Assembly: GCA_037951105.1 (NCBI GenBank)
Contig: JBAMJV010003958.1
Span: 1-64,000 of the forward strand
Reading direction: 5' to 3'
Source: Echinarachnius parma
Lineage: Eukaryota; Echinodermata; Echinoidea; Clypeasteroida; Echinarachniidae
DNA: 64,000 nt
The notes beneath the pieces were generated by a model. It had not been told where the DNA came from. It ran no database searches and saw nothing but the letters and a program-made list of their open reading frames with translations. Within the stretch, counting starts at the first letter, position 1. The number at the start of each line of letters is the position of its first letter. Both the position numbers and the translations under genes were made by a program. Positions 1-64,000 of the stretch are shown here, piece after piece.

Positions 1-1051
1 TGGTTGAAATATCATGAATACCAACTTTGTACTTGATTTTCACAAACCAAATAGTTATAAAAAGTTTCTTTTTTGTTAGGGAAATCTTCCTGTTTATTTA
101 AATTTGTGATGTAACAGTTTGAGTTTTCTTTTAACCTGGTAAAAGGTTACAAAATAACCTGTACTATAGTAATTTTTGATAATTTTTGTTATTACTACTC
201 GAAGGGTTCACAACCTACAAGAATTACTTTTAAACGACAGTGAAATCCGGACAAATCTTTGTATGCACTATAATACACTAAATATGATGAAAGTCTCTGA
301 AAGTTTGAGCAAAATCAGTCAAGAAACTATTTCTCTTTGGAAATAGACATTTATTTCTACGATTGCCTCAAATTGGCAACGCACTCTGCAAAGTTGTGGA
401 CTACTCCCCATACGTTTTGTACACAAAATTCCATATTTCCTAATCAATTTTCTTCAAAGTGAGCCTGAGTTAGACTACAAAGCGATTGTTTTTTTTATTG
501 CATCATTTGAATTCTTTATCACTGTTAACCTACACATTTCATCAACTTCATGCAGAAAATATCCTCGTTGGCAATGGAATGTTTTAATGAACTTAAAGAT
601 GCCTATCTTCAATGCACTACATGATTGTGTGATACTCTCCCAAGTACATGTTCGTTGCACAACTTTACCAATTTTGTTCGGACGTTTTATTTTTCTTTTG
701 GGTGGGTGGGGGGGGGGGGGGGGGGGGACACATGCAAACTAAATTTGAAAACATAGAATGATTGTGCGAAATCTTCGGCATCGTTTTAAGTAGAATTCAT
801 GCAATACTATCTTAACTATTCTAGAAAGAAAGTAACGATAGGTGAATTCAACAGTAGTTTACATAGTACATAATTATGTGCATAATAAATATGTATTCTT
901 CTTTCTTTATGCCGCAGAAATCATTCACCGAGGAACCTGAAGTTTCGAAAAGCAGCTCAGATTGGACTCAGTGTGATATGTATGGTTGTAGTGTTTCACA
1001 TATCGGTGCTTTCCTCTAGTAACCAGCAAAGGAAAGACAGGATACCGAAGA
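1..1051. other. Left-edge intergenic sequence
   Basis: AT-rich sequence with no convincing coding exon. It holds a G homopolymer near 709-727 and a truncated MITE at 230-458 (listed separately). Short open frames here have no recognisable domain or splice support. Confidence 0.6.
230..458 (+). mobile_element. Truncated copy of the MITE found whole at 57631-58191
   Basis: It shares 'gtgaaatccggacaaa', 'caaattggcaacgcactct' and 'gtggactactcc' in the same order as the full element in a POLRMT intron. Only the left half is present. Confidence 0.7.
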
Positions 1052-1070
1052 TGCTGCTGGGCAATTCCAC

Positions 1071-2854
1071 GGTAACGGAAGGACATTCAGACACAATTTT
1101 GGAACTTCAATCAAATAATTCCAGGATCCTGCTTTTTGATTTTTTATTCTAAATGGCATGTCTTTGATCCTTGTTGGGACACATTTGATTTCCACTATTT
1201 CTAAAATTTTGACCGCATTATGTAAATTAGATATGGACACTAATGAGGCCGGTAACGGAAGGACGCCAAAATGGACATGGATTTTCAATTTTTTTAGTTA
1301 TGACCCAATCTCCGTGAAGTTACGAGGTTTATCATGTTAAGTTGGCTACTAGTCAATTTCCTTATGTTCACAGAGTATAACACCACCTTTTAAGAAAAAT
1401 ATCTACATTGGTATATTAATTATGAGAAATTAATTACTCCAGTGTTCGGTAACGGAAGGACGGTAACGGAAGGACCTCTGAAAAGTCTATTGGAATTGTA
1501 CAATAAAATTAATTTTGAAATGTAAAGACCATTTATGAGAAGGGAACATCTCTTTTGTGGTCTAAAATGAGTTTATATCATAGATAGCATATGGACATCA
1601 CAAGCATTTACATTTCTATTTTTTTCTTACTATATTTCATGCTCCAATGGCTCTTATTCATGGTCAATCCATGGTAACGGAAGGACACTCAGACACAAAT
1701 TGTCAACTTTAAGAAAGACATTTTTAAATACTTGTGTTGTTAGAACAGTCTATTTTGATAACAATACTTCCAAAACATACAGTTTTAAGGTCCCATAATT
1801 TTTATTTTTTTAAATCTCCGCACAATATTGAATATGCATACAAATGAGGTCGGTAACGGAAGGACACTAAAATGGACGAGGTTTTGTTATCAAATCAGTT
1901 TTAACTAAAACTCTGTGATATTAAATAATACAACATATTTTAAGGGTACACATTTCATTCTCTGAAGGGTTAAGAAGAATTTACTTGTTCTTTGATTAAA
2001 ATTTGTCCACAGATATTTGAGTTATTTCACACAAAGCGGACCAATGTTCGGTAACGGAAGGACATAATGGACTATAATGTATGATATGACACAGTAGGGT
2101 CATTCCATGTCAAATCACCTTTAAACAAATAATTTTTAGAGTTTTTTTTGGCTTAAATCTTGGCTTGATATAATTACTACAACATATGAAAGAATTGGAG
2201 ATATGTTATTTCTTGCTTTTTCTACAGCCTTGTTTTTAGTTCGAAAATTTCATGTAAAATTTAATTATTTTAGACCTACACCCATGTCCAAGAATTCTAT
2301 AGGGGTGTATTGTATAAAAAAAAACCTATTCAAAGTCATGATCAGAGCCTATTCACACCCTGGCTCACCACAGTTAAATAGACCTACTAATCCCCATCAA
2401 TAGAAATCCAGACAAATGGCATCATGGTACAAGGGCCCTGTTGCAGAAAGGGATAAAATCAATTGTGAGCCAGATCAAATGTTCTAAATGCACAAATCTG
2501 ATTGGTTGAAACACAGAACATTACTAGTCTGACCACGCTACGCCACTGATATAGCTGGCCATTGCAGGTATTGTCTCATTATTTTGGGTTTTCATATATG
2601 AGAGACAAATTTTTGAACATAAATTTTGTCATAATATGTAATATGAGGTACCTTGTCCATCTGTTACCATGTGTATGGTAACGGAAGGACATTTTCTTTT
2701 GTTATTTATTAATTAACGAAGAAACAATGAGTAATACAATTGTTAGCAATGGGAAGGCCTACTTGAACTTGCTTTGCACTGAAGATTGGTCTGCTCTCTA
2801 ACAATTATGTGAGCCACAAAATTAAAAATATTGATTTTTCGGTAACGGAAGGAC
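1071..2854 (+). repeat. Nine dispersed copies of GGTAACGGAAGGAC
   Basis: Exact copies start at 1071, 1251, 1448, 1462, 1673, 1852, 2050, 2677 and 2841, all in the same orientation. Two are in tandem (1448-1475). The sequence around them is much less conserved, so the 14-mer looks specifically retained or propagated. Confidence 0.9.
2433..2525 (+). mobile_element. Truncated 'GTTGCAGAAAG' MITE
   Basis: It begins GGGCCCTGTTGCAGAAAGGG and continues with 'cacaaatctgattggttgaaac', shared with the whole copy at 27755-27872. It is nested inside the 1058-3212 element. Confidence 0.6.
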
Positions 2855-3237
2855 ATTTTCATAGGCTGAAAATAAGAAGTCATTGAAGCATAACAAATCA
2901 AATAAATCATAAAAATTTACTATTTTACGAAATGGTCATATCTCAGGAGTCAGAATAATGGTTTTTAGGCTTAACTGGGGAAATATAAAACAAACACAGG
3001 ATCAAACACTTTTTCACAAAAATGTCAAATTTGTGGGGTTCAATTATGGTTATAAAGTTATTATAAAAAAACAACTAAAATTATGTAAAACTAAAATTTT
3101 CTCATTGAATTCCAAAAATATAGAATTTAAGCTTTGATTTGATACCAAATTTGTATCATAAAAATGCTTGTAAATTTTTTGGTCAAATGTCCACTTTGGC
3201 GTGGAATTGCCCTGCTGCAAACAAGTATTCTTAATTT

Positions 3238-5622
3238 AAGCCCTCTGTCACATATCACTGGATAGCGTTGACGGACGCCCGACGGAGAGCCAGATTTTCA
3301 ATCCGTTCCTATGCGCTTCTTGTTCGGCGAATGGTTCTTTGTCAGGCGACGGACTTTGTTTTCTATGGCGGAATGCAGAGGCGTCGATCCTGGGGGCGGG
3401 GGGGGGGGGGGGGGGGGGGCAGAGGGACGCCCCTCCCCAATGTAATTATATTTTGATGAAATCATATCGTTTTGCCCCTCCAATAATTTCGAAAGTGAAG
3501 AAAACAAAATCGACGGATATAATACCAAAGTGGAGGACAAACATGATTATCAATAATAAACGTTCAAAATAGCTGGGGTTTTTAAAGTGCAAATCTCGGT
3601 TTTGCCGCGCGCTTCGCGCGCAAATAGATTCACATCAAGATACTGATTAATTCCCAGTTAATGCATGCTTCATTTCGGTTGCGTGTCATTTTGTTGAAAA
3701 CAAAGATTAAGAAATCGTCAAAATCCTTAATCCCTGGAGACTCCGTCTTCCACCATGTCCACTGGTGCCAAAGTCGGCCTTGCTCCCCACCGGTATACGT
3801 ATGGTACGCCGACTGTATACTCGCCAAATTGCTCGTCAAAACAAATATTTGCCCTTAGGAACACACAGCTTGAGAGTTCTTTAATTGCTGAAGTCTAAAA
3901 GTTGTTGGGGCTCAATCCCCTAGACCCCATCAATGGCTCAAGTACAGGCCCCTAGCCAGCCTATAGTACAAGGCTCCATGTACGTTACTGCTTTACCATG
4001 CACGCTACATTAAAGTCATACCTGTAAAGTGTCCAAATCCACGAAAATTACTTGGAGCTTCCTCGTTTCTCTTCTACCGTGTTGTTTAGCTTATGGTAAG
4101 AGAAGAATAAAATAGGGTTTGATATTTTCAAATGTCCCTTTAGTATGAAGATAATTATCATTGAAAATAATTATTTCTAAAGCGTTAATCAACGCAATTG
4201 AAAAAAAGTGCAATTGTCTTAGCTGAGAACGTCCGCATGCAGCACGCGTGAGAACATTCCGGAGATTGAACTTTGAGCCGAGCGAGTTCAAATTCCATGA
4301 ATTATGTACTACGTGTATAAAAATAGACGGGTGCGAATATCTCAAACGGATCATTCATTACTGCGACAAATTTATGGCAGACCATCAGTATTCGGTGATA
4401 AAATATGAACCCAATATTCGTTTTTTTCACTAGGTAAACAGTGTTCGTTTTCTTTCAAACTTTCACAAATCTTTCAATTGTATTTTACAATGATATTGAT
4501 ATAGGATTGAAGTCTCAAATGTCATTTTGTGCAGTATCTGACACTTTACAGGTATCACTTTAACCAAAAAAAGATCCACTATTTTACACCTTGAGAATGC
4601 TAAAAATGCTAAAATCCAAAAGCTTCCGGAGGCTCCACCCCCTGGACCCCCGAAAAGGACAATAAGGGGGTAAATTAAACTTGCATTGATTCAAATTGAC
4701 ATTTTTATTCCATATAAAGAAACATCTTTGATGCTAATAATATAAACAAGCTTTCGGGGCTGATTTGCCCCCTATTAGACCGCCGGGCGAGGGTGAAAAT
4801 TCGTTAATTTTGTGACCCCCCTCGTGCAGTTACATTTTAAGTAGTTGAGATTTTGTATAAATATATTTAAGTATGGAATCAATATCTCGTCAATCGCGAA
4901 ACGTGCACACAAGTTCATAAAATGAAAAAAACTTGACCAAAAATACAACACTCTAGGGAAATGTATCCAATCCCAGTGCATCTTTCATTGGAACGTAACG
5001 CGATCCCGTTAGCAAGAGCCAATCAGATTGCTTGTTTTATCGTTGCTCTAAATTATATGATGTACGTAACATCAACATGCTCTTCCCGCCGGGCCTATGG
5101 GGCACTGGTCGGCTACGAAAAGAGGCACCAGGTAGGCCAACACAAACGTCATCAGCTTTCAATGTGCGCAGAATAAAAATAAGTTTACAAGTGTTGTTTG
5201 TATTCATAATACTGTACAATAGATACACTTTGTTTTCCTATATACATATTGACAGTTCTAAACGGCTTCAACCCAAAATCTTTAGGGGTCTCCGCCCCCC
5301 TACGCTCCCTGTTCGGGCGTCATTCGGAAACTATTTTCTGCCCCCCCCCCCCAGTCTTCAAATTAAAGGCTCGCCAATGCGGGGCTTCTAGCTCTCTCAC
5401 CGGTGACTCCATCGATATATTATATTGATGGGTGACTGGACAATATTGCCCCCCCCCCCCCCCCCCCTCAATAGCAAAAACGGATCGACGCCTCTGGCGG
5501 TATGTTTTGTACATGAGCAATATAGACGACTTTCAACACCGGATAATTTGATTTCGCAAATTTTCCATCCGTCGGGCATCCGTTTACAATATCCGGTGAT
5601 ATGTGACAATCATTTAACCCTC
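3238..5622 (+). mobile_element. MITE of the 17215-17432 family split by later insertions
   Basis: The left half (3238-3390) carries 'cacatatcac.ggatagcgt' and 'ttgtcaggcga'. The right half (5519-5622) carries 'cgactttcaacaccggataa' and ends 'ccggtgatatgtgac'. In the intact copy at 17215-17432 these halves are adjacent, so about 2.1 kb, including the MITE at 4010-4563 and G/C homopolymers, was inserted or rearranged between them. Confidence 0.55.
4010..4563 (+). mobile_element. TTAA-ended MITE, 'CCTGTAAAGTGTC' family
   Basis: Inverted termini are TTAAAGTCATACCTGTAAAG on the left and the complement 'ctttacaggtatcactttaa' on the right. A shorter, inverted relative lies at 22958-23313. There is no coding capacity. 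Confidence 0.75.
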
Positions 5623-5780
5623 GATATAATTTGTTTGATGTATCCATTAGCACATTTCCACAAAAAAATATAACAAAAACCATCATTATTGATATAGATA
5701 TTCCTTGCATTCCAAATATGGCGATTTTACGCATAATGTTACATACAAGATCATACCAAATTATTTAAATGTTATGCATG

Positions 5781-6168
5781 TTAAAGGGACTTAGTAACAT
5801 TGTCCAAATCCTCAAAATACAATTGTAATTCTAGCGGTTCCCTCATACCTTGTTGTATTTGTATCAACAATAAAATCATGGGACAGGTTTCGGTTTTTTC
5901 AAATTTCACTTTCGTTAAAAAGATATTTACCATTGAAGTGTTCAGATGTTAAATAATCCAACGGATCGCGAGAACAGTGTACAAAGTGAGTGCAATGAGT
6001 TTGTGAACATCACTTTGCATTTTTGCTCATTACTCGGCCATATAACGTCCATTTGACTTGAACATTTCACACAATACCCTGTGGACATATCAGATAACAA
6101 CAATATACATTGTATTAACCATTCATTACTTTTTGCACATGTCAACAAAGTTACTAGATCCCTTTAAA
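5781..6168 (+). mobile_element. TTAA-ended MITE, 'GGGACTTAGTAACATTG' family
   Basis: It begins TTAAAGGGACTTAGTAACAT and ends 'aaagttactagatcccttt'. Sister copies lie at 9131-9401 (inverted), 49255-49616 and 55181-55536. The right end shares its TTTAAA with the left end of the next MITE. Confidence 0.8.
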
Positions 6169-6632
6169 GGGACATTCCCTCTTTACCAAAAATTTAAAAA
6201 TGCTTCAAATTTGGTACAGATCTGTATAATACTTGTATTATGCTGCGCATGAAATTTCATAGACGTAGGTGCCATCATTCATAGCGATCACTGCAGATCT
6301 CTCTCGTTGTGCAGATCTCTCTCGTTAGTGGCGCTATCTATTATGGGTGGTGGGCATCACATTCATACCACATATAATATCAACAGCGAACGTAGAGGGA
6401 GCTAGACAGATTATTGTGAGGTTCGGTTATTATTAAACCGTCGTCCAACATTTTATTAATCTATAGGTAATAACAAAAATCATAAAATTCATAACTCCAC
6501 CAAAATACATTGTCAAATCCTAATCTTTTCAGAATAAATTTTAAAAATCATGATCTATAATATTTGAGGTTAATATGGCAACTTATATTTTTTAATTATT
6601 TTTTGCTTGCAAAAGAGGGAATGCCCCTTTAA
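6163..6632 (+). mobile_element. TTAA-ended MITE, 'GGGACATTCCCTC' family
   Basis: The termini are TTTAAAGGGACATTCCCTCT and the inverted 'aagagggaatgcccctttaa'. It contains a short direct repeat 'gcagatctctctcgtt'. A truncated relative starts at 20876. Confidence 0.75.
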
Positions 6633-6744
6633 TGGTCGTTATTCTACCTGTTCAAGTCAGGCAAAACTAGAAGATGTGCAGGTAAACCCACCACAACTCC
6701 AAGAAGTGATTTCACTGCATAATAGTCTACCTTATTATGGTCCC

Positions 6745-7235
6745 GTCAACAGTTGAGTTTTGGTATATATAGGGCGCTACACAAAATATTTTTTTGGTGA
6801 GATTATGAAAGACTAAGTGTTAAAATTGACAGAGCATACAATTTAATGACAGAATAAACTTTATTTGACCAAAATCGGTTCAGAAACGGCTGAAATATCC
6901 ATAAACATAACCATTTGTAATGATTGTGGGGCTCCACAAATATTCGATTACAAATTTTGTTTTAAAGCTTCCTCGTTTCAAAACTTTACAACAGAGGTTT
7001 TTAAAAGTAATTGTTGATTATCTCTCTATCTAATCACTATTTCAAAAAAACATCACATGCACGATATTTTATTTTAAATGGTTGATACCAATGAGTTTTT
7101 AGAGAGCGCCCGTTTAAGTTTTAACAGCTATTTTTGAATGATTACAGGCTTTTACTTAGTCGCTTGTAATTTTGTATTTCTTTCGAGCATGGTGGAGTTA
7201 TAATTATTAGTTTGTAATGTAATGGTGCAGGTTTT
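6745..7235 (-). mobile_element. MITE of the 16389-16927 family, inverted
   Basis: It is collinear with the reverse complement of the 16389-16927 element: 'gagttttggtat', then 'aaaatcggttcagaaacgg', then 'ttcgagcatggtggagtta'. Its outermost terminal sequence is decayed. Confidence 0.75.
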
Positions 7236-8424
7236 GGCCGCCGCCCCCCCCCCCCCCATCCAAAAAATGTGGGGGGGGGGGGGGGGAACGCGTTTTTGCC
7301 CCCAAAAAAGCCCCCCCCCCCCCACCGAACAAAAAAAAAAAAAAAAAAAAAAAGAAGAAGAAGAGTGGGAAAGAAAAAATTAAATGTATGAGCTAAGACT
7401 TGTTAATTCTAACGTTCAACAACTAATTTATACATCCATTTTAAGTTTTCGATGCGCGCTTCGTGCGCGAACAGATTATCTCAGTTTGTTGTGTAACTTG
7501 CGTATGGTCTGGGGTGTGAGTACCTTTTTCTGTACCGGGCCACGTAGTTCTCGTGTAGGCTGGCATTGCTCTGGCTGGTTGTTTGACGTGCACCAAATTG
7601 CACCATTTCAAGTATATATTAAATGCAAAATCTTCCCCGTGGGAGGGGGAACCCCCCTCCCAAACCCTCCCCCTCTGGCTCTGCCCCAGCCCTCGGTCGC
7701 TTCGCTCCCTCGGGACTCATTGTTGGCTGTAGGCTGTTGTTGGATCATACAATATGTGGCATATGGTTTATGTTGGAACTGTGAGTGTGGTTGGGCATGA
7801 GCCCCATCACAAAAAAAAATCGTGAGCCCCCTTAGGTCTTTGCCCCCCCCCAATAATGGAAATTATTTCCCAACGGTTGCGCATGAAACGTCATCTGAGC
7901 GAACCTTGACAAAAGAGGATTCGCTGACAATCTGTCTGCATTGTAAAACATAATTGGAGGGAAAAAATATCGCGATATCCATAATGGTGCCATATGATTA
8001 TAATTTGATTAAATATGAACTAAAGTGTCAAGTGCATTATATGAAAGGACCATACCCTCCAAGGTGACCAATTCAAAGTTATTCCACCAATTAACCATTT
8101 GCACCACACCACGGGCCCCTTCACAAGCACCACCACTAATGTTGTATGTCTTTTGGTAAAAAGCAGGTAGTCAAGGAGGAGACAATTTAATACATAATAT
8201 ACCGTCACATACAGTTCTTTTTTATTCACAAATCGACGTCTGAAAGCTGGTCGATGAAGTCACCAGAAAAGTACAATAAAAAAAAAATATGCAAGAAAAT
8301 TCATCAAAAAAGAACATAGCGGGTTACTTTTTACTTGGTCAGCGAACACATGAAAATGAAATTAACTGGAGACAGTGGAGGTCCGTCCAGCGGAAGGGAT
8401 TACCACCGACCCTGGTGTTGGAAG
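7236..8424. other. Intergenic, homopolymer-rich, no gene seen
   Basis: C, G and A homopolymers lie at 7243-7257, 7270-7287, 7314-7323 and 7331-7353. The rest is unrecognised. The longest open frames run through these low-complexity tracts and have no domain signature. Confidence 0.5.
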
Positions 8425-8579
8425 GGTTTCAATTGATTGCAAAGATGCAATTAATTGTAATTCAGAGCATGTGACTAAATGCGCAAATCAGATTGGTTCA
8501 CTGAAATGTGAATATTTTACGATTTGCAACTAATTACAACTTTACAATCGATTGCAAGTCTTTCTGCAACAAGGCCCAG
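8425..8579 (+). mobile_element. 'GTTGCAGAAAG' family MITE upstream of the sulfotransferase exon
   Basis: It shares 'gcgcaaatcagattggtt', 'acaatcgattgcaa' and the end 'tctttctgcaacaaggccc' with the element at 27755-27872. It ends 35 bp before the first recognisable sulfotransferase exon. Confidence 0.55.
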
Positions 8580-8613
8580 ATCTCACTACTCGTTCACTTT
8601 GCACGTTTCACAG

Positions 8614-8810
8614 ATCCCCCTATGGAAGCAACAACACGCCCGTACCGATAGTCTGCGAGCCGATCACACTGCGTCCAAAGGGGAGCCTGCCACTGGTAGC
8701 ACTTAATAGCTTCCCGGGGTCGGGAAACACCTGGTTGCGGTACATGATCGAGAACCTGTCTGGTATCTATACAGGAAGCGTATTCAACGATGGTACCCTC
8801 AGAAAGGGAG
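8614..8810 (+). CDS. Sulfotransferase exon with PAPS-binding loop
   Basis: Open from acceptor 'tttcacag' to donor 'gtgagt'. It encodes [18 protein letters not shown], the 5'-phosphosulfate-binding loop of the family, followed by a Tyr/Gly-rich stretch (SGIYTGS) typical of WSCD proteins. The acceptor is the weakest part of the model; there is no start codon, so coding exons may lie upstream. Confidence 0.8.
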
Positions 8811-8927
8811 GTGAGTATTAAACACACCCATATCTTTTAAAAGATGCATTTCTAGTCTAGATGAAAATGGATCAAGAAATATAAACTATGTTTATTTTGT
8901 TACCGTATTGCCCCCAACATATACACA

Positions 8928-9034
8928 TACACTCACACACGCACACGTACACACACGCACGCACACACACGCACACACACACACACACACACACGCACAC
9001 ACACGCACACACACGCACACACACACGCACACAC

Positions 9035-9084
<50 letters not shown>

Positions 9085-9103
9085 GCACACACTAACACAT
9101 GCA
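8928..9103 (+). repeat. (CA)n microsatellite in sulfotransferase intron 1
   Basis: About 175 bp of CA dinucleotides broken by occasional CG and CT steps. The long His/Thr or Cys/Val frames across it are artefacts. Confidence 0.95.
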
Positions 9104-9130
9104 CAAACTAACACACACAGACAAACGCTG

Positions 9131-9401
9131 AGTAATGAGCGAAATGCAAAGTGATACAATTCGCAGACTCATTGCACGGACTTTGTACACAGTTATAACT
9201 TTCCAGTCGATAATTACAAATTCGAAAACTTCAATCGTACATATCATATTAACGACTCGGAAATTTGAAAATCCCAAACCTGTTCCAATACTTGGTATTA
9301 CCAATACTATTAGTAATACGAGTACAGGTATGAGAGAACCACTAGAGTTCTGAGTAAGTTTTGTGGATTTGATCAATGTTACTAGATCCCTCCAAGGACA
9401 C
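9131..9401 (-). mobile_element. Inverted, diverged 'TTAGTAACATTG' MITE
   Basis: It matches the reverse complement of 5781-6168: 'taatgagcgaaatgcaaagtg', 'actttgtacacag', 'gagagaaccactag'. It ends 'gttactagatccct'. It sits directly beside the CA repeat. Confidence 0.65.
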
Positions 9402-9515
9402 AATTATATATTTTTAAAGACCCAAAGTAGACTTGGCGCCTTTTAAAATTAATATCTTAGAATATACACACTTCTAATAATCATGATTCAATTTCCCTTG
9501 TTTAATCTATTCTAG

Positions 9516-9733
9516 GATTCGCAGGAGAATCTTTACGCGCGGATAGTGGTCGAACGGTGGCCATCAAGGTGCACAAACTGGACGAGTTCTCCAATATACC
9601 CTGGCATCGGGCAATCTACCTAATGAGAAACCCGTACGATACATAGACGATGCGTTGAAAGCCTGTCGGAATTATGTTTCTGCCGGAGGAAATCACACGG
9701 GTATGGCACCAGAAGCAACGTTTAACGGAACTG
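9516..9733 (+). CDS. Sulfotransferase exon 2, frameshifted
   Basis: Acceptor 'ttctag', donor 'gtaaac'. It encodes VAIKVHKLDEF and YLMRNPYD (3'-phosphate-binding region). After NPYD the original frame hits TAG. The next frame continues as DDALKACRNY and GGNHTGMAPEATFNGT to the donor, so one base is missing between about 9640 and 9650. Confidence 0.8.
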
Positions 9734-9920
9734 GTAAACATAATGCAAAATAACATCCAGTATATCTTGCCTACTGTAACGAAACCATTATAACTTCGCT
9801 AAATGTAAGGCCTGGACAATAATTATTAAAGGAAAAAGTTGAACTTGTAAATTTACTGGGTATGTCATGGTTGAGTTGCCGACCCTTTTACTGTAAGGAT
9901 GTTATAACGAGGTATATGCA

Positions 9921-12263
9921 TTTCTTGATATCAAGAATTCTATTTTTGATTTATCAAGAATTGCCATTTGTTAACAACAGGAAATAATTTCTTGATATCA
10001 ACAATTGAATTTTTGATATCAAGAATTCAGTGTTTGATATCAAGAATTCATTTCTTGATATCAAGAATTGAATTCTTGATATCAAGAAATACATTCTTGA
10101 TATCAAGAATTGAATTCTTGATATCAAGAAATCGATTTCTTGATATCAAGAAATCAATTCTGGGATTGCGTTACGTTCTAATGAGAGGTGCACTGGGATT
10201 GATTTCTTGATATCAAGAAATCAATTCTTGATATCTTTTGATTTCGAACGCAAGACTATTGCAAGAATTATTTGGATATCGAGCACAAAAGTATTGCACA
10301 AATTTGCAATTGATTTCGAGCTCAAAAGTAGTGCAGAAATTCACAGTTGAATTCGAACGCAAGAGTTGTGCAGAAATTCATTCTGATTTCGAACGCAAAA
10401 GTTGAGCACGAATTCATCTTGAGCGGTGCGGTGCCGAAAGTCAATGTATCGCGAGAATTCATCTAATGCAAGAATTCAGGTTGCCAGCTTGCAGTGCATT
10501 GAATGTCTCGGTGATTTTCCTTGTAGAAAATATTTGTTTCATACTGTTTTAACATATCTTTATTTAGACCATTGATTAATGTTAAATTGAAAATGTAGGA
10601 CGTGATTTGTTCTAGTTTAAGTACTTGTTATAAAACATACGAAAACGCGTCTTTCAAAGACGTAAAACGGCAACATAATATCACGAAATCATTTCGTGAT
10701 ATGTTGCCAATAGCCGATGCGCAAACCTGTAGTAAAGATTATCCCGTGTGCAATAATATGTCCACGTTTTTTCTGAATAGTTGATTTTATATTGTACTTA
10801 GTCATGTCAGTTGAAATAATTACGTCAGATGTAATAATTTATTAGCAAAAAAGACTTTTAAAAAGGTGTGTAAAGCACGCATTGTAAAAACATAAATTGG
10901 CAACATATCACGAATTCATGCCATGTGCCAAACAAGTGCACTGTAATACACCACGTGGTACGAATTCGTGATATGTTGCCAATTTTATTTTTTTACAATG
11001 CGTGTTTTGTACGTCTATCTAGAATGTTACTTGCTGAAAAATTATCACATGTGACGTTATTACTTCAACTAACATGACTAAGTACAATATAAAATTAACT
11101 ATTCAGAAAAAAACGTGGACATATTATTCCAAACGGGACAATCCTTACTACAGGTTTGCGCGATGTACAACGGCAGCATATCACGAAATCATTTCGTGAT
11201 ATGTTGCCGTTCTACGTTGCGCAAACCTGTAGTAAAGATTGTTTCGTGTGCAATAATAATAATAATATTGTTTTTCTTTAAAAGTTAACTTTATATTCTA
11301 CTTAGTCATGTTAGTTGAAATAATAACGTCAGATTTGATAATTTTCCAGCAAATAGCAAGTTAGATAGACATACAAAACTCGCATTGTAAAAACAGAAAT
11401 TGGCAACATATCACGAATTCATACCACGTGGTTTTTTGCAGTGCACATGTGGGGCACATGGCATGAATTCGTGATATGTTGCCAATTTATGCTTTTACAA
11501 TGCGTGCTATATACGCCCTTTTAGAAGTCTTTTTTGCTAATAAATTATTTCATCTGACGGTATTATTTCAACTAAAATACTAAGTACATTAACAAAATTT
11601 ATTATGCAGAAAAACGTGGAGATATTTATTGCACACGGGACAATCTTTACAACAGGTTTGCGCAACGTCTATTGGCAACATATCACGAAATGATTTCGTG
11701 ATATTATGTTGCCGTTTTACGTTTTTGAAAGACGCGTTTTCGTATGTTTTACAACAGATTTTTAATTAAACTAGAACAAATCACGTTCTACATTTTCAAT
11801 TTAACATTAATCAATGATCTAAATAAAGATATGTTAAAACAGTATGAAACAAATATTTTCTACAAGGAAAATCACCGAGACATTCAATGCACTGGAAGCT
11901 GGCAACCTGAATTCTTGCATTAGATGAATTCTCGCGATACATTCACTTTCGGCACCGCACCGCTCAGGATGAATTCGTGCTCAACTTTTGCGTTCGAAAT
12001 CAGAATGAATTTCTGCTCAACTTTTGCGTTCGAATTCAACTGTGAATTTCTGCACTATTTTTGAGCTCGATATCCAAATGAATTCTTTCAATACTTTCGC
12101 GCTCGAAATCAATCACTATGTTCTATAATCACTGAATTCTTAATATCAAGAAATCGAATTCTTGATATCAAGAAATCGAATTCTTGATATCAAGAAATGA
12201 TTTTCTGTTGTAAAGCAATGGTAATTCTTGATATCAAGAATTCAATTCTTGATATCAAGAAAT
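9921..12263. mobile_element. Large foldback element, a palindrome of palindromes
   Basis: The outer domains are tandem, imperfect copies of TTCTTGATATCAAGAA (about 11 on the left at 9921-10235, about 5 on the right at 12133-12263). Inside lie inverted unique arms of roughly 1 kb, for example 'gcggtgcggtgccgaaag' near 10430 against its complement near 11950. The centre is near 11190, at a short palindrome 'catatcacgaaatcatttcg'. The same short palindrome recurs near 10690 and 11693, and each half-arm has its own centre (near 10940 and 11440). This layout, an outer tandem-repeat domain plus an inner inverted domain, is that described for sea urchin TU foldback elements. No transposase is seen. 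Confidence 0.85.
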
Positions 12264-13538
12264 AGGAATAAATGTTAAAACGGCTTGCCATACGGACTTT
12301 CCATTAAGCGTCTTTGGCAGAACTCTAGTTGGCAGCGCTATAGGGGGATAGACGTTACGTGAAACACAGTTTAGAATCCAAACTATAGACGTGTGGGCTC
12401 TGGCGATCCCATCCGACCAGCTCAAAATTTTGGCTCAAACATCGCTTTATAAGGGGGATTTAATACAGGGTTCTATGGGCACTGAAAAATCACCCACCAA
12501 AAATAGAAACCACACCCATCCTCTCTTCTAATTGGTTGGAGGTCACCTACTGAAAGTAATAAATCCACCCCCTTCTCTAATTGGTTAGAGGTCACCTACC
12601 AAAAACTAAATCTCCACACATCTTCGCACTAATTTGTCAATACCGATTTTGTCCACGCTGATTGGCTCAAACACTTGCTACACAAAAATGTGGGGGAAAG
12701 CTTTATACTAATGTCTATCTCTTCAAGTGTCAACGGTTTCCCTTTGCAATAACTAATACATGTTATTTGCACAGTTGCACACGACATCAAATTACACGGT
12801 ATTTAAATCGTAATATGGGAAAGGGGTATAAAGAGAAGTTTGTACGAGCAGTAAGTATATGGTACGAGAGAATCAGGGGCACAAAAGAAAGAGTTCACGT
12901 AAAAGTGGATTTCGGTAAAGGGAAATGTAAAAACCAGATTTGAAGAAGGAGGTTACAGGGAAGTGGTTGAGAAAGGGAGAGTTGGACACAGAAAAGAAAA
13001 TAGAGGATGGGGTCATAATAAGAGAGTTTGTGTGAGAAAGGAAATAATAGAAAAGTTAAACATGATGTCAAAGTTCCCAGATGAAACACCTTTATTTTTA
13101 AAATGATAATTCCACTATCCTCAATACCCAATTTATTTGTCCTCACAATTCTTTGAAGGAAATATTTGACTTCTGCTAGTAACAAAACTCTGGTTTGTTA
13201 CAATATCTAAATAGCATCAATAATACATTGCTTTTTGATTAAAATATAATGGGTAGTGAACTCCAACATTATAAGGAAGTTCTGATTGTTCGATATTCGC
13301 CCAGTCCGCCTTATCGTAAAAAAGGGAGGAGCGTAATCTCGGTCAATAAGGGTCACAATGTCCTGCTGGATTAAGACGCAGTATACTGTACTAGACTGCA
13401 GCATATATACGCCATTCAATAAACGGAAACTAGTCTAACTGATCACGAGGAACCATTAATTTTAAAAGTAACATAGACAATTAGTTATTTAATAGGTAAT
13501 GCCCTTTGTTCTGATTTTGGTTTTATGAATCGTTTTAG
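12264..13538. other. Rest of sulfotransferase intron 2
   Basis: No exon recognised. A 40-50 bp motif with 'taattggtt.gaggtcacctac' occurs twice (12529-12555 and 12578-12600). Open frames at 12662-13185 have no domain. Confidence 0.5.
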
Positions 13539-13905
13539 GGTGGACCAAGTGGACTAACAGAGTTCAGATATGGGCGAACATGTACGATGACGCCTCGCGG
13601 GTCTTCGACGACGTCCTCGTCGTTCACTTCGAGCATCTACGGTCCGATCTCGAACACCAACTTCGTCGGATAGCCCGGTTCCTGCGGCTTAACAAGACGA
13701 TGTCACCAACTGAGACCCTGGAACACAGGATCCAGTGTACGCTGGGAGACACAAAGGGTCGGTTCAAGAGGAAGCACCACCATATTTCGTTCGACCCTAC
13801 ACTCCACAAATGACAGCCATGGTAGACAAGAAGATAGAGTATGTGCTCAGGAGGTTAAAGGAAGAAGGCCAACCATTACCACCGTACGCGGTGACACCAT
13901 CTTAA
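13539..13905 (+). CDS. Sulfotransferase terminal exon, frameshifted
   Basis: It follows 'cgttttag'. The first part encodes WTKWTNRVQIW, then VFDDVLVVHFEHL and LRRIARFLRLN, the C-terminal helices of the fold. One base is missing near 13793. The restored frame reads through TAMVDKKIEYVLRRL to a TAA at 13903-13905, which is formed by the terminal TTAA of a MITE. Confidence 0.85.
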
Positions 13906-14522
13906 AGCCAAATAACAGTACTGGGACACACCCCACACACAAACAAAATGAAAATATGCTTTCATCACCTACCACGTGAAAGAATATTATCATAACTTAG
14001 ATGTTGATGTAAATATTTTGACAAAAACTGCTTTGAAATGGACTAATTGAGCATTAAAATGTTCGAAATAAAACGATATTTGACAAAGTTCAAATAAAAC
14101 CGCATGTTCGCTGCGTGCTAAATAAGACTTCGTCTTTTCTTTTGAAAAGACTTAAAGTGTTCAGTTTCAGCTTTCTAGGGCATGTTAATCGAAATTTCAA
14201 CACAAAGTCGGATTATCAGGAAAGCCCATGAAAGACGCAGCGTTTTTGACTGACAAGACGCCTAAACCTACATGGCAAATGATGCGCCACGTGGCTCCGC
14301 ATGTGAACGAGCATAGCTACGCCTGCATAGACGGCCCGAAGTTAGGCCCAATGTTAGCGGCATTCATAAAGGTTTCAACTGATATTTCTCAAATGAACGA
14401 TACCAAAGTTCGGATTTTTCCACACAAGCCCTTTTTGTATACTATTTCAATAATACTGATCAATTACTTTGGCCAATAAAGATACTTTCGGTAATTTTCC
14501 CAATACTGTTATTTGGCTTTAA
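13902..14522 (+). mobile_element. TTAA-ended MITE, 'GCCAAATAACAGTACTGGGA' family
   Basis: The left end is TTAAAGCCAAATAACAGTAC and the right end is its complement 'actgttatttggctttaa'. It abuts the sulfotransferase coding sequence and supplies the stop codon and probably the poly(A) signal. A small open frame inside (14228-14479) has no recognisable domain. A larger, interrupted relative lies at 18930-20880. Confidence 0.8.
14067..14072 (+). terminator. Candidate poly(A) signal for the sulfotransferase gene
   Basis: AATAAA 162 bp past the stop codon, within the MITE; a second 'aataaa' follows near 14093. Confidence 0.4.
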
Positions 14523-14934
14523 CCAATTGTCTATCACACGCGTAGCAAGGAATTTTGCAACGGGGCTTCCTCCTCCTAGTGTGTAAGCGCGATCCGTTTG
14601 GGGCATCCTTTAGGGTCTTTGGTGGGCCCATGATTTTAGCTGTTCAAAGCGCCAAAATCATAACTACCGGCTAACAAGCAGAAAAAGAAGAAGCACCCAA
14701 CTCGCTTCGCCAGTGTTGTCTATTATACAATTATAAAACGGCTACGGTAAATTCAGTAATGGGATTGGTTAAATCCTGTCACGTGACTATTTATTAATTT
14801 TAACCAACGTGCACGAAGGCGCAGAAAAGGCGCAACGACTGTGCTGATATCATAGAATTATGAATAAACAAACTAACAACTCGTTTATGGTGTGTAAGCA
14901 TTTTATTTTTTCTTAAAATAAATGTGGGATCACA

Positions 14935-15080
14935 CATTTATTCCGATTGGATACATTATTTGATAATATTTCAGCTGTTTCTGAACCGATTTTGATCAAA
15001 TAAAGTTTATTCATTAAAATTGTATGCTCTTTCAAAAAAAATTTTTTTCTTTTTCTTGAAGCGCCCCCTATTCCAAAAAA
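14935..15080 (+). mobile_element. Fragment of the 16389-16927 MITE family
   Basis: It shares 'atttcagctgtttctgaacc', 'gattttgatcaaata' and 'gcgccccctat' with the right part of that element. Confidence 0.65.
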
Positions 15081-15164
15081 TATTTTGGCCATCCTGTGCG
15101 CGGCTCGTTTTGCTCTCTATGGGAAGTTTGTACACACTTACCATTCAATATAACGCTGTTAAAG

Positions 15165-15860
15165 TGAACGTTGCTCATAGCAACGTTCACTATTATACAA
15201 AATAATGAATGTTTATGAGTGCAATGGTACGAATATTTGCATGAGGTGGAAGATGGAATGTTACATTCAACGTGGCGAAATAATGAATGTTTATGAATGC
15301 AATGGTACGAATATTTGCATGAGGTGGAAGATGGAATGTTACATTCAACGAGGCGAAGCCGAGTTGAACGGAACATGCCATCTTTCACCGAATGAAAATA
15401 TTCGTACCATTGCACGAATGGAAAAACATTCATTATTTGTTTTATATGACACCTACATGTAGGTGTAAAAACTAAAATCGATCCCTAAATAGATCGTTTT
15501 TTCATTTGATATTTTCGGAAATTTACACTTTATCGCGGCCCTGGCCCAGATCACAACACACAGCTGCATGCCTTGAGTGCGTAATGTTTGTTAATGTTTG
15601 AGTGCGTAATGTTTGTTCATGAATGGAATATCTGCGCAATGCGCACAGCTAGCGCTTGCACAACAACAACATCAAAAAGTACCATTGCACGTTTAATGAC
15701 GTCATGTATCGTTCAATGGTACTAAAAAAGTACCATTGTACGTTTAATGATGTAATTTATCGTTCAATGGTACTAAAAAAAGTAAATGACTTCAAAATCG
15801 TGGAATGGTACATTTCCACGAATGTCATGTGACCTGAATTCAACCAATCACATTGCGAGA
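15165..15860. repeat. Compound repeat built on 'gtaccattgcacg'
   Basis: An ~80-bp unit is tandemly duplicated (15205-15355: 'tgcaatggtacgaatatttg' twice) and then appears inverted ('gaaaatattcgtaccattgc', 15395-15415). Downstream, 'aaaagtaccattg.acgtttaatga' occurs twice with inverted partners 'cgttcaatggtac' (15675-15775). It has the look of a decayed foldback element. Confidence 0.6.
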
Positions 15861-16388
15861 ACATTCCAAGGTGGCATATAAACCGCAATATCCAACAGTA
15901 ATCAACCAATACGAATGCTCTATTTCCCTTAATTATGACGCCATCATCTTATATAACTTCAAAAGGGATCTTGATGGACAGGTTATTTGTATGCTGGCAA
16001 AATAAACACGTTATATCACGGCGTTATTAGTATGTGTCTCTTCTGTTTTGAAAAGTAAACATTCCACATATTTACTGAAATAATAAGATGTGATCATAGT
16101 TTTAATATAATAACCATAATCATACGGGGTTTATTATTATAATATTAGGTAGAGTATTTTTAAAGTCATATTTATTGCTAGTTTGTCATTTTGTTTGCCT
16201 TTACTCATGTCCCCCTTTTTTGCTATCAGCGCTAATTTCGACCAGCCAGATGCTCGAAACTCACAGAAGATAGGCAGGTATGAATTTTGTAATTGTTCAA
16301 ATTTCTTAAAACGGTGGAATCTAAGCTTAAAATGATATATATTTTGTAAGAATGTGGTTATCCTAGGCTATTCAATTATATCAATTAA

Positions 16389-16927
16389 TTTAAAGGGGTA
16401 GTACAGTTTTGGTAAGGCTGAGCTCAAGTAGCTAAAAACCTGCACAATAACATTACAAACTAATAGTTATAACTCCACCATGCTCGAAAGGTATAGACAA
16501 TTACAAACGACCAAGTAAGCAGCCTGTTATCATTCAAAAAGAGCCATTAAAACACAAGAGGGCGCTTTCTAAAAAAGCATTGGTTTTCACCATTTTTCAT
16601 ACAAAATTATAAATGTGATGTTTTGTTGAAATAATGATTAAATAGAGAAATCATCAACAACGATTTAAAAACCTCTTTTGAAATTTTTTGGAAAAGTGTA
16701 AGCATTTGTTAAATTTAAAAACAAATCATTGAATGAATCTGGGCCCCAGATTTAATCCGATCGCATATATTTATTGATATTTCAGCCGTTTCTGAACCGA
16801 TTTTGATCAAATACAGTTTATTCTGCCATTAAAATTGCTCTTTCAAATTTTACAAGTTTTTCATTATCTCACAAACAAATTATTTCTTGCAGCACCCTCT
16901 ATACCAAAACTGAACTATCCCTTTAAA
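16389..16927 (+). mobile_element. TTAA-ended MITE, 'GGGGTAGTACAGTTTTGG' family, reference copy
   Basis: The left terminus is TTTAAAGGGGTAGTACAGTT and the right is the inverted 'aaactgaactatccctttaaa'. Other copies lie at 6745-7235, 14935-15080 and 60010-60235; a left-end scrap is at 35056-35085. Confidence 0.85.
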
Positions 16928-17214
16928 GAAAAGGAGCAAGGAAGTCCATTTACACAGAATACACCGTCCTTAGCAACGACTATTGATAGACTCATCGGAT
17001 AAAGATGAAAGCTGGCAGACATGGTAAATAGATAAATTTTTCATTTTTAAAAATGTTAACCTGAACAAATGGCATGACATAAAGCTCTGAGGCCTCTGTT
17101 TCACACATTCAAGGATCCGACACGGATCGAGTGGCGGAGTGAATACGGTACAAATACGGTACAAATGCGGAGAAGTACCGTGTCTATACGAACGTCCCCG
17201 GAGAACCTCCGGAG

Positions 17215-17432
17215 TTAAAGGCCCGGTCACATATCACCGGATAGCGTGTCCGACAGAGAGTATGCGTTTATTTTCCGTTTCTTGTCAGGCGATGTACGTT
17301 GTTCTATCCAGCGGAATGCTTTTTGCATGATGCAATGGAGACGACTTTCAACACCGGATAATTTGATTTCACAAATTTCCTTTTTGCCGGGTATCCGTGT
17401 ACGCTATCCAGGGATATGTGACTGGGCCTTAA
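17215..17432 (+). mobile_element. TTAA-ended MITE, 'CACATATCACCGGATAGCG' family
   Basis: Inverted termini are TTAAAGGCCCGGTCACATAT and 'atatgtgactgggccttaa'; 'accggatagcgt' pairs with 'acgctatccaggg'. It is the intact version of the element split at 3238-5622. Confidence 0.85.
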
Positions 17433-17957
17433 CCCGGAGCACACGGAAGAGTACGGTATATGCCGTTCATTATTAAGTCAATATGTCTTGTAGTGTTTTG
17501 TGAATTGCTACCAAACATAAAGCAATTTTTATTCTCTTAAAAAGATTTTACATGTTTTATATAATCTTATAGTTTAGTAGTTATTAGTGTGTCCACTATT
17601 GTAAATACTTAGTGTAGAAAATAGTGTAGAATGTTATTTAATCTTGCCTTAGTCAAATGTAAGCATAATATCGTCTATTCATGTACATAGGGTCCTACGC
17701 CCCACTAGCAAAAGTTGCTATTTCTGTAGGGTCCTTTTACCAATTTGTTTGTCTGTCAACATTTCTTATATTCATGTATGATTGTTATATTGTTATCTTA
17801 TTGGTAATAAAGTTATTCATTCATTGATTCATTATTATTTTATTTTTAATTTTTTATAATATGGTAAATTCTTTGATAGTGTAGATCTTTCATTATATGC
17901 TTGTTTTTCCTATATGTTTTTGTTTATGTTTGATTCATATGTAGGGTTAGCCTTTTG

Positions 17958-18533
17958 TCAAGGCCCCCGCGCGAACACCCAACCGAGCGCGAAGCGCGAG
18001 ACTATAGACCCGAGCGCAGCGAGGTCAAGGCCCCCGCGCGAACACCAGGGGGGTGTCACTGCTGCCAGAGTGCAGCGATTTTTGCTCACCGGAAGAGCCC
18101 ACAACTGGTTGCATTATGGGCTACTTGGGAACTACAGTTAACCAATCACAGAGTAGTTCAAACGCGTCGTCACGGGATCGAGGTCAATAAAACAAGTTCA
18201 TATGCATACGTCACAATGGCTCCCATTGTTCTCATAAGCGTGATGAAATCTAGGACAGTGCGCAGGAAAATAGGCGCGATAGTCTACGCACCGCATAGGC
18301 ATGATGATTGGTCCAGTATTTCTAGGTCACTACGCGATGACGTAGAGAAGTGGGCTACGGGAGCTTCAAAAATCGGTTCACTCCGCCATGTTGCCCATGT
18401 ACAAAGTCTATGGGACACGTGACTTGCGCGCGTTAAGTGAGCCTTCTAGTTATAAACGGGTTGGTTTGTTTATTCATACTTCTATGGCGAACACCCAACC
18501 GAGCGCGAAGCGCGAGACTATAGACCCGAGCGC
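17958..18533 (+). repeat. Direct repeats of a GC-rich 47-mer
   Basis: The stretch from 'gcgaacacccaaccgagcg' to 'tatagacccgagcgca' occurs at about 17973-18019 and again, almost identical, at about 18486-18532. A shorter repeat 'aaggcccccgcgcgaacacc' is at 17961 and 18027. The ~465 bp between them has no recognised coding content. Confidence 0.7.
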
Positions 18534-18929
18534 ACTAGCCAATCTACAGTAGTTGTAATTGTACAAGCGGGATCACAGCTCGTAATGTATGATCGATCTC
18601 CCAGCCATATAGAGCCTTGATTAAAGGCTAATGTAGGGTATACTTATTATGTAGATTGTAATTGTTTTTTTTTTGTATTTACGCACCTGCATAGGGCAGT
18701 TTTTCAACTGATGTTTTCTATCTTATTCGTAGAAGACATAAATATATAAATACATAAATTATACATAGATAAATTATACATAGATAAATAAATAAATGAA
18801 CAACATTTCCATTGCTTTCAAGTGATGTATTGTGAAACACAACAAATACACATCGGAGACTTCAGATTCGCGGATGCAACACGGATAAACGGAACAATAG
18901 GATTGTTGTGTCCCCGGAGGACGCCGGTC

Positions 18930-20880
18930 TTAAAGGTGAATGACAGTAGTGGGAAACGCCCCACCCCCTAAAAATGAAATGTATACGCTCTTATTACCAA
19001 CCATGTGAAAGAATATAGTTTTACTAATATGGGATTATACAAATTTGGCCAAGAAACCGCCTACTAATTGATATATTTGCAAAATTATATATTGATCTGT
19101 TGCGGATAGATATCGCCAACGCGGAATCGCGCATACGCTACGTGCATTATTGACCACGTGCGTTCACTATACTTGTACTTGTACTTGGGTACTCGACAGG
19201 GTCCATCAGTCAGGACGTAGAGTCGAGGGGAACCGGTGAGGTATCCCTTTAATTGCCGATTGAGGCAACTGCTCCCGCAAAGGCTCCTAGTGATGTAGAA
19301 GCCAAGATATTATTGGGGAGCGCATTCCATGCTGTTACAGTTTGTGGGAAGTAGGAGTTCTGGTAAAGCTGAGTTCGAGTATGTATATGCTTGAGCTTAT
19401 TTGGGTGGTATTGTCTGGTGATGCTTGGGGCCATTGGTGTGAGGAGTTGGTCAGGTGTAATTGCTACCATGCCATTCTGAATTTTGTAGAGGAGGCTAAG
19501 GCAGGAGATGTGTCTGCGTCTTTCCAGTGTACTCCATTGAAGTTGTTGAATCATAGCAGACACACTCTCAGAATGGTGGTATTGTTGAAGAACGAATCTT
19601 GCTGCTCGCCTCTGTACAGCTTCAATCTTTGAGATGCTCTTCTTTGTAGATGGATTCCAGACTGTTGCACAATATTCCAAGCGAGGTCTAACCAGGGAGA
19701 AGAAGGCTTGTTGTCGGATCTTCTGGGAAGAGCGTCGTAGATTCCTATTGATAAGCCCGAGCATTTGGTTGGATTTCGATGCAATTCCATCAATGTGTTT
19801 TTGCCAGGATAGGTTGTGAGAAAAGGTAAGACCCAGGTATTTGTAGTTTTGAACTGCTGTAAGTTGAGTATTGCCTAGTAGGTAATTGCCTTCAATGTTG
19901 TTTCGGCGGAGTGAGAACCGTAGAAGATGACATTTCTCTGTGTTGAATTTCATCTGCCAGGTAAGAGACCATTGATGAAGGCGGTCAAGGTCCCGCTGAA
20001 GCGCATGGTGGTCCGAGATGTCATGAATAGGATTGTATATGAGACAGTCATCTGCAAACAGCCTTAGCTTGGACGTGATACCATGGGAGATGTCATTTAT
20101 AAATGTGATGAACAATAAGGGGCCCAGTACCGTTCCTTGGGGAACACCAGATGACACATGGATCGTGTCAGATGCTTGTCCATCTACAACCACCCGCTGG
20201 GATCGGTCTGTTAGGAATGATCTGATCCATTGCTGTAGTTCGCCTCGGATGCCGTAGTGTCTGAGTTTGAGTAAGAGGCGCTCATGGGGGACACGGTCGA
20301 AAGCTTTCGAAAAATCCAGAGCAATCGCATCAACCTGGTCTTTTTGGTCCAGTGAACGTGCCAGATCTTCGGCTGTCATAATTAACTGGGTCTCACATGA
20401 GCGGCCTGCTCGGAAACCATGTTGAGAGTCGTGTAGTACGTTGTTGGTATCGTAGTGGTGCATTATCTGACTGAAGATGATATGTTCTATCAACTTACTG
20501 CATATCGATGTTACGGAAACAGGACGATAGTTTGAAGGGGTGCTTTTGTCTCCCTTTTTAAAAATTGGTGTGATGTTCGCCAGGCGCCAGTCTGATGGTA
20601 CTTGTCCAGTGTTCAGTGACTGCTGGAAGATGATACTATACGGGCTTGTCCCCAGCTTTCCGATATCTCCAGTCCAGCGCTAGCGGCGCGGACAGGTGCG
20701 AACGGGCGGTGGATTTATACATTTCACGGGCGGGTATTGGATTTCATCCGATATTTCTGCATTTAACGCATCGTTAGGTTTGGATTTTACCACACAAGCC
20801 CTTTTTAGATACTTATTCAACAATATTGATCAATTATAAATGTTTTCTGTAACTTTCCCAAAACTGTTATTCATCTTTAA
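18930..20880 (+). mobile_element. TTAA-ended MITE interrupted by a retrotransposon
   Basis: It begins TTAAAGGTGAATGACAGTAG and ends 'actgttattcatctttaa', the same family as 13902-14522 (shared 'gtgaaagaatat', 'ccacacaagcccttttt'). A CR1-type element occupies 19190-20677 in its middle. Confidence 0.7.
19249..20677 (-). CDS. 5'-truncated non-LTR retrotransposon reverse transcriptase, CR1/Jockey type
   Basis: One open frame covers most of a reverse transcriptase. It starts inside the fingers (LANITPIFKKGDK, NYRPVSV near 20500-20570). It then has palm motif A (ALDFSKAFDRVPHERL), motif B (SGVPQGTVLGPLLF), the catalytic FADD box (LRLFADDCLIY), and the thumb and C-terminal region typical of CR1/Jockey elements (LEYCATVWNP). 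The endonuclease and ORF1 are missing, so the copy is 5'-truncated at about 20677, the usual result of target-primed reverse transcription. The 3' end (about 19180) carries short CAAGTA-like repeats on the minus strand. The frame has no lesion, so the insertion is fairly recent. Confidence 0.93.
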
Positions 20881-21065
20881 AGGGACAGTCCCTCTTTTAC
20901 AAAACGTCTGAACAGTTTCCAGTTGAAGGCGGGGGATGAATGAAACACACACAAAAACAAATCAGATCGAACAGCCCTATAATTTTGATTCTACGAATGA
21001 AAAACGAATGCGTCCCTCCATCAGACTATATAATATCGGTCAATAAAAGAGTTTTACTGATTTAG
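20876..21065 (+). mobile_element. Truncated 'GGGACAGTCCCTC' MITE sharing TTTAAA with its neighbour
   Basis: It begins TTTAAAGGGACAGTCCCTCT directly at the right end of the 18930-20880 MITE. It is related to 6163-6632, and its right end is not recognisable. Confidence 0.5.
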
Positions 21066-21070
21066 CATAA

Positions 21071-22075
21071 TATTACAACTAAACACAACAAAAAAAGTAA
21101 CTCCCCCTCTAAGCAAAATGGCGTAACTTTTTAAAAAATTGGGTCTGAGCAACATAACTTGGCAGGAATGTTTCTAAAATGATTGGCTAACGTCTCTGTG
21201 AAAATGAATTCGATCCGCCATGCCATGCATGAGTGAGCACACATTAAAGGAAAAATGTCACTTTTCAAAAGTCACAAGAGTCAAAAAGTGAAAATTCTGC
21301 CTTTGATGTGTGGTCACTCATCCATGACTAGACGGACCAATTTCATTTTCACACATAAGTTAGTCAATAAATGTAGGAACAATCCTGCCGAGTTATTTTG
21401 CTCAAAATCTTTTCGTTAAAAAGTTATGTTATTTGATTAAGGGGGACTTATTTTTGTGTTGAGTTTAATTGATCAGTATTGTTGGAATAAACTCAACAAA
21501 AAAGTAAGTCTCCTCGTGATTAGAATAACATAACTTTTTAACAAAAATGTTTTGAGCAAAATAACTCGGCAGGATTGCTCCTACACTTATTGACTAACTT
21601 CTGTGTGAAAATGAAATTGGTCCATCGAGACATGCATGGGTGAGCACACATCAAAGGAAAGATTAGCACTTTGTGTGCTCACTCATGCGTGACTCAATGG
21701 ACCAACTTCAATTTCACTCAGAAGTTAGTCACAAAGTGTAAAAACAATCCTGCCGAGTTATTTTGCTCAAAACATTTTTGTCAAAAAGTAACGCCATTTT
21801 GAATAAGGGGACTTACTTTTGTTGTTGTGTGTATTACAAAAGCGTGCATGATTCATAAACACAACAAAAAAAGTGAGTCCCCTAATCAAAATGGCGTCAC
21901 TTTTTGACAAACTTGTTTTGAGCATAACTCGGCAGGATTGTTCCTATACTTTGTGACTAACTTCTGAGTGAAAATGAAGTTGGTCCATTGAGTCACGCAT
22001 GAGTAAGCACACAAAGTGCCAATCTTTCCTTTGATGTGTGTTCACTCATGCATGACTCGATGGACCAATTTGTTG
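21071..22075. repeat. Tandem run of ~370-bp palindromic elements
   Basis: There are two full palindromes (about 21071-21460, centre near 21290; about 21485-21835, centre near 21670) and a partial third (21858-22075). Arms begin 'acacaacaaaaaaagt.a.tcccc' and contain 'ctcggcaggattg' and 'ttggtccat.gagtca.gcatg' and their complements. Arms differ by scattered substitutions, so this is not a recent assembly duplication. Confidence 0.8.
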
Positions 22076-25000
22076 ACAGAATCAGTGCATTTTGCAACAT
22101 TTCACTTTTGACTTTGCCCTACATTTGGATGCAATGCACATTCCATGATGAAATACTCATAGCAAATGTTATATCAATGTAAAGGGGAGAATTCACGCTT
22201 TCCATTGATACCAAATGTATCAATGGTAATAACCTAATAGAAAAGTTATTAATGCGCAAACATCGATTGTGGAACTTTTTGTGCGAAGTATAGTTTCAAA
22301 ATTCAAACACAGAGGAAGACAGATAACAGAAACAAAAATTTAAAAATACACGAATATATATCCTTCAGCTTGTCCGTAAAGTCTGCCTGAAACTTGGCTG
22401 CTTCGAACCACCGACCGGAGAACCGACGGAGATCAAAGTGGTGGACGACACGCACGCGCGGGCATGATCCGAAGCTCATCTCCTGTGCATGCGTCGTGAT
22501 TGTCGATGTCGCCCATTATAGGCACGCGATGGCGATAATGAACTGCGGCGTGCCGTATTATGTCATCGTGATCGTGGGATGTCCGTTTCTTCGATGACTA
22601 ACGAAATGAAATCGAGCTAGACATCGTCATAATCAGCGTCATCGCGTTCCCCTTTAAAAGTGGATTATAATCGAGACCCTGATTATTTTGTGGTGACACT
22701 TTTTTATATATTTTGTTTTACTTCGTTGAGAAATAAATTGTTTTCTTGTGCTGTTTCCTTCCTATAATGATGTAACCCTCGGTCGGAAGACGGTGAAATC
22801 TTTCACGTATTATTGATAGATGATAATAATCTTTGTTGTAGTGAATGAGGACAATAATGAAAAGATATTGATTTTGTTTTTGAGTCGGTACCCTCCCGTT
22901 CCATCTCCCTGCAGATCTATGTCTGTTTGATATAATTGTTGCCCCACTTTTGCACAATTAAAGGTGCACCTGTAAAGTGTCAGATATTGCCCAAAATGAC
23001 ATTTGAGACATCAATCTTGTACCAAAATCATTGTAAGATATGTCCGAATGATATGTGAAAGTTTCATTGAAAAAGAGCACTGCTTTCCTGGTTCAAAAAG
23101 CGAACATAATATGCGTCAGCTTTCACAACGGACGTTTATGAGGTTTATAATCGTTGATTAACGCCTTTGAGCTGAATGATAGATATCGTCAAACTAAAGG
23201 GGCATTTGAAAAAATCTAACCCTATTTTATTCTTCTCTTACCATAAGCTAAACAACACGGTAGAAGAGAAACGAGGAAGCTCCAAGTAATTTTCGTGGAG
23301 TTAGACACTCTAAAGAAGAATATACCGGACACATTATTTACATTTCCCCGTGTATACGAGGTCATGTGAGGGAGCTAGGGAGGGAGGGGGGGGGGGGGGG
23401 GGGGTGGGGGTGCCGTAATTATGCACCTCAAATAATTAACACATCAACATTTCACGCAACATTATAAATAGCTTCGTGTGAAATTATTTTGTATTGAACT
23501 GCTCAATAATATTGGTGATTTCTTCTTTCTTTTCTGCTTTCTTCTGCTTGTCGGGAGAATAACGGGAAGAAAGACCTTGCATCCGTATCAAATAACAAGA
23601 GTGTAATAGTTGTATGAATCATAACCATTATAAAATTAATGCAGCACGGCACAGTATATAGATCAAAATCTTCCATAAATGCACTTTAGTGACACAGGTG
23701 GGATAATAATTATAAATCAATCCCGAAATAGGGCAGATTTGGGAGTGCTTATAAATTTATGATAATATGCCACATTGATAGCGATGGGTAAGTCATGAGA
23801 ATCTGATATGAGGAGAAGATGCATTGTGGGTCTCGGAATGATGTTGCATGTTTTACTCTGATGTAACGTTTGAAGTGTGAAGTACTGTGTCTTTAATAAT
23901 AGAATCAAAGATTGTCATCGCTTATCCCAGATGCACAATTTAAGATATTTTTCCTTTTGTTCTGCCAAATCGTGTGTATATTATACATTACTTAATGTAG
24001 CTCAGAAAGAAACTCAACAGAGGATACGACAATAAAGAACTGAACATTTTTTAGTTTTAAATTATTAAGATTATTACACATTTTGATAATATCGCATAGC
24101 CACGGACCGTATATGGACATTATGTGCAGCTGTGTGGCTTAGGCCTTTTTACCAAGGAGGTTTAATTTCAACCTCCTTGCTTTTACCACAATTTCCCAGC
24201 TTTGCGCATAATAGCGACAAATATTAAGATTTCTCTAATTTTCTTATCAAGTCCAACGCCCGTCCACCGCGCCTTGTGAATATACAATCATTTTCAATCT
24301 TTTAGTTAAAAGGTCGATTAAAAGAAAAAAACGTTCCATTGTCACTATCTATGATAAACAAATCGATGCGACAATATTATGTTGTATATACAATATACAG
24401 TGTCATTTCGAATCAATAGTCCCATTGTTAATTAATTACTTTTTATATGGAGCGGTTTTGGTTAAATAACAAAGGATTGACTAATTAATCAAATGAGTCT
24501 GTAAAATAAATGGTGCATGTGCTGGCCGGGGTGCGACAATGATACAATGACAACATCCTGAAAATATAAGACTTTAACCGCCTAAATTAGTTTAAGTTGT
24601 ATAATTTATTCATAGTATATTTTTGCTTGAGCTATTATATGTATACAGTGAACCACTTGATTAGAATTCCGGAGCCCACTGGTACGTGTCATTCACATGG
24701 CGCTAGACCCAGGCATCCATCTATAAACTGCCTTATTCCGAGGCTGTTCGTTATGAAATAAAGATGAATAAATAACAAAGATAGATAGATACGTATATTA
24801 TATAGATGAGATAATTAGAAAGCCTTTGCTTACAAATTAGTCCGCAGCACTCGACCTAAATTTGGATCAAACTACCTCGATCCGACTCTCCGCAACCAAT
24901 TAATATAAGCTTCATGTAATCTTTTTAAAGAACAATGGAAAACTCACCTCTCAATAACGGGGACTTACAACGCTTTTGACAATTTTAGATGGAAAATGCG

Positions 25001-25494
25001 CTATAAATGCATTATTATATACTTGGTACTCTTTTCCTATGGGAAGGGCAGTTATTATTATCAAAGAAAGAAAGAAAGGAGAACAAACAAAACAAAGAAA
25101 GAATAAGGGAGATAGATCAAAAGAGATAGTACCACAGTATAAATAATTGAATTAGAAACACATAATTATGTGGATCAAGTTTACAACTACCAGAGATATA
25201 GGCAAAATTAACTAATAGGGCAAAACTACATGTACAGTCATTACGGGAATTGAAGATCATTATTGATCATTATTGAAGATCATGACACAAATACCTTAAT
25301 GATAACAACAGCGCAAGAGTGGTCGTCCGTATACGGCGTACGCATGCCAATGCATTATGCACATGATATGCACACGTGCACACGGAGCGCGATATATCGC
25401 GTGCGCGTCGCGCGCACGCGCGAGATCATTATTTTGTGCGCTAAATCCGGAGTGGTAGTCATGTTGACGAGTGTAAACATTTTCGGACACAGAC
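22076..25494. other. Intergenic region, little recognised
   Basis: Apart from the MITE at 22958-23313 and a G homopolymer near 23383-23404, I see no gene, RNA or clear repeat. The stretch at 25370-25430 just before the Mab-21 gene is rich in alternating CG/CA and may be promoter-proximal. Confidence 0.45.
22958..23313 (-). mobile_element. MITE, 'CCTGTAAAGTGTC' family, inverted
   Basis: It begins TTAAAGGTGCACCTGTAAAG and ends 'gagttagacactctaaag'. Its interior matches the reverse complement of 4010-4563 ('cttctcttaccataagctaa', 'acacggtagaagagaaacga'). Confidence 0.75.
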
Positions 25495-26143
25495 ATGGCA
25501 TCGACCGACAAGAAATTGAAAAATAAGCCGAGTCTTTCAAATTCCTTGACGAAATATGTGCAAGACTACGCCGTCCCGACAAGGCAAGAAAGAAGGCAAG
25601 TTCACGACGCTCTCGTTCGTCGCATTGTCGCACGAATTCTCGAGAAAGTGGGCGAGCTGGATGACCGCTTCAAAAATGAATGCACGGGACTAACGCAGCC
25701 GTCTGCAGCTGCAGGCAGCTGCTACGTGGGAGTGAGTCGTAACGAACATTATCGGGTGGACATGGTCGTTGTGTTACCGAATCTGGCATCATCAAAGTGC
25801 GTTTCAGACAAATCAGAGGATCCTCCAATAACTACACCACCGTCATCAGCTTTTCTAGACAGCGTTTCGTGCGACAATCCATACGTTTCCTCGCTGCCAG
25901 GATTCGGATACCTGCTCGTCGATCCAACAAAATGTCTCGTTCACGATTTGCTGAGCATCAAGCAGGATGACGTTTCGTCTGCTCAGCAAGAAGACGTTAG
26001 CTTCGCAAACAAGTCTTTCTTATCACCGGGAAAAGTTGTGAAGGCATTCTTCAATCTCGTGGAAGAGAGCGTAGAAATCTTGCTCCAGGAATGCGTTTGG
26101 GAAGAAGAGCCGACCATCTATGAAATCACCGTAAAGAGAGAAG
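25495..26143 (+). CDS. Mab-21 domain gene exon 1
   Basis: Start ATG to donor 'gtgcga' after AAGAGAGAAG. It holds the N-terminal helix (QERRQVHDALVRRIVARILE), the GS loop and Asp89. Confidence 0.88.
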
Positions 26144-27281
26144 GTGCGAGGTTATTCAATATTTCTTCTTCTTCTAGAAAAATCCAATGTCAAGGCTGTT
26201 ATTATGTCATTGTCAGATCCATATTCATTTATATGGAAATATACGCAAACTAATTAATTTCAACATCAATAGTCAATACAATTATTTTTTCCTGCTGTTC
26301 ATTACTTTACTTAGATGTGATGCTGAGCAATTAATTTTAACTGAATATTGACTTAACAATAAAATATAATTAAAGATTGATGAAAAATAATTGATATGCT
26401 ATATTGCTAACCTGCCAAATTAGTAATTATGTACATATTCAACTTCTGTACTATTATTTCAAATGTATTTTCAAAAAGTATAAAAAAAGAAAAAAAGATC
26501 AGTGACTTCACAAAGGCAGTTTCAGAGTTTCTCTAACATTGATTGATTTAAGAAATCAGTTATCTTTTAATACTCTGTTCTTTTTTCTACTATCACAGGT
26601 CACTCGGTGAGAATACACGTAATTCTGCGGGGAGAAGAGTACACCATCGACTTGATCCCCGCACTAGAGCTCAGCGGCTGGTGGCCAAAGAGTCTTCGGG
26701 ACTGGGGGCCCAAGGAGGCCGCCAGACCAAATCACTGGCTGGACTACGCCCGCATGTCAAAGGTCAAGCAGAGGTTCCACGTGTACGCGGCCCGCCCCCC
26801 TCCCGGCCATGATGCGTTCCGTCTGTGGTGCACGTACTTCGGCCTCAGCGAGAAAGTCCTGGTCGAGTCAGTAATCGATGATCACGAATTTGGACAGTCG
26901 TTGACGCCTTCGTGCAGAGCAGAGGTTCTCCTTGGGATGCTGGCGCTTTGTGAGGAAAACGCGGAGGAGTTTCATCCGGTTACGCCTCGCATCGTCACAA
27001 CCGCGTTTCTCCACCAGTGCACGCAGTACCCGCTGGACGACGATTGGGCGCCGCACAAGCTGGGCCGCGCCTTTGTGGATCTCTTCATGGCCTTGATCGG
27101 CATGGTCAAAGCCGGTGTTTGCAACCATTACTTTCTCCCGGAGGCCAACATCCTCAACAACTCGGAAGATTTGAAGCCGGTGGTTCATCATCTGAAAGCC
27201 ATTCTTAGCAACATAGTCGAGAACCCAAACAAGACGCACTTTCTGCATGCAAACAGACGGTCCAAGGGAACCAGCAAATAG
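25495..27281 (+). CDS. Mab-21 domain protein (cGAS/MAB21-like fold), two exons
   Basis: Exon 1 is 25495-26143 and exon 2 is 26599-27281, joined as GAA G|GT. They give 443 residues and a TAG stop. The start is the first ATG after a GC-rich stretch. The fold is the nucleotidyltransferase of the MAB21/cGAS family. A GS motif (AAGSCY, residues 72-77) is followed by YRVDMVVVLP (86-95), and the second sheet carries YTIDLIPALEL with Asp234. The C-terminal helical half has WAPHKLGRAFVDLF and CNHYFLPEANIL, typical of Mab-21 proteins. In cGAS the first acidic pair is E-x-D; here it is R87-V-D89, so one metal ligand is replaced and catalysis is doubtful. There is no zinc-ribbon insertion, signal peptide or membrane segment. 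It could be an orthologue of MB21D2, MAB21L or an echinoderm-specific paralogue. Confidence 0.9.
26599..27281 (+). CDS. Mab-21 domain gene exon 2
   Basis: Acceptor 'ctatcacag'. It encodes the third acidic residue (IDLIPALEL), a Trp-rich segment (SGWWPKSLRDWGP) and the C-terminal helices, ending RRSKGTSK before TAG. Confidence 0.9.
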
Positions 27282-28682
27282 GTATAAATACGGGTTAAAC
27301 GATCAGCTGTCAAAACTAATGTTTATTCATGTACAACTCAGCAGATTTAAAGTGAATGGCTCATCATAAAAGTAACACATTCCCTAGATGGGAAATACAA
27401 TGTACAATATCTTGTAGGCAAGGTATAAACCATCTTTTCAGGACATGCATTCAATTACTATGACAATTATAAAAATATAATAACATGCAGCCATGTCCAT
27501 CTCAATGTGGGAGAGGTCGTATATATATAATTCAGTCTTTCAGTCAGTAAGTTAAAACTTGTACTACATGAAAATAAGATTGTCAAACCTAAATGCTCTT
27601 CATTGACAACTCATAAGATGTAAAGCAGCCCATATTGCACACCACCGAAAGGTCATTACGATAGTGACATAGTAGAGAACTCAAACCTTATCTGCATGCG
27701 GCAATGAAACGATTGAAATCTCATTCTCAGTTTAGTTTCTATCTGACATATATAGGCCCCGTTGCAGAAAGAGACTATACAATTCGACTGTTCGAAATAC
27801 GCAAATCTGATTGGTTGAAACGTGCAAATTGTCTGACTTACAATCGATTGTATCTCTTTCTGCAACTGGGCCATAAACTTGTTTATGGCTGAATGTTTTG
27901 TCCCCTTATGACAAGCTATGATGTAACAAGTATTGATTAATATAATGCTGACTGTCTTAGATTTAAGCATGTCCTTGCAGATGTTGAAAAGGAAACATGT
28001 TTGCTCAGGAAATTATGTCTTTCATTATCATACCCCTTCTTTCTTGGGTCTAAAGTTGATCAGGTGTTTCACAAAGATCTTAGAAGTTGACCATAACTAT
28101 CCATTAGTTTCTCTGAAAATCTTTTGTAAAAGGTCTTTTAAAAGGCATAAAATGTTAATTCAAAGCATTTATAAACATTTTCTTTTATCCAGGAGATTTC
28201 ATGTTCTTGATATGAAATTTATGAAAAGTCTAAAATACTTACATTCATTCACCTGTGTATGACAGGTGACAGACATGCTACCAATAATTATCTAGATAAT
28301 TGGCCCCTGTGTGACGCCGACTAAAGCCATCTCTTTCTGGGTCTTCCTCTCTTTCTACTGCCTTGAACGATTCAAGTCGTCATATTTTTCTATCAAGAGG
28401 CTACAAATTACACTTTCTTGTGCATAGATGTAATTTATTTTCCCAGTTAGTAATATTTTTGTTAATATACATATTAGATTTGTACTTGTAAACTTGTCAA
28501 TCATGACTCTTCTATTCCAAAAGATGATATTACAATGAGTTTGTGATGGAGGAATCGGTACCTAAAGTGCAATATATACTATGTAGATTGTAGCATCTCA
28601 AATATACTTGGCAATCTTTTTTTTTTTTACCAGAGGGATTTGAAGATCAAAATCCCTTTTTGTTTTGGAATGTATATTGTTT
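27282..28682. other. 3' flank of the Mab-21 gene
   Basis: No further exon seen. It contains the MITE at 27755-27872 and a T homopolymer near 28619-28628. Confidence 0.45.
27755..27872 (+). mobile_element. 118-bp MITE, 'GTTGCAGAAAGAG' family, intact
   Basis: Termini GGCCCCGTTGCAGAAAGAGA and the inverted 'tctctttctgcaactgggcc', with 'ata' on both flanks. Related copies are at 2433-2525 and 8425-8579. Confidence 0.85.
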
Positions 28683-29443
28683 GGGCAATTCCATGATTAG
28701 AGGGACATTCAACCCAATATTCTATTTGATTTTTCTCAAATCCTGGTTCTTTTTAAAGCTATTATCTCAGGAATCGCAATGAAATAGAGAGAGCTTTAAT
28801 TTCCCGCCTTTAAATCACACTGTCGTGTCCTCGTTACTGAGATACAGAACTATACATGAAATGGCACATGTGGGACTGACTACACATGCTTTAAACACGG
28901 TTTTATAGGATTTTAAAGAAAAGTATAATTTTGTTTTCATTTTTTTCTTTTGGATACTGTAAAACACTTCATATTACACCAACCAGTGTCTCCTCTATGA
29001 ATTTGAAATGCATATATTCATGCTAAAAACATAATTTTAATTCGGACGGACAAACTGTAACGTTACTAACCGTAACGTTACTAACCGGGTTTTTATTGTT
29101 TCTACTAAAACCCAAAATACATATTTCAATATTTGATACATCAGACCATTTGCCAAGTCACTGTCAATGATAACAATTTATTTCAGATGACTCCTGTTTA
29201 CGAGAAATATTTTTCACAAGGACTTATGTTTTTTTCCATGTCCTTTTTTTGTAATGTTACTAACCGACTAAAAAAGTTGCCATGGCGAAACAAATATTAT
29301 TTGAATTGTGTTCATCTTTCTTTTTTTGTATTATAGACCTAGGGTAGGTGAACATGTTGTAACATGATTGTGACTTGAAATGAATAGATGGTGGTGTATG
29401 AAAATATGCTATAAATGTAACGTTACTAACCGTGGAATTGCCC
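28683..29443 (-). mobile_element. Second member of the GGGCAATTCCACG family, with a different internal motif
   Basis: The ends are GGGCAATTCCATG and the inverted 'cgtggaattgccc'. Internal direct copies of GTAACGTTACTAACCG lie at 29057, 29072, 29251 (one mismatch) and 29417; the last directly abuts the right terminal repeat. No coding sequence. Confidence 0.75.
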
Positions 29444-29504
29444 ATTTGCATTCTCACGGGAAAGAAAATGTTATGGTAATGTAAATAAGTACATATGCTT
29501 AGAG

Positions 29505-29560
29505 GCTGGCCTGGTGTAGGCGCTCTACAAATACGTTATATTATTAGTATACATGTAGTA
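29505..29560 (+). mobile_element. SINE 3'-tail remnant
   Basis: 'gcttagaggct', 'ggcgctctacaaata' and an ATT-rich end resemble the 3' end of the SINE at 40249-40552. Confidence 0.35.
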
Positions 29561-29640
29561 TGTGTTTTCATGTAGTATTCAATGTGTACATACATCAACC
29601 TAGAAGTATTGAAGATCTAGGATCATACGTATGTATTTGT

Positions 29641-30194
29641 TTAAAGGGAAATTTTCCCCATCATCTATTTACCTTTGATTAATTTCTCTACACATTAAAA
29701 CATAATTTCATGCAAATATGTCCAATGTTTGCCCTCTGAACAAAGGAGGGGCATCATTCAAAGTCAATCGCTGTATGGGCTATTCCCATTCATCGCGTAT
29801 AGCATGAAGACTGCCATTATATTGTTTGAAACCCGGATTTTGAATTGTTCGCGCCGAAATGCTACGTCAAACCTGAACAAACAAGCTCCGCCTCTTTTTG
29901 TTAGCTCTCGCAGCTCGCTGGGTTTGTGCACAAACACAATTTGCAAAACGTGAGCCAACAAAAAGAGTAGTTCGGGTTTGACGTCACATTTTAGAGCGAT
30001 CCGAGTTTCATAAACATCAATGGCAGCCTCCTTGGTGTTCGCGATGAATGGGATTATCCCGTACAGCGAGTGACTTTGAATGATGCTCATCCCTTGCTCA
30101 AAAGGCCAATGTTGGTCGTATTTGCATTAAATTGTGTTTTAATGTTTAGAGAATATAATCAAAGGTGATTATGTTGGGGAAAATGACCCTTTAA
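29641..30194. mobile_element. Palindromic TTAA-ended MITE
   Basis: Starts TTAAAGGGAAATTTTCCCCA and ends 'ggggaaaatgaccctttaa'. The two halves are inverted copies of each other ('aatcgctgtatgggctattc' against 'gggattatcccgtacagcga'), with the centre near 29915. Confidence 0.8.
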
Positions 30195-30627
30195 AGTATG
30201 AGTTTCAAGCCTTACTGGTCGTGCTTTATCTAATTATTTATTTTATTTCATGTCATCTTTGGAGGTTGTTCATCCCCATGTACAATGCTGCACAATGTAT
30301 TCGGTATTACAATAGATCGTTCGTTTCCTATTCTAGAAAATTTTCAAAACATAGACAAACTTGGGTAATTCTTTACCAAATCACCCAAATATTTCATAAT
30401 TTGTCATTGTATCCGCTTCAGATTTGATCGTAACGTTAATAGTGAACATATATTTGATCATTCAGTTGAAATATTCAATATTTCAATTTGTTTTGGGCAT
30501 CCTTTTCAAAGTGGTTTTGTCTGAAATAGTGATTTTGAAGTGGCCAAAGCAAATTTGAAGTGGGCACAATTAAATGCAATGCATCAATTGGTTGATTTGA
30601 CAACGAATTACCCAATACTCCATTTTT
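30195..30627. other. Intergenic, no gene seen
   Basis: AT-rich sequence with no recognised feature. Confidence 0.4.
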
Positions 30628-31521
30628 AGCTCATCCGGCCCGAAGGGCCCGATGAGCTTATGCCATGGCGTGGCGTCCGTCGTCCGTCCGTCCTTCCGTC
30701 CGTCCTTCCGTCCGTCCGTCCGTCCGTCCGTCCGTCCTTCCGTCCGTCCGTCCGTCCGTCCTTCCGTCCGTCCGTCCGTCCGTCCACAGTTTTCAAAATG
30801 CTTCTTCTTCGTTATTTTTCAACCGATTTTGATTCTGATTGTTTCATAAGATAGGGCTAGGAGGGGGATTTAAAACTTCTACACAGAATCGTGAAATTCA
30901 TTATATATGCTAATTTATGCAAATTTATTCGAAATCACAAAAAATGCTTCTTCTCCTTCATTTCTTGACCGATTTTGATTTGGTTTGCTTTATCTGGTAG
31001 AGCTAACTTTGGTACACTAAACTTCTACACAGAATTTTGAAATTTTTCTCCATTAATTAATTATGGTAATTTATGCAAATTTATTCCAAAAATCACAAAA
31101 AATGCTTCTTCTCCTTCATTTCTCGACCGATTTTGATTTGGTTTGCTTTATCTGGTAGAGCTAACTTTGGTACACTAAACTTCTACACAGAATTTTGAAA
31201 TTTTTCTCCATTAATTAATTATGGTAATTTTTTATTTATTTATTTATTTATTTTTATTATTTATTTATTTAATTATGTTGTTTAATTTATTTTATTATTA
31301 TTTTTTTTTTTAATTTTTTAAATTTATTTATTTTTTAAAATTATTATTATTTTTTTTTTCCATGTCCCTTCTGGGGCGTCAAATTTATATTTTTTTCACT
31401 CTATTTTTTAAAAATTAATTTGTATGTCCCTTCCAGGGCATCACATTTTTATTTTTTGACCAGTTGAAAAGTGTACCACATGAAATTTGCGATATTTGAA
31501 GTTGCGAGATGCCGGATGAGC
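30628..31521 (+). mobile_element. Repeat element with GCTCATCCGGC ends and (CCGT)n
   Basis: The left end is AGCTCATCCGGCC with an immediate hairpin 'ggcccgatgagct'; the right end is the inverted 'gccggatgagc'. It has a (TCCG)n tract at 30678-30783, a tandem ~147-bp unit ('cttcttctccttcatttct', 'ctgatagagctaacttt'-like) and a T/A-rich stretch at 31226-31440. Confidence 0.65.
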
Positions 31522-32904
31522 GCTACGTCATTGACGTTCTGGTTAAGAAAGTCTGATGGTATCTACGTGAATTAGTTGATGACACTGTAGTGTAAATGTA
31601 AATCTTAACTCTTGTAATAAATAAAGTATCTTTGTCAAATATATTTGTAACTGTCTTTAATGTTTATTTCACAAAAATGGTAAACAAGATATATTCATTA
31701 GTTGTCTACACCGACATTGAAGTTAATGAGTGTATGAGGAGGGTATTTGAGTGTTTATGAATTTCCTGATTAAAAGCTCTATTAAAAAAAAATTATGAAT
31801 TGTGTGTGTGTTTATGAAAACCTGTATATCAGGTAATTTGTTGATAAATGAACAAACTAACAAGCATGACATACAACAACACATACAACTGTACAACACT
31901 CAAGTACACAAACCAAAACATGAGTACACATATCTCATAGAAAAAAGTCAAAACATTTAATTTCCATTTTTTCAACTTCTGCCGTGTTTGTGTTTTCTAA
32001 TAATCAGTATATATTGGGTCATCGCCAATATACAAAATGAACTTGCAAGAGCATGCACGTATATCTATTAAAAAAATATAAATGGTAATACATTTCTTCT
32101 CGACTATGAAATGCTAGTCATAGCTTTACAGTCAAACCTCATTATAACGAGCATCTCAAGCCTATTGAATTTACCTCGTTATATTGGGTATCATGTATAT
32201 ATATATATAGCAGTGCTTGAAAACAGTACAATTCATAGAACCTGGACCATGAACAATTAGGTACATGACAGAGCTCTACTTATAACAAAAGATTGTCTTT
32301 TCCACTATACTTCTCAGAATTTCAAGAGAGATATAAAACATTTATTTATTATAATATTGTAAAGCACTTGGAGACGACGCGATCAATCATGTTAGGCAGT
32401 AGGCATACATCACCTGAGGCATTATCATCATTACATGCTATATTCAAGATACTACAGAAACTGTCTATAAATGCATCTTCTTTTCTCAAAGTTACAGTAT
32501 TACAAAAATCATGTGAAATATAGTTTGATAATAGAACAATCATAACGCTATTAGAAGAGTAAAGGTAATACGATATCTTTGTATTCAAATGTTTGCATAG
32601 ATAAACTTATTCATTAGATATTCAGATTTATTAGAATTTGAGCATAATTAAAACATACAAGTTTGATATACATCTCTCATAAGCACACTCATGTTATCAT
32701 AAAGGTATTTTAGATTTATAGATTTGAAATTATTTTGATACAATTCTCATTTAAAAATAAAAACAATCATATATATCCAATATATTCATGCACATCATAT
32801 TTATTAGCAACGTAATGATCGGTTCAATTGAATATATACTATTCAACTGGTTGGTACTTTACACTATTGATGCAAGATACATAACTGAATTTTCAAACTA
32901 CATA
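31522..32904. other. Intergenic, no gene seen
   Basis: AT-rich. A fragment with the ends of a pogo/Tc1-type MITE ('tacagtcaaacctcattata', then 'ctcgttatattgggta') lies at 32127-32194. Nothing else is recognised. Confidence 0.45.
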
Positions 32905-34957
32905 TACTCCGCAAAAAAAGAAACTGGACACTTGTATGAGACTAAATATTTCGTATTCATTAAAGATAAAATATATGATATTGTATATCAAATTAAAGAT
33001 AAAATTACCCTCTTCAATATTCGCATGAAATCCAGATGAAATCATTCATGCATGACTTGTCACGGGCAATTAACCACACCAAGGTCTGTTTTCAAAAATA
33101 GCAAAAATGGAACATCCACTCAACCATATAAATGTTGATAAGCATAATCTAAAACACTATATTCATGAGATGGCATAATTTTTCATTACAAATGTGACCT
33201 TTTCTATCTTCATCTCAATAAAGAGTATAAATGAAGACAAATTGTGAACGTTATAGGTAAGCCTGAGTCATGTCGGAATTTTTTTGTTCCGGAATCCGCC
33301 GGTGTTGTGCCGGTCGGAATCCGGTATTCCGATAAAAAAACAGCCTGCCAATGAATGATACGGAACGAACACGCACTAGAAGGTCTGCCATAGCTTCGGC
33401 AGCGCAGGCAGGCCCCGCGCTGCGAGACAGGCCAACTCAACTGCCTCGCGGAAAATTTTGTAGTAGAAAACTATCAGAAGAAAACAAATGACAAAAAAGT
33501 ACAAGAAAGACGATGTCGAATGCAACTTACAACGACAAGAAATCCGCTGCGTTTATTATGAAAGCCGATCTAGACTAGTAGGCTACTAGTAGCTACCCGG
33601 CCCGGCGCGCCCCGCACAGTCATGCGCTATGCAGCTGCTACCATAGCGCTCAGCTCGAGCTGCACATGTACTGTTAGATCAAACGATAATTCTCAATTAA
33701 ACGTTGACATCCAGTCCGCCCTCTTTCGGTTACTAATGCTCAATACAACCCGCCATATCACTCGTGTACTTTGCGTGCAGGTTACGGGTCTATTTTCTTA
33801 CACAAGAATCCATCCGCCGGGAATTGGGGAAGTCCCGGCGGATGGATTCTTGCGTAAGAAAATAGACCCGTAACCTGCACGCAAAGTATACGAGTGATAT
33901 GGCGGGTTGTATCGAGCATTATAGTAACCGAAATAGGGCGGACTGGATGTCAACGTTTAATTGAGAATCGTTAACAGTACATGTGTGCAGCTCGAGCTGA
34001 GCGCTATGGTAGCAGCTGCAATAGCGCATGACTGTGCGGGGCGCGCCGGCCGGGCCGGGTAGCTACTAGTACTAGTCTAGATCGGCTTTCATAATAAACG
34101 CAGCGGATTTCTTGTCGTTGTAAGTTGCATTCGACATCGTCTTTCTTGTACTTTTTTGTCATTTGTTTTCTTCTGATAGTTTTCTACTACAAAATATATA
34201 AGATATTCTTTATGTATTACATTGTTTCATCGGAATACCGGAATGGAGAAAACCAAACCGGAACACGCACACACCGGACGGATTCCGGTCTTCCGACCGT
34301 TCCGACCCAGGCTTAGTTATAGGTGTTATTTTCATCCAAAAGTAACAAAATGGGGAATTCCATGGCAAAGCTTTATTAGTCAAAACCAGTTTGTGCCCTT
34401 ATTTCAGCATGAAAATGGTATAAATTCTTCTCAAGAATTATGCCATTGTCCAAAGATCTTCAAAACCTGAAGTCACCCTTGGTCAAACATTTGGGCAGTC
34501 TTTAACATGACATTTATCTAGGTAATTATGGTTAAAATTGCAGGGGACACATGAAATAGACAAGCTTCATGCCTGTAATACAGACCAGTATGATAATGCT
34601 CTCATAACCTGGCCCTGTTTTATTGACAAATTTGTATTTCCAGAGTTTGTTCATAACAATAAAATTGAATAATGTCATAATTTACTTGCCCCGCTCATCT
34701 TGTTTTAAGTGAAACGCTTACTATCATTTCAGTCGAATGGTGTAGTTCTCCATTGTTTTGCTATTTTTGAAAACAGACCTTGCTAGTGTTAATTGACCAT
34801 GGCATTTCATGCATGAACGATTACACCTTTAAGTTATACCCTAGATGTAGAGGACTAAATTCCCTTTAATTTGATATATGATCATGTACACTTTATCGTA
34901 CATTAATATGAAATATTTCAACTTATACAAGTGTCCAGTTTCTTTTTTTGCGGAGTA
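32905..34957. mobile_element. Tc1/mariner-like MITE carrying another element
   Basis: TACTCCGCAAAAAAAGAAAC at the left and its complement at 34938-34957. Inverted arms remain alignable for about 220 bp ('ggtctgttttcaaaaatagc' on both). The TA ends fit a Tc1/mariner-type target. A complete second element (33258-34315) is inserted inside. Confidence 0.8.
33258..34315. mobile_element. Long palindromic element with 8-bp target duplication
   Basis: GTTATAGG flanks both sides (33250-33257, 34316-34323). Termini are TAAGCCTG(A/G)GTC inverted. The core is a near-perfect palindrome of about 735 bp (arms about 33455-33813 and 33832-34192) with only about 16 bp at the centre near 33822. An 8-bp duplication suggests hAT or another 8-bp superfamily. 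No transposase is present. Confidence 0.85.
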
Positions 34958-35970
34958 TATATTTCAAAATCAGCTCTGGCCCACTAGCCCAGGGCCACCA
35001 AAAACTCTATACTGCCCAATTTTACTTGCCCAACAGGGCAACTAAGATGAATAGACTTTTTAAAGGGGTAGTACAGTTTTGCATAACAATAGCCCTCTAA
35101 ACTTGTTTTCCATCGAACTCTATGCATATTTACGTCTTTAAAAAAAAAATGTTGGGGCTCTTTAGCTTAATTGCCCTAATCCTCCATGTATATTTTACAC
35201 TGCCTTGCATACATTAGTTTCTGCTATATCATGCACAAATTTGGCAAGTTTTCTGGTTGCCAGGAGTTACCTTTATTAATGGGATATGCAATGAATTTTA
35301 ATATATATGTTTAGTTAAGCGGTTTACTGGAACAGTCCAAGAGAGATATTGCACGAAAATATATCTGATCACACAAGAAAAATTACTTAAAAATAATTAC
35401 CTCAAATTCGGTGGGAAATTATAATTTTGTTCACGAATATAAGAAAATCACATGAGGGACTAATAAGTTATTTTAATTTTCTATGATCAACTCATTTAAT
35501 TGTGACCATGTCAATACAAATTCTTCTTTTAACTGAAGAAATAAGTTGAGTCTAGGACATTGTCAATGTCGAACTCTCCCTTCTTGGGAACATTCTTGCA
35601 CAGTCTTTGATAATATAAAAGAAATGAGTCTAGAACACTGCCCAAATCAAATTCCTCTTTCAAGTGAAGAATGAGAGGACTCTATGAAATCCAGATAAAT
35701 TCTTCTATTTCAACTGAAGAAATAAGTTAAGTCTAGGAAAGCTTCCACGTCGAACTCTCCCTTCTCGAAATAAGTTGAGCCAACGACATTGTCCAGACCG
35801 AATTCTACTTCCGGCTGAAGACATATATGTGGGGTTTAGAACGATGTCCTGATCAAATTCTTCTTTTGACTGAAGAATATGAGGATTGTATACCATTCAA
35901 ATTCAATTCTGCTTCTCTTGACTGAAGAATACGAGGATTTTTATAACATTAAAATTCAATTCTTCTTCTT
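34958..35970 (-). repeat. POLRMT 3' flank with decayed copies of the terminal exon
   Basis: At least five further copies of the last 40-90 bp of the terminal POLRMT exon (35512-35600, 35640-35690, 35697-35760, 35775-35830, 35850-35935). Hallmarks are 'ctgaagaaataagttgagtc' and 'gtcgaactctcccttct'. All are degenerate. 34958-35500 shows nothing apart from a MITE end at 35056-35085. Confidence 0.75.
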
Positions 35971-36081
35971 TCAACTGAAGAAGTAGGTGGAGTCTAGGAC
36001 ATTGTCCAGGTCAAACTCTCCCTTCTTGGGAACATTGGTGACGTAGTCTTCGACGGTCTCCATGTTCCTGTGTCCACGCTT
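35971..36081 (-). repeat. Near-intact tandem copy of the POLRMT terminal exon
   Basis: It is a 114-bp-offset duplicate of 36085-36195, starting right after the real stop. It is open from [14 protein letters not shown] to [14 protein letters not shown] and its own TGA. Nine coding differences from the real exon: seven synonymous, two conservative (Ile to Val, Asp to Glu). A CACAG|G acceptor-like site ending at 36068 is in phase with the preceding exon's donor. Confidence 0.85.
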
Positions 36082-36084
36082 CTT

Positions 36085-36220
36085 TTAACTGAAGAAATAA
36101 GTTGAGTCTAGGACATTGTCCAGGTCGAAGTCTCCCTTCTTGGGAACATTGGTGACGTAGTCTTCGATGGTCTCCATGTTCCTGTGGCCCCGCTTCAGCT
36201 TCAGCGTTTCCTCCATCTTC
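36085..36220 (-). CDS. POLRMT: POLRMT terminal exon
   Basis: [20 protein letters not shown], then [14 protein letters not shown] and TAA at 36085-36087. Acceptor 'actacacag'. The final STYFFS is typical of metazoan POLRMT. Confidence 0.97.
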
Positions 36221-39200
36221 CTGTGTAGTAGAAATAAAAGAAAAGACAGAGAGAAAATTATCAGATAATCATTTGATGAAACATAATTTCTTGACTAATT
36301 TCTGACTAATAATATGTTTTGGACATGTGAATAGCATGAACCCCACAAAGATACCCACCCAACACATACTCCACAACGGTAGAATACAGGGGAACCGACC
36401 AAGAAGAAGACCAGCCAAAAAGGGGACAGATTGCGTAAAAGAGGACTGTGCTACTAGACGCATTAATTCTCTAACTCAAGCCAAAAGATTAACAGAAGAC
36501 AGGAAGATGTGGCAAGTCGTCATGTAACAAAAGCCATCGCACATCCAGGCAATAGTGTGGACGGCATAAGTCAAAAGTATGTCAATATGATTTGTAGATA
36601 CCAGGGTAAATATTCAATAACTTGTTAGAACATTTTATCGAGCCCTTCCTTTTTTATGGCCAATTCAATTCACTGTCTAGTAACTTTGTTCCACCTAACT
36701 TAAAATAAGTTGAGAATTCCAAAATAAAGATTGTCTGAAATATTGCTTGGAAACATTTCCGACCACTTTCTCTTCATGGCAAAACCAATTTGCTGCCTAA
36801 TAATTTTGCTCCCATCGTGCAAAAATCTAATCAAGGAAAATTATACTGTATCTTTTTGTACAAGAGGGCAACATTAATACATTTGTTGAAACTATGATGC
36901 AGAAACTATGTAGGCTTGTAAATTGTACTTACAGTTGTCCATACTTGTCGACCATGAAGTCGGCCAGATTGTCCAGGATGGGTTCCTTGTGAAGCTTGAC
37001 AAACTGATTCCTGCAGATCTGCATTTTAAAAAGGAAGGTGGAAAATATCAACCTTTATTACTAACATCACAAAATGAAAGCATCTACAAAAGGAAAGAGA
37101 ATATCATTCCTTCTAAAAAAAAATCAGGTAAACAAAGATTGTCCAGGATTGGTTGCCTTTGAAGCTTGACAAACGGATTCCTGCAGATCTGCATTGGGAA
37201 TGGATGACATGTAAAAAAACATCTTTAATTACCAGCTTCACTAAATGAAAGCAATTGACAAAGGAACGAGAATATTATTCCTCTAAATAACTGGTGTAAA
37301 CAAACATTGTGTACAGGATTGGTTCCTTGTGAAGTTCGACACACTGATTGATTTAGGTGGTGTCATGTAGATGAGGCACCTTTTCATTTTCTTGAGTTTA
37401 TTTTCTTTATTTACATGATGGGACTACTGCCGGTTTATGTTCGTTTGGTCTACACCTCATTTGGTCTACTACCTGATGGCTTTAATTTAAATTTCCTTAA
37501 GTCAAAACTTAATCCATAATCCCAAACCTAACCCTAATCCACACCCCTAACCCTAATCATAATCCCTAATTATAATCCTAAGCCCCCAAATTTATAACCT
37601 TCTAGTAGACCAAATGGCTGTAGACCAATCGGCAAGTTACCCTACTGCCTATATTTGAGTTTGGCTATAGTCTCGCCATGATATTGGCTATTGCAGATCT
37701 GTCTCTGAAATACCCACTCAGTCAAACCTGTGTATAGTGACCACCAAAGGGATACAAGAAAAGCAGCCACTGTAGACAGGTTACCTCTGTAGACAGGTTA
37801 CATCACATTGTTTCTCATTTTGGTGGCCACTATACCAAGGGTCTCTGCTACACACAGGTTAGGCTGTAATAAGAATGAGCAAGCAAGCCCCAAAATAAAC
37901 AAATATTTCAACAACCAACTAACATAAATGTTTCCTCACCTGGTTCATGACATTGACAGAACTGGCATGGGTCCAGAAGCAATCGTGCACAGAAGCAAAT
38001 GTTATACCAGCCCTGAGTGAAAAGAAAGCAAACAAATTAAATAGAATGATCCTGAATATCAAAGAAAGGAATAGCAAAAAAACAAACATAAAATTGGCCT
38101 TTTTCCTGGACATGTAGAGCATTTTTTCAGGACCTCACAACAAAAATGAGATAAAACACCCATGATTATATTATCCTTTCAGATTTTTAGCATGATTATC
38201 CCTGAAGCAACCTCAATTTTTCAAATCAGATGTAATTGTGTTTTGTGAAAGGGACTGTCTCTAAGAGTAGACTGAGGTGAGCATCATGTGAGTCAAGTCC
38301 ATGAAGTGAATTAAGGTTGGTGGAAAAGTTTTTTCAACTTCATCATTATTTGATTGTTTATACATTATATAAACATATTACCAAATGTAAGACTGAATTG
38401 GAAGAGTATTTTTTTCAGAATGGTTCAAACTTGTTACCTCTGAGAGTAGAGTGAGGTGAGCATCATGTGCGTCGAGTCCAGGGAGTGAATGAAGTTTGGC
38501 GGGAAGGCATTCTTCTGCTTCATCGTGTCTGGCCGCCTGTGATAAAGAAAATCATGAGGAGTGTCTCTGTAAACCCTACTATTTATTACCATGGCAACAT
38601 TGTGTTGTAACTTTCTGATTGGATTCAATTGGTTGGAAACTCATCTATCAGAAATCAAGATGACTTTGAAGAATATGAGAATAAGATTTAATGACGTACT
38701 ACAGTCAAACTTGTGTAAAGTGACCAACCAGAAAAACGGCCTCCGTAGACAGGTTCCATAACATTGTTATCCACTTCAAGGGATCACTTTTTGTGACTGC
38801 TACAGGCAGGTTGGCTGCTACCGACAGGTGGCCTTTAAGACTGGTTTGACTGTACAAGATATAGTATTATACTCAACAATAAAGTGATAAGAAGAACTTC
38901 TAGTTGTGAGGATTTTACATATAAAATATGCCGGACAAGTCACAAAACTGAGTGGTACACCAGATGAAGTCACTCACAGGCTTTACATTGCGCCCTCCTT
39001 GGGAGATCGTTTTGAGGGTTCTCTTGTGGTAAGGTTGTATGACGGTAGAGTTAGATGGAGAGAATGGGTGGGGGGGGGGGAGATATTTGTTAATACTCAC
39101 TCAGCCTGACTGTGCCTCTCTTCATGGTAGACATTGCGCCCCCCTTGGGAGATCATTTTGAGTGTCCTCTTGTGGTAAGGTTGGATGATCGGAAGACCCA

Positions 39201-42200
39201 GGGGTGTGACCCACTCGACAGTCTCCCCTGCCTTGGAGATCAGCCATGCACTTTCTGTCAAATAGTCCTGTCGTATAAAACAAATACAACATTAATATCA
39301 AGAAATAGGGAGAAAAACATAACTTGTTTCTCTAATCAGATTCTGGAAGACTTTGAATTTCAGTTATCCTGCAGCAAAATATATCTGAGATTCAAGTTAT
39401 CTATTAAATCCTACCAACCAGATCCCCCATCTTTCTCAAAATGAACATGACCGACTTTAAAAGAAGATTTGCTGTAGAAAACTCTATTGTTGTTTATAGA
39501 CATCATAAAATCTCTTTTCAATGTTTACAGATATCTTCCAACTAACCTGAATCTCTCTGGTCTTTGTGAACATCTTCCTGAGGCTCTGGAAGACCTTGAG
39601 TGTCAGGTATCCTGCAGCAAACCACTTCTGATCCGTTGTCAGATCTTCCTCATCCCTAAGCTGCTTCAGAATTTGCCGTCGTCCACCGTAAGATGTCACT
39701 CCATACACAACTGTCATCACCGTTTGTTTCACAACCTGCAGAGGACAAGGTTAATTCATTTAAATTCAAGAAAGTTTCTCATAAACAAAGCCATCTTTCT
39801 AAACTGGACTTTGATATCAGTTAGATCGTCTGTTGTATCTTTGGGAACTTCTTCCCTTGAAGCTGCTTCAGATTTTGTTGTTGGCCTCCGTAGGATCTCA
39901 CTCCATACACAACCGTCAAGGCAAAATTAATTTCAATTCACAAAAGCTTCTCCTAAACAAAGAACTGTACTATCTAACCTGGACTTAGAAATCACGTTAG
40001 ATTGCATGTTGTTTCACTGTGAACATCTTCCTAAAGCTCTGGAACACCTTTAGTGTCGGGTATCCCACATCAAACCCCACCTCTGATCCATTGTAAGATA
40101 TTCCTTGCCTCAAAGCTAGTTGAAACTTGTCCACTTTTGTCAAGTAAAAATGTCAAATCATTTTAATCAAGATTGACTTTGAATACTGTTCCATACACAA
40201 AGTCTTGATATTTATTTTGTCTATTTCAACATAATGGACGTGGACATGGTGTGGCAAGATTGGTAGAGCGCGCGCTTTCCGATCTCGAGATCCCAAGTTC
40301 GAACCCAGCTCATTCCGTTTGTCCTTTAGCAAGACAATTAATCCACATTGCTGCTCTCTACCCAGGAGTATAAATGGGTACTTGGTTGGGTGTTAATTAG
40401 CTTTCAGCGCCCGTTGGGCAGCTGGGCTAGTATGCGCAAGATAATTGTGCGGGTTTGACCTGTACCTGATGACCAAGGGTAATAATAATGCGCTTAGAAA
40501 CATTGTATTAAGCGCTATACAAATGTAATATATTATTATTATTATTATAATCAAAGACTAGGAGCAACCATACTCACATTTCTCTTGACGTGACCCTCCA
40601 GCGCCTGAGCGATCTTGTTCCCTTTGGCCGCATCTTTGGCCCTCATCTCCTCTACCTACAAGGATTAACAGAAATAGAGTAGCCTCGGTTTAATGGGGTA
40701 ACATTTAACCCTATCTTAACTGGGCTATTTGAGACCAGGTTTTTACTGGGGGGGGGGTCAATTTGACCCCCCCCTAACATCTCGGAGACCGATCGTCCGA
40801 TTCACGCAAAATTTTGCATGGAGGTACATTGAAGTGTTAGCGACGCGTTCATGTTTTCGTTTAATCGATCCAATGTTAAATATGCAAATTATATGCATAT
40901 TAATTAGCGAAAAATGCAAATTTTATGCAAAAATCCTCTTTTTGTCTGTAAATCACTAAATATTGCTCAGAATATGCTGATTTTGTACATGAATATTCTC
41001 TATGACTTAATTAACAGGTTTTCAATTTTTTTTTTTTTTTTAATGTGTTTCTTTGTTTTTGGAATTTCTTATGTATTTCTTTGTTTTTTAGACTTACGTT
41101 TTTTATTGTTTTTTCCAATGGAAATAATTATTGACCATTATCCAACCATTTTTAGCCCCAAATTACATAATTGCAGTGATTAGAATGAAAAATAATGAAG
41201 ATTTTGTCTTTTCTAGGAAAAAAATCAATTTCCATAGGATTTGTACACAAATCACAAAATTTAGCGATTTTTGGGCCGACGCTCACTTACAAAAGGTCAC
41301 GTGACTTTAGAACGGTACACCCGGTCGTCGCAAATTTGGTCTCAAAAGTTGCGCAAGACTTCAATGAAAAAACTCAGGAAGTCACGCGGCAATATCTGCG
41401 CGCGTTGCGGAATTATCGCGCAAAAAGTCGAGGGGGGGGGTCAAATTGACCCCCCCCCCCAGTTAAGATAGGGTTAAAGGTACAAAGCATCTTTGGCCCT
41501 CATCTCTTCTACCTACAAGGATTAACAGAAATAGAGTAGCCTCGGTTTAATGGGGTAACATTTAAAGGTACAAAGCATCTTTGGCCCTCATCTCTTCTAC
41601 CTACAAGGATTAACAGAAATAGGAGTAGCCTCAGTTTAATAATGGGGTAACATTTAGAGGGTACAAATGTTAAAGGGGTAGGATTTGACTGAACATTTAT
41701 GTTCTATAGGAAATGTTTACTACTTAAAGGGTACCACCACCCACAAATAATATTCTTATTAAAGAAAGGTAACATCTTTAGTATTCCATTCCATCAACAA
41801 GTTCACCCAAATATGTTTCCAGAAAAAAAAAAAAAAATTTGAAACGCATCACCACTCTAAAGCATGCGTTCATGCGGTCTGAATTGCGAAGTCTGCGATG
41901 TGTGCGGTGAATTGCGATGTGTACGAATCGCCCGGGAATCTATTGTCTACAAACGTACGCAAATGGTGGGCCCGTATGGAACCAGGAAATAGCAGTGGTT
42001 CCGTAAGTGGTGGAAATTAATTGCTTTGTTTATGAATTCCACAACCCTTTGAAAAATGTTGGGTATCTATTTGATATCACAAAACGGTACCAAAACATAT
42101 AATAATGTGTTGTTCTTTGCCTGGTGGTCCCCTTTAATCTTATGCACTTGATAAAGGGGTAACGGTCTTGCAAAAGTGGAGACTACTGTAATATAAATAT

Positions 42201-45200
42201 TAAATGAGAACTTCATTAGTATGATGATTTTGTTACATAAGTCTCAGATCGAGACTGCAACAAACTTGGGACTTTAAGAGGCATGAGATTGATATTGGTT
42301 TTGTAAGGGAAATGAGTACAGTGCTTGTACAGCAAATGGCAGATACAGATGTTCATCTTACCATTTGAGCCACATCGCTGTACACATCCCGAGGATTAGT
42401 GTACGGATGGAGATTTCCAATTTGCAGAAACTAGCAACCGAAAGCCTTGCGGTAATATTCATCATCTTTTACTGATTGTGTAGAAATGCAAATGTACTGT
42501 AAAAGACAGATACTGATGTTGTTTATCTTACCATTTGCCTTCATAGCGAGGTAATTTTCAGCATCTGTTGATATTGTTTGTATTCAAATGAAGGTTTAAA
42601 GTGCAATGTTAGAAGTAAATGACAGATATATAGATGTCAATATTACCATTTGAGCCACACCGCTGTACACATCCTGAGGAATATCGTAGGGGTGGAGGTT
42701 GACTTGCTGAGCTCCGATCAGGTCTCGCCCAAGGGCTGCATAGTGCTGCAGACCATTACATGAACCATCCTAGAAATATTTAATAAAAGGTAATTAAAGC
42801 TAGGATATTAATTAAATGAATGGAATAGAGCAGACTGGACTATTCTTTTTGTTGTTGATATCATAGGGTTGGAGGTCGACTAGCTGAGCTCCGATCAGGT
42901 CTCGCCCAAGGGCTGCATAGTGCTGCAGACCATTACATGAACCATCCTAGAAACATAAAAGTAAAAGGTACTTCCTCACAAATATTAATTTATTAAAGCT
43001 AGGATATTAATCAAATGAATAGAATAGAGCCGACTGGACTATTTTTTTAAATGTTGATATCATAGGGTTGGAGGTCGACTAGCTGAGCTCCGATCAGGTC
43101 TCGCCCAAGGGCTGCATAGTGCTGAAGACCATTACACGAACCATCCTGTCAACGTAAAACAAACAAGACATTTCCTCATGAATATCGACTAATTAAAGCT
43201 AGAATTAGTTAATGGATGGACTAAAAATGAGTGGACTATCATAATAGATGTTGAAATCGTAGGGGTGTTGAAGTCTTAGCAATGGAGGTTGACTTGCTGA
43301 ACTCCGATCAAGTCTCGCCCAAGGGCTGCATAGTGCTGCAGACCATTACACGAACCATCCTAGAATACAAAATTATTTTGAAATTAACTAGATGGATCTT
43401 CGACAGGGATGTCTCCGCCATTGCACAAATTGTATATCAATCCCAAATTAACTTGCACTTAATGAATTCTTTTAATTCAAGTCAACTTGTTCTTGAGATT
43501 GCAAGTTATTTTTTGAGCCTTGTGACCTGTTTCCTCTGACATTTTGCCACTGACATTTTTACCCGACACCCACAAATCAACCTGTCAAAATGAGACAAGT
43601 GGCATTTTAAAATAACTTTCAGGAAAAATTTCAACTACTGTTTGACAACCATAAGCAATTTTTAGCTCAGCACTTGGTATTTTTGCTGACGATTAAGGCA
43701 ACCATCCTGTACAAATCAAGCAAATTCATTTTGAGTTAATGTTTTCCGCCTGCTGACATGAATGCTATACATGGGACTAACCTGGTGGATTGGTAGATGA
43801 CTGACATACTGCTCTGGGTTCCCTGATCGCAGTGCCTTTGTAACTTCAATACATGATGCTAGAGTCTGCCACGGTTCGTCCGATTCCTGCCACCATTTGT
43901 TACCCTGGAAAAGGAAGGTAACAAAAATAATATAATTAAAATAACAATTAGATAATAATAAATAAATAATAGCTTGCATTTATATAAATAGCGCTTAAAA
44001 ACAGGGTTTCTAAGGGCAAATTACACTTATTACCCATGGACATCAGGTACAGTTCAAGCCCACACAATGATATTGCATACTTTCTCAACTACCCGGGGAG
44101 CATACTAGACATACATGTATGCTGCCAACTGATAACTATTAATTTACAACCAGTTACCAACATTAAAGACAACTAGATGGATCTTCGATTGCGCGCAATC
44201 GAAAATTATGCCTCCGCTATCACGCGATTTTAATATCAAGCCCAAATTAACATGCACTAATTTAATTTTTTTAAATATTTTTCATATATTTTGAGTCCTG
44301 TGACCTTGACCATATGACCCTAATCTTTGATGGCTCCCTAAAAAACATTCAGGTACCAAGTTTGATTGAAATCTGACATTTAGTTCTTGAGATTTTGGCA
44401 TTACAAGCTTTTTTGCATAAAAATGAGTCCTGTGACCTTGACCTCAACCTCATGACCCAAACATTTTATGGCTACGTTGACTCTTTATGATACATTCAGG
44501 TACCGAGTTTGATTGAAATCTGACATTCAGTTCTTGAAATTTTGCCATTACAAGCCATTTTCGCATACATATTGAGTCCTGTGACCTTGACCTTTGACCG
44601 CATGACCCCCCAAATCTAATCAGATCAGTGGCACCCCGATATGTACACTCATACCAAGTTTGAAATTGATCTGTCAACCGGTTCTTGAGATATCGCAAGA
44701 ACAAGGCTTTTTTACACATACATTGAGTCCTGTGACCTTGACCTTTGACCTCATGAACCCCAAAATCTAATCAGATCATTGCCACCCCAATATCTACACT
44801 AATACCAAGTTTGAATTTAATCCGTCAACCAGTTCTTGAGATATCGCGAGAACGAGGCATTTTTGTATATATATTGAGTCCTGTGACCTTCACCTTTGAC
44901 CTCATGACCCCTAAAATCTAATCAGATCATTGTCACCCCAATATGTACACTCATACCAAGTTTGAAATTGATCCGTCAACTGGTTCTTGAGATATCGCGA
45001 GAACGAAAACGGGACGTACGGACGGACGGACGGACGGACGGACGGACGGACAACCCGAAAACATAATGCCTCCGGCCACTTCGTTGGCGGAGGCATACAA
45101 ATTACCATTGTTCAACAATGAGCCCTACTTTCATTAACACAGAATATATCATTACAACGAAAAATATAAACTTGATATCACATTTATTGTGATTAAAACA

Positions 45201-48200
45201 AAATAAGACTGTGGACAAATCTGCTCAATCAGTCTTTACAAACTACATTCAAAGTTTCATCATTTATTGTAGTTACTCAAAGTACTATATTGTGAAATTA
45301 ACAATTAAAAAAGTACAAATTCAACTAAATATTTACAAGATGAGTATAACAATGGTGGTGGAACTAAAAGAAAATATTTACATGAAGCTGATAACGATCA
45401 AATAATAGAGTGACTTACATCTAGCGGTTTATCTGCAGAGTCAGCTATCTGAGGCATGAGTTCATTGGCGTAAGAAAGCCTGTCATCAACAGAGCACCTG
45501 GAAGAGATATACAAAAAGGAAAATAAATATAACATACTGTATTATACATAATTCAATCTGGTCATGAACCAAGTCAGGATTAATAAACAACATTTCTCTC
45601 TACATGGGGCATGTATGATAATATTTGTCAGGTACTTTTTGTGAAAAATTGCGTACAAATGAATGTGAAAATTTGTGCGCGAACTCTGATGCCCCTTTTT
45701 TAATCGATTTAAATTAAAGGGTTTTGAAAACCGGACCAAATTGATAGAATACATTGAGCAATCTCAAAACGAAAACATGTTCATTTTGCTACAGAATATT
45801 TGGAATAAACTGGTATTAGAATCATGATAAACATCAGTGTATTTCTTTCCAAAATGTTGCGTTAAAAGTTGTGTGCGCGAACTTCGATGCTCCATCATAC
45901 GTTCTTTTTTAGAAATTAACTGTCTGAATTCCACATCAATGTAGCTTGTGTAGAAAGTATTTTGTAGGTTATGCAGCAATTGGATTAATAAGATTTAATT
46001 ACCTTTTCTTGTGTCCCGTGAGGTTGACGAGATGAATTTTCAGCCATCTGAATCCCTCCTCACCAAGCGGCCTCCCCTTCGCAAATTTGAGAAGACTCCG
46101 CGTGACATCGTTGCCAAAGTGGTTGAAGTGCGGTGGGCATGGGTAGACGCGACCTCGGAAGTCCATGTTATGAGGGAACCACATGATTTCATCTCGGAAC
46201 TGTATCAGGAAAAAAAGTGATTACTTCAAGCAGAGCGAAACTGACCAGAAATATATGATATAAATGAAAATTAACAAATAAATTAAGGCTTCCCCGGAAT
46301 TTGAATCCGAGACCCCCATGACCCATTTGATCAATTTGCAGTGGGCAAGGATAGACAAACTGTCAAAGTCCATGTTATGTGGTAACCACATGATTTCATC
46401 TCGGAACTGTATAATGAAAAAAACAATCCAATAAACAATGACACATTTTATCAATTTGTAGTGGAAATGGACAGACATGCTCTATGAAAGTCTGTATTGC
46501 ATAAATTTGAAGCAAACAAATATGGGGAAACTAAATTATTTTATCTCGGAACTGTACTGGCAAAAAGGGAACATAAAATGATAAATTTTTATCAATTTGG
46601 ATTATGCATGGATACATATGACCTAAAAGTTCCTATGATATATGGAAACCACAGGATTTTATCTTGAAACTGTACCAAGAATAAGCCACATACAATGCCC
46701 CATTGAATCAATTTGAATGGATAAATGTGATAAATGCGCATTATAAATATGGCATCATCATCATCATCATTTAATCGGACCATACCTTGTTAGCTATGGA
46801 CAGCTTGTACAGCATGTCCATCCTGAGCGAGTGCATTTCAGCCTGCATCTTGCGTGCTGCCGCCCTCTCTCGATGGATCTGTGCCAACTCCTCTCTCGTC
46901 ACTTCACTGCAAAACGAAGAACAGAAGAACAGAAGAACAATGTATGCATAACTTTGATCGAGGAGTTTGGTTGCAAAAAATGCAATATCACAATTTTTCT
47001 AATAAAAAGATTTTTGCTTTTCTGGTCCCTCGCATCCCTACATTACTTTTGTTATTTTCATCATCATTGAACAATATTTATCATTCATACTTAAAACGGA
47101 ACTGATGCTCCTCAAATAGAAAGAAAGAAATTCTTACTCTACACAAAACAATTATCCAGGGAAACACTTTTGAAGACACCATAGCACAGCTTACCTAGTT
47201 ATCCTCGGAGGGTGTGGACATGCTGACGATGACTGTGGGATGTCAAGCCCTTTGCTCCCACCATTCCTGAACACAGATATCACTGTGTCCAGCACCTGAT
47301 TGAAAAAGAGAGGAGATAGCAGTGAACAACAAAATTATGAATGCATAACATATTCAACTACTTCTCACCTGAAACCTCTAAAGATTTGTTTACCATTTGA
47401 AAACTTTTATAAAAAGAGCAATACAATCAATCCCCCTCATTTCTTTTTCCGCACATTATCTTTGCCAAACAAACCTGTTTGCCTGCAAAATTATTAGAGA
47501 CTATTTTGTGAGCAAGGGCAAATAAACTGATCTAAACAATGTTTTTGTACATGTGATGACATAAACGGTACCCTGGGGTACCAGACGAAAATCCGCCATT
47601 TTGTTTAATTATTTATTTAATTTTTAGGGCTGTACTGTGGGTATAGCGTGCATACAATCGCGCGCTGCACTGCATGCACAACGCAATAGCTGCGGTACGG
47701 TTGGACGCAAGATGGCGCTACACAATGCGGTACCCCGGGGTACCGCGTGTGTCATCATGTACCAGACACAACCCAATGTGTCACCCCACTCTCATCCTGA
47801 TTAGGATTGGGTTGTTGCTCGTAAGTATCTGTTTCTATGGTGAAATAGATACATGGTTGGTTTGCGGTAAATGGTATGGCTTCATTGACTCCCTAAGATA
47901 TATTCATGTACCAACTTTGATTAAAATCTGACATTAAGTTCTTGAGATCTAATCAGATCATTGTTACCCCAACATGTACAATCATACCAAGTTTGAAATT
48001 GATCCATTAACCGGTTCTTGAGATATCGTGAGAACAATGCCTCAGGCCACTTCGTTGGCCGAGGCATAAAAATGCAAGTACTTTCGAATTTAACATCAAG
48101 AACATGAAATCTCCTAAATAATAGAAAATATTAATGATTTAAATAAACATTTTATATCTTTTAAAATAACTTATACAAACATTTGTCAAAGAAACTAACA

Positions 48201-49795
48201 GCTTTCCATAATGTTTAAGTTCAACTTAGGATCTTTGTGAACCCCCCTCCCCTGCTTACAGGTTCATTGATGATCCAAGGCACGGTGCTCAGCTGGTTTA
48301 GGGCATCCAAGATGGGGTAGAGGTTTTGAGATGGGGTCTTTTCTAGAAGCACCTGGTGCTGCTGGGCGCCATCTTTACTTCTCATGATCTTAGCTGCAAA
48401 TGGAAATTGAAACAAACATTCTTTGATATCCAATCAACTATAAACCAATTCAGGACTTGTTACGAAAATACTTGGGCTAAGCTCTATGGAGAATAATGTT
48501 ATAGCAATATCAATCAGTCCTGAACGGGTTATAACAACAATTATTAACACAATTAATAGTAAATCTGCCCCCAATCGTCATGATCTTTGCTGCAAATTAA
48601 CATACTTTTGAATATCCAATATACTAGAAAAGTAATCATTATTAACAGAACACTTCTTAATAGCATACAGATGATTTTCAATATGAAACGATTTAAGGAA
48701 TATCTTACTTGAGCTAAGAGGGTAGGCACCAAATCTGACAGAAGTCCAAGGTAGGGGTGGGGTGAGCATGGGAAGCATGTTGGAGTCAAACTCAAGATTA
48801 GGATCCTTGGCGGTCTGGAACAGGTCCACTAAGGTGGGGTGCGGCTGAGAGAGAGAGAGGGAGAAATATTATTAACCCATCAAGGACGAGAGCTATTTTA
48901 AGGCAAAATTGATCAATTTTTCCCTCTACAAATTGGCAACTCCTAATTTTTTCATGACAATTTAAGACAAATATGAAGTGGCTTTGCTGCAAAGTTGCCA
49001 ATTTGAATGCCAAAATCTGTTTTTAAAATATCACAATGTGTTGCCAATTTAAGGATTTTTCTAAATTATAGCTATTTATGCAATAATAAAAATCATTACA
49101 AAATAAATAAAGCAGATAGAGTAACAAAATAGGGCTCTAAAAATAAAGAAACTTATGCTCTTTCTCCTTGTATACTTCACATAACTTTGTATCTTCTTGC
49201 TGAAGTGTAGGACTACCAACACACAAATTTGTGGGACACCGTCCTTGATGGGTATTTAAAGGGACTTAGTAACATTGTCCAAATCCTCAAAATCCAATTG
49301 GAATTCTAGCGGTTCCATCACACCTTGTTGTATTCGTTTAAACAATAAAAGCATGGGACAGGTTTCGGGTTTTTCAAATTTCCCTTTCGTTGAAAAGATA
49401 TTTACGATTGAAGTGTTCAGATTATCCAGTGGACCGCGAAAACTGTGTACAAAGTGAGTGCAATGAGTTAGTGAATATAACTTTGCATTTTTGCCCATTA
49501 CTCGGCCATATAATGTCCATTTAACTTGAAATTTTCACACAACACCCAGAGGACATATCAGATAACAACAATATACATTGTATCAACATTGTCTTCAAAG
49601 TTACTAGATCCCTGTAACGATTATTATTGTCTCTGTCATAGTCGTCATTGTCATCATCATCATCATCATCATCAGCAACAACCACCGCCACTGCTGCCAC
49701 CACCACCACCATCATCATGTAATCATCATCACCATCTAACCCCATTTCTTCAAAAAGCACAATTCTTACCTTGATAAAGCCCACATGCTTTAAGC

Positions 49796-49840
<45 letters not shown>

Positions 49841-49853
49841 ACATCAACATCAA

Positions 49854-49885
<32 letters not shown>

Positions 49886-49910
49886 ACATCAACATCAACA
49901 TCAACATCAA

Positions 49911-49978
<68 letters not shown>

Positions 49979-52900
49979 CCATCTAACCCCATTTCTTCAT
50001 AAAGCACAATTCTTACCTTGATAAAGCCCACATGCTTGAAGCTCCTGTAGGTGTACATGTGGTATAGGGCTGGAATCCACTGCCTAGAAAATGAATAGAC
50101 AGTAACAAAATTAAACATCAATGATTCATTTCATGTCAAATAAGAATTGCTATGCAAGTATATGCAGTGTAGCAAAAAATATATACCAATAATTTGAAAC
50201 AATTGTTCTTTAAAATTATATATAAGTCATACATATAGTTTACACTTGAAATGTAGAGTATATCAAACATGGCTGGTGATTTAGATTGAATATCATGAAT
50301 GAACTTATATAATTTGTATTTAAATGTATTAATATCAATGTAAACATCAACATTTCAGCCTTTGGGCTGCCGTTGTATGTATTTTGCAATGTTTTTACCG
50401 AAATAAACCATTATTGAATTGAATAACAAAAAGTGTTCATACTTGTCTGGTTTGCTGTTGTGCATGTTGACATCTATCTTGATCTCTCTCAGCATCATGT
50501 CTGCTAGCAGAGTACCAACCTAAAAGAGAAAATGAGACACTTATAAAACAAATGAAGTAATCATTCTAAATTAAATATTGTAATTTTTCTTTGATAAATG
50601 CTATTAAAGTTGGCTACCATATTTAGTATTATTTAAATCAATCAGAACTATAATTCATTCAATATTTGTAATCAATAACAAAATATCATTTAGTAATCTA
50701 GTGGCTTAATTATGTTCCGTATTTGGGAAATAATGTGTACAATGTATGTACTCCTCTCCTTATTCTATATCTTAATTTATTTTATTTTAAAGAAAGCATT
50801 AACTGGATATTTTTCTAAATCAAAATGATTGCTGCAGAACGCATTTTTACGCAAGCTGAACACTTTCAATAATATGGTATCTTCACATGGACATCAAAAA
50901 ATACAAAGCAACCCTGACATGAGTACTCACCCCGATGTGAAGCCCAGGGGGCCACGGTTTGGCTTGGAAACTCTGCAAGAGAGGAAATAAATAAGACTTA
51001 ATGATGCAATACTCAACTTCATTAAATTTCTCTCTCTAGGCCGTGAACAACTGAGGTTTTTTCCTCCATGTTTCAATCAGATTTACACAATCAAAGTAGA
51101 TCATTTGATTCATTATTTTGGGAATCGGGCATTTTAGAGAATACATTCGACAAGAAATGTAAACACTGAACTCCTTTAATTTGTTCAAGTCAGATACATA
51201 CATATTGCACCGTGCACAGATAGTCTGAGATATCTTTCGTTCATAAAGTCCTCAACTCAAAATTCTTTGAGAAACCTAACCCTAGAACCTAATTTGGCAA
51301 TTAAATAAGAATTTAACAGAATCATTTTCTTTTTAAAACATCATCTAAAGCTAATAACCACTTGTTTAGAACATAAGATCATACATAAGAAGATAACATA
51401 AGAAATACCTGGTCAAGTGAAGAACTGCCTAGCATATCATCTTCAAGGCTCTGGAAGTACTCCCTAGGTAACTGGAAATCAGTCTTGCCAGCCTTGACAG
51501 CATCTCTCACATAGGTGTCATACAAGTCTTTGATCTGAGAAGAAAAAATTGTTGCAAGTCATAAGCTTTTTCAAATATATTTTCTCATAAAAAACAATAA
51601 AATGAAAGTCAGACGTCAATGTTCACCCATGGAAGTACTCCCTAGGTAACTGAAAATCAGTCTTGCCAGCATTTACAGCAGGTTTTTGATCTGAGGAGAA
51701 ATTGTTGTATCAATTTTCTCATAAAAAACAACAAACAGAAAGTCAAAAGTCAATGTTCCACTATAGAAGTACCCCCTAGGTAACTGAAAATGTAGCCTTG
51801 TCCTTCATTGCTTCTCTCACATAATTATGTGCTGTACAGATCTTTGATCTATGACAAAAGAATAATATCATTAGCTTAGAGAGTTATCTACAATTACTGG
51901 AAAGTAGCTTTATCCTTTTAGTATATAGTACATTTACAATCTGACATTATGCTAACACCATGTGGAAAGTAAGAAGTGGGTGTCTACAGTTCTGACTATC
52001 CATATCCATTGCCAGTCCAGAAACAATACTTTGAAACACATTTGAGAATCAAAATTGCACAGAAAATTTTGAGAACATGGATTAATGTTTCAAGCAATTT
52101 ACTTAAAGGCATATATGCGTGGGTTATTAGACGCGTGGATCCATCTTGCACACTTTTACGCACGGTACGTAATCCCCATTGGCTCAGTTATAAGTAGCGA
52201 TCGCAAACTGTCCCATTTCTGAATACCCGAGTCAAAAATGCATTAAAAATAGTCGCGTTCGGAATGTTTGTACTAGTCGAATGGAGATCCATCAGAGATG
52301 TTTACGAGCGAAAATATCACGTAACACGCTTAACCGCAACCGACTTCAAAGTGCCGCCGTTTGATGGCTAGGTGACAGCGTGAGAAATTTGTTTGCTGCA
52401 TGCAATTTCATAAGAAGGCCTTTGTTCAGATATTTCGAGGCACCTCTCTTCGATCGATCCAACATATATCTCGAGTTTACCTCGAGAGATTACGGTGGAG
52501 TCGAGTTGGAATTTGCTGACTACCCTTTATAACCCACACATATATGCCTTTAATCAGACTTTCCTCACTCAGCAGCACATTTTATTTCAAATATTTCATG
52601 AGGAATTTCCGTCAAAATTCTGTACCTGGTCGGCGTTTCCCTGCTTGACCTTGGCGCGGATGCTGTACTTCCTGAACAGCCGATTGCTGAGGTCCCTGGC
52701 CAGCGCAATGGTCATACTGCCCTCTGTGGTTGATGCGATGCTAGCCAGTGACTGCAGCATCAGGTTCACATACTCCTCTGGTTTTAGGAGGCTCAGAAAC
52801 GGGTAGTAACAGATGGAGCCAAAGTTTGGATCTAGAGTTCAAAGGTCAAAGGTTAAATAGGTTCATTATTTGATTATTACTTAGGTCATACTGCCCTCTG

Positions 52901-55900
52901 CAATTGATGAGTTGCTAGCAATCGACTGAAGCAGCAGGTTCACATATTCTTTTGGTTTAGGAACAGGTAGTAACAAAGCAATCCAAAGTTTGGATCTGGA
53001 GGTCAAAGGTTAAAGGATAATAATCTGATTCTGTTTTGATGAACAATTAAGGATCTGTATTAATATATGTATTTTATTATGTTTTATTATGCGCAGTTAT
53101 TCGTCCGATCGGAAATTGGATCGTGCAATGGGTTGAGGTTAGGTTTAGGGCAGGAGCTCAATAGCGAGTTCAAGGAAAATGTAGTTTCGGGCATCATGTC
53201 TTAGACCTAATCAGACGTAGACTAAATGAGACCTAGACCAACCAAGCAAGCAAAAATCAAAGCAAAGTTGGGTTTAATACTTACTCTTGAACCGGAAGTG
53301 CTGGCGAGTCTTCTCATTCTCCAGGACTCTCTTCAACGAGGTTCTCCAATGGGCCCGATGCTGCTCCAATAGTTGCCTCTGTGGAAAACGCAGAATTAAT
53401 TTAAAATTGAGTCCAATGATATAGTACATTTGGGGCTGCTTGGTGGGCTGCAGCCACCCTAAATAAAATTCAAATGTGGTATAGTTGTTTACAATTATGA
53501 ATACATATTTCGATATGTGTTTCTATCTATGCTCTAAAACCACCTTTCCCAAACCATAACCTTAATGCTAAGACACTTCGATCTAAATATATTTCTACAG
53601 ATTCCAGTTTACTCTCTGAGTAATATCCTAGTCGCACTTTAATAATTGTTAATGTAATTAATAGATATTCAATAACATTGTTAAATGGAAAGACTGATTG
53701 GATGAGTGGATATCCATACTGTAAAAAATCACAACACAAATAACGCATTGTTACCCTGTGAACAGTAGCTGGGTCTGGATTTCCAGTCTCTTCTACAGAA
53801 AGAACATTGACTGTATCTGATAATACTCCATGTCCCACTGCTGTCTGATTCTGCGCTCTAAATCCCCTTTCTCCATATTATACATGTACTGTCAACTGTT
53901 TTGTTTATGTGTACACTTAACCTGTTCCCCACGAGATTCTGAAATCCCCATACACTTTGTACATATCCCACTCGGTTCCCGTAGGCAAGGGGTTAACAAG
54001 CGCTTAGAGGCTCTTTTGCAATATCTATAATCGTTATTATTATTATCATAAAATTAAAGCTTAAATTACAAATTGTTACCCTGTGAACAGTAGCCTGGTC
54101 TGGATTTCCAGTCTCTTCAACAGAAAGAACATTGACTGTATCTGATAACTCCATGTCCCACTGCTGTCTGATTCTGCGCTCTAAATCCTCCCTGCTCACC
54201 AGTTCTGTGGACTGACTCGGATCCTGAAAGTGAAAGAAGTAACAAGGTCAATATTAGGGGGTGTATTCTGAAAACGATTTTAAGTTAAAATTTATTGTAT
54301 CTACGTCATATCTACGTCGCTACAATATTACACTGTACTTAAGGAATAGCGATTTACTGAAATATATTTTAGAGTGATTAAAAGCGAGCAAAGAAATATG
54401 GGATTCTAACGGGATTCAAACCCGAGACCTCCGGATTGCTAGACCGGTGCTCTTACCGACTGAGCTATAGTGAAGTAGATATGACGTAGATACAATAAAT
54501 TTTAACTTCAGAATACACCCCCAGGGCTCTACAAAAGTTTTTCTGATTTCCCAGTTGGGGAAGTTCGTAAGAAAATAGCTTGCCCTAATTTGGCACATTG
54601 AACTAAAAGAGGATTCAATTCGTCATTGTCTGATTCTGCGTTCTAAATCCTTGCTGATCACCAGTTCTGAGGATGACACGCACCCTGAATGTGAAAGCAG
54701 GGGTAAGGGAGATATTTCTCCTTCTTGATTTTGCAATCCCCATAGAGTTAATACAGGACCTACCAGGTTCCTGAATGCAATAGGTTAATATAGTAGCCAA
54801 GGAACCAATTAATGTATACCAGCCAAGAACACGACTGACACTTATAATAGTTAAACCAATCATAAAAATGTCTTTTACTCCAAGTTCGAGTTAGGATTTC
54901 TTTCAATCTCTAAGATGGAAACGAAAAATCAATATCGGATTTTCAAAATGGACAAAAAACATTCTTCAAATCATTTTACATATATATACAATTATATACA
55001 ATGAAAACAATTCTTTGAAACATCCGGCTGCATCAGTTGACACCACCTGATCAGAATTCATAACAGAGCTGCCAGATTTGTAAAGATCCCGAACAATCTC
55101 TGACTCGCATCGTGCCATCACCCCCACCTTGGGAGGGAGATCGTTGGGGTCCAGTCTCCTAACAAGTTATCCACCCCTATTTAAAGTGATTTAGTAACAT
55201 TGTCCAAATCCTCAAAATAAAATTTTAATTCTAGCGGTTCCCTCATACCTTGAGGTATTCGTATTAACAATAAAATCATGGGACCGGTTTTGGTTTTTCA
55301 AATTTCCCTTTCATTACAAAGATATGTACGATTGAAGTATTCAGATAAGAAAAACTCAGGTGGAGTTTTGAAACCGTGTACAAAGTGAATGCAGTGAATA
55401 TCACTTTGCATTTTCGCTCATTACTTGGCCATGCGCTGTCCATTTGACTTGAAATTTTCACACAATACCCTGTGGACATATAAGATAACAACAATATACA
55501 TCGCACATGTCAACAAAGTTACTAGATCCCTTTAAATGAACTGATCACCTTTTTAAAATCACTAATCACATTGAAAAATGAATTCTTTAAATTATTCAGC
55601 TGCATCAGTAGAGGTTACCTGATCGGAAATCAAAATAAAGCTGCCTGATGCAAACAGATCACAAAACTTTTTTAACATGACTATTCACAATGAAACAAAA
55701 AAAAGTTCTTCATAATACATTACCTGACTAACCCGATCAGAATTCGCAATGGAGCTGCCGGATGCGTACAGATCTCGAACAATCTCCGTCTCGCATCGTG
55801 CCCTATCCCCTGCCTCCGGAGGCCGATAGTCGGGGTCAAGTCGCCTCACGAGATCGACCACCAGCTCGCGTCCGTCTCCGCTGAACACCCCGTGGGTGAA

Positions 55901-58900
55901 GACGTCGTCAAGGGAGATGCTCTCCTTCTTCATCTGCTGAAGACCTTTCTCCAGGATCTTGATGTCTGGTTCTGGGGACCTGTAACAAATAATTTAACAA
56001 AATATTAATGCTAGAAATTAAACTTTTATCCTTGTGGCCAAGTCGGGCACAGGTAAAACCAAGATCCCAAAACCTGGAACTGAAAAAACATTCTGTTATT
56101 TTAAGTTGCCCAATCGTGCCAGATTTTGGTGGCCCAAGGCTAATTTTAAATAGCCCAGAGCCCAGAGCCTGTGCTAATTTTGTTCTTCTCCACAACCTGA
56201 ATAAAAACTAAAACATACACATAGAAAATGATGCATTGTAAACAAAAAACGCATAACAGCCTTTACAGGTATAAAATAATGCTAAGACAGGTTTTACTGT
56301 AAACATACAGAGATGGCCTTTTAATGGCATTACTGATCTTAAAGGGGAAGGAAATCCCAGCCTTTTGACTACATGGATGTGATGAGAGCATAACTCCTGT
56401 CATTGCTAGTCACTTATTTCCTCTTGAATATTCCTGATTACAAAAATAATAAATGATTTATGGACCACTGTCGTCTGCTTTCAATGCCCACAGGAGGCGG
56501 CCATTTCTTTAACTTCTCGCAGTGAAATGATGTGGCAGGCAGGGACAATGAGGAGAACACAATAGCGTATCGTAACCCGCTATTGTGTTCTCCGCCTGCC
56601 ACCTCATTTCAACGCGAGAAGTCAAAAAAAACATGGCCGCCTCCTGTGGGCATTGAAAGCAGATGACAGTGGTCCATAAAATGTAGATTATTTTTGTAAT
56701 CAGGAATATTCAAGAGGAAATAAGTGACTAGCAATGACAGGAGTTATGCTCTCATCACATCCAGGAAGTCAAAAGGCCAGGATTTCCTGCCCCTTTAAAG
56801 AGCACTTTTGGTTAATTTTCAGGCTTGCTCGAGCTTGAGAGTCACACTTACCTGGCAAGACATTCTAGGGAGGCAGCATACGTCTGAGTATTAGAGACAA
56901 CGTTCTTAGAGACCATTCTTGCCAATAGGTGGCGCACTTCGTTCCACTTGCCCTGATCACAAAGAAAAAATCAGTTATGTTAAATTATTATACAAGCAGT
57001 AATCAAAATCAATTTATGGCTAAGCACTCGATGAGCCTACTGGATACTGTATTATTTTATAGTCCCGTTTAAACAGAAGGCAGCAAACAAACTTTTTTGA
57101 TTCTCAAAGAAGAAGTAGTTTTATGTTGTAATGACCCTTGCTAAAAAACAACCTGCTTACAAAAAAAACCTTTCTATGTTTCCAGTAGTGGTCTTTATAG
57201 ACGATGACATCAAATGCCGGGGCATCGATCGGGGGTCAAACTTGGGTCCCGAGTCAAGCGCTTATCCGATTGTGCCACAACACCTCCACACATACATAAG
57301 AAGCATACTCACTTTTCTGGCCCAGGCTTGAATTACTGTGTTGTAGTCATCTACGTGGACACCCCCATTGAGCTTCTCAAAGGCATACAGTATGGCTTGG
57401 GCATTTTCCACCTACATTGGATTAAAACAACATTAATAACAAAAATGTAGTGAGCAAATGTGAATCATGGGTGTCGATATGCAGTACTTGGTCAATTAGT
57501 GAGAACAAGAATTGGAATGCTCAGGTCATGACTATAATAGCCGTATTAGAAAAGCTAAATTGATCATTATCCTAGATGATATAACATTAATTACAGTTGC
57601 GGGATGAAAAACGGATTTGGGAAATTTTACTTAAAGGACAATGAAATCCGGACAAAGTGTTGTATGCACTATAAGACACTAAATAGGATGAATATTCCCT
57701 GAAAATTTGGGCACAATCGGTCAAGAAATAAGAAAACTATGGCTCTTTGAAAAAATCCATTTATTTATATCAGTGACTCAAATTGGCAACGCACTCTGGC
57801 AAAGTTGTGGACTACTCCGCATATGTTTTGTACACAAAATTTCAATTTTGTTCAATTTTCTCAAAATATATGTTTACCCTTTGTTTGAGTTCAACATATG
57901 TTGTGTAGAATACATTTATACACAACATATCGTGAGTTTGGGGAATGGAAAAGTGTGACTATGAAGAAAACTGTAAAAATGGGAACATTTGTGTACAAAA
58001 CATATGGGGAGTAGTCCACACACTTATCAGAGTGCGTTGCCAATTTGAGTTCCCCATATAAATGGGCATCTTCAAAGAGCCATAGTTTTCTTGTTTATGG
58101 CCCGATTATGCTCTAACTTTTAGAGATTATTCCTCCTAATCTCTTCAGGTCTATGAAAGCAACAGTTTGCTTGGGTTTCATTGCCCTTTAATGAAATGAA
58201 AGAGATTATAACATAATTTATGTGACTCATTCTGATATGGTATCCATAATTCTTGCATCTACTCACACAATCATTGAAGACTGTCGCATCCACGTAAGGC
58301 CTGAAATACAGCTCGGCATCCTCCGTAAACTGCTTCCGTTTCAACCTCTTTCGCTTCCCTCCCATCGTCTGCTTGACCACAGATGTATCAGCCATGTCTG
58401 CTTCACCCATTCCTCCAAGACCCTTGGGGCCTAACGTTGGGACGCTCTCCAACAACTGCACGTCGTGTTCCAACATGTCTTCTCCATCAAAGTCGAACCG
58501 GTTGCCCGGCAGGTCTGCAGTCCTCGTGGAGAAGTCGACCACACCGTCCATTGCGGGAGAGATGGTGGTCTCATGCTGCTCATCCGGATCAAACCCACCG
58601 CTCATTCTCGAGGGACCGGATCCCATTTTTCGGCGATCCTGTAGGTCCGACGAAGCACCGAGATCCGATGGAAGACCGATGTCGCCAAATGCGAGCCTGA
58701 GGTTGTGCAACTGCTGGGAGGCAATTCTAGCCTCAGCCGCTGTTGGCGTGCCACGATCTGAAAACCCTGAAGATACTGATGATGATAATGCTCCTGATGA
58801 TGGCGATGAGGATAATGATCCAGAAGACGATGACAATGATTCCGATTTAGAGTATGATGCTCGAGGTGGATGCGGCGTGGATGGAGACTTCGACAAAATT

Positions 58901-60359
58901 GCTTGCGAGATCGCAGAAGGTAGTGATGAAACAGAACTGGAAGTGGAATAGGAAGTTCTTGATGCCATTAGCGATGCTATTGATGATAATGGTGGGACTG
59001 ATGTTGATGATGATGATGATGATGATGATGATGACGATACTGATGGTTCATGGATAGATGTGTCTTTGTTTGGGGTGGCTGATGGAACAGCTTGCGATGT
59101 TGGTACTGTTCTCTGCTTCAAAGATTTATCCCCAGAGTCCGCACCCTTCACTTGTCCTTTCAATCCTCCCAACTTTGTACTGCCATCTTTACGAGTTGGT
59201 AACTTTTTTGCAGATGCTGTCGAGTTTTTGGACTTGGCCGTTTTATTCTCTGATACAACTTTTCCCTTCTTAGTAGAACTAACAGAGTCAGTTTTCTTGT
59301 TTTTCTTTGTGGGGCCACTATTGCTCTGCTTGCTTGAGGGTCCGGTGACTTTTTTGCCCTTTTTACTTGCTTCGCCCTTTTGCAACTTGTTCGCAGATTT
59401 TGCACTCTCGACATTCTTCTTCATGGCCAATGTGTCCAAAGATTTCTCCTTCTTAACATTTTTCTTTGAGGATGATGACAAACTTTTGCTCTTGGACGAG
59501 GTGGAACCTTTCCCCTTGGCCGACGTGACAGTACTAGTGCTCTTTTTCGTTTTCGCTACGCCTTTCTGAGTAGCTGATGTGGATTTCTGCAGCTTTATTG
59601 CACTTGATGGTTTAGTCTTTTTAGAAGGCTGCACAGTTACAGATGATGTCCCCTTTGTCGAGCCAATCTCCTGCCTTCCCAATGTTTCTATTGGCTCGAG
59701 AAGTTGAGTTATTCTGGTCTGCAACACTGTATTAAAAAAGATGATTGAATACAAACAAAATAATTGATCAATATTAATTACCAAACAGCAAAATGTAGAA
59801 TTTAGAAAAATGAATGTTGATTTTAAAAAGACTTTATCCTCATATTTCTAAAATCTTCATTTTCTCCCTTAAAAACAATGTGGATCTTTTATAGTGAGCC
59901 CTCCAGACACCGCTTAAGATTCCATCATTTTTAAAATCAAAATTTGTGATGTTTGGTAAAAACAATGTTGGTATATTTTCAGCAATGTTTAGGATTTATT
60001 TTTTCTCAAAATATTGAATAAATGTTGGTCCCCAACATTTAATCTGGAAGAAGAATAGCAGATATGTATTTATGGATATTTCAGCCGCTTCTGAAACGAT
60101 TTTGATCAAACAAAGTTGATTGTCATTAAAAATGTGAAGCTTTTTCAAATTCTACACTTAGTTTTCAATTCCATCACACTCAAATTATTTTTTTGGGTAC
60201 CCTCTAAACCAAAACTGAACTACCGCTTTGAATTACCATTTGACAAGTCAGTGTGTGGTTCTTTCATGGCAGCTTGTCCTTCCTCGCAATACTCCACGAT
60301 TCTTATGGTCTTGACTTCCCTCGGCCTGCTCATGTGAATGTAGCGTCTCGGATGTAGCA
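36085..60359 (-). CDS. POLRMT: Mitochondrial RNA polymerase POLRMT, 27 exons seen, start exon not found
   Basis: This is the single-subunit T7-type polymerase that transcribes mitochondrial DNA and makes replication primers, working in the matrix with TFAM and TFB2M. The 27 exons listed below have GT-AG borders and matching phases and give one frame of 1,544 codons plus TAA; human POLRMT is 1,230 residues. In order: Lys/Ser-rich N-terminal extension (residues 41 to about 480), PPR-like helices (about 528-600), N-terminal domain (to about 930), then the polymerase core. Core signatures are [22 protein letters not shown], the first catalytic Asp in [16 protein letters not shown] (Asp1229), [10 protein letters not shown] (motif B), [15 protein letters not shown], and the second catalytic Asp in VHDCFWTH (Asp1457). 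It ends STYFFS, as expected. The start and mitochondrial targeting exon must lie upstream of 60359 and was not identified. Many introns hold partial exon copies and MITEs. Confidence 0.97.
36310..36527 (+). pseudogene. Retrotransposon C-terminal fragment in the last POLRMT intron
   Basis: An open frame with [33 protein letters not shown] and [14 protein letters not shown]. This basic G-R-P-R-x-R-P-x-K and C-V-K-E-D-C tail is common at the end of non-LTR retrotransposon polyproteins. The rest is missing. Confidence 0.7.
36933..37018 (-). CDS. POLRMT: POLRMT visible exon 26
   Basis: [20 protein letters not shown] and FMVDKYGQ, ending CT|. Echoes of its middle lie at 37133-37193 and 37306-37350. 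Confidence 0.96.
37716..37868. mobile_element. pogo/Tc1-like MITE in a POLRMT intron
   Basis: 'cagtcaaacctgtgtatagtg' at the left with an imperfect inverted right end near 'cacaggttaggctg'. Internal 'gtagacaggttac' is repeated twice. Confidence 0.6.
37940..38012 (-). CDS. POLRMT: POLRMT visible exon 25, second catalytic Asp
   Basis: [17 protein letters not shown] and VNVMNQ; the Asp of VHDCFWTH is the motif C metal ligand. Confidence 0.97.
38259..38345 (-). repeat. Echo of POLRMT visible exon 24
   Basis: 'tgaggtgagcatcatgtgagtc' and 'gaagtgaattaaggttggtg' match the 3' three-quarters of the exon with many changes; the frame is lost. Confidence 0.8.
38438..38536 (-). CDS. POLRMT: POLRMT visible exon 24
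   Basis: [20 protein letters not shown] and [13 protein letters not shown], the conserved PPNFIHSLD box. An echo lies at 38259-38345. Confidence 0.97.
38700..38854. mobile_element. 155-bp pogo/Tc1-like MITE
   Basis: TACAGTCAAACTTGTG at the left and the inverted 'ctggtttgactgta' at the right, TA at both ends. Confidence 0.75.
38978..39046 (-). repeat. Echo of POLRMT visible exon 23
   Basis: 'cattgcgccctccttgggag' and 'ctcttgtggtaaggttg' match the 3' half of the exon. Confidence 0.8.
39101..39267 (-). CDS. POLRMT: POLRMT visible exon 23
   Basis: [34 protein letters not shown]; the VEWVTPLG motif is conserved. A 3' echo is at 38978-39046. Confidence 0.96.
39324..40118 (-). repeat. Echoes of POLRMT visible exon 22 on both sides
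   Basis: 39324-39372 matches the middle of the exon ('atcctgcagcaaa'). 39832-39922 matches the 5' part ('tccgtaggatctcactccat'). 40014-40118 matches the 3' part ('gtgaacatcttcct.aagctctgga'). All are frame-broken. Confidence 0.78.
39547..39735 (-). CDS. POLRMT: POLRMT visible exon 22, motif B
   Basis: 63 codons: [18 protein letters not shown] carries the Lys and Tyr of the fingers O-helix region. Then [19 protein letters not shown]. The donor 'gttagt' is slightly unusual. Echoes lie at 39324-39372, 39832-39922 and 40014-40118. Confidence 0.96.
40249..40552 (+). mobile_element. tRNA-derived SINE
   Basis: A Pol III A-box-like 'tggcaagattggtagagcgc' and B-box-like 'gttcgaaccc' head, a body with 'gtttgacctgtacctgatg', and the 3' end 'aagcgctatacaaatgtaat' followed by (ATT)n. 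It is a full-length copy; a 5'-truncated, inverted copy is at 43955-44165. Confidence 0.88.
40578..40655 (-). CDS. POLRMT: POLRMT visible exon 21
   Basis: [20 protein letters not shown] and GHVKRN; acceptor 'ccttgtag', donor 'gtgagt'. Its 5' edge with intron is repeated at 41487-41521 and 41575-41612. Confidence 0.94.
40709..41473. mobile_element. 765-bp piggyBac-like MITE with TTAA duplication
   Basis: CCCTATCTTAACTGGG at the left and its complement at the right, flanked by TTAA (40705-40708, 41474-41477). Subterminal 'gggggtcaatttgaccccc' palindromes are on both sides. An unoccupied copy of the same target (TTAA at 41562-41565) survives in the neighbouring tandem repeat. Confidence 0.88.
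41478..41650 (-). repeat. Two tandem copies of exon 21's 5' edge and intron
   Basis: The ~85-bp unit 'catctttggccctcatctc' to 'ggggtaacattt' is present at 40640-40708 (interrupted), 41487-41572 and 41573-41650. Each copy keeps the 'tctacctacaagg' acceptor. Confidence 0.88.
41724..42137. mobile_element. TTAA-ended MITE, 'GGGTACCACCACCC' family
   Basis: TTAAAGGGTACCACCACCCA and the inverted 'gcctggtggtcccctttaa'. Confidence 0.7.
42358..42418 (-). repeat. 3'-half copy of the catalytic exon
   Basis: [12 protein letters not shown] followed by a donor-like GTAAGA. No acceptor or 5' half. Confidence 0.8.
42647..42769 (-). CDS. POLRMT: POLRMT visible exon 20, first catalytic Asp
   Basis: 41 codons beginning [16 protein letters not shown], whose first Asp is the metal-binding residue of motif A, and ending VYSGVAQM. 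It is the only copy with both splice sites and a full reading frame; three 5'-half copies lie upstream in the same intron and a 3'-half copy lies downstream. Confidence 0.97.
42861..42946 (-). repeat. 5'-half copy 1 of the catalytic exon
   Basis: Acceptor 'tttctag', then an intact [16 protein letters not shown] stretch and [11 protein letters not shown]. It then diverges with no donor and meets TAA. Confidence 0.88.
43062..43145 (-). repeat. 5'-half copy 2 of the catalytic exon
   Basis: Acceptor-like 'gttgacag', then [16 protein letters not shown] with one base change from the real exon in the shared core, ending after PYDI with a stop. Confidence 0.85.
43281..43359 (-). repeat. 5'-half copy 3 of the catalytic exon
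   Basis: Acceptor-like 'ttctag', [16 protein letters not shown] and GVQQVNLHC, then a stop. It ends slightly earlier than copies 1 and 2. Confidence 0.85.
43782..43904 (-). CDS. POLRMT: POLRMT visible exon 19
   Basis: 41 codons: [19 protein letters not shown] and [11 protein letters not shown], immediately before the catalytic DGSCNG. Confidence 0.96.
43955..44165 (-). mobile_element. 5'-truncated SINE, inverted
   Basis: The reverse complement carries 'gggcttgaactgtacctgatg' and 'tttaagcgctat', matching the body and tail of the SINE at 40249-40552. The tRNA head is missing. Confidence 0.7.
44170..45098 (+). repeat. Tandem ~150-bp repeat with nuclear-receptor-like TGACCT clusters
   Basis: Five monomers each contain 'gtcctgtgaccttgacc'; the Tgacc starts are near 44301, 44432, 44582, 44733 and 44883. 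Three read 'TGACCT(T/G)..CCTTTGACC' with only small changes. Other shared parts are 'cataccaagtttgaaattga' and 'ttcttgagatatcgcgagaa'. The array ends with (GGAC)n at 45017-45051 and an inverted 'atgcctccg' pair. Partial relatives are at 43385-43540 and 47876-48068. Confidence 0.8.
45419..45497 (-). CDS. POLRMT: POLRMT visible exon 18
   Basis: [20 protein letters not shown] and ADKPLD; phases fit exons 17 and 19. Confidence 0.93.
46003..46199 (-). CDS. POLRMT: POLRMT visible exon 17
   Basis: [37 protein letters not shown] and [15 protein letters not shown]. This is the DFRGR.YP motif of T7-family polymerases. Three decayed echoes follow in the upstream intron (46352-46690). Confidence 0.97.
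46352..46690 (-). repeat. Three echoes of POLRMT visible exon 17's 5' part
   Basis: 46352-46412 still encodes [15 protein letters not shown]; 46531-46560 keeps only 'ttatctcggaactgtac'; 46625-46690 encodes a broken FQDKILWFP. All keep the acceptor side. Confidence 0.85.
46786..46906 (-). CDS. POLRMT: POLRMT visible exon 16
   Basis: [20 protein letters not shown] and IANK; the EMHSLR...LY.LS helix is strongly conserved. Confidence 0.95.
47195..47295 (-). CDS. POLRMT: POLRMT visible exon 15
   Basis: [20 protein letters not shown] and a Pro-rich linker; donor 'gtaagc'. Confidence 0.92.
47300..48220. other. POLRMT intron between visible exons 14 and 15
   Basis: No exon. It contains an imperfect inverted pair around 'gcggtaccccggggtaccgc' (47567-47582 and 47731-47747) and a partial copy of the TGACCT-repeat family's end at 47876-48068. 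Confidence 0.5.
48260..48393 (-). CDS. POLRMT: POLRMT visible exon 14
   Basis: [20 protein letters not shown] and [15 protein letters not shown], matching the LMR...QHQ.LLE and LG...W.VN region. Confidence 0.95.
48709..48844 (-). CDS. POLRMT: POLRMT visible exon 13
   Basis: [35 protein letters not shown]; the PPLPWTS motif is a POLRMT hallmark. Confidence 0.95.
49255..49616 (+). mobile_element. 'GGGACTTAGTAACATTG' MITE in a POLRMT intron
   Basis: TTTAAAGGGACTTAGTAACA at the left, 'aaagttactagatccctg' at the right, collinear with 5781-6168. Confidence 0.82.
49640..49977 (+). repeat. (ATC)n microsatellite between two copies of an exon end
   Basis: Mostly ATC with (AAC ATC) blocks, 49797-49977 uninterrupted. 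The sequence 'ccatctaaccccatttcttca' plus exon 12's 3' end and donor occurs before it (49731-49797) and after it (49978-50043). Long poly-Asp or poly-Met frames here are artefacts. Confidence 0.92.
50017..50083 (-). CDS. POLRMT: POLRMT visible exon 12
   Basis: [20 protein letters not shown], matching the LYHVYSFRN region of POLRMT. Its 3' part plus donor is duplicated at 49731-49797, beyond an (ATC)n tract. Confidence 0.94.
50443..50519 (-). CDS. POLRMT: POLRMT visible exon 11
   Basis: [20 protein letters not shown] and KPDK; donor 'gtatga'. Confidence 0.9.
50931..50972 (-). CDS. POLRMT: POLRMT visible exon 10, 42-bp microexon
   Basis: [14 protein letters not shown]; acceptor 'tcttgcag', donor 'gtgagt'. 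It fits the PWP-x-(V/L)-x-x-(L/I)G segment before the next exon. Confidence 0.88.
51409..51534 (-). CDS. POLRMT: POLRMT visible exon 9
   Basis: 42 codons: [30 protein letters not shown]. Two echoes lie upstream in the intron (51628-51700, 51764-51852). Confidence 0.92.
51628..51852 (-). repeat. Two echoes of POLRMT visible exon 9
   Basis: 'gaagtactccctaggtaactg' and 'atctgagga' at 51628-51700; 'gtaccccctaggtaactg', 'cttctctcacata' and 'tctttgatct' at 51764-51852. Both have internal deletions. Confidence 0.82.
52626..52831 (-). CDS. POLRMT: POLRMT visible exon 8
   Basis: [19 protein letters not shown] and [18 protein letters not shown]; the YPFL-LL core is characteristic of POLRMT. An echo lies at 52885-53000. 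Confidence 0.94.
52885..53000 (-). repeat. Echo of POLRMT visible exon 8
   Basis: 'aggtcatactgccctctg', 'caggttcacatattcttttgg' and 'ccaaagtttggatctg' keep the acceptor side and middle of the exon with several indels. Confidence 0.82.
53285..53378 (-). CDS. POLRMT: POLRMT visible exon 7
   Basis: [20 protein letters not shown] and TRQHFRFK; donor 'gtaagt', phase 1. Confidence 0.93.
53753..53868 (-). repeat. Downstream echo of POLRMT visible exon 6
   Basis: Close copy of the exon's 3' two-thirds with donor 'gtaaca'. A 2-bp insertion after the WDME codons breaks the frame, but [16 protein letters not shown] is otherwise intact. Confidence 0.88.
54080..54223 (-). CDS. POLRMT: POLRMT visible exon 6
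   Basis: 48 codons, [16 protein letters not shown] to PDQATVHR, donor 'gtaaca'. Echoes lie on both sides (54627-54704 and 53753-53868). Confidence 0.93.
54257..54522. mobile_element. Inverted-repeat element carrying a tRNA-like sequence
   Basis: GGGGGTGTATTCTGAA at the left and 'ttcagaatacaccccc' at the right; further inside, 'gtatctacgtcatatctac' pairs with 'gtagatatgacgtagatac'. Between the arms, on the minus strand, is a tRNA-like stretch (54400-54470). Confidence 0.75.
54400..54470 (-). pseudogene. tRNA-Ala-like sequence, not a working tRNA
   Basis: On the minus strand: A-box 'tagctcagtcggtaagagc', anticodon loop CTAGCAA (anticodon AGC), B-box 'gggtttgaatccc'. D and T stems pair, but the acceptor strands do not. 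It is more likely a SINE head or tRNA relic. Confidence 0.65.
54627..54704 (-). repeat. Upstream echo of POLRMT visible exon 6
   Basis: 'gtctgattctgcgttctaaat' and 'ctgatcaccagttctgagg' match the exon's 5' part and acceptor region. Confidence 0.8.
55030..55665 (-). repeat. Two echoes of POLRMT visible exon 5, one each side of a MITE
   Basis: 55030-55145: 'gagctgccagatttgtaaag', 'aacaatctctgactcgcatc'. 55594-55665: 'ctgatcggaa', 'agctgcctgatgcaaacag'. Both match the exon's 3' end and donor side; the MITE at 55181-55536 lies between. Confidence 0.8.
55181..55536 (+). mobile_element. 'TTAGTAACATTG' MITE
   Basis: TTAAAGTGATTTAGTAACAT to 'agttactagatccctttaaa', collinear with 5781-6168. Confidence 0.8.
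55724..55979 (-). CDS. POLRMT: POLRMT visible exon 5
   Basis: 256 bp. [31 protein letters not shown] and IVRDLYASG. Partial echoes lie in the following intron at 55030-55145 and 55594-55665. Confidence 0.93.
56339..56798. mobile_element. 460-bp palindromic TTAA-ended MITE
   Basis: TTAAAGGGGAAGGAAATCC and the inverted 'ggatttcctgcccctttaa'. The halves are inverted copies throughout ('cctgattacaaaaataat' against 'attatttttgtaatcagg'), with the centre near 56570. Confidence 0.88.
56852..56952 (-). CDS. POLRMT: POLRMT visible exon 4, PPR-like
   Basis: [13 protein letters not shown] to [11 protein letters not shown], completing the PPR-like motif. Donor 'gtaagt'. Confidence 0.93.
57313..57411 (-). 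CDS. POLRMT: POLRMT visible exon 3, PPR-like
   Basis: 33 codons, phase 0 at both ends. [14 protein letters not shown] and [13 protein letters not shown] form the start of the PPR-type helical repeat seen in metazoan POLRMT. Confidence 0.93.
57631..58191. mobile_element. Foldback-like TTAA-ended MITE
   Basis: TTAAAGGACAATGAAATCC at the left, 'gggtttcattgccctttaa' at the right; 'ggcaacgcactct' pairs with 'agagtgcgttgcc' inside. It ends 75 bp from the large POLRMT exon. A truncated copy is at 230-458. Confidence 0.82.
58267..59726 (-). CDS. POLRMT: POLRMT visible exon 2, Lys/Ser-rich extension
   Basis: 1,460 bp, acceptor 'ttaatacag', donor 'gtgagt'. The first ~240 residues are Lys/Ser/Thr-rich and histone-H1-like in composition. 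A Ser tract and Ser/Pro-rich stretch follow, then an acidic, more ordered part ([20 protein letters not shown]), a basic patch ([12 protein letters not shown]) and [17 protein letters not shown]. Human POLRMT has a much shorter segment here. Confidence 0.93.
60010..60235 (+). mobile_element. MITE fragment (16389-16927 family) ending at a POLRMT splice donor
   Basis: 'atttcagccgcttctgaaac', 'gattttgatcaaacaaag', 'ccaaaactgaactaccgcttt'. Its right end lies within the donor GTAATT of visible exon 1 (60231-60236). Confidence 0.7.
60237..60359 (-). CDS. POLRMT: POLRMT visible exon 1
   Basis: Acceptor 'ttgtatcag', donor 'gtaatt'. It encodes [20 protein letters not shown] and ends SN G|. The phase requires one base from an unseen upstream exon. 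It joins in frame to [14 protein letters not shown] of the next exon, which matches the coiled segment after the targeting sequence in POLRMT. A MITE ends at its donor. Confidence 0.75.
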
Positions 60360-61561
60360 CTGATACAAAAAAAAAGCAGACAAAAAATCATGACTTCTTC
60401 TCTTCATGACTTTTGTTTCAATGCTGCTTCCCTGAGCCTGGCTCTTGAATCATGAATTTACAACTTTTTGTGATTTCAATTTTGGGGTGTAAATTGGTCA
60501 ATTCAATTTCAAGGCATCCTTGAGTTGCAGGAAATAAGCACATTACTTAGATTAATTAGGTGACATTCAATTTGATATTTTCTCCTGTCTCATACTAGTC
60601 ATAGTAAGAGTCAAGTCTTTGTCATAGACATATACCTGTATGCCCCCAAATAATAAAAAGGCAACATTAAAACAGGTCGTGTTCAACACTAATGTGGTTC
60701 TGCCCGGCTGTAACAAATAATAACCATATATATATTCTCACAGCCGCACAGACTCACTATAAGTGCTCTCACCCGAATTCATCACCATGCACAGACACAT
60801 TTACAGATTCATACAAACACACCGTTGAGCTACTCACCGTGCACCCACACTGGTCACGCCCCGACTCTGGCCGCCAAAGACTCCGCAGGTCACCGTACAG
60901 CCTCGCGGCCGTTTCACGCCTTCTCAAGCTCCTCAAAGCTTCCCCCGGCACCCGGAAAGGCCACAAAACAACCTTAACAAACCCTAACGGGGCCTATAAA
61001 TTCTAACATGAACAACTGTCTCGACGACTGCCTTAACGGAAGGACAGGGTGAAATAACGGGGATAAACGGTACTGGTATAACTATAAGTATAAGTATGAG
61101 TATAATATATAACTCTCTATAAACTCTAAGACTATCGGTCTCTCACTATAAACGCTATCACTGTACTGCGGCACAATAAACACGTCCGTCGCGTCTAAAG
61201 ACAAACAGGCAAGAGAGCGAATGCGTACAAACTACTCATCTTCGGACCTGTGTCCATTCCCAGACCCGCCTATGGCCTCTGAAACTTGTTCCGGGAGGTC
61301 CATAGGTCACGGTCAGCCCCTATTCAAATAGAGGTCAATGTACGGGACCCCGTCCGAACCTATCAATAGCGGTCTAACGATAAATACTTTCACTGCCGGA
61401 TGCGCAAGCGTCATACTACGGCAGTATACAGCGCAGGGAGATACCGGACTCCCTGGATCACTATTAATCCCGGGCGCAAGGGAAACGCTATGTCGCCATC
61501 TGTTGCCTGGCTGCGGACAGCACAAGCGTCTGCTACGCTACGGAGGTAACAGCCAGCGGCT
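60360..61561. other. Region expected to hold the POLRMT start exon; not identified
   Basis: No ATG-initiated exon with a donor in the required phase was recognised on the minus strand. From about 60770 the base composition becomes GC-richer and probably belongs to the 3' flank of the TatD-type element. Confidence 0.5.
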
Positions 61562-61990
61562 CCCACAACATTCCCCCCGATTTTAAAGAAGACTGCCCAT
61601 AATAGAATGTCCCGGTAGACATCGAAATAAACGAAGGACAGTCTCCACGAATATATAACGATAATCCCTCACCTAGAGGGAGCGACATAATTTTAAAGAG
61701 GACTGCCCATAATAGAATGTCCCGGTAGACATCGAAATAAACGTAGGACAGTCTCTACAAATATATTTAATAAAATAACCCCTCACCTAGAGGGAGCAAT
61801 AAATACAAAACCGAAGCGCACGGATTCAACCAGCTTGATCTGCACGGTCTTATCCCTAATCTTATATACAAACGCATATAAATAATCCCTCGCCTGGAGG
61901 GAGCGAATATTACCAAAACAAAGTACACGGACTCAACCGGCTTGATCTGCGCGGCCTTGTCCGTGGAAAATGAATAGAGCATAACACGAA
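61562..61990 (-). repeat. Tandem repeats downstream of the TatD ORF
   Basis: Unit 1 (~110 bp, 'actgcccataatagaatgtc' to 'cctagagggagc') occurs at about 61585-61692 and 61693-61797. Unit 2 ('ggattcaaccagcttgatct'-like, with 'cctggagggagc') occurs at about 61815-61870 and 61925-61975. 'cctc.cct.gagggagc' is shared by all. Confidence 0.8.
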
Positions 61991-62051
61991 TACAAACTAA
62001 CACAGGTGAAGGGTAAGTCCCAACACAAAGGTCGCTGTCACGTCGCCGCAC

Positions 62052-64000
62052 TTACAAATCGTACAGGCGACGGGCGTTCTCCGAGGCGCTGACGATAAGA
62101 GCGTCCAATGGAACCTGTCTGATCCGGGCCACGGCGTCCGCAACCTCCCCCAGGTACGCGGGGGTGTTGGTGAGGTTGCGTCCCCCGGGTCGGAGATGCG
62201 GCGAATCAGACTCTAGAAGTAGTCGGTCGCTGGGCACTCGGCGGAGTCCTGCCTGCTGGATCTTATCGAACCGGACCGCCAGACCGGTAAAACCGAAATG
62301 GCAATGAGGGAAAACCTCTAACCAGCGGTCCACTTGCTCTGAGGTCGTGGTGCAGCAGTGCAGGTGCAGCCTCTGATGGCGACTGCAGCGCTCGCGCAAG
62401 ACATCCCGGCACTCGTGGTGCACTCGAATGCCAGGGGAGTCGTCCTTTTCACCCCTCAGGTGGAGGACCAAGACATGGCCGGGCCGTCCTTGTCCCACGA
62501 CTCGCTTGAGGAGCCAGCGCTGGAAGGGCCATGTTTTGTGACTTACTGAAAAGTCGAGACCGACTTCACTGATGGCCGTGACCCTCGGGTCATGGATCAG
62601 CCTCAGGAAGTGGTCCCAAACTCCCGGCGTCACGCGGTTGGCCTTCTTGGGGTGAATCCCCACAGCGACCCCCCAGCAACGATCTGGTGGCAGGTACACG
62701 TGATCGAAGTCTTCAGGGTCACAATAGTTTATGACCCCTCCGACAACCGTCACATGTACCCGCGGAGAGCGTCCTGGGGTGGCCTGAAGGCAGGTGTTAA
62801 AATCCTTCTCTTCCATCTTGTTCGATAGCCTGTCAAAATGGAAGTGGCTGTCGACGATCCGGTACCTGGGCTTGGAGTGAGTTCCAGGGTGGAGTGCGGG
62901 CACCGGAACACTGGGCCCGATGGACTTTTCACTCCCAGGACCGGACGGGGGGGAGAGCACACGTTGCTGGACAACCGGCTGCTCCGGGGCTGGTGTGCGC
63001 TTCCCTGCCTCTCCATGGCTTGGAGGGGGTTCCTGCAGGATCCCTGCATGCCCCTGGGCCATGAAGAGTGCCCGCTGGGCCTCCGTCAACTCGTTGAACA
63101 TGAAGCCCAGGGTTCTCCAATGGATCAGCTCTGCAGGGCTGGTCAGGGGCTCCAAACTGAATGGGAGTTTATAATCCCATTTAGCATACCTGGCCAGCGC
63201 TTGCATCTCGTCGGCGAGATCCCGGGTGACTGGTGATGACAGGTCTCCAGTCCAGCACCCGTTAACGTGGTGCACCAGGTCCATTAGGGACCTCCCTTCC
63301 CCGAGGATGGTTCGGGCCAGGAACTCCAGCCCTCTCACCCTGAGGGGGAGGAACAGGTTCCGGTGCGGCACGGCTCCCAAGGGAAACCGGTAGCACTCCG
63401 GGAGGTGGGTGGAGACATGGCGCTTTAGTTTACAAAATCGCCCACCACACCCCTGAATCGGGCATCGCTGCGCTGAGCGCTTCCGCCTCTTCAAAGGCTC
63501 ACTTTCGGAGGCCATGCTGCTGGCAGCCGACAGCCTCCTTTTGGAACCGCGTGTGTTCGAGGACGGTAGTACTTCGCTCTTCACCCTCTGACCGGCTGCC
63601 GGAGCCGGCGGGTGTCCCGGGTCTCGGGCAGGACCAGGCCCCGCGGGTTCCAGCCCCCTGCCATTCGACCCATCCGTCGCTGCGCAACGCGTGACCTCCG
63701 GGCCACTAGCAGGCTGCTCGGACCTGAAAAAGGGAAGGTTCGTCCACATCCACGAGGGTGGGAAGACCTTCGGCCCGACCACCTGCATCGCCGCGACCCA
63801 TCGGCCGTCGCCCACGGACTTGGCCAGTTGGTACTGCAGGATCGCGAGCTCCCGCAGCACTTCCTGACCAAGCGGGCCCGCGGGTTCCGCGAGACTAACT
63901 AAAAACTTTGGGGCGAACTGGCAACCTTTCCGAGTACCTGCCCGGATTTTATGGGCAGGGTCGCTTAAATCGGCAAGATCCGCCGCCCACGCACCATCCT
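62052..64000 (-). CDS. Zinc-finger plus TatD-nuclease ORF, multicopy-element type; 5' end beyond window
   Basis: The frame is open from the right window edge to TAA at 62052-62054 (at least 648 codons). Numbering from 63860, there is a Cys/His cluster CPIQGCGGRFCKLKRHVSTH (about residues 132-151), a helical middle, and a complete TatD-type amidohydrolase domain from about 336 to the end. Its metal-site motifs are DSHFHFD, GIHPK, EVGLDF, HCCTTTSEQVD and LLESDSPHL, ending ENARRLYDL. TatD enzymes are Mg-dependent 3'-5' DNases. GC-rich base use unlike the neighbouring genes and flanking tandem repeats suggest a mobile or multicopy gene; TATDN2-like ORFs of this kind are repeated in some invertebrate genomes (recalled, not checked). 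No start codon is visible. Confidence 0.85.
   Translation of the reverse strand, partial: DGAWAADLADLSDPAHKIRAGTRKGCQFAPKFLVSLAEPAGPLGQEVLRELAILQYQLAKSVGDGRWVAAMQVVGPKVFPPSWMWTNLPFFRSEQPASGPEVTRCAATDGSNGRGLEPAGPGPARDPGHPPAPAAGQRVKSEVLPSSNTRGSKRRLSAASSMASESEPLKRRKRSAQRCPIQGCGGRFCKLKRHVSTHLPECYRFPLGAVPHRNLFLPLRVRGLEFLARTILGEGRSLMDLVHHVNGCWTGDLSSPVTRDLADEMQALARYAKWDYKLPFSLEPLTSPAELIHWRTLGFMFNELTEAQRALFMAQGHAGILQEPPPSHGEAGKRTPAPEQPVVQQRVLSPPSGPGSEKSIGPSVPVPALHPGTHSKPRYRIVDSHFHFDRLSNKMEEKDFNTCLQATPGRSPRVHVTVVGGVINYCDPEDFDHVYLPPDRCWGVAVGIHPKKANRVTPGVWDHFLRLIHDPRVTAISEVGLDFSVSHKTWPFQRWLLKRVVGQGRPGHVLVLHLRGEKDDSPGIRVHHECRDVLRERCSRHQRLHLHCCTTTSEQVDRWLEVFPHCHFGFTGLAVRFDKIQQAGLRRVPSDRLLLESDSPHLRPGGRNLTNTPAYLGEVADAVARIRQVPLDALIVSASENARRLYDL

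Follow-up and report, generated by a model that had tools for sequence, protein, structure and literature searches.

Partial exon copies beside exons of POLRMT and other genes of Echinarachnius parma, and an excess of exons among young local duplications in the sampled genes

In Echinarachnius parma, the gene for the mitochondrial RNA polymerase (POLRMT) is accompanied by fragments of its own exons, and this raises the question whether short local duplications favour exons or are merely recognized more easily there. The window, i.e., the whole stretch of 64,000 nucleotides that was analysed, belongs to contig JBAMJV010003958.1 of an assembly (GCA_037951105.1) that represents a 1.2-Gb genome in 14,790 contigs. 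The POLRMT model has AG/GT splice sites and matching phases, runs from 56952 down to the stop codon at 36088, and encodes 981 amino acids, of which residues 4-981 match mitochondrial RNA polymerase structures (E 1.2e-267). It starts at 56952 and leaves out 5' exons upstream; E(n) in this text is exon n+3 of a preliminary description of the locus.

Self-alignment of the region from 35 to 57.5 kb showed that 13 of the 24 modelled exons, namely, E2, E3, E5, E6, E9, E14, E17, E18, E19, E20, E21, E23, and E24, are accompanied by incomplete copies in the same orientation, located in the neighbouring intron or the 3' flank (Table 1). E11, which has a single 20-bp match (E 0.001), was left out of the count. 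The preliminary description had listed the identical 13 exons (5, 6, 8, 9, 12, 17, 20-24, 26, and 27 in its numbering), and its view that the copies share the orientation of the exon and lie within 1 kb was confirmed, all of them being direct with a largest spacing of 945. The reported spread of ages was also found, from 99% identity for E18 (its exon 20) to 68%, but the lowest value belongs to E19 and not to E14 (its exon 17), which has 78-83%. The remark that intervening transposons are not similarly duplicated needs one exception, a repeat at 44278-45006 that is itself tandemly arrayed.

Table 1. Positions in the window of the POLRMT gene, of the partial copies of its exons, and of an element inserted between them.
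Feature	Position	Strand	Remarks
POLRMT gene, 24 modelled exons	36088..56952	minus	splice-site chain and phases, 981-aa product match
Copies of 3' end of E24 (last exon, 36088-36220)	35518..36082	minus	self-comparison; blocks 35523-35611 (90%), 35708-35765, 35767-35806, 35965-36082 (92%, tandem, spacing 114)
Acceptor-edge copies of E23 (36933-37018)	37136..37349	minus	tandem, spacing 170
Copy of 3' part of E21 (38438-38536)	38259..38344	minus	spacing 179, 82%
Exon-interior copy of E20 (39101-39267)	38985..39049	minus	spacing 146, 89%, abrupt ends
Three copies of pieces of E19 (39547-39735)	39342..40105	minus	blocks 39342-39378, 39850-40031 (acceptor edge), 40018-40105
Terminal-inverted-repeat element between E18 and its copies	40704..41479	unassigned	TTAA at both ends; relative at L032:5279-6057, 88.6%
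Two tandem acceptor-edge copies of E18 (40578-40655)	41487..41656	minus	93-99%, period 88, short filler; with E18 an 88-bp array with filler once the TTAA element is discounted
Donor-edge copy of E17 (42647-42769)	42331..42415	minus	82%
Three acceptor-edge copies of E17	42858..43365	minus	array; spacings 177, 376, 590; exonic part 93-96%
Three acceptor-edge copies of E14 (46003-46199)	46337-46423, 46521-46566, 46635-46684	minus	
Donor-edge copy of E9 (50017-50083)	49652..49797	minus	joined via (TCA)n microsatellite 49796-49983
Two acceptor-edge copies of E6 (51409-51534)	51630..51863	minus	spacings 178 and 312
Acceptor-edge copy of E5 (52626-52831)	52884..53020	minus	spacing 174
Donor-edge copy of E3 (54080-54223)	53725..53865	minus	91%; dispersed repeat in gap
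Acceptor-edge copy of E3	54627..54700	minus	85%
Copy of 3' end of E2 (55733-55979)	55045..55166	minus	78%; extends 2 bp past donor edge; gap contains dispersed repeat of about 380-390 bp

The copies are not a peculiarity of POLRMT, as might have been supposed from a single locus. Chaperonin (CCT) genes were located by a profile search with 63 matches, and eight segments (64 kb) were picked for dense profile matches before their sequence was seen; 35 of the matched exons lie in these segments. A partial local copy accompanies 17 of the 35 exons, and 19 of the 31 local families touch located exons, though these exons make up only 9.5% of the DNA. The same was found for two of three DNA-polymerase exons (three of 17 profile matches were sampled). 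In both profile searches, corresponding hits on paired contigs suggest that the assembly includes both haplotypes. Taken together, 32 of the 62 POLRMT, CCT, and DNA-polymerase exons that were located without help from copies have one. All three sampled gene families thus have such copies, and a POLRMT-specific process was rejected. Six of nine non-exonic, non-repeat families were read (L029:1009, L033:5532 with family start 4866, and L037:3370 were outside this reading), and five of the six are exons that had escaped the profile search, i.e., of CCT beta, theta, gamma, delta, and zeta, while the sixth, L032:2893, is not recognizable. Exons with copies tend to be longer than those without (143 versus 98 bp, p 0.052). 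A role of GC content as a driver is not supported, since the non-exonic doublets are not rich in GC and no GC difference was found between exons that have copies and those that lack them.

The position of the copies obeys a side rule, as judged from 60 exon-copy pairs over all sampled genes, which are not independent events. Copies that include the acceptor edge lie upstream of the exon in 28 of 28 pairs, and copies that include the donor or stop edge lie downstream in 16 of 16, three of which represent the stop-codon end of E24. The remaining 16 pairs are confined to the exon interior, so that the earlier generalization that copies span one exon edge applies to most pairs, but not to all. A whole exon was present inside a copy in none of the 60 pairs, and no inverted local copy touching an exon was found across the sampled genes. 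The side rule may be the remnant of duplications with one breakpoint within the exon, after selection has removed those that break the exon or repeat it as a whole.

Copy blocks comprise 31-572 bp, and the raw spacing in exonic families reaches 945 bp. After correction for repeats, 26 of 34 exonic families have a spacing of 140-235 bp, and 33 have one of 66-239 bp; 15 of the 34 are near-tandem (gap <50 bp). We take 140-235 bp to be about the length of a nucleosome repeat or an Okazaki fragment. Over 302 kb, a spacing of 140-240 bp was found for 40 of 110 direct families and for nine of 27 inverted families; the crowding of the inverted families into this range suggests that detection or repeats may account for part of the peak. 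Nine of 39 exon-copy gaps, including the longest ones in POLRMT, hold sequence that is found elsewhere. A common inserted element was rejected as the gap filler, as 30 of the 39 gaps have no distant match, in a sequence sample by far not large enough to rule out rarer repeats. Joints of repair-mediated duplications are marked by microhomology, filler, or a small deletion at the acceptor site; the details visible here are a short filler at E18 and a microsatellite at E9.

The decay of the copies was analysed with 25 hand-chosen pairs. Copy and exon differ at 8.3%, 8.4%, and 17.4% of codon positions 1-3, respectively, and copy and source differ at 14.3% of positions in the flanking intron. These values correspond to about t, t, 2t, and 2t, and therefore the copies decay neutrally, while the exons change mostly at third positions. 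The copies also contain frame-shifting indels. Coding constraint on the copies is thus not supported by the codon-position differences, and the earlier suggestion that they might be selected was not borne out. In contrast, the proposal of recurrent local duplication followed by decay is in agreement with the direct orientation, the side rule, the arrays with shared period, and the neutral codon pattern.

Exons are overrepresented among the duplicated sequences within the sampled genes. In POLRMT, 13 of 16 local families touch an exon versus 8.5-8.8 in circular shifts (p 0.015 and 0.0195), a null model that is conservative because either copy may meet the exon. The excess in this test is weaker in POLRMT than in the first five CCT segments, where it is clear (12 of 19 versus 5.4, p 0.001); for families with at least 85% identity, the numbers are eight of nine versus 4.2 (p 0.007). 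In a generative simulation with random placement on the POLRMT map, 22-23% of the events were exonic, and 28-29% after detection bias. An age-matched count included 92.5 kb with 67 exons (62 located beforehand and five added) and 50 families, the ages t being computed without gap columns. When repeats were dropped on both sides, 12 exonic families and three others remained at t<=0.06 (p 3e-5 for an expected share of 0.27, 6e-4 for 0.36), 21 and three at t<=0.085, and 37 and four at all ages. With repeats kept, the numbers were 13 and six, 22 and eight, and 39 and 11, respectively. When only the 62 exons located beforehand were counted, ten families were exonic and six were not at t<=0.06 (p 0.003 for a share of 0.27, 0.028 for 0.36).

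Local duplications are also present elsewhere. Random loci totalling 193.6 kb, which were taken from 19 other contigs and from one part of the contig that includes the window, contain 3.4 direct local families per 10 kb and 1.4 inverted ones, compared to 7.4 direct families in POLRMT. In about 236 kb of random and remaining window DNA, 53 local families survive the repeat filter, and therefore the duplication process is general in this genome and not confined to exons. Most of the 53 have no obvious coding look, and two resemble exons by eye, so that they do not form a clean non-exon control.

To account for the direct observations, i.e., that copies exist with a defined geometry, are frequent in other genes as well, decay neutrally, and are enriched in exons when they are young and lie within genes, we tentatively propose, with nearly even chances of being right, that recurrent direct duplications of short stretches, mostly with a step of 140-235 bp, which is close to the nucleosome repeat, hit exons above their share of the DNA in the sampled genes. 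The duplicated stretch would include one exon edge or lie in the exon interior, and may or may not extend over part of the intron. The duplications would arise locally, in tandem or nearly so, when DNA is replicated or a break is repaired, and the copying step might be template switching or a second use of a stretch with the size of a nucleosome or an Okazaki fragment. As long as one exon remains intact, a duplication would do no harm, and its remnant could persist in the intron, on the side of the edge that was duplicated, and decay there, while whole-exon duplications are unseen, presumably because they disturb splicing. Transposon insertions at a later time would lengthen some of the spacings. 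Positioned nucleosomes, exon chromatin marks, or the refreshing of old copies by the exon are candidates for the cause of the exon preference.

The enrichment might be due to ascertainment only, if duplications hit exons and introns alike and intron-intron pairs, which decay from both sides, vanish from view. Detection was simulated with indel rates taken from the 25-pair measurement. From t=0.12 onward intron pairs were indeed found less often, and exon pairs were favoured several-fold at t=0.15-0.2. Gapped copies with 73-82% identity resemble simulated decayed tandem duplications, random DNA retains many local families, and the excess is modest, 11 versus nine at t<=0.06, when the exons located beforehand are combined with retained repeats (p 0.007 for a share of 0.27, 0.065 for 0.36). 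However, 97-100% of the intron-intron pairs were detected at t<=0.06, and at t<=0.085 detection was 85-100% for intron pairs, with 85% for the shortest (90 bp), versus 98-100% for exon pairs. Despite this near-equal detection, 21 of 24 families up to t<=0.085 are exonic without repeats, and 22 of 30 with repeats. Slower decay of the exonic part, which the preliminary description had offered as a simple reason, thus explains the old copies, but not the young ones. That description had also named an equal density of intronic duplications irrespective of exon position as a sign of mere ascertainment bias; the sampled genes hold only four non-repeat, non-exonic families in 92.5 kb, while other DNA keeps 53. 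Ascertainment as the sole cause is therefore unlikely, and exons are favoured beyond this effect within the sampled genes, to which the claim is limited.

Gene conversion is a rather unlikely alternative to preferential duplication of exons: duplications would occur anywhere, and the exon would overwrite the matching part of a nearby copy, while intron parts are lost. It would explain blocks whose ends lie slightly, by a few bases, beyond the exon edge, and gaps that lack residual similarity beside young-looking blocks (on the intron side of gapped pairs, z>3 was reached in one of 38 tests and z>2 in three of 38). In six of 21 families, e.g., E3 and E23, the intron part appears to be over twice the age of the exon part. 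However, the two ages agree within two-fold in 14 of the 21, the pooled intron/exon divergence ratio of the 25 hand-chosen pairs is only 1.26, and the match runs in copies do not exceed those in dispersed repeats in patchiness (p<0.05 for 10 of 48 copies and three of 15 repeats, with both sets departing from random overall). Four young gapped families (L030:2090, L031:1342, L034:6534, and E20) have t of about 0.05-0.07 and gaps of 81-132 bp. Simulated tandem decay yielded gaps of at least 50 bp in none of 240 cases at t<=0.06, in three of 120 at 0.085, and in 53 of 101 detected at t=0.16, and therefore the youngest gapped copies are not reproduced by plain tandem decay. They could result from copying at a nearby break, from loss of the intron part of the copy, or from refreshing of the exonic part by gene conversion. 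It is very improbable that the copies are kept for a function, e.g., as decoy splice sites or alternative partial exons. Changes are few in donor-edge copies between -10 and +6 relative to the donor, but only alignments that reach the edge enter this count, which is thereby biased, and the neutral codon-position pattern, the frame-shifting indels, and the lack of any whole exon argue against function. We would be equally surprised by an RNA-templated origin, in which pieces of the transcript are copied into breaks in a nearby intron. It would fit the direct orientation and the exon preference, but unspliced intron is present in many copies, some arrays simply repeat exon plus intron in tandem, and no match joining two exons was found in the POLRMT self-comparison.

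Mutation is usually regarded as blind to exons. If the proposed duplication of exons above their share is true, the location of young within-gene duplications mainly on exons, with a strict geometry and a step of roughly nucleosome size, would tie duplication mutagenesis to exon chromatin or splicing, a link that would be testable by genome comparison. A more far-reaching version is possible, if doubtful: in this lineage exons would be duplication hotspots with a step of one nucleosome repeat, and exon chromatin, i.e., positioned nucleosomes or marks, would steer replication or repair such that an exon edge is copied onto the DNA of the neighbouring nucleosome. About half of all exons would then have a fossil half-exon at their side, and these fossils might be used to find exons without annotation. 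In practical terms, gene finders and homology searches must reckon with frequent exon fragments in the introns of this genome, and these fragments are a source of spare splice sites.

A search of the open-access literature by titles and abstract openings retrieved no report of exon-preferring local partial copies, and several known systems are related. Internal gene duplication, reportedly described by Gao and Lynch in 2009 in connection with the creation of introns, likewise concerns duplicated exonic and intronic segments within genes. In contrast, the copies described here represent pieces of exons that have decayed within existing introns, and they accompany about half of the sampled exons. 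Internal tandem duplication implies adjacent head-to-tail copies of the full unit; gaps <50 bp were seen in 15 of 34 exonic families, but not in the young gapped ones. Tandem genomic duplication has also been discussed with intron gain (PMC3443670), and shares with our case the tandem duplication across an exon; however, the copies found here sit inside existing introns of the gene model, and no new intron bounded by duplicated AGGT, the mark of that process, came to notice. The closest similarity is to the short proximal repair-mediated duplications of up to 619 bp that were reported for vertebrates and ascribed to break repair (Pace et al., 2009; PMC2671141), and to the "doublets" of Thomas et al. 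cited there. Exons were rarely involved there: 278 of 824 donors were intronic and four partially exonic and intronic, with a method that looks only inside transposons. The copies in E. parma are also short and closely linked, and donors spanning exon and intron occur in both cases. However, most of the young non-repeat within-gene copies in E. parma are exonic, with a spacing of mostly 140-235 bp. The human set is described as spread without exon preference, a trait that is not strictly defining for such duplications, whereas 12 of 15 young non-repeat families are exonic in the genes sampled here, or ten of 16 when only the exons located beforehand are considered.

Some repeats in the window lie between exons of POLRMT, the mitochondrial RNA polymerase gene, and their partial same-orientation copies. 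The gap between exon 2 and its echo is lengthened by one copy of the ~350-bp dispersed repeat, and exon 9 and its donor-edge copy are joined by the (TCA)n microsatellite.

Repeats and related features in the window
Feature	Position	Details
Dispersed repeat, ~350 bp	5781-6168, 49253-49617, 55178-55535	3 copies
Terminal-inverted-repeat element	40704-41479	TTAA + CCCT...AGGG ends
Array, ~150-bp units	44278-45006	TGACC motifs abundant
(TCA)n microsatellite, long	49796-49983	62.7 units
tRNA match	54406-54470	minus strand; within POLRMT intron

The terminal-inverted-repeat element, which we take to be piggyBac-like, has a relative (88.6%) in a locus fetched from the same genome (L032:5279-6057), and the array has relatives both at window 47875-48073 and in fetched loci. 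The tRNA match is perhaps the head of a SINE.

Two local doublets (pairs of closely linked short duplicate blocks) in random loci resemble, as judged by eye only, unannotated exons, one PHD-finger-like (L021:2687-3005) and one Ig-like (L012:6795-7060).

Profile hits match between the paired contigs C6105/C8375, C4646/C10697, C2694/C8685, and C6025/C10716, which suggests that both haplotypes were assembled. If so, such pairs would help in finding polymorphic copies.
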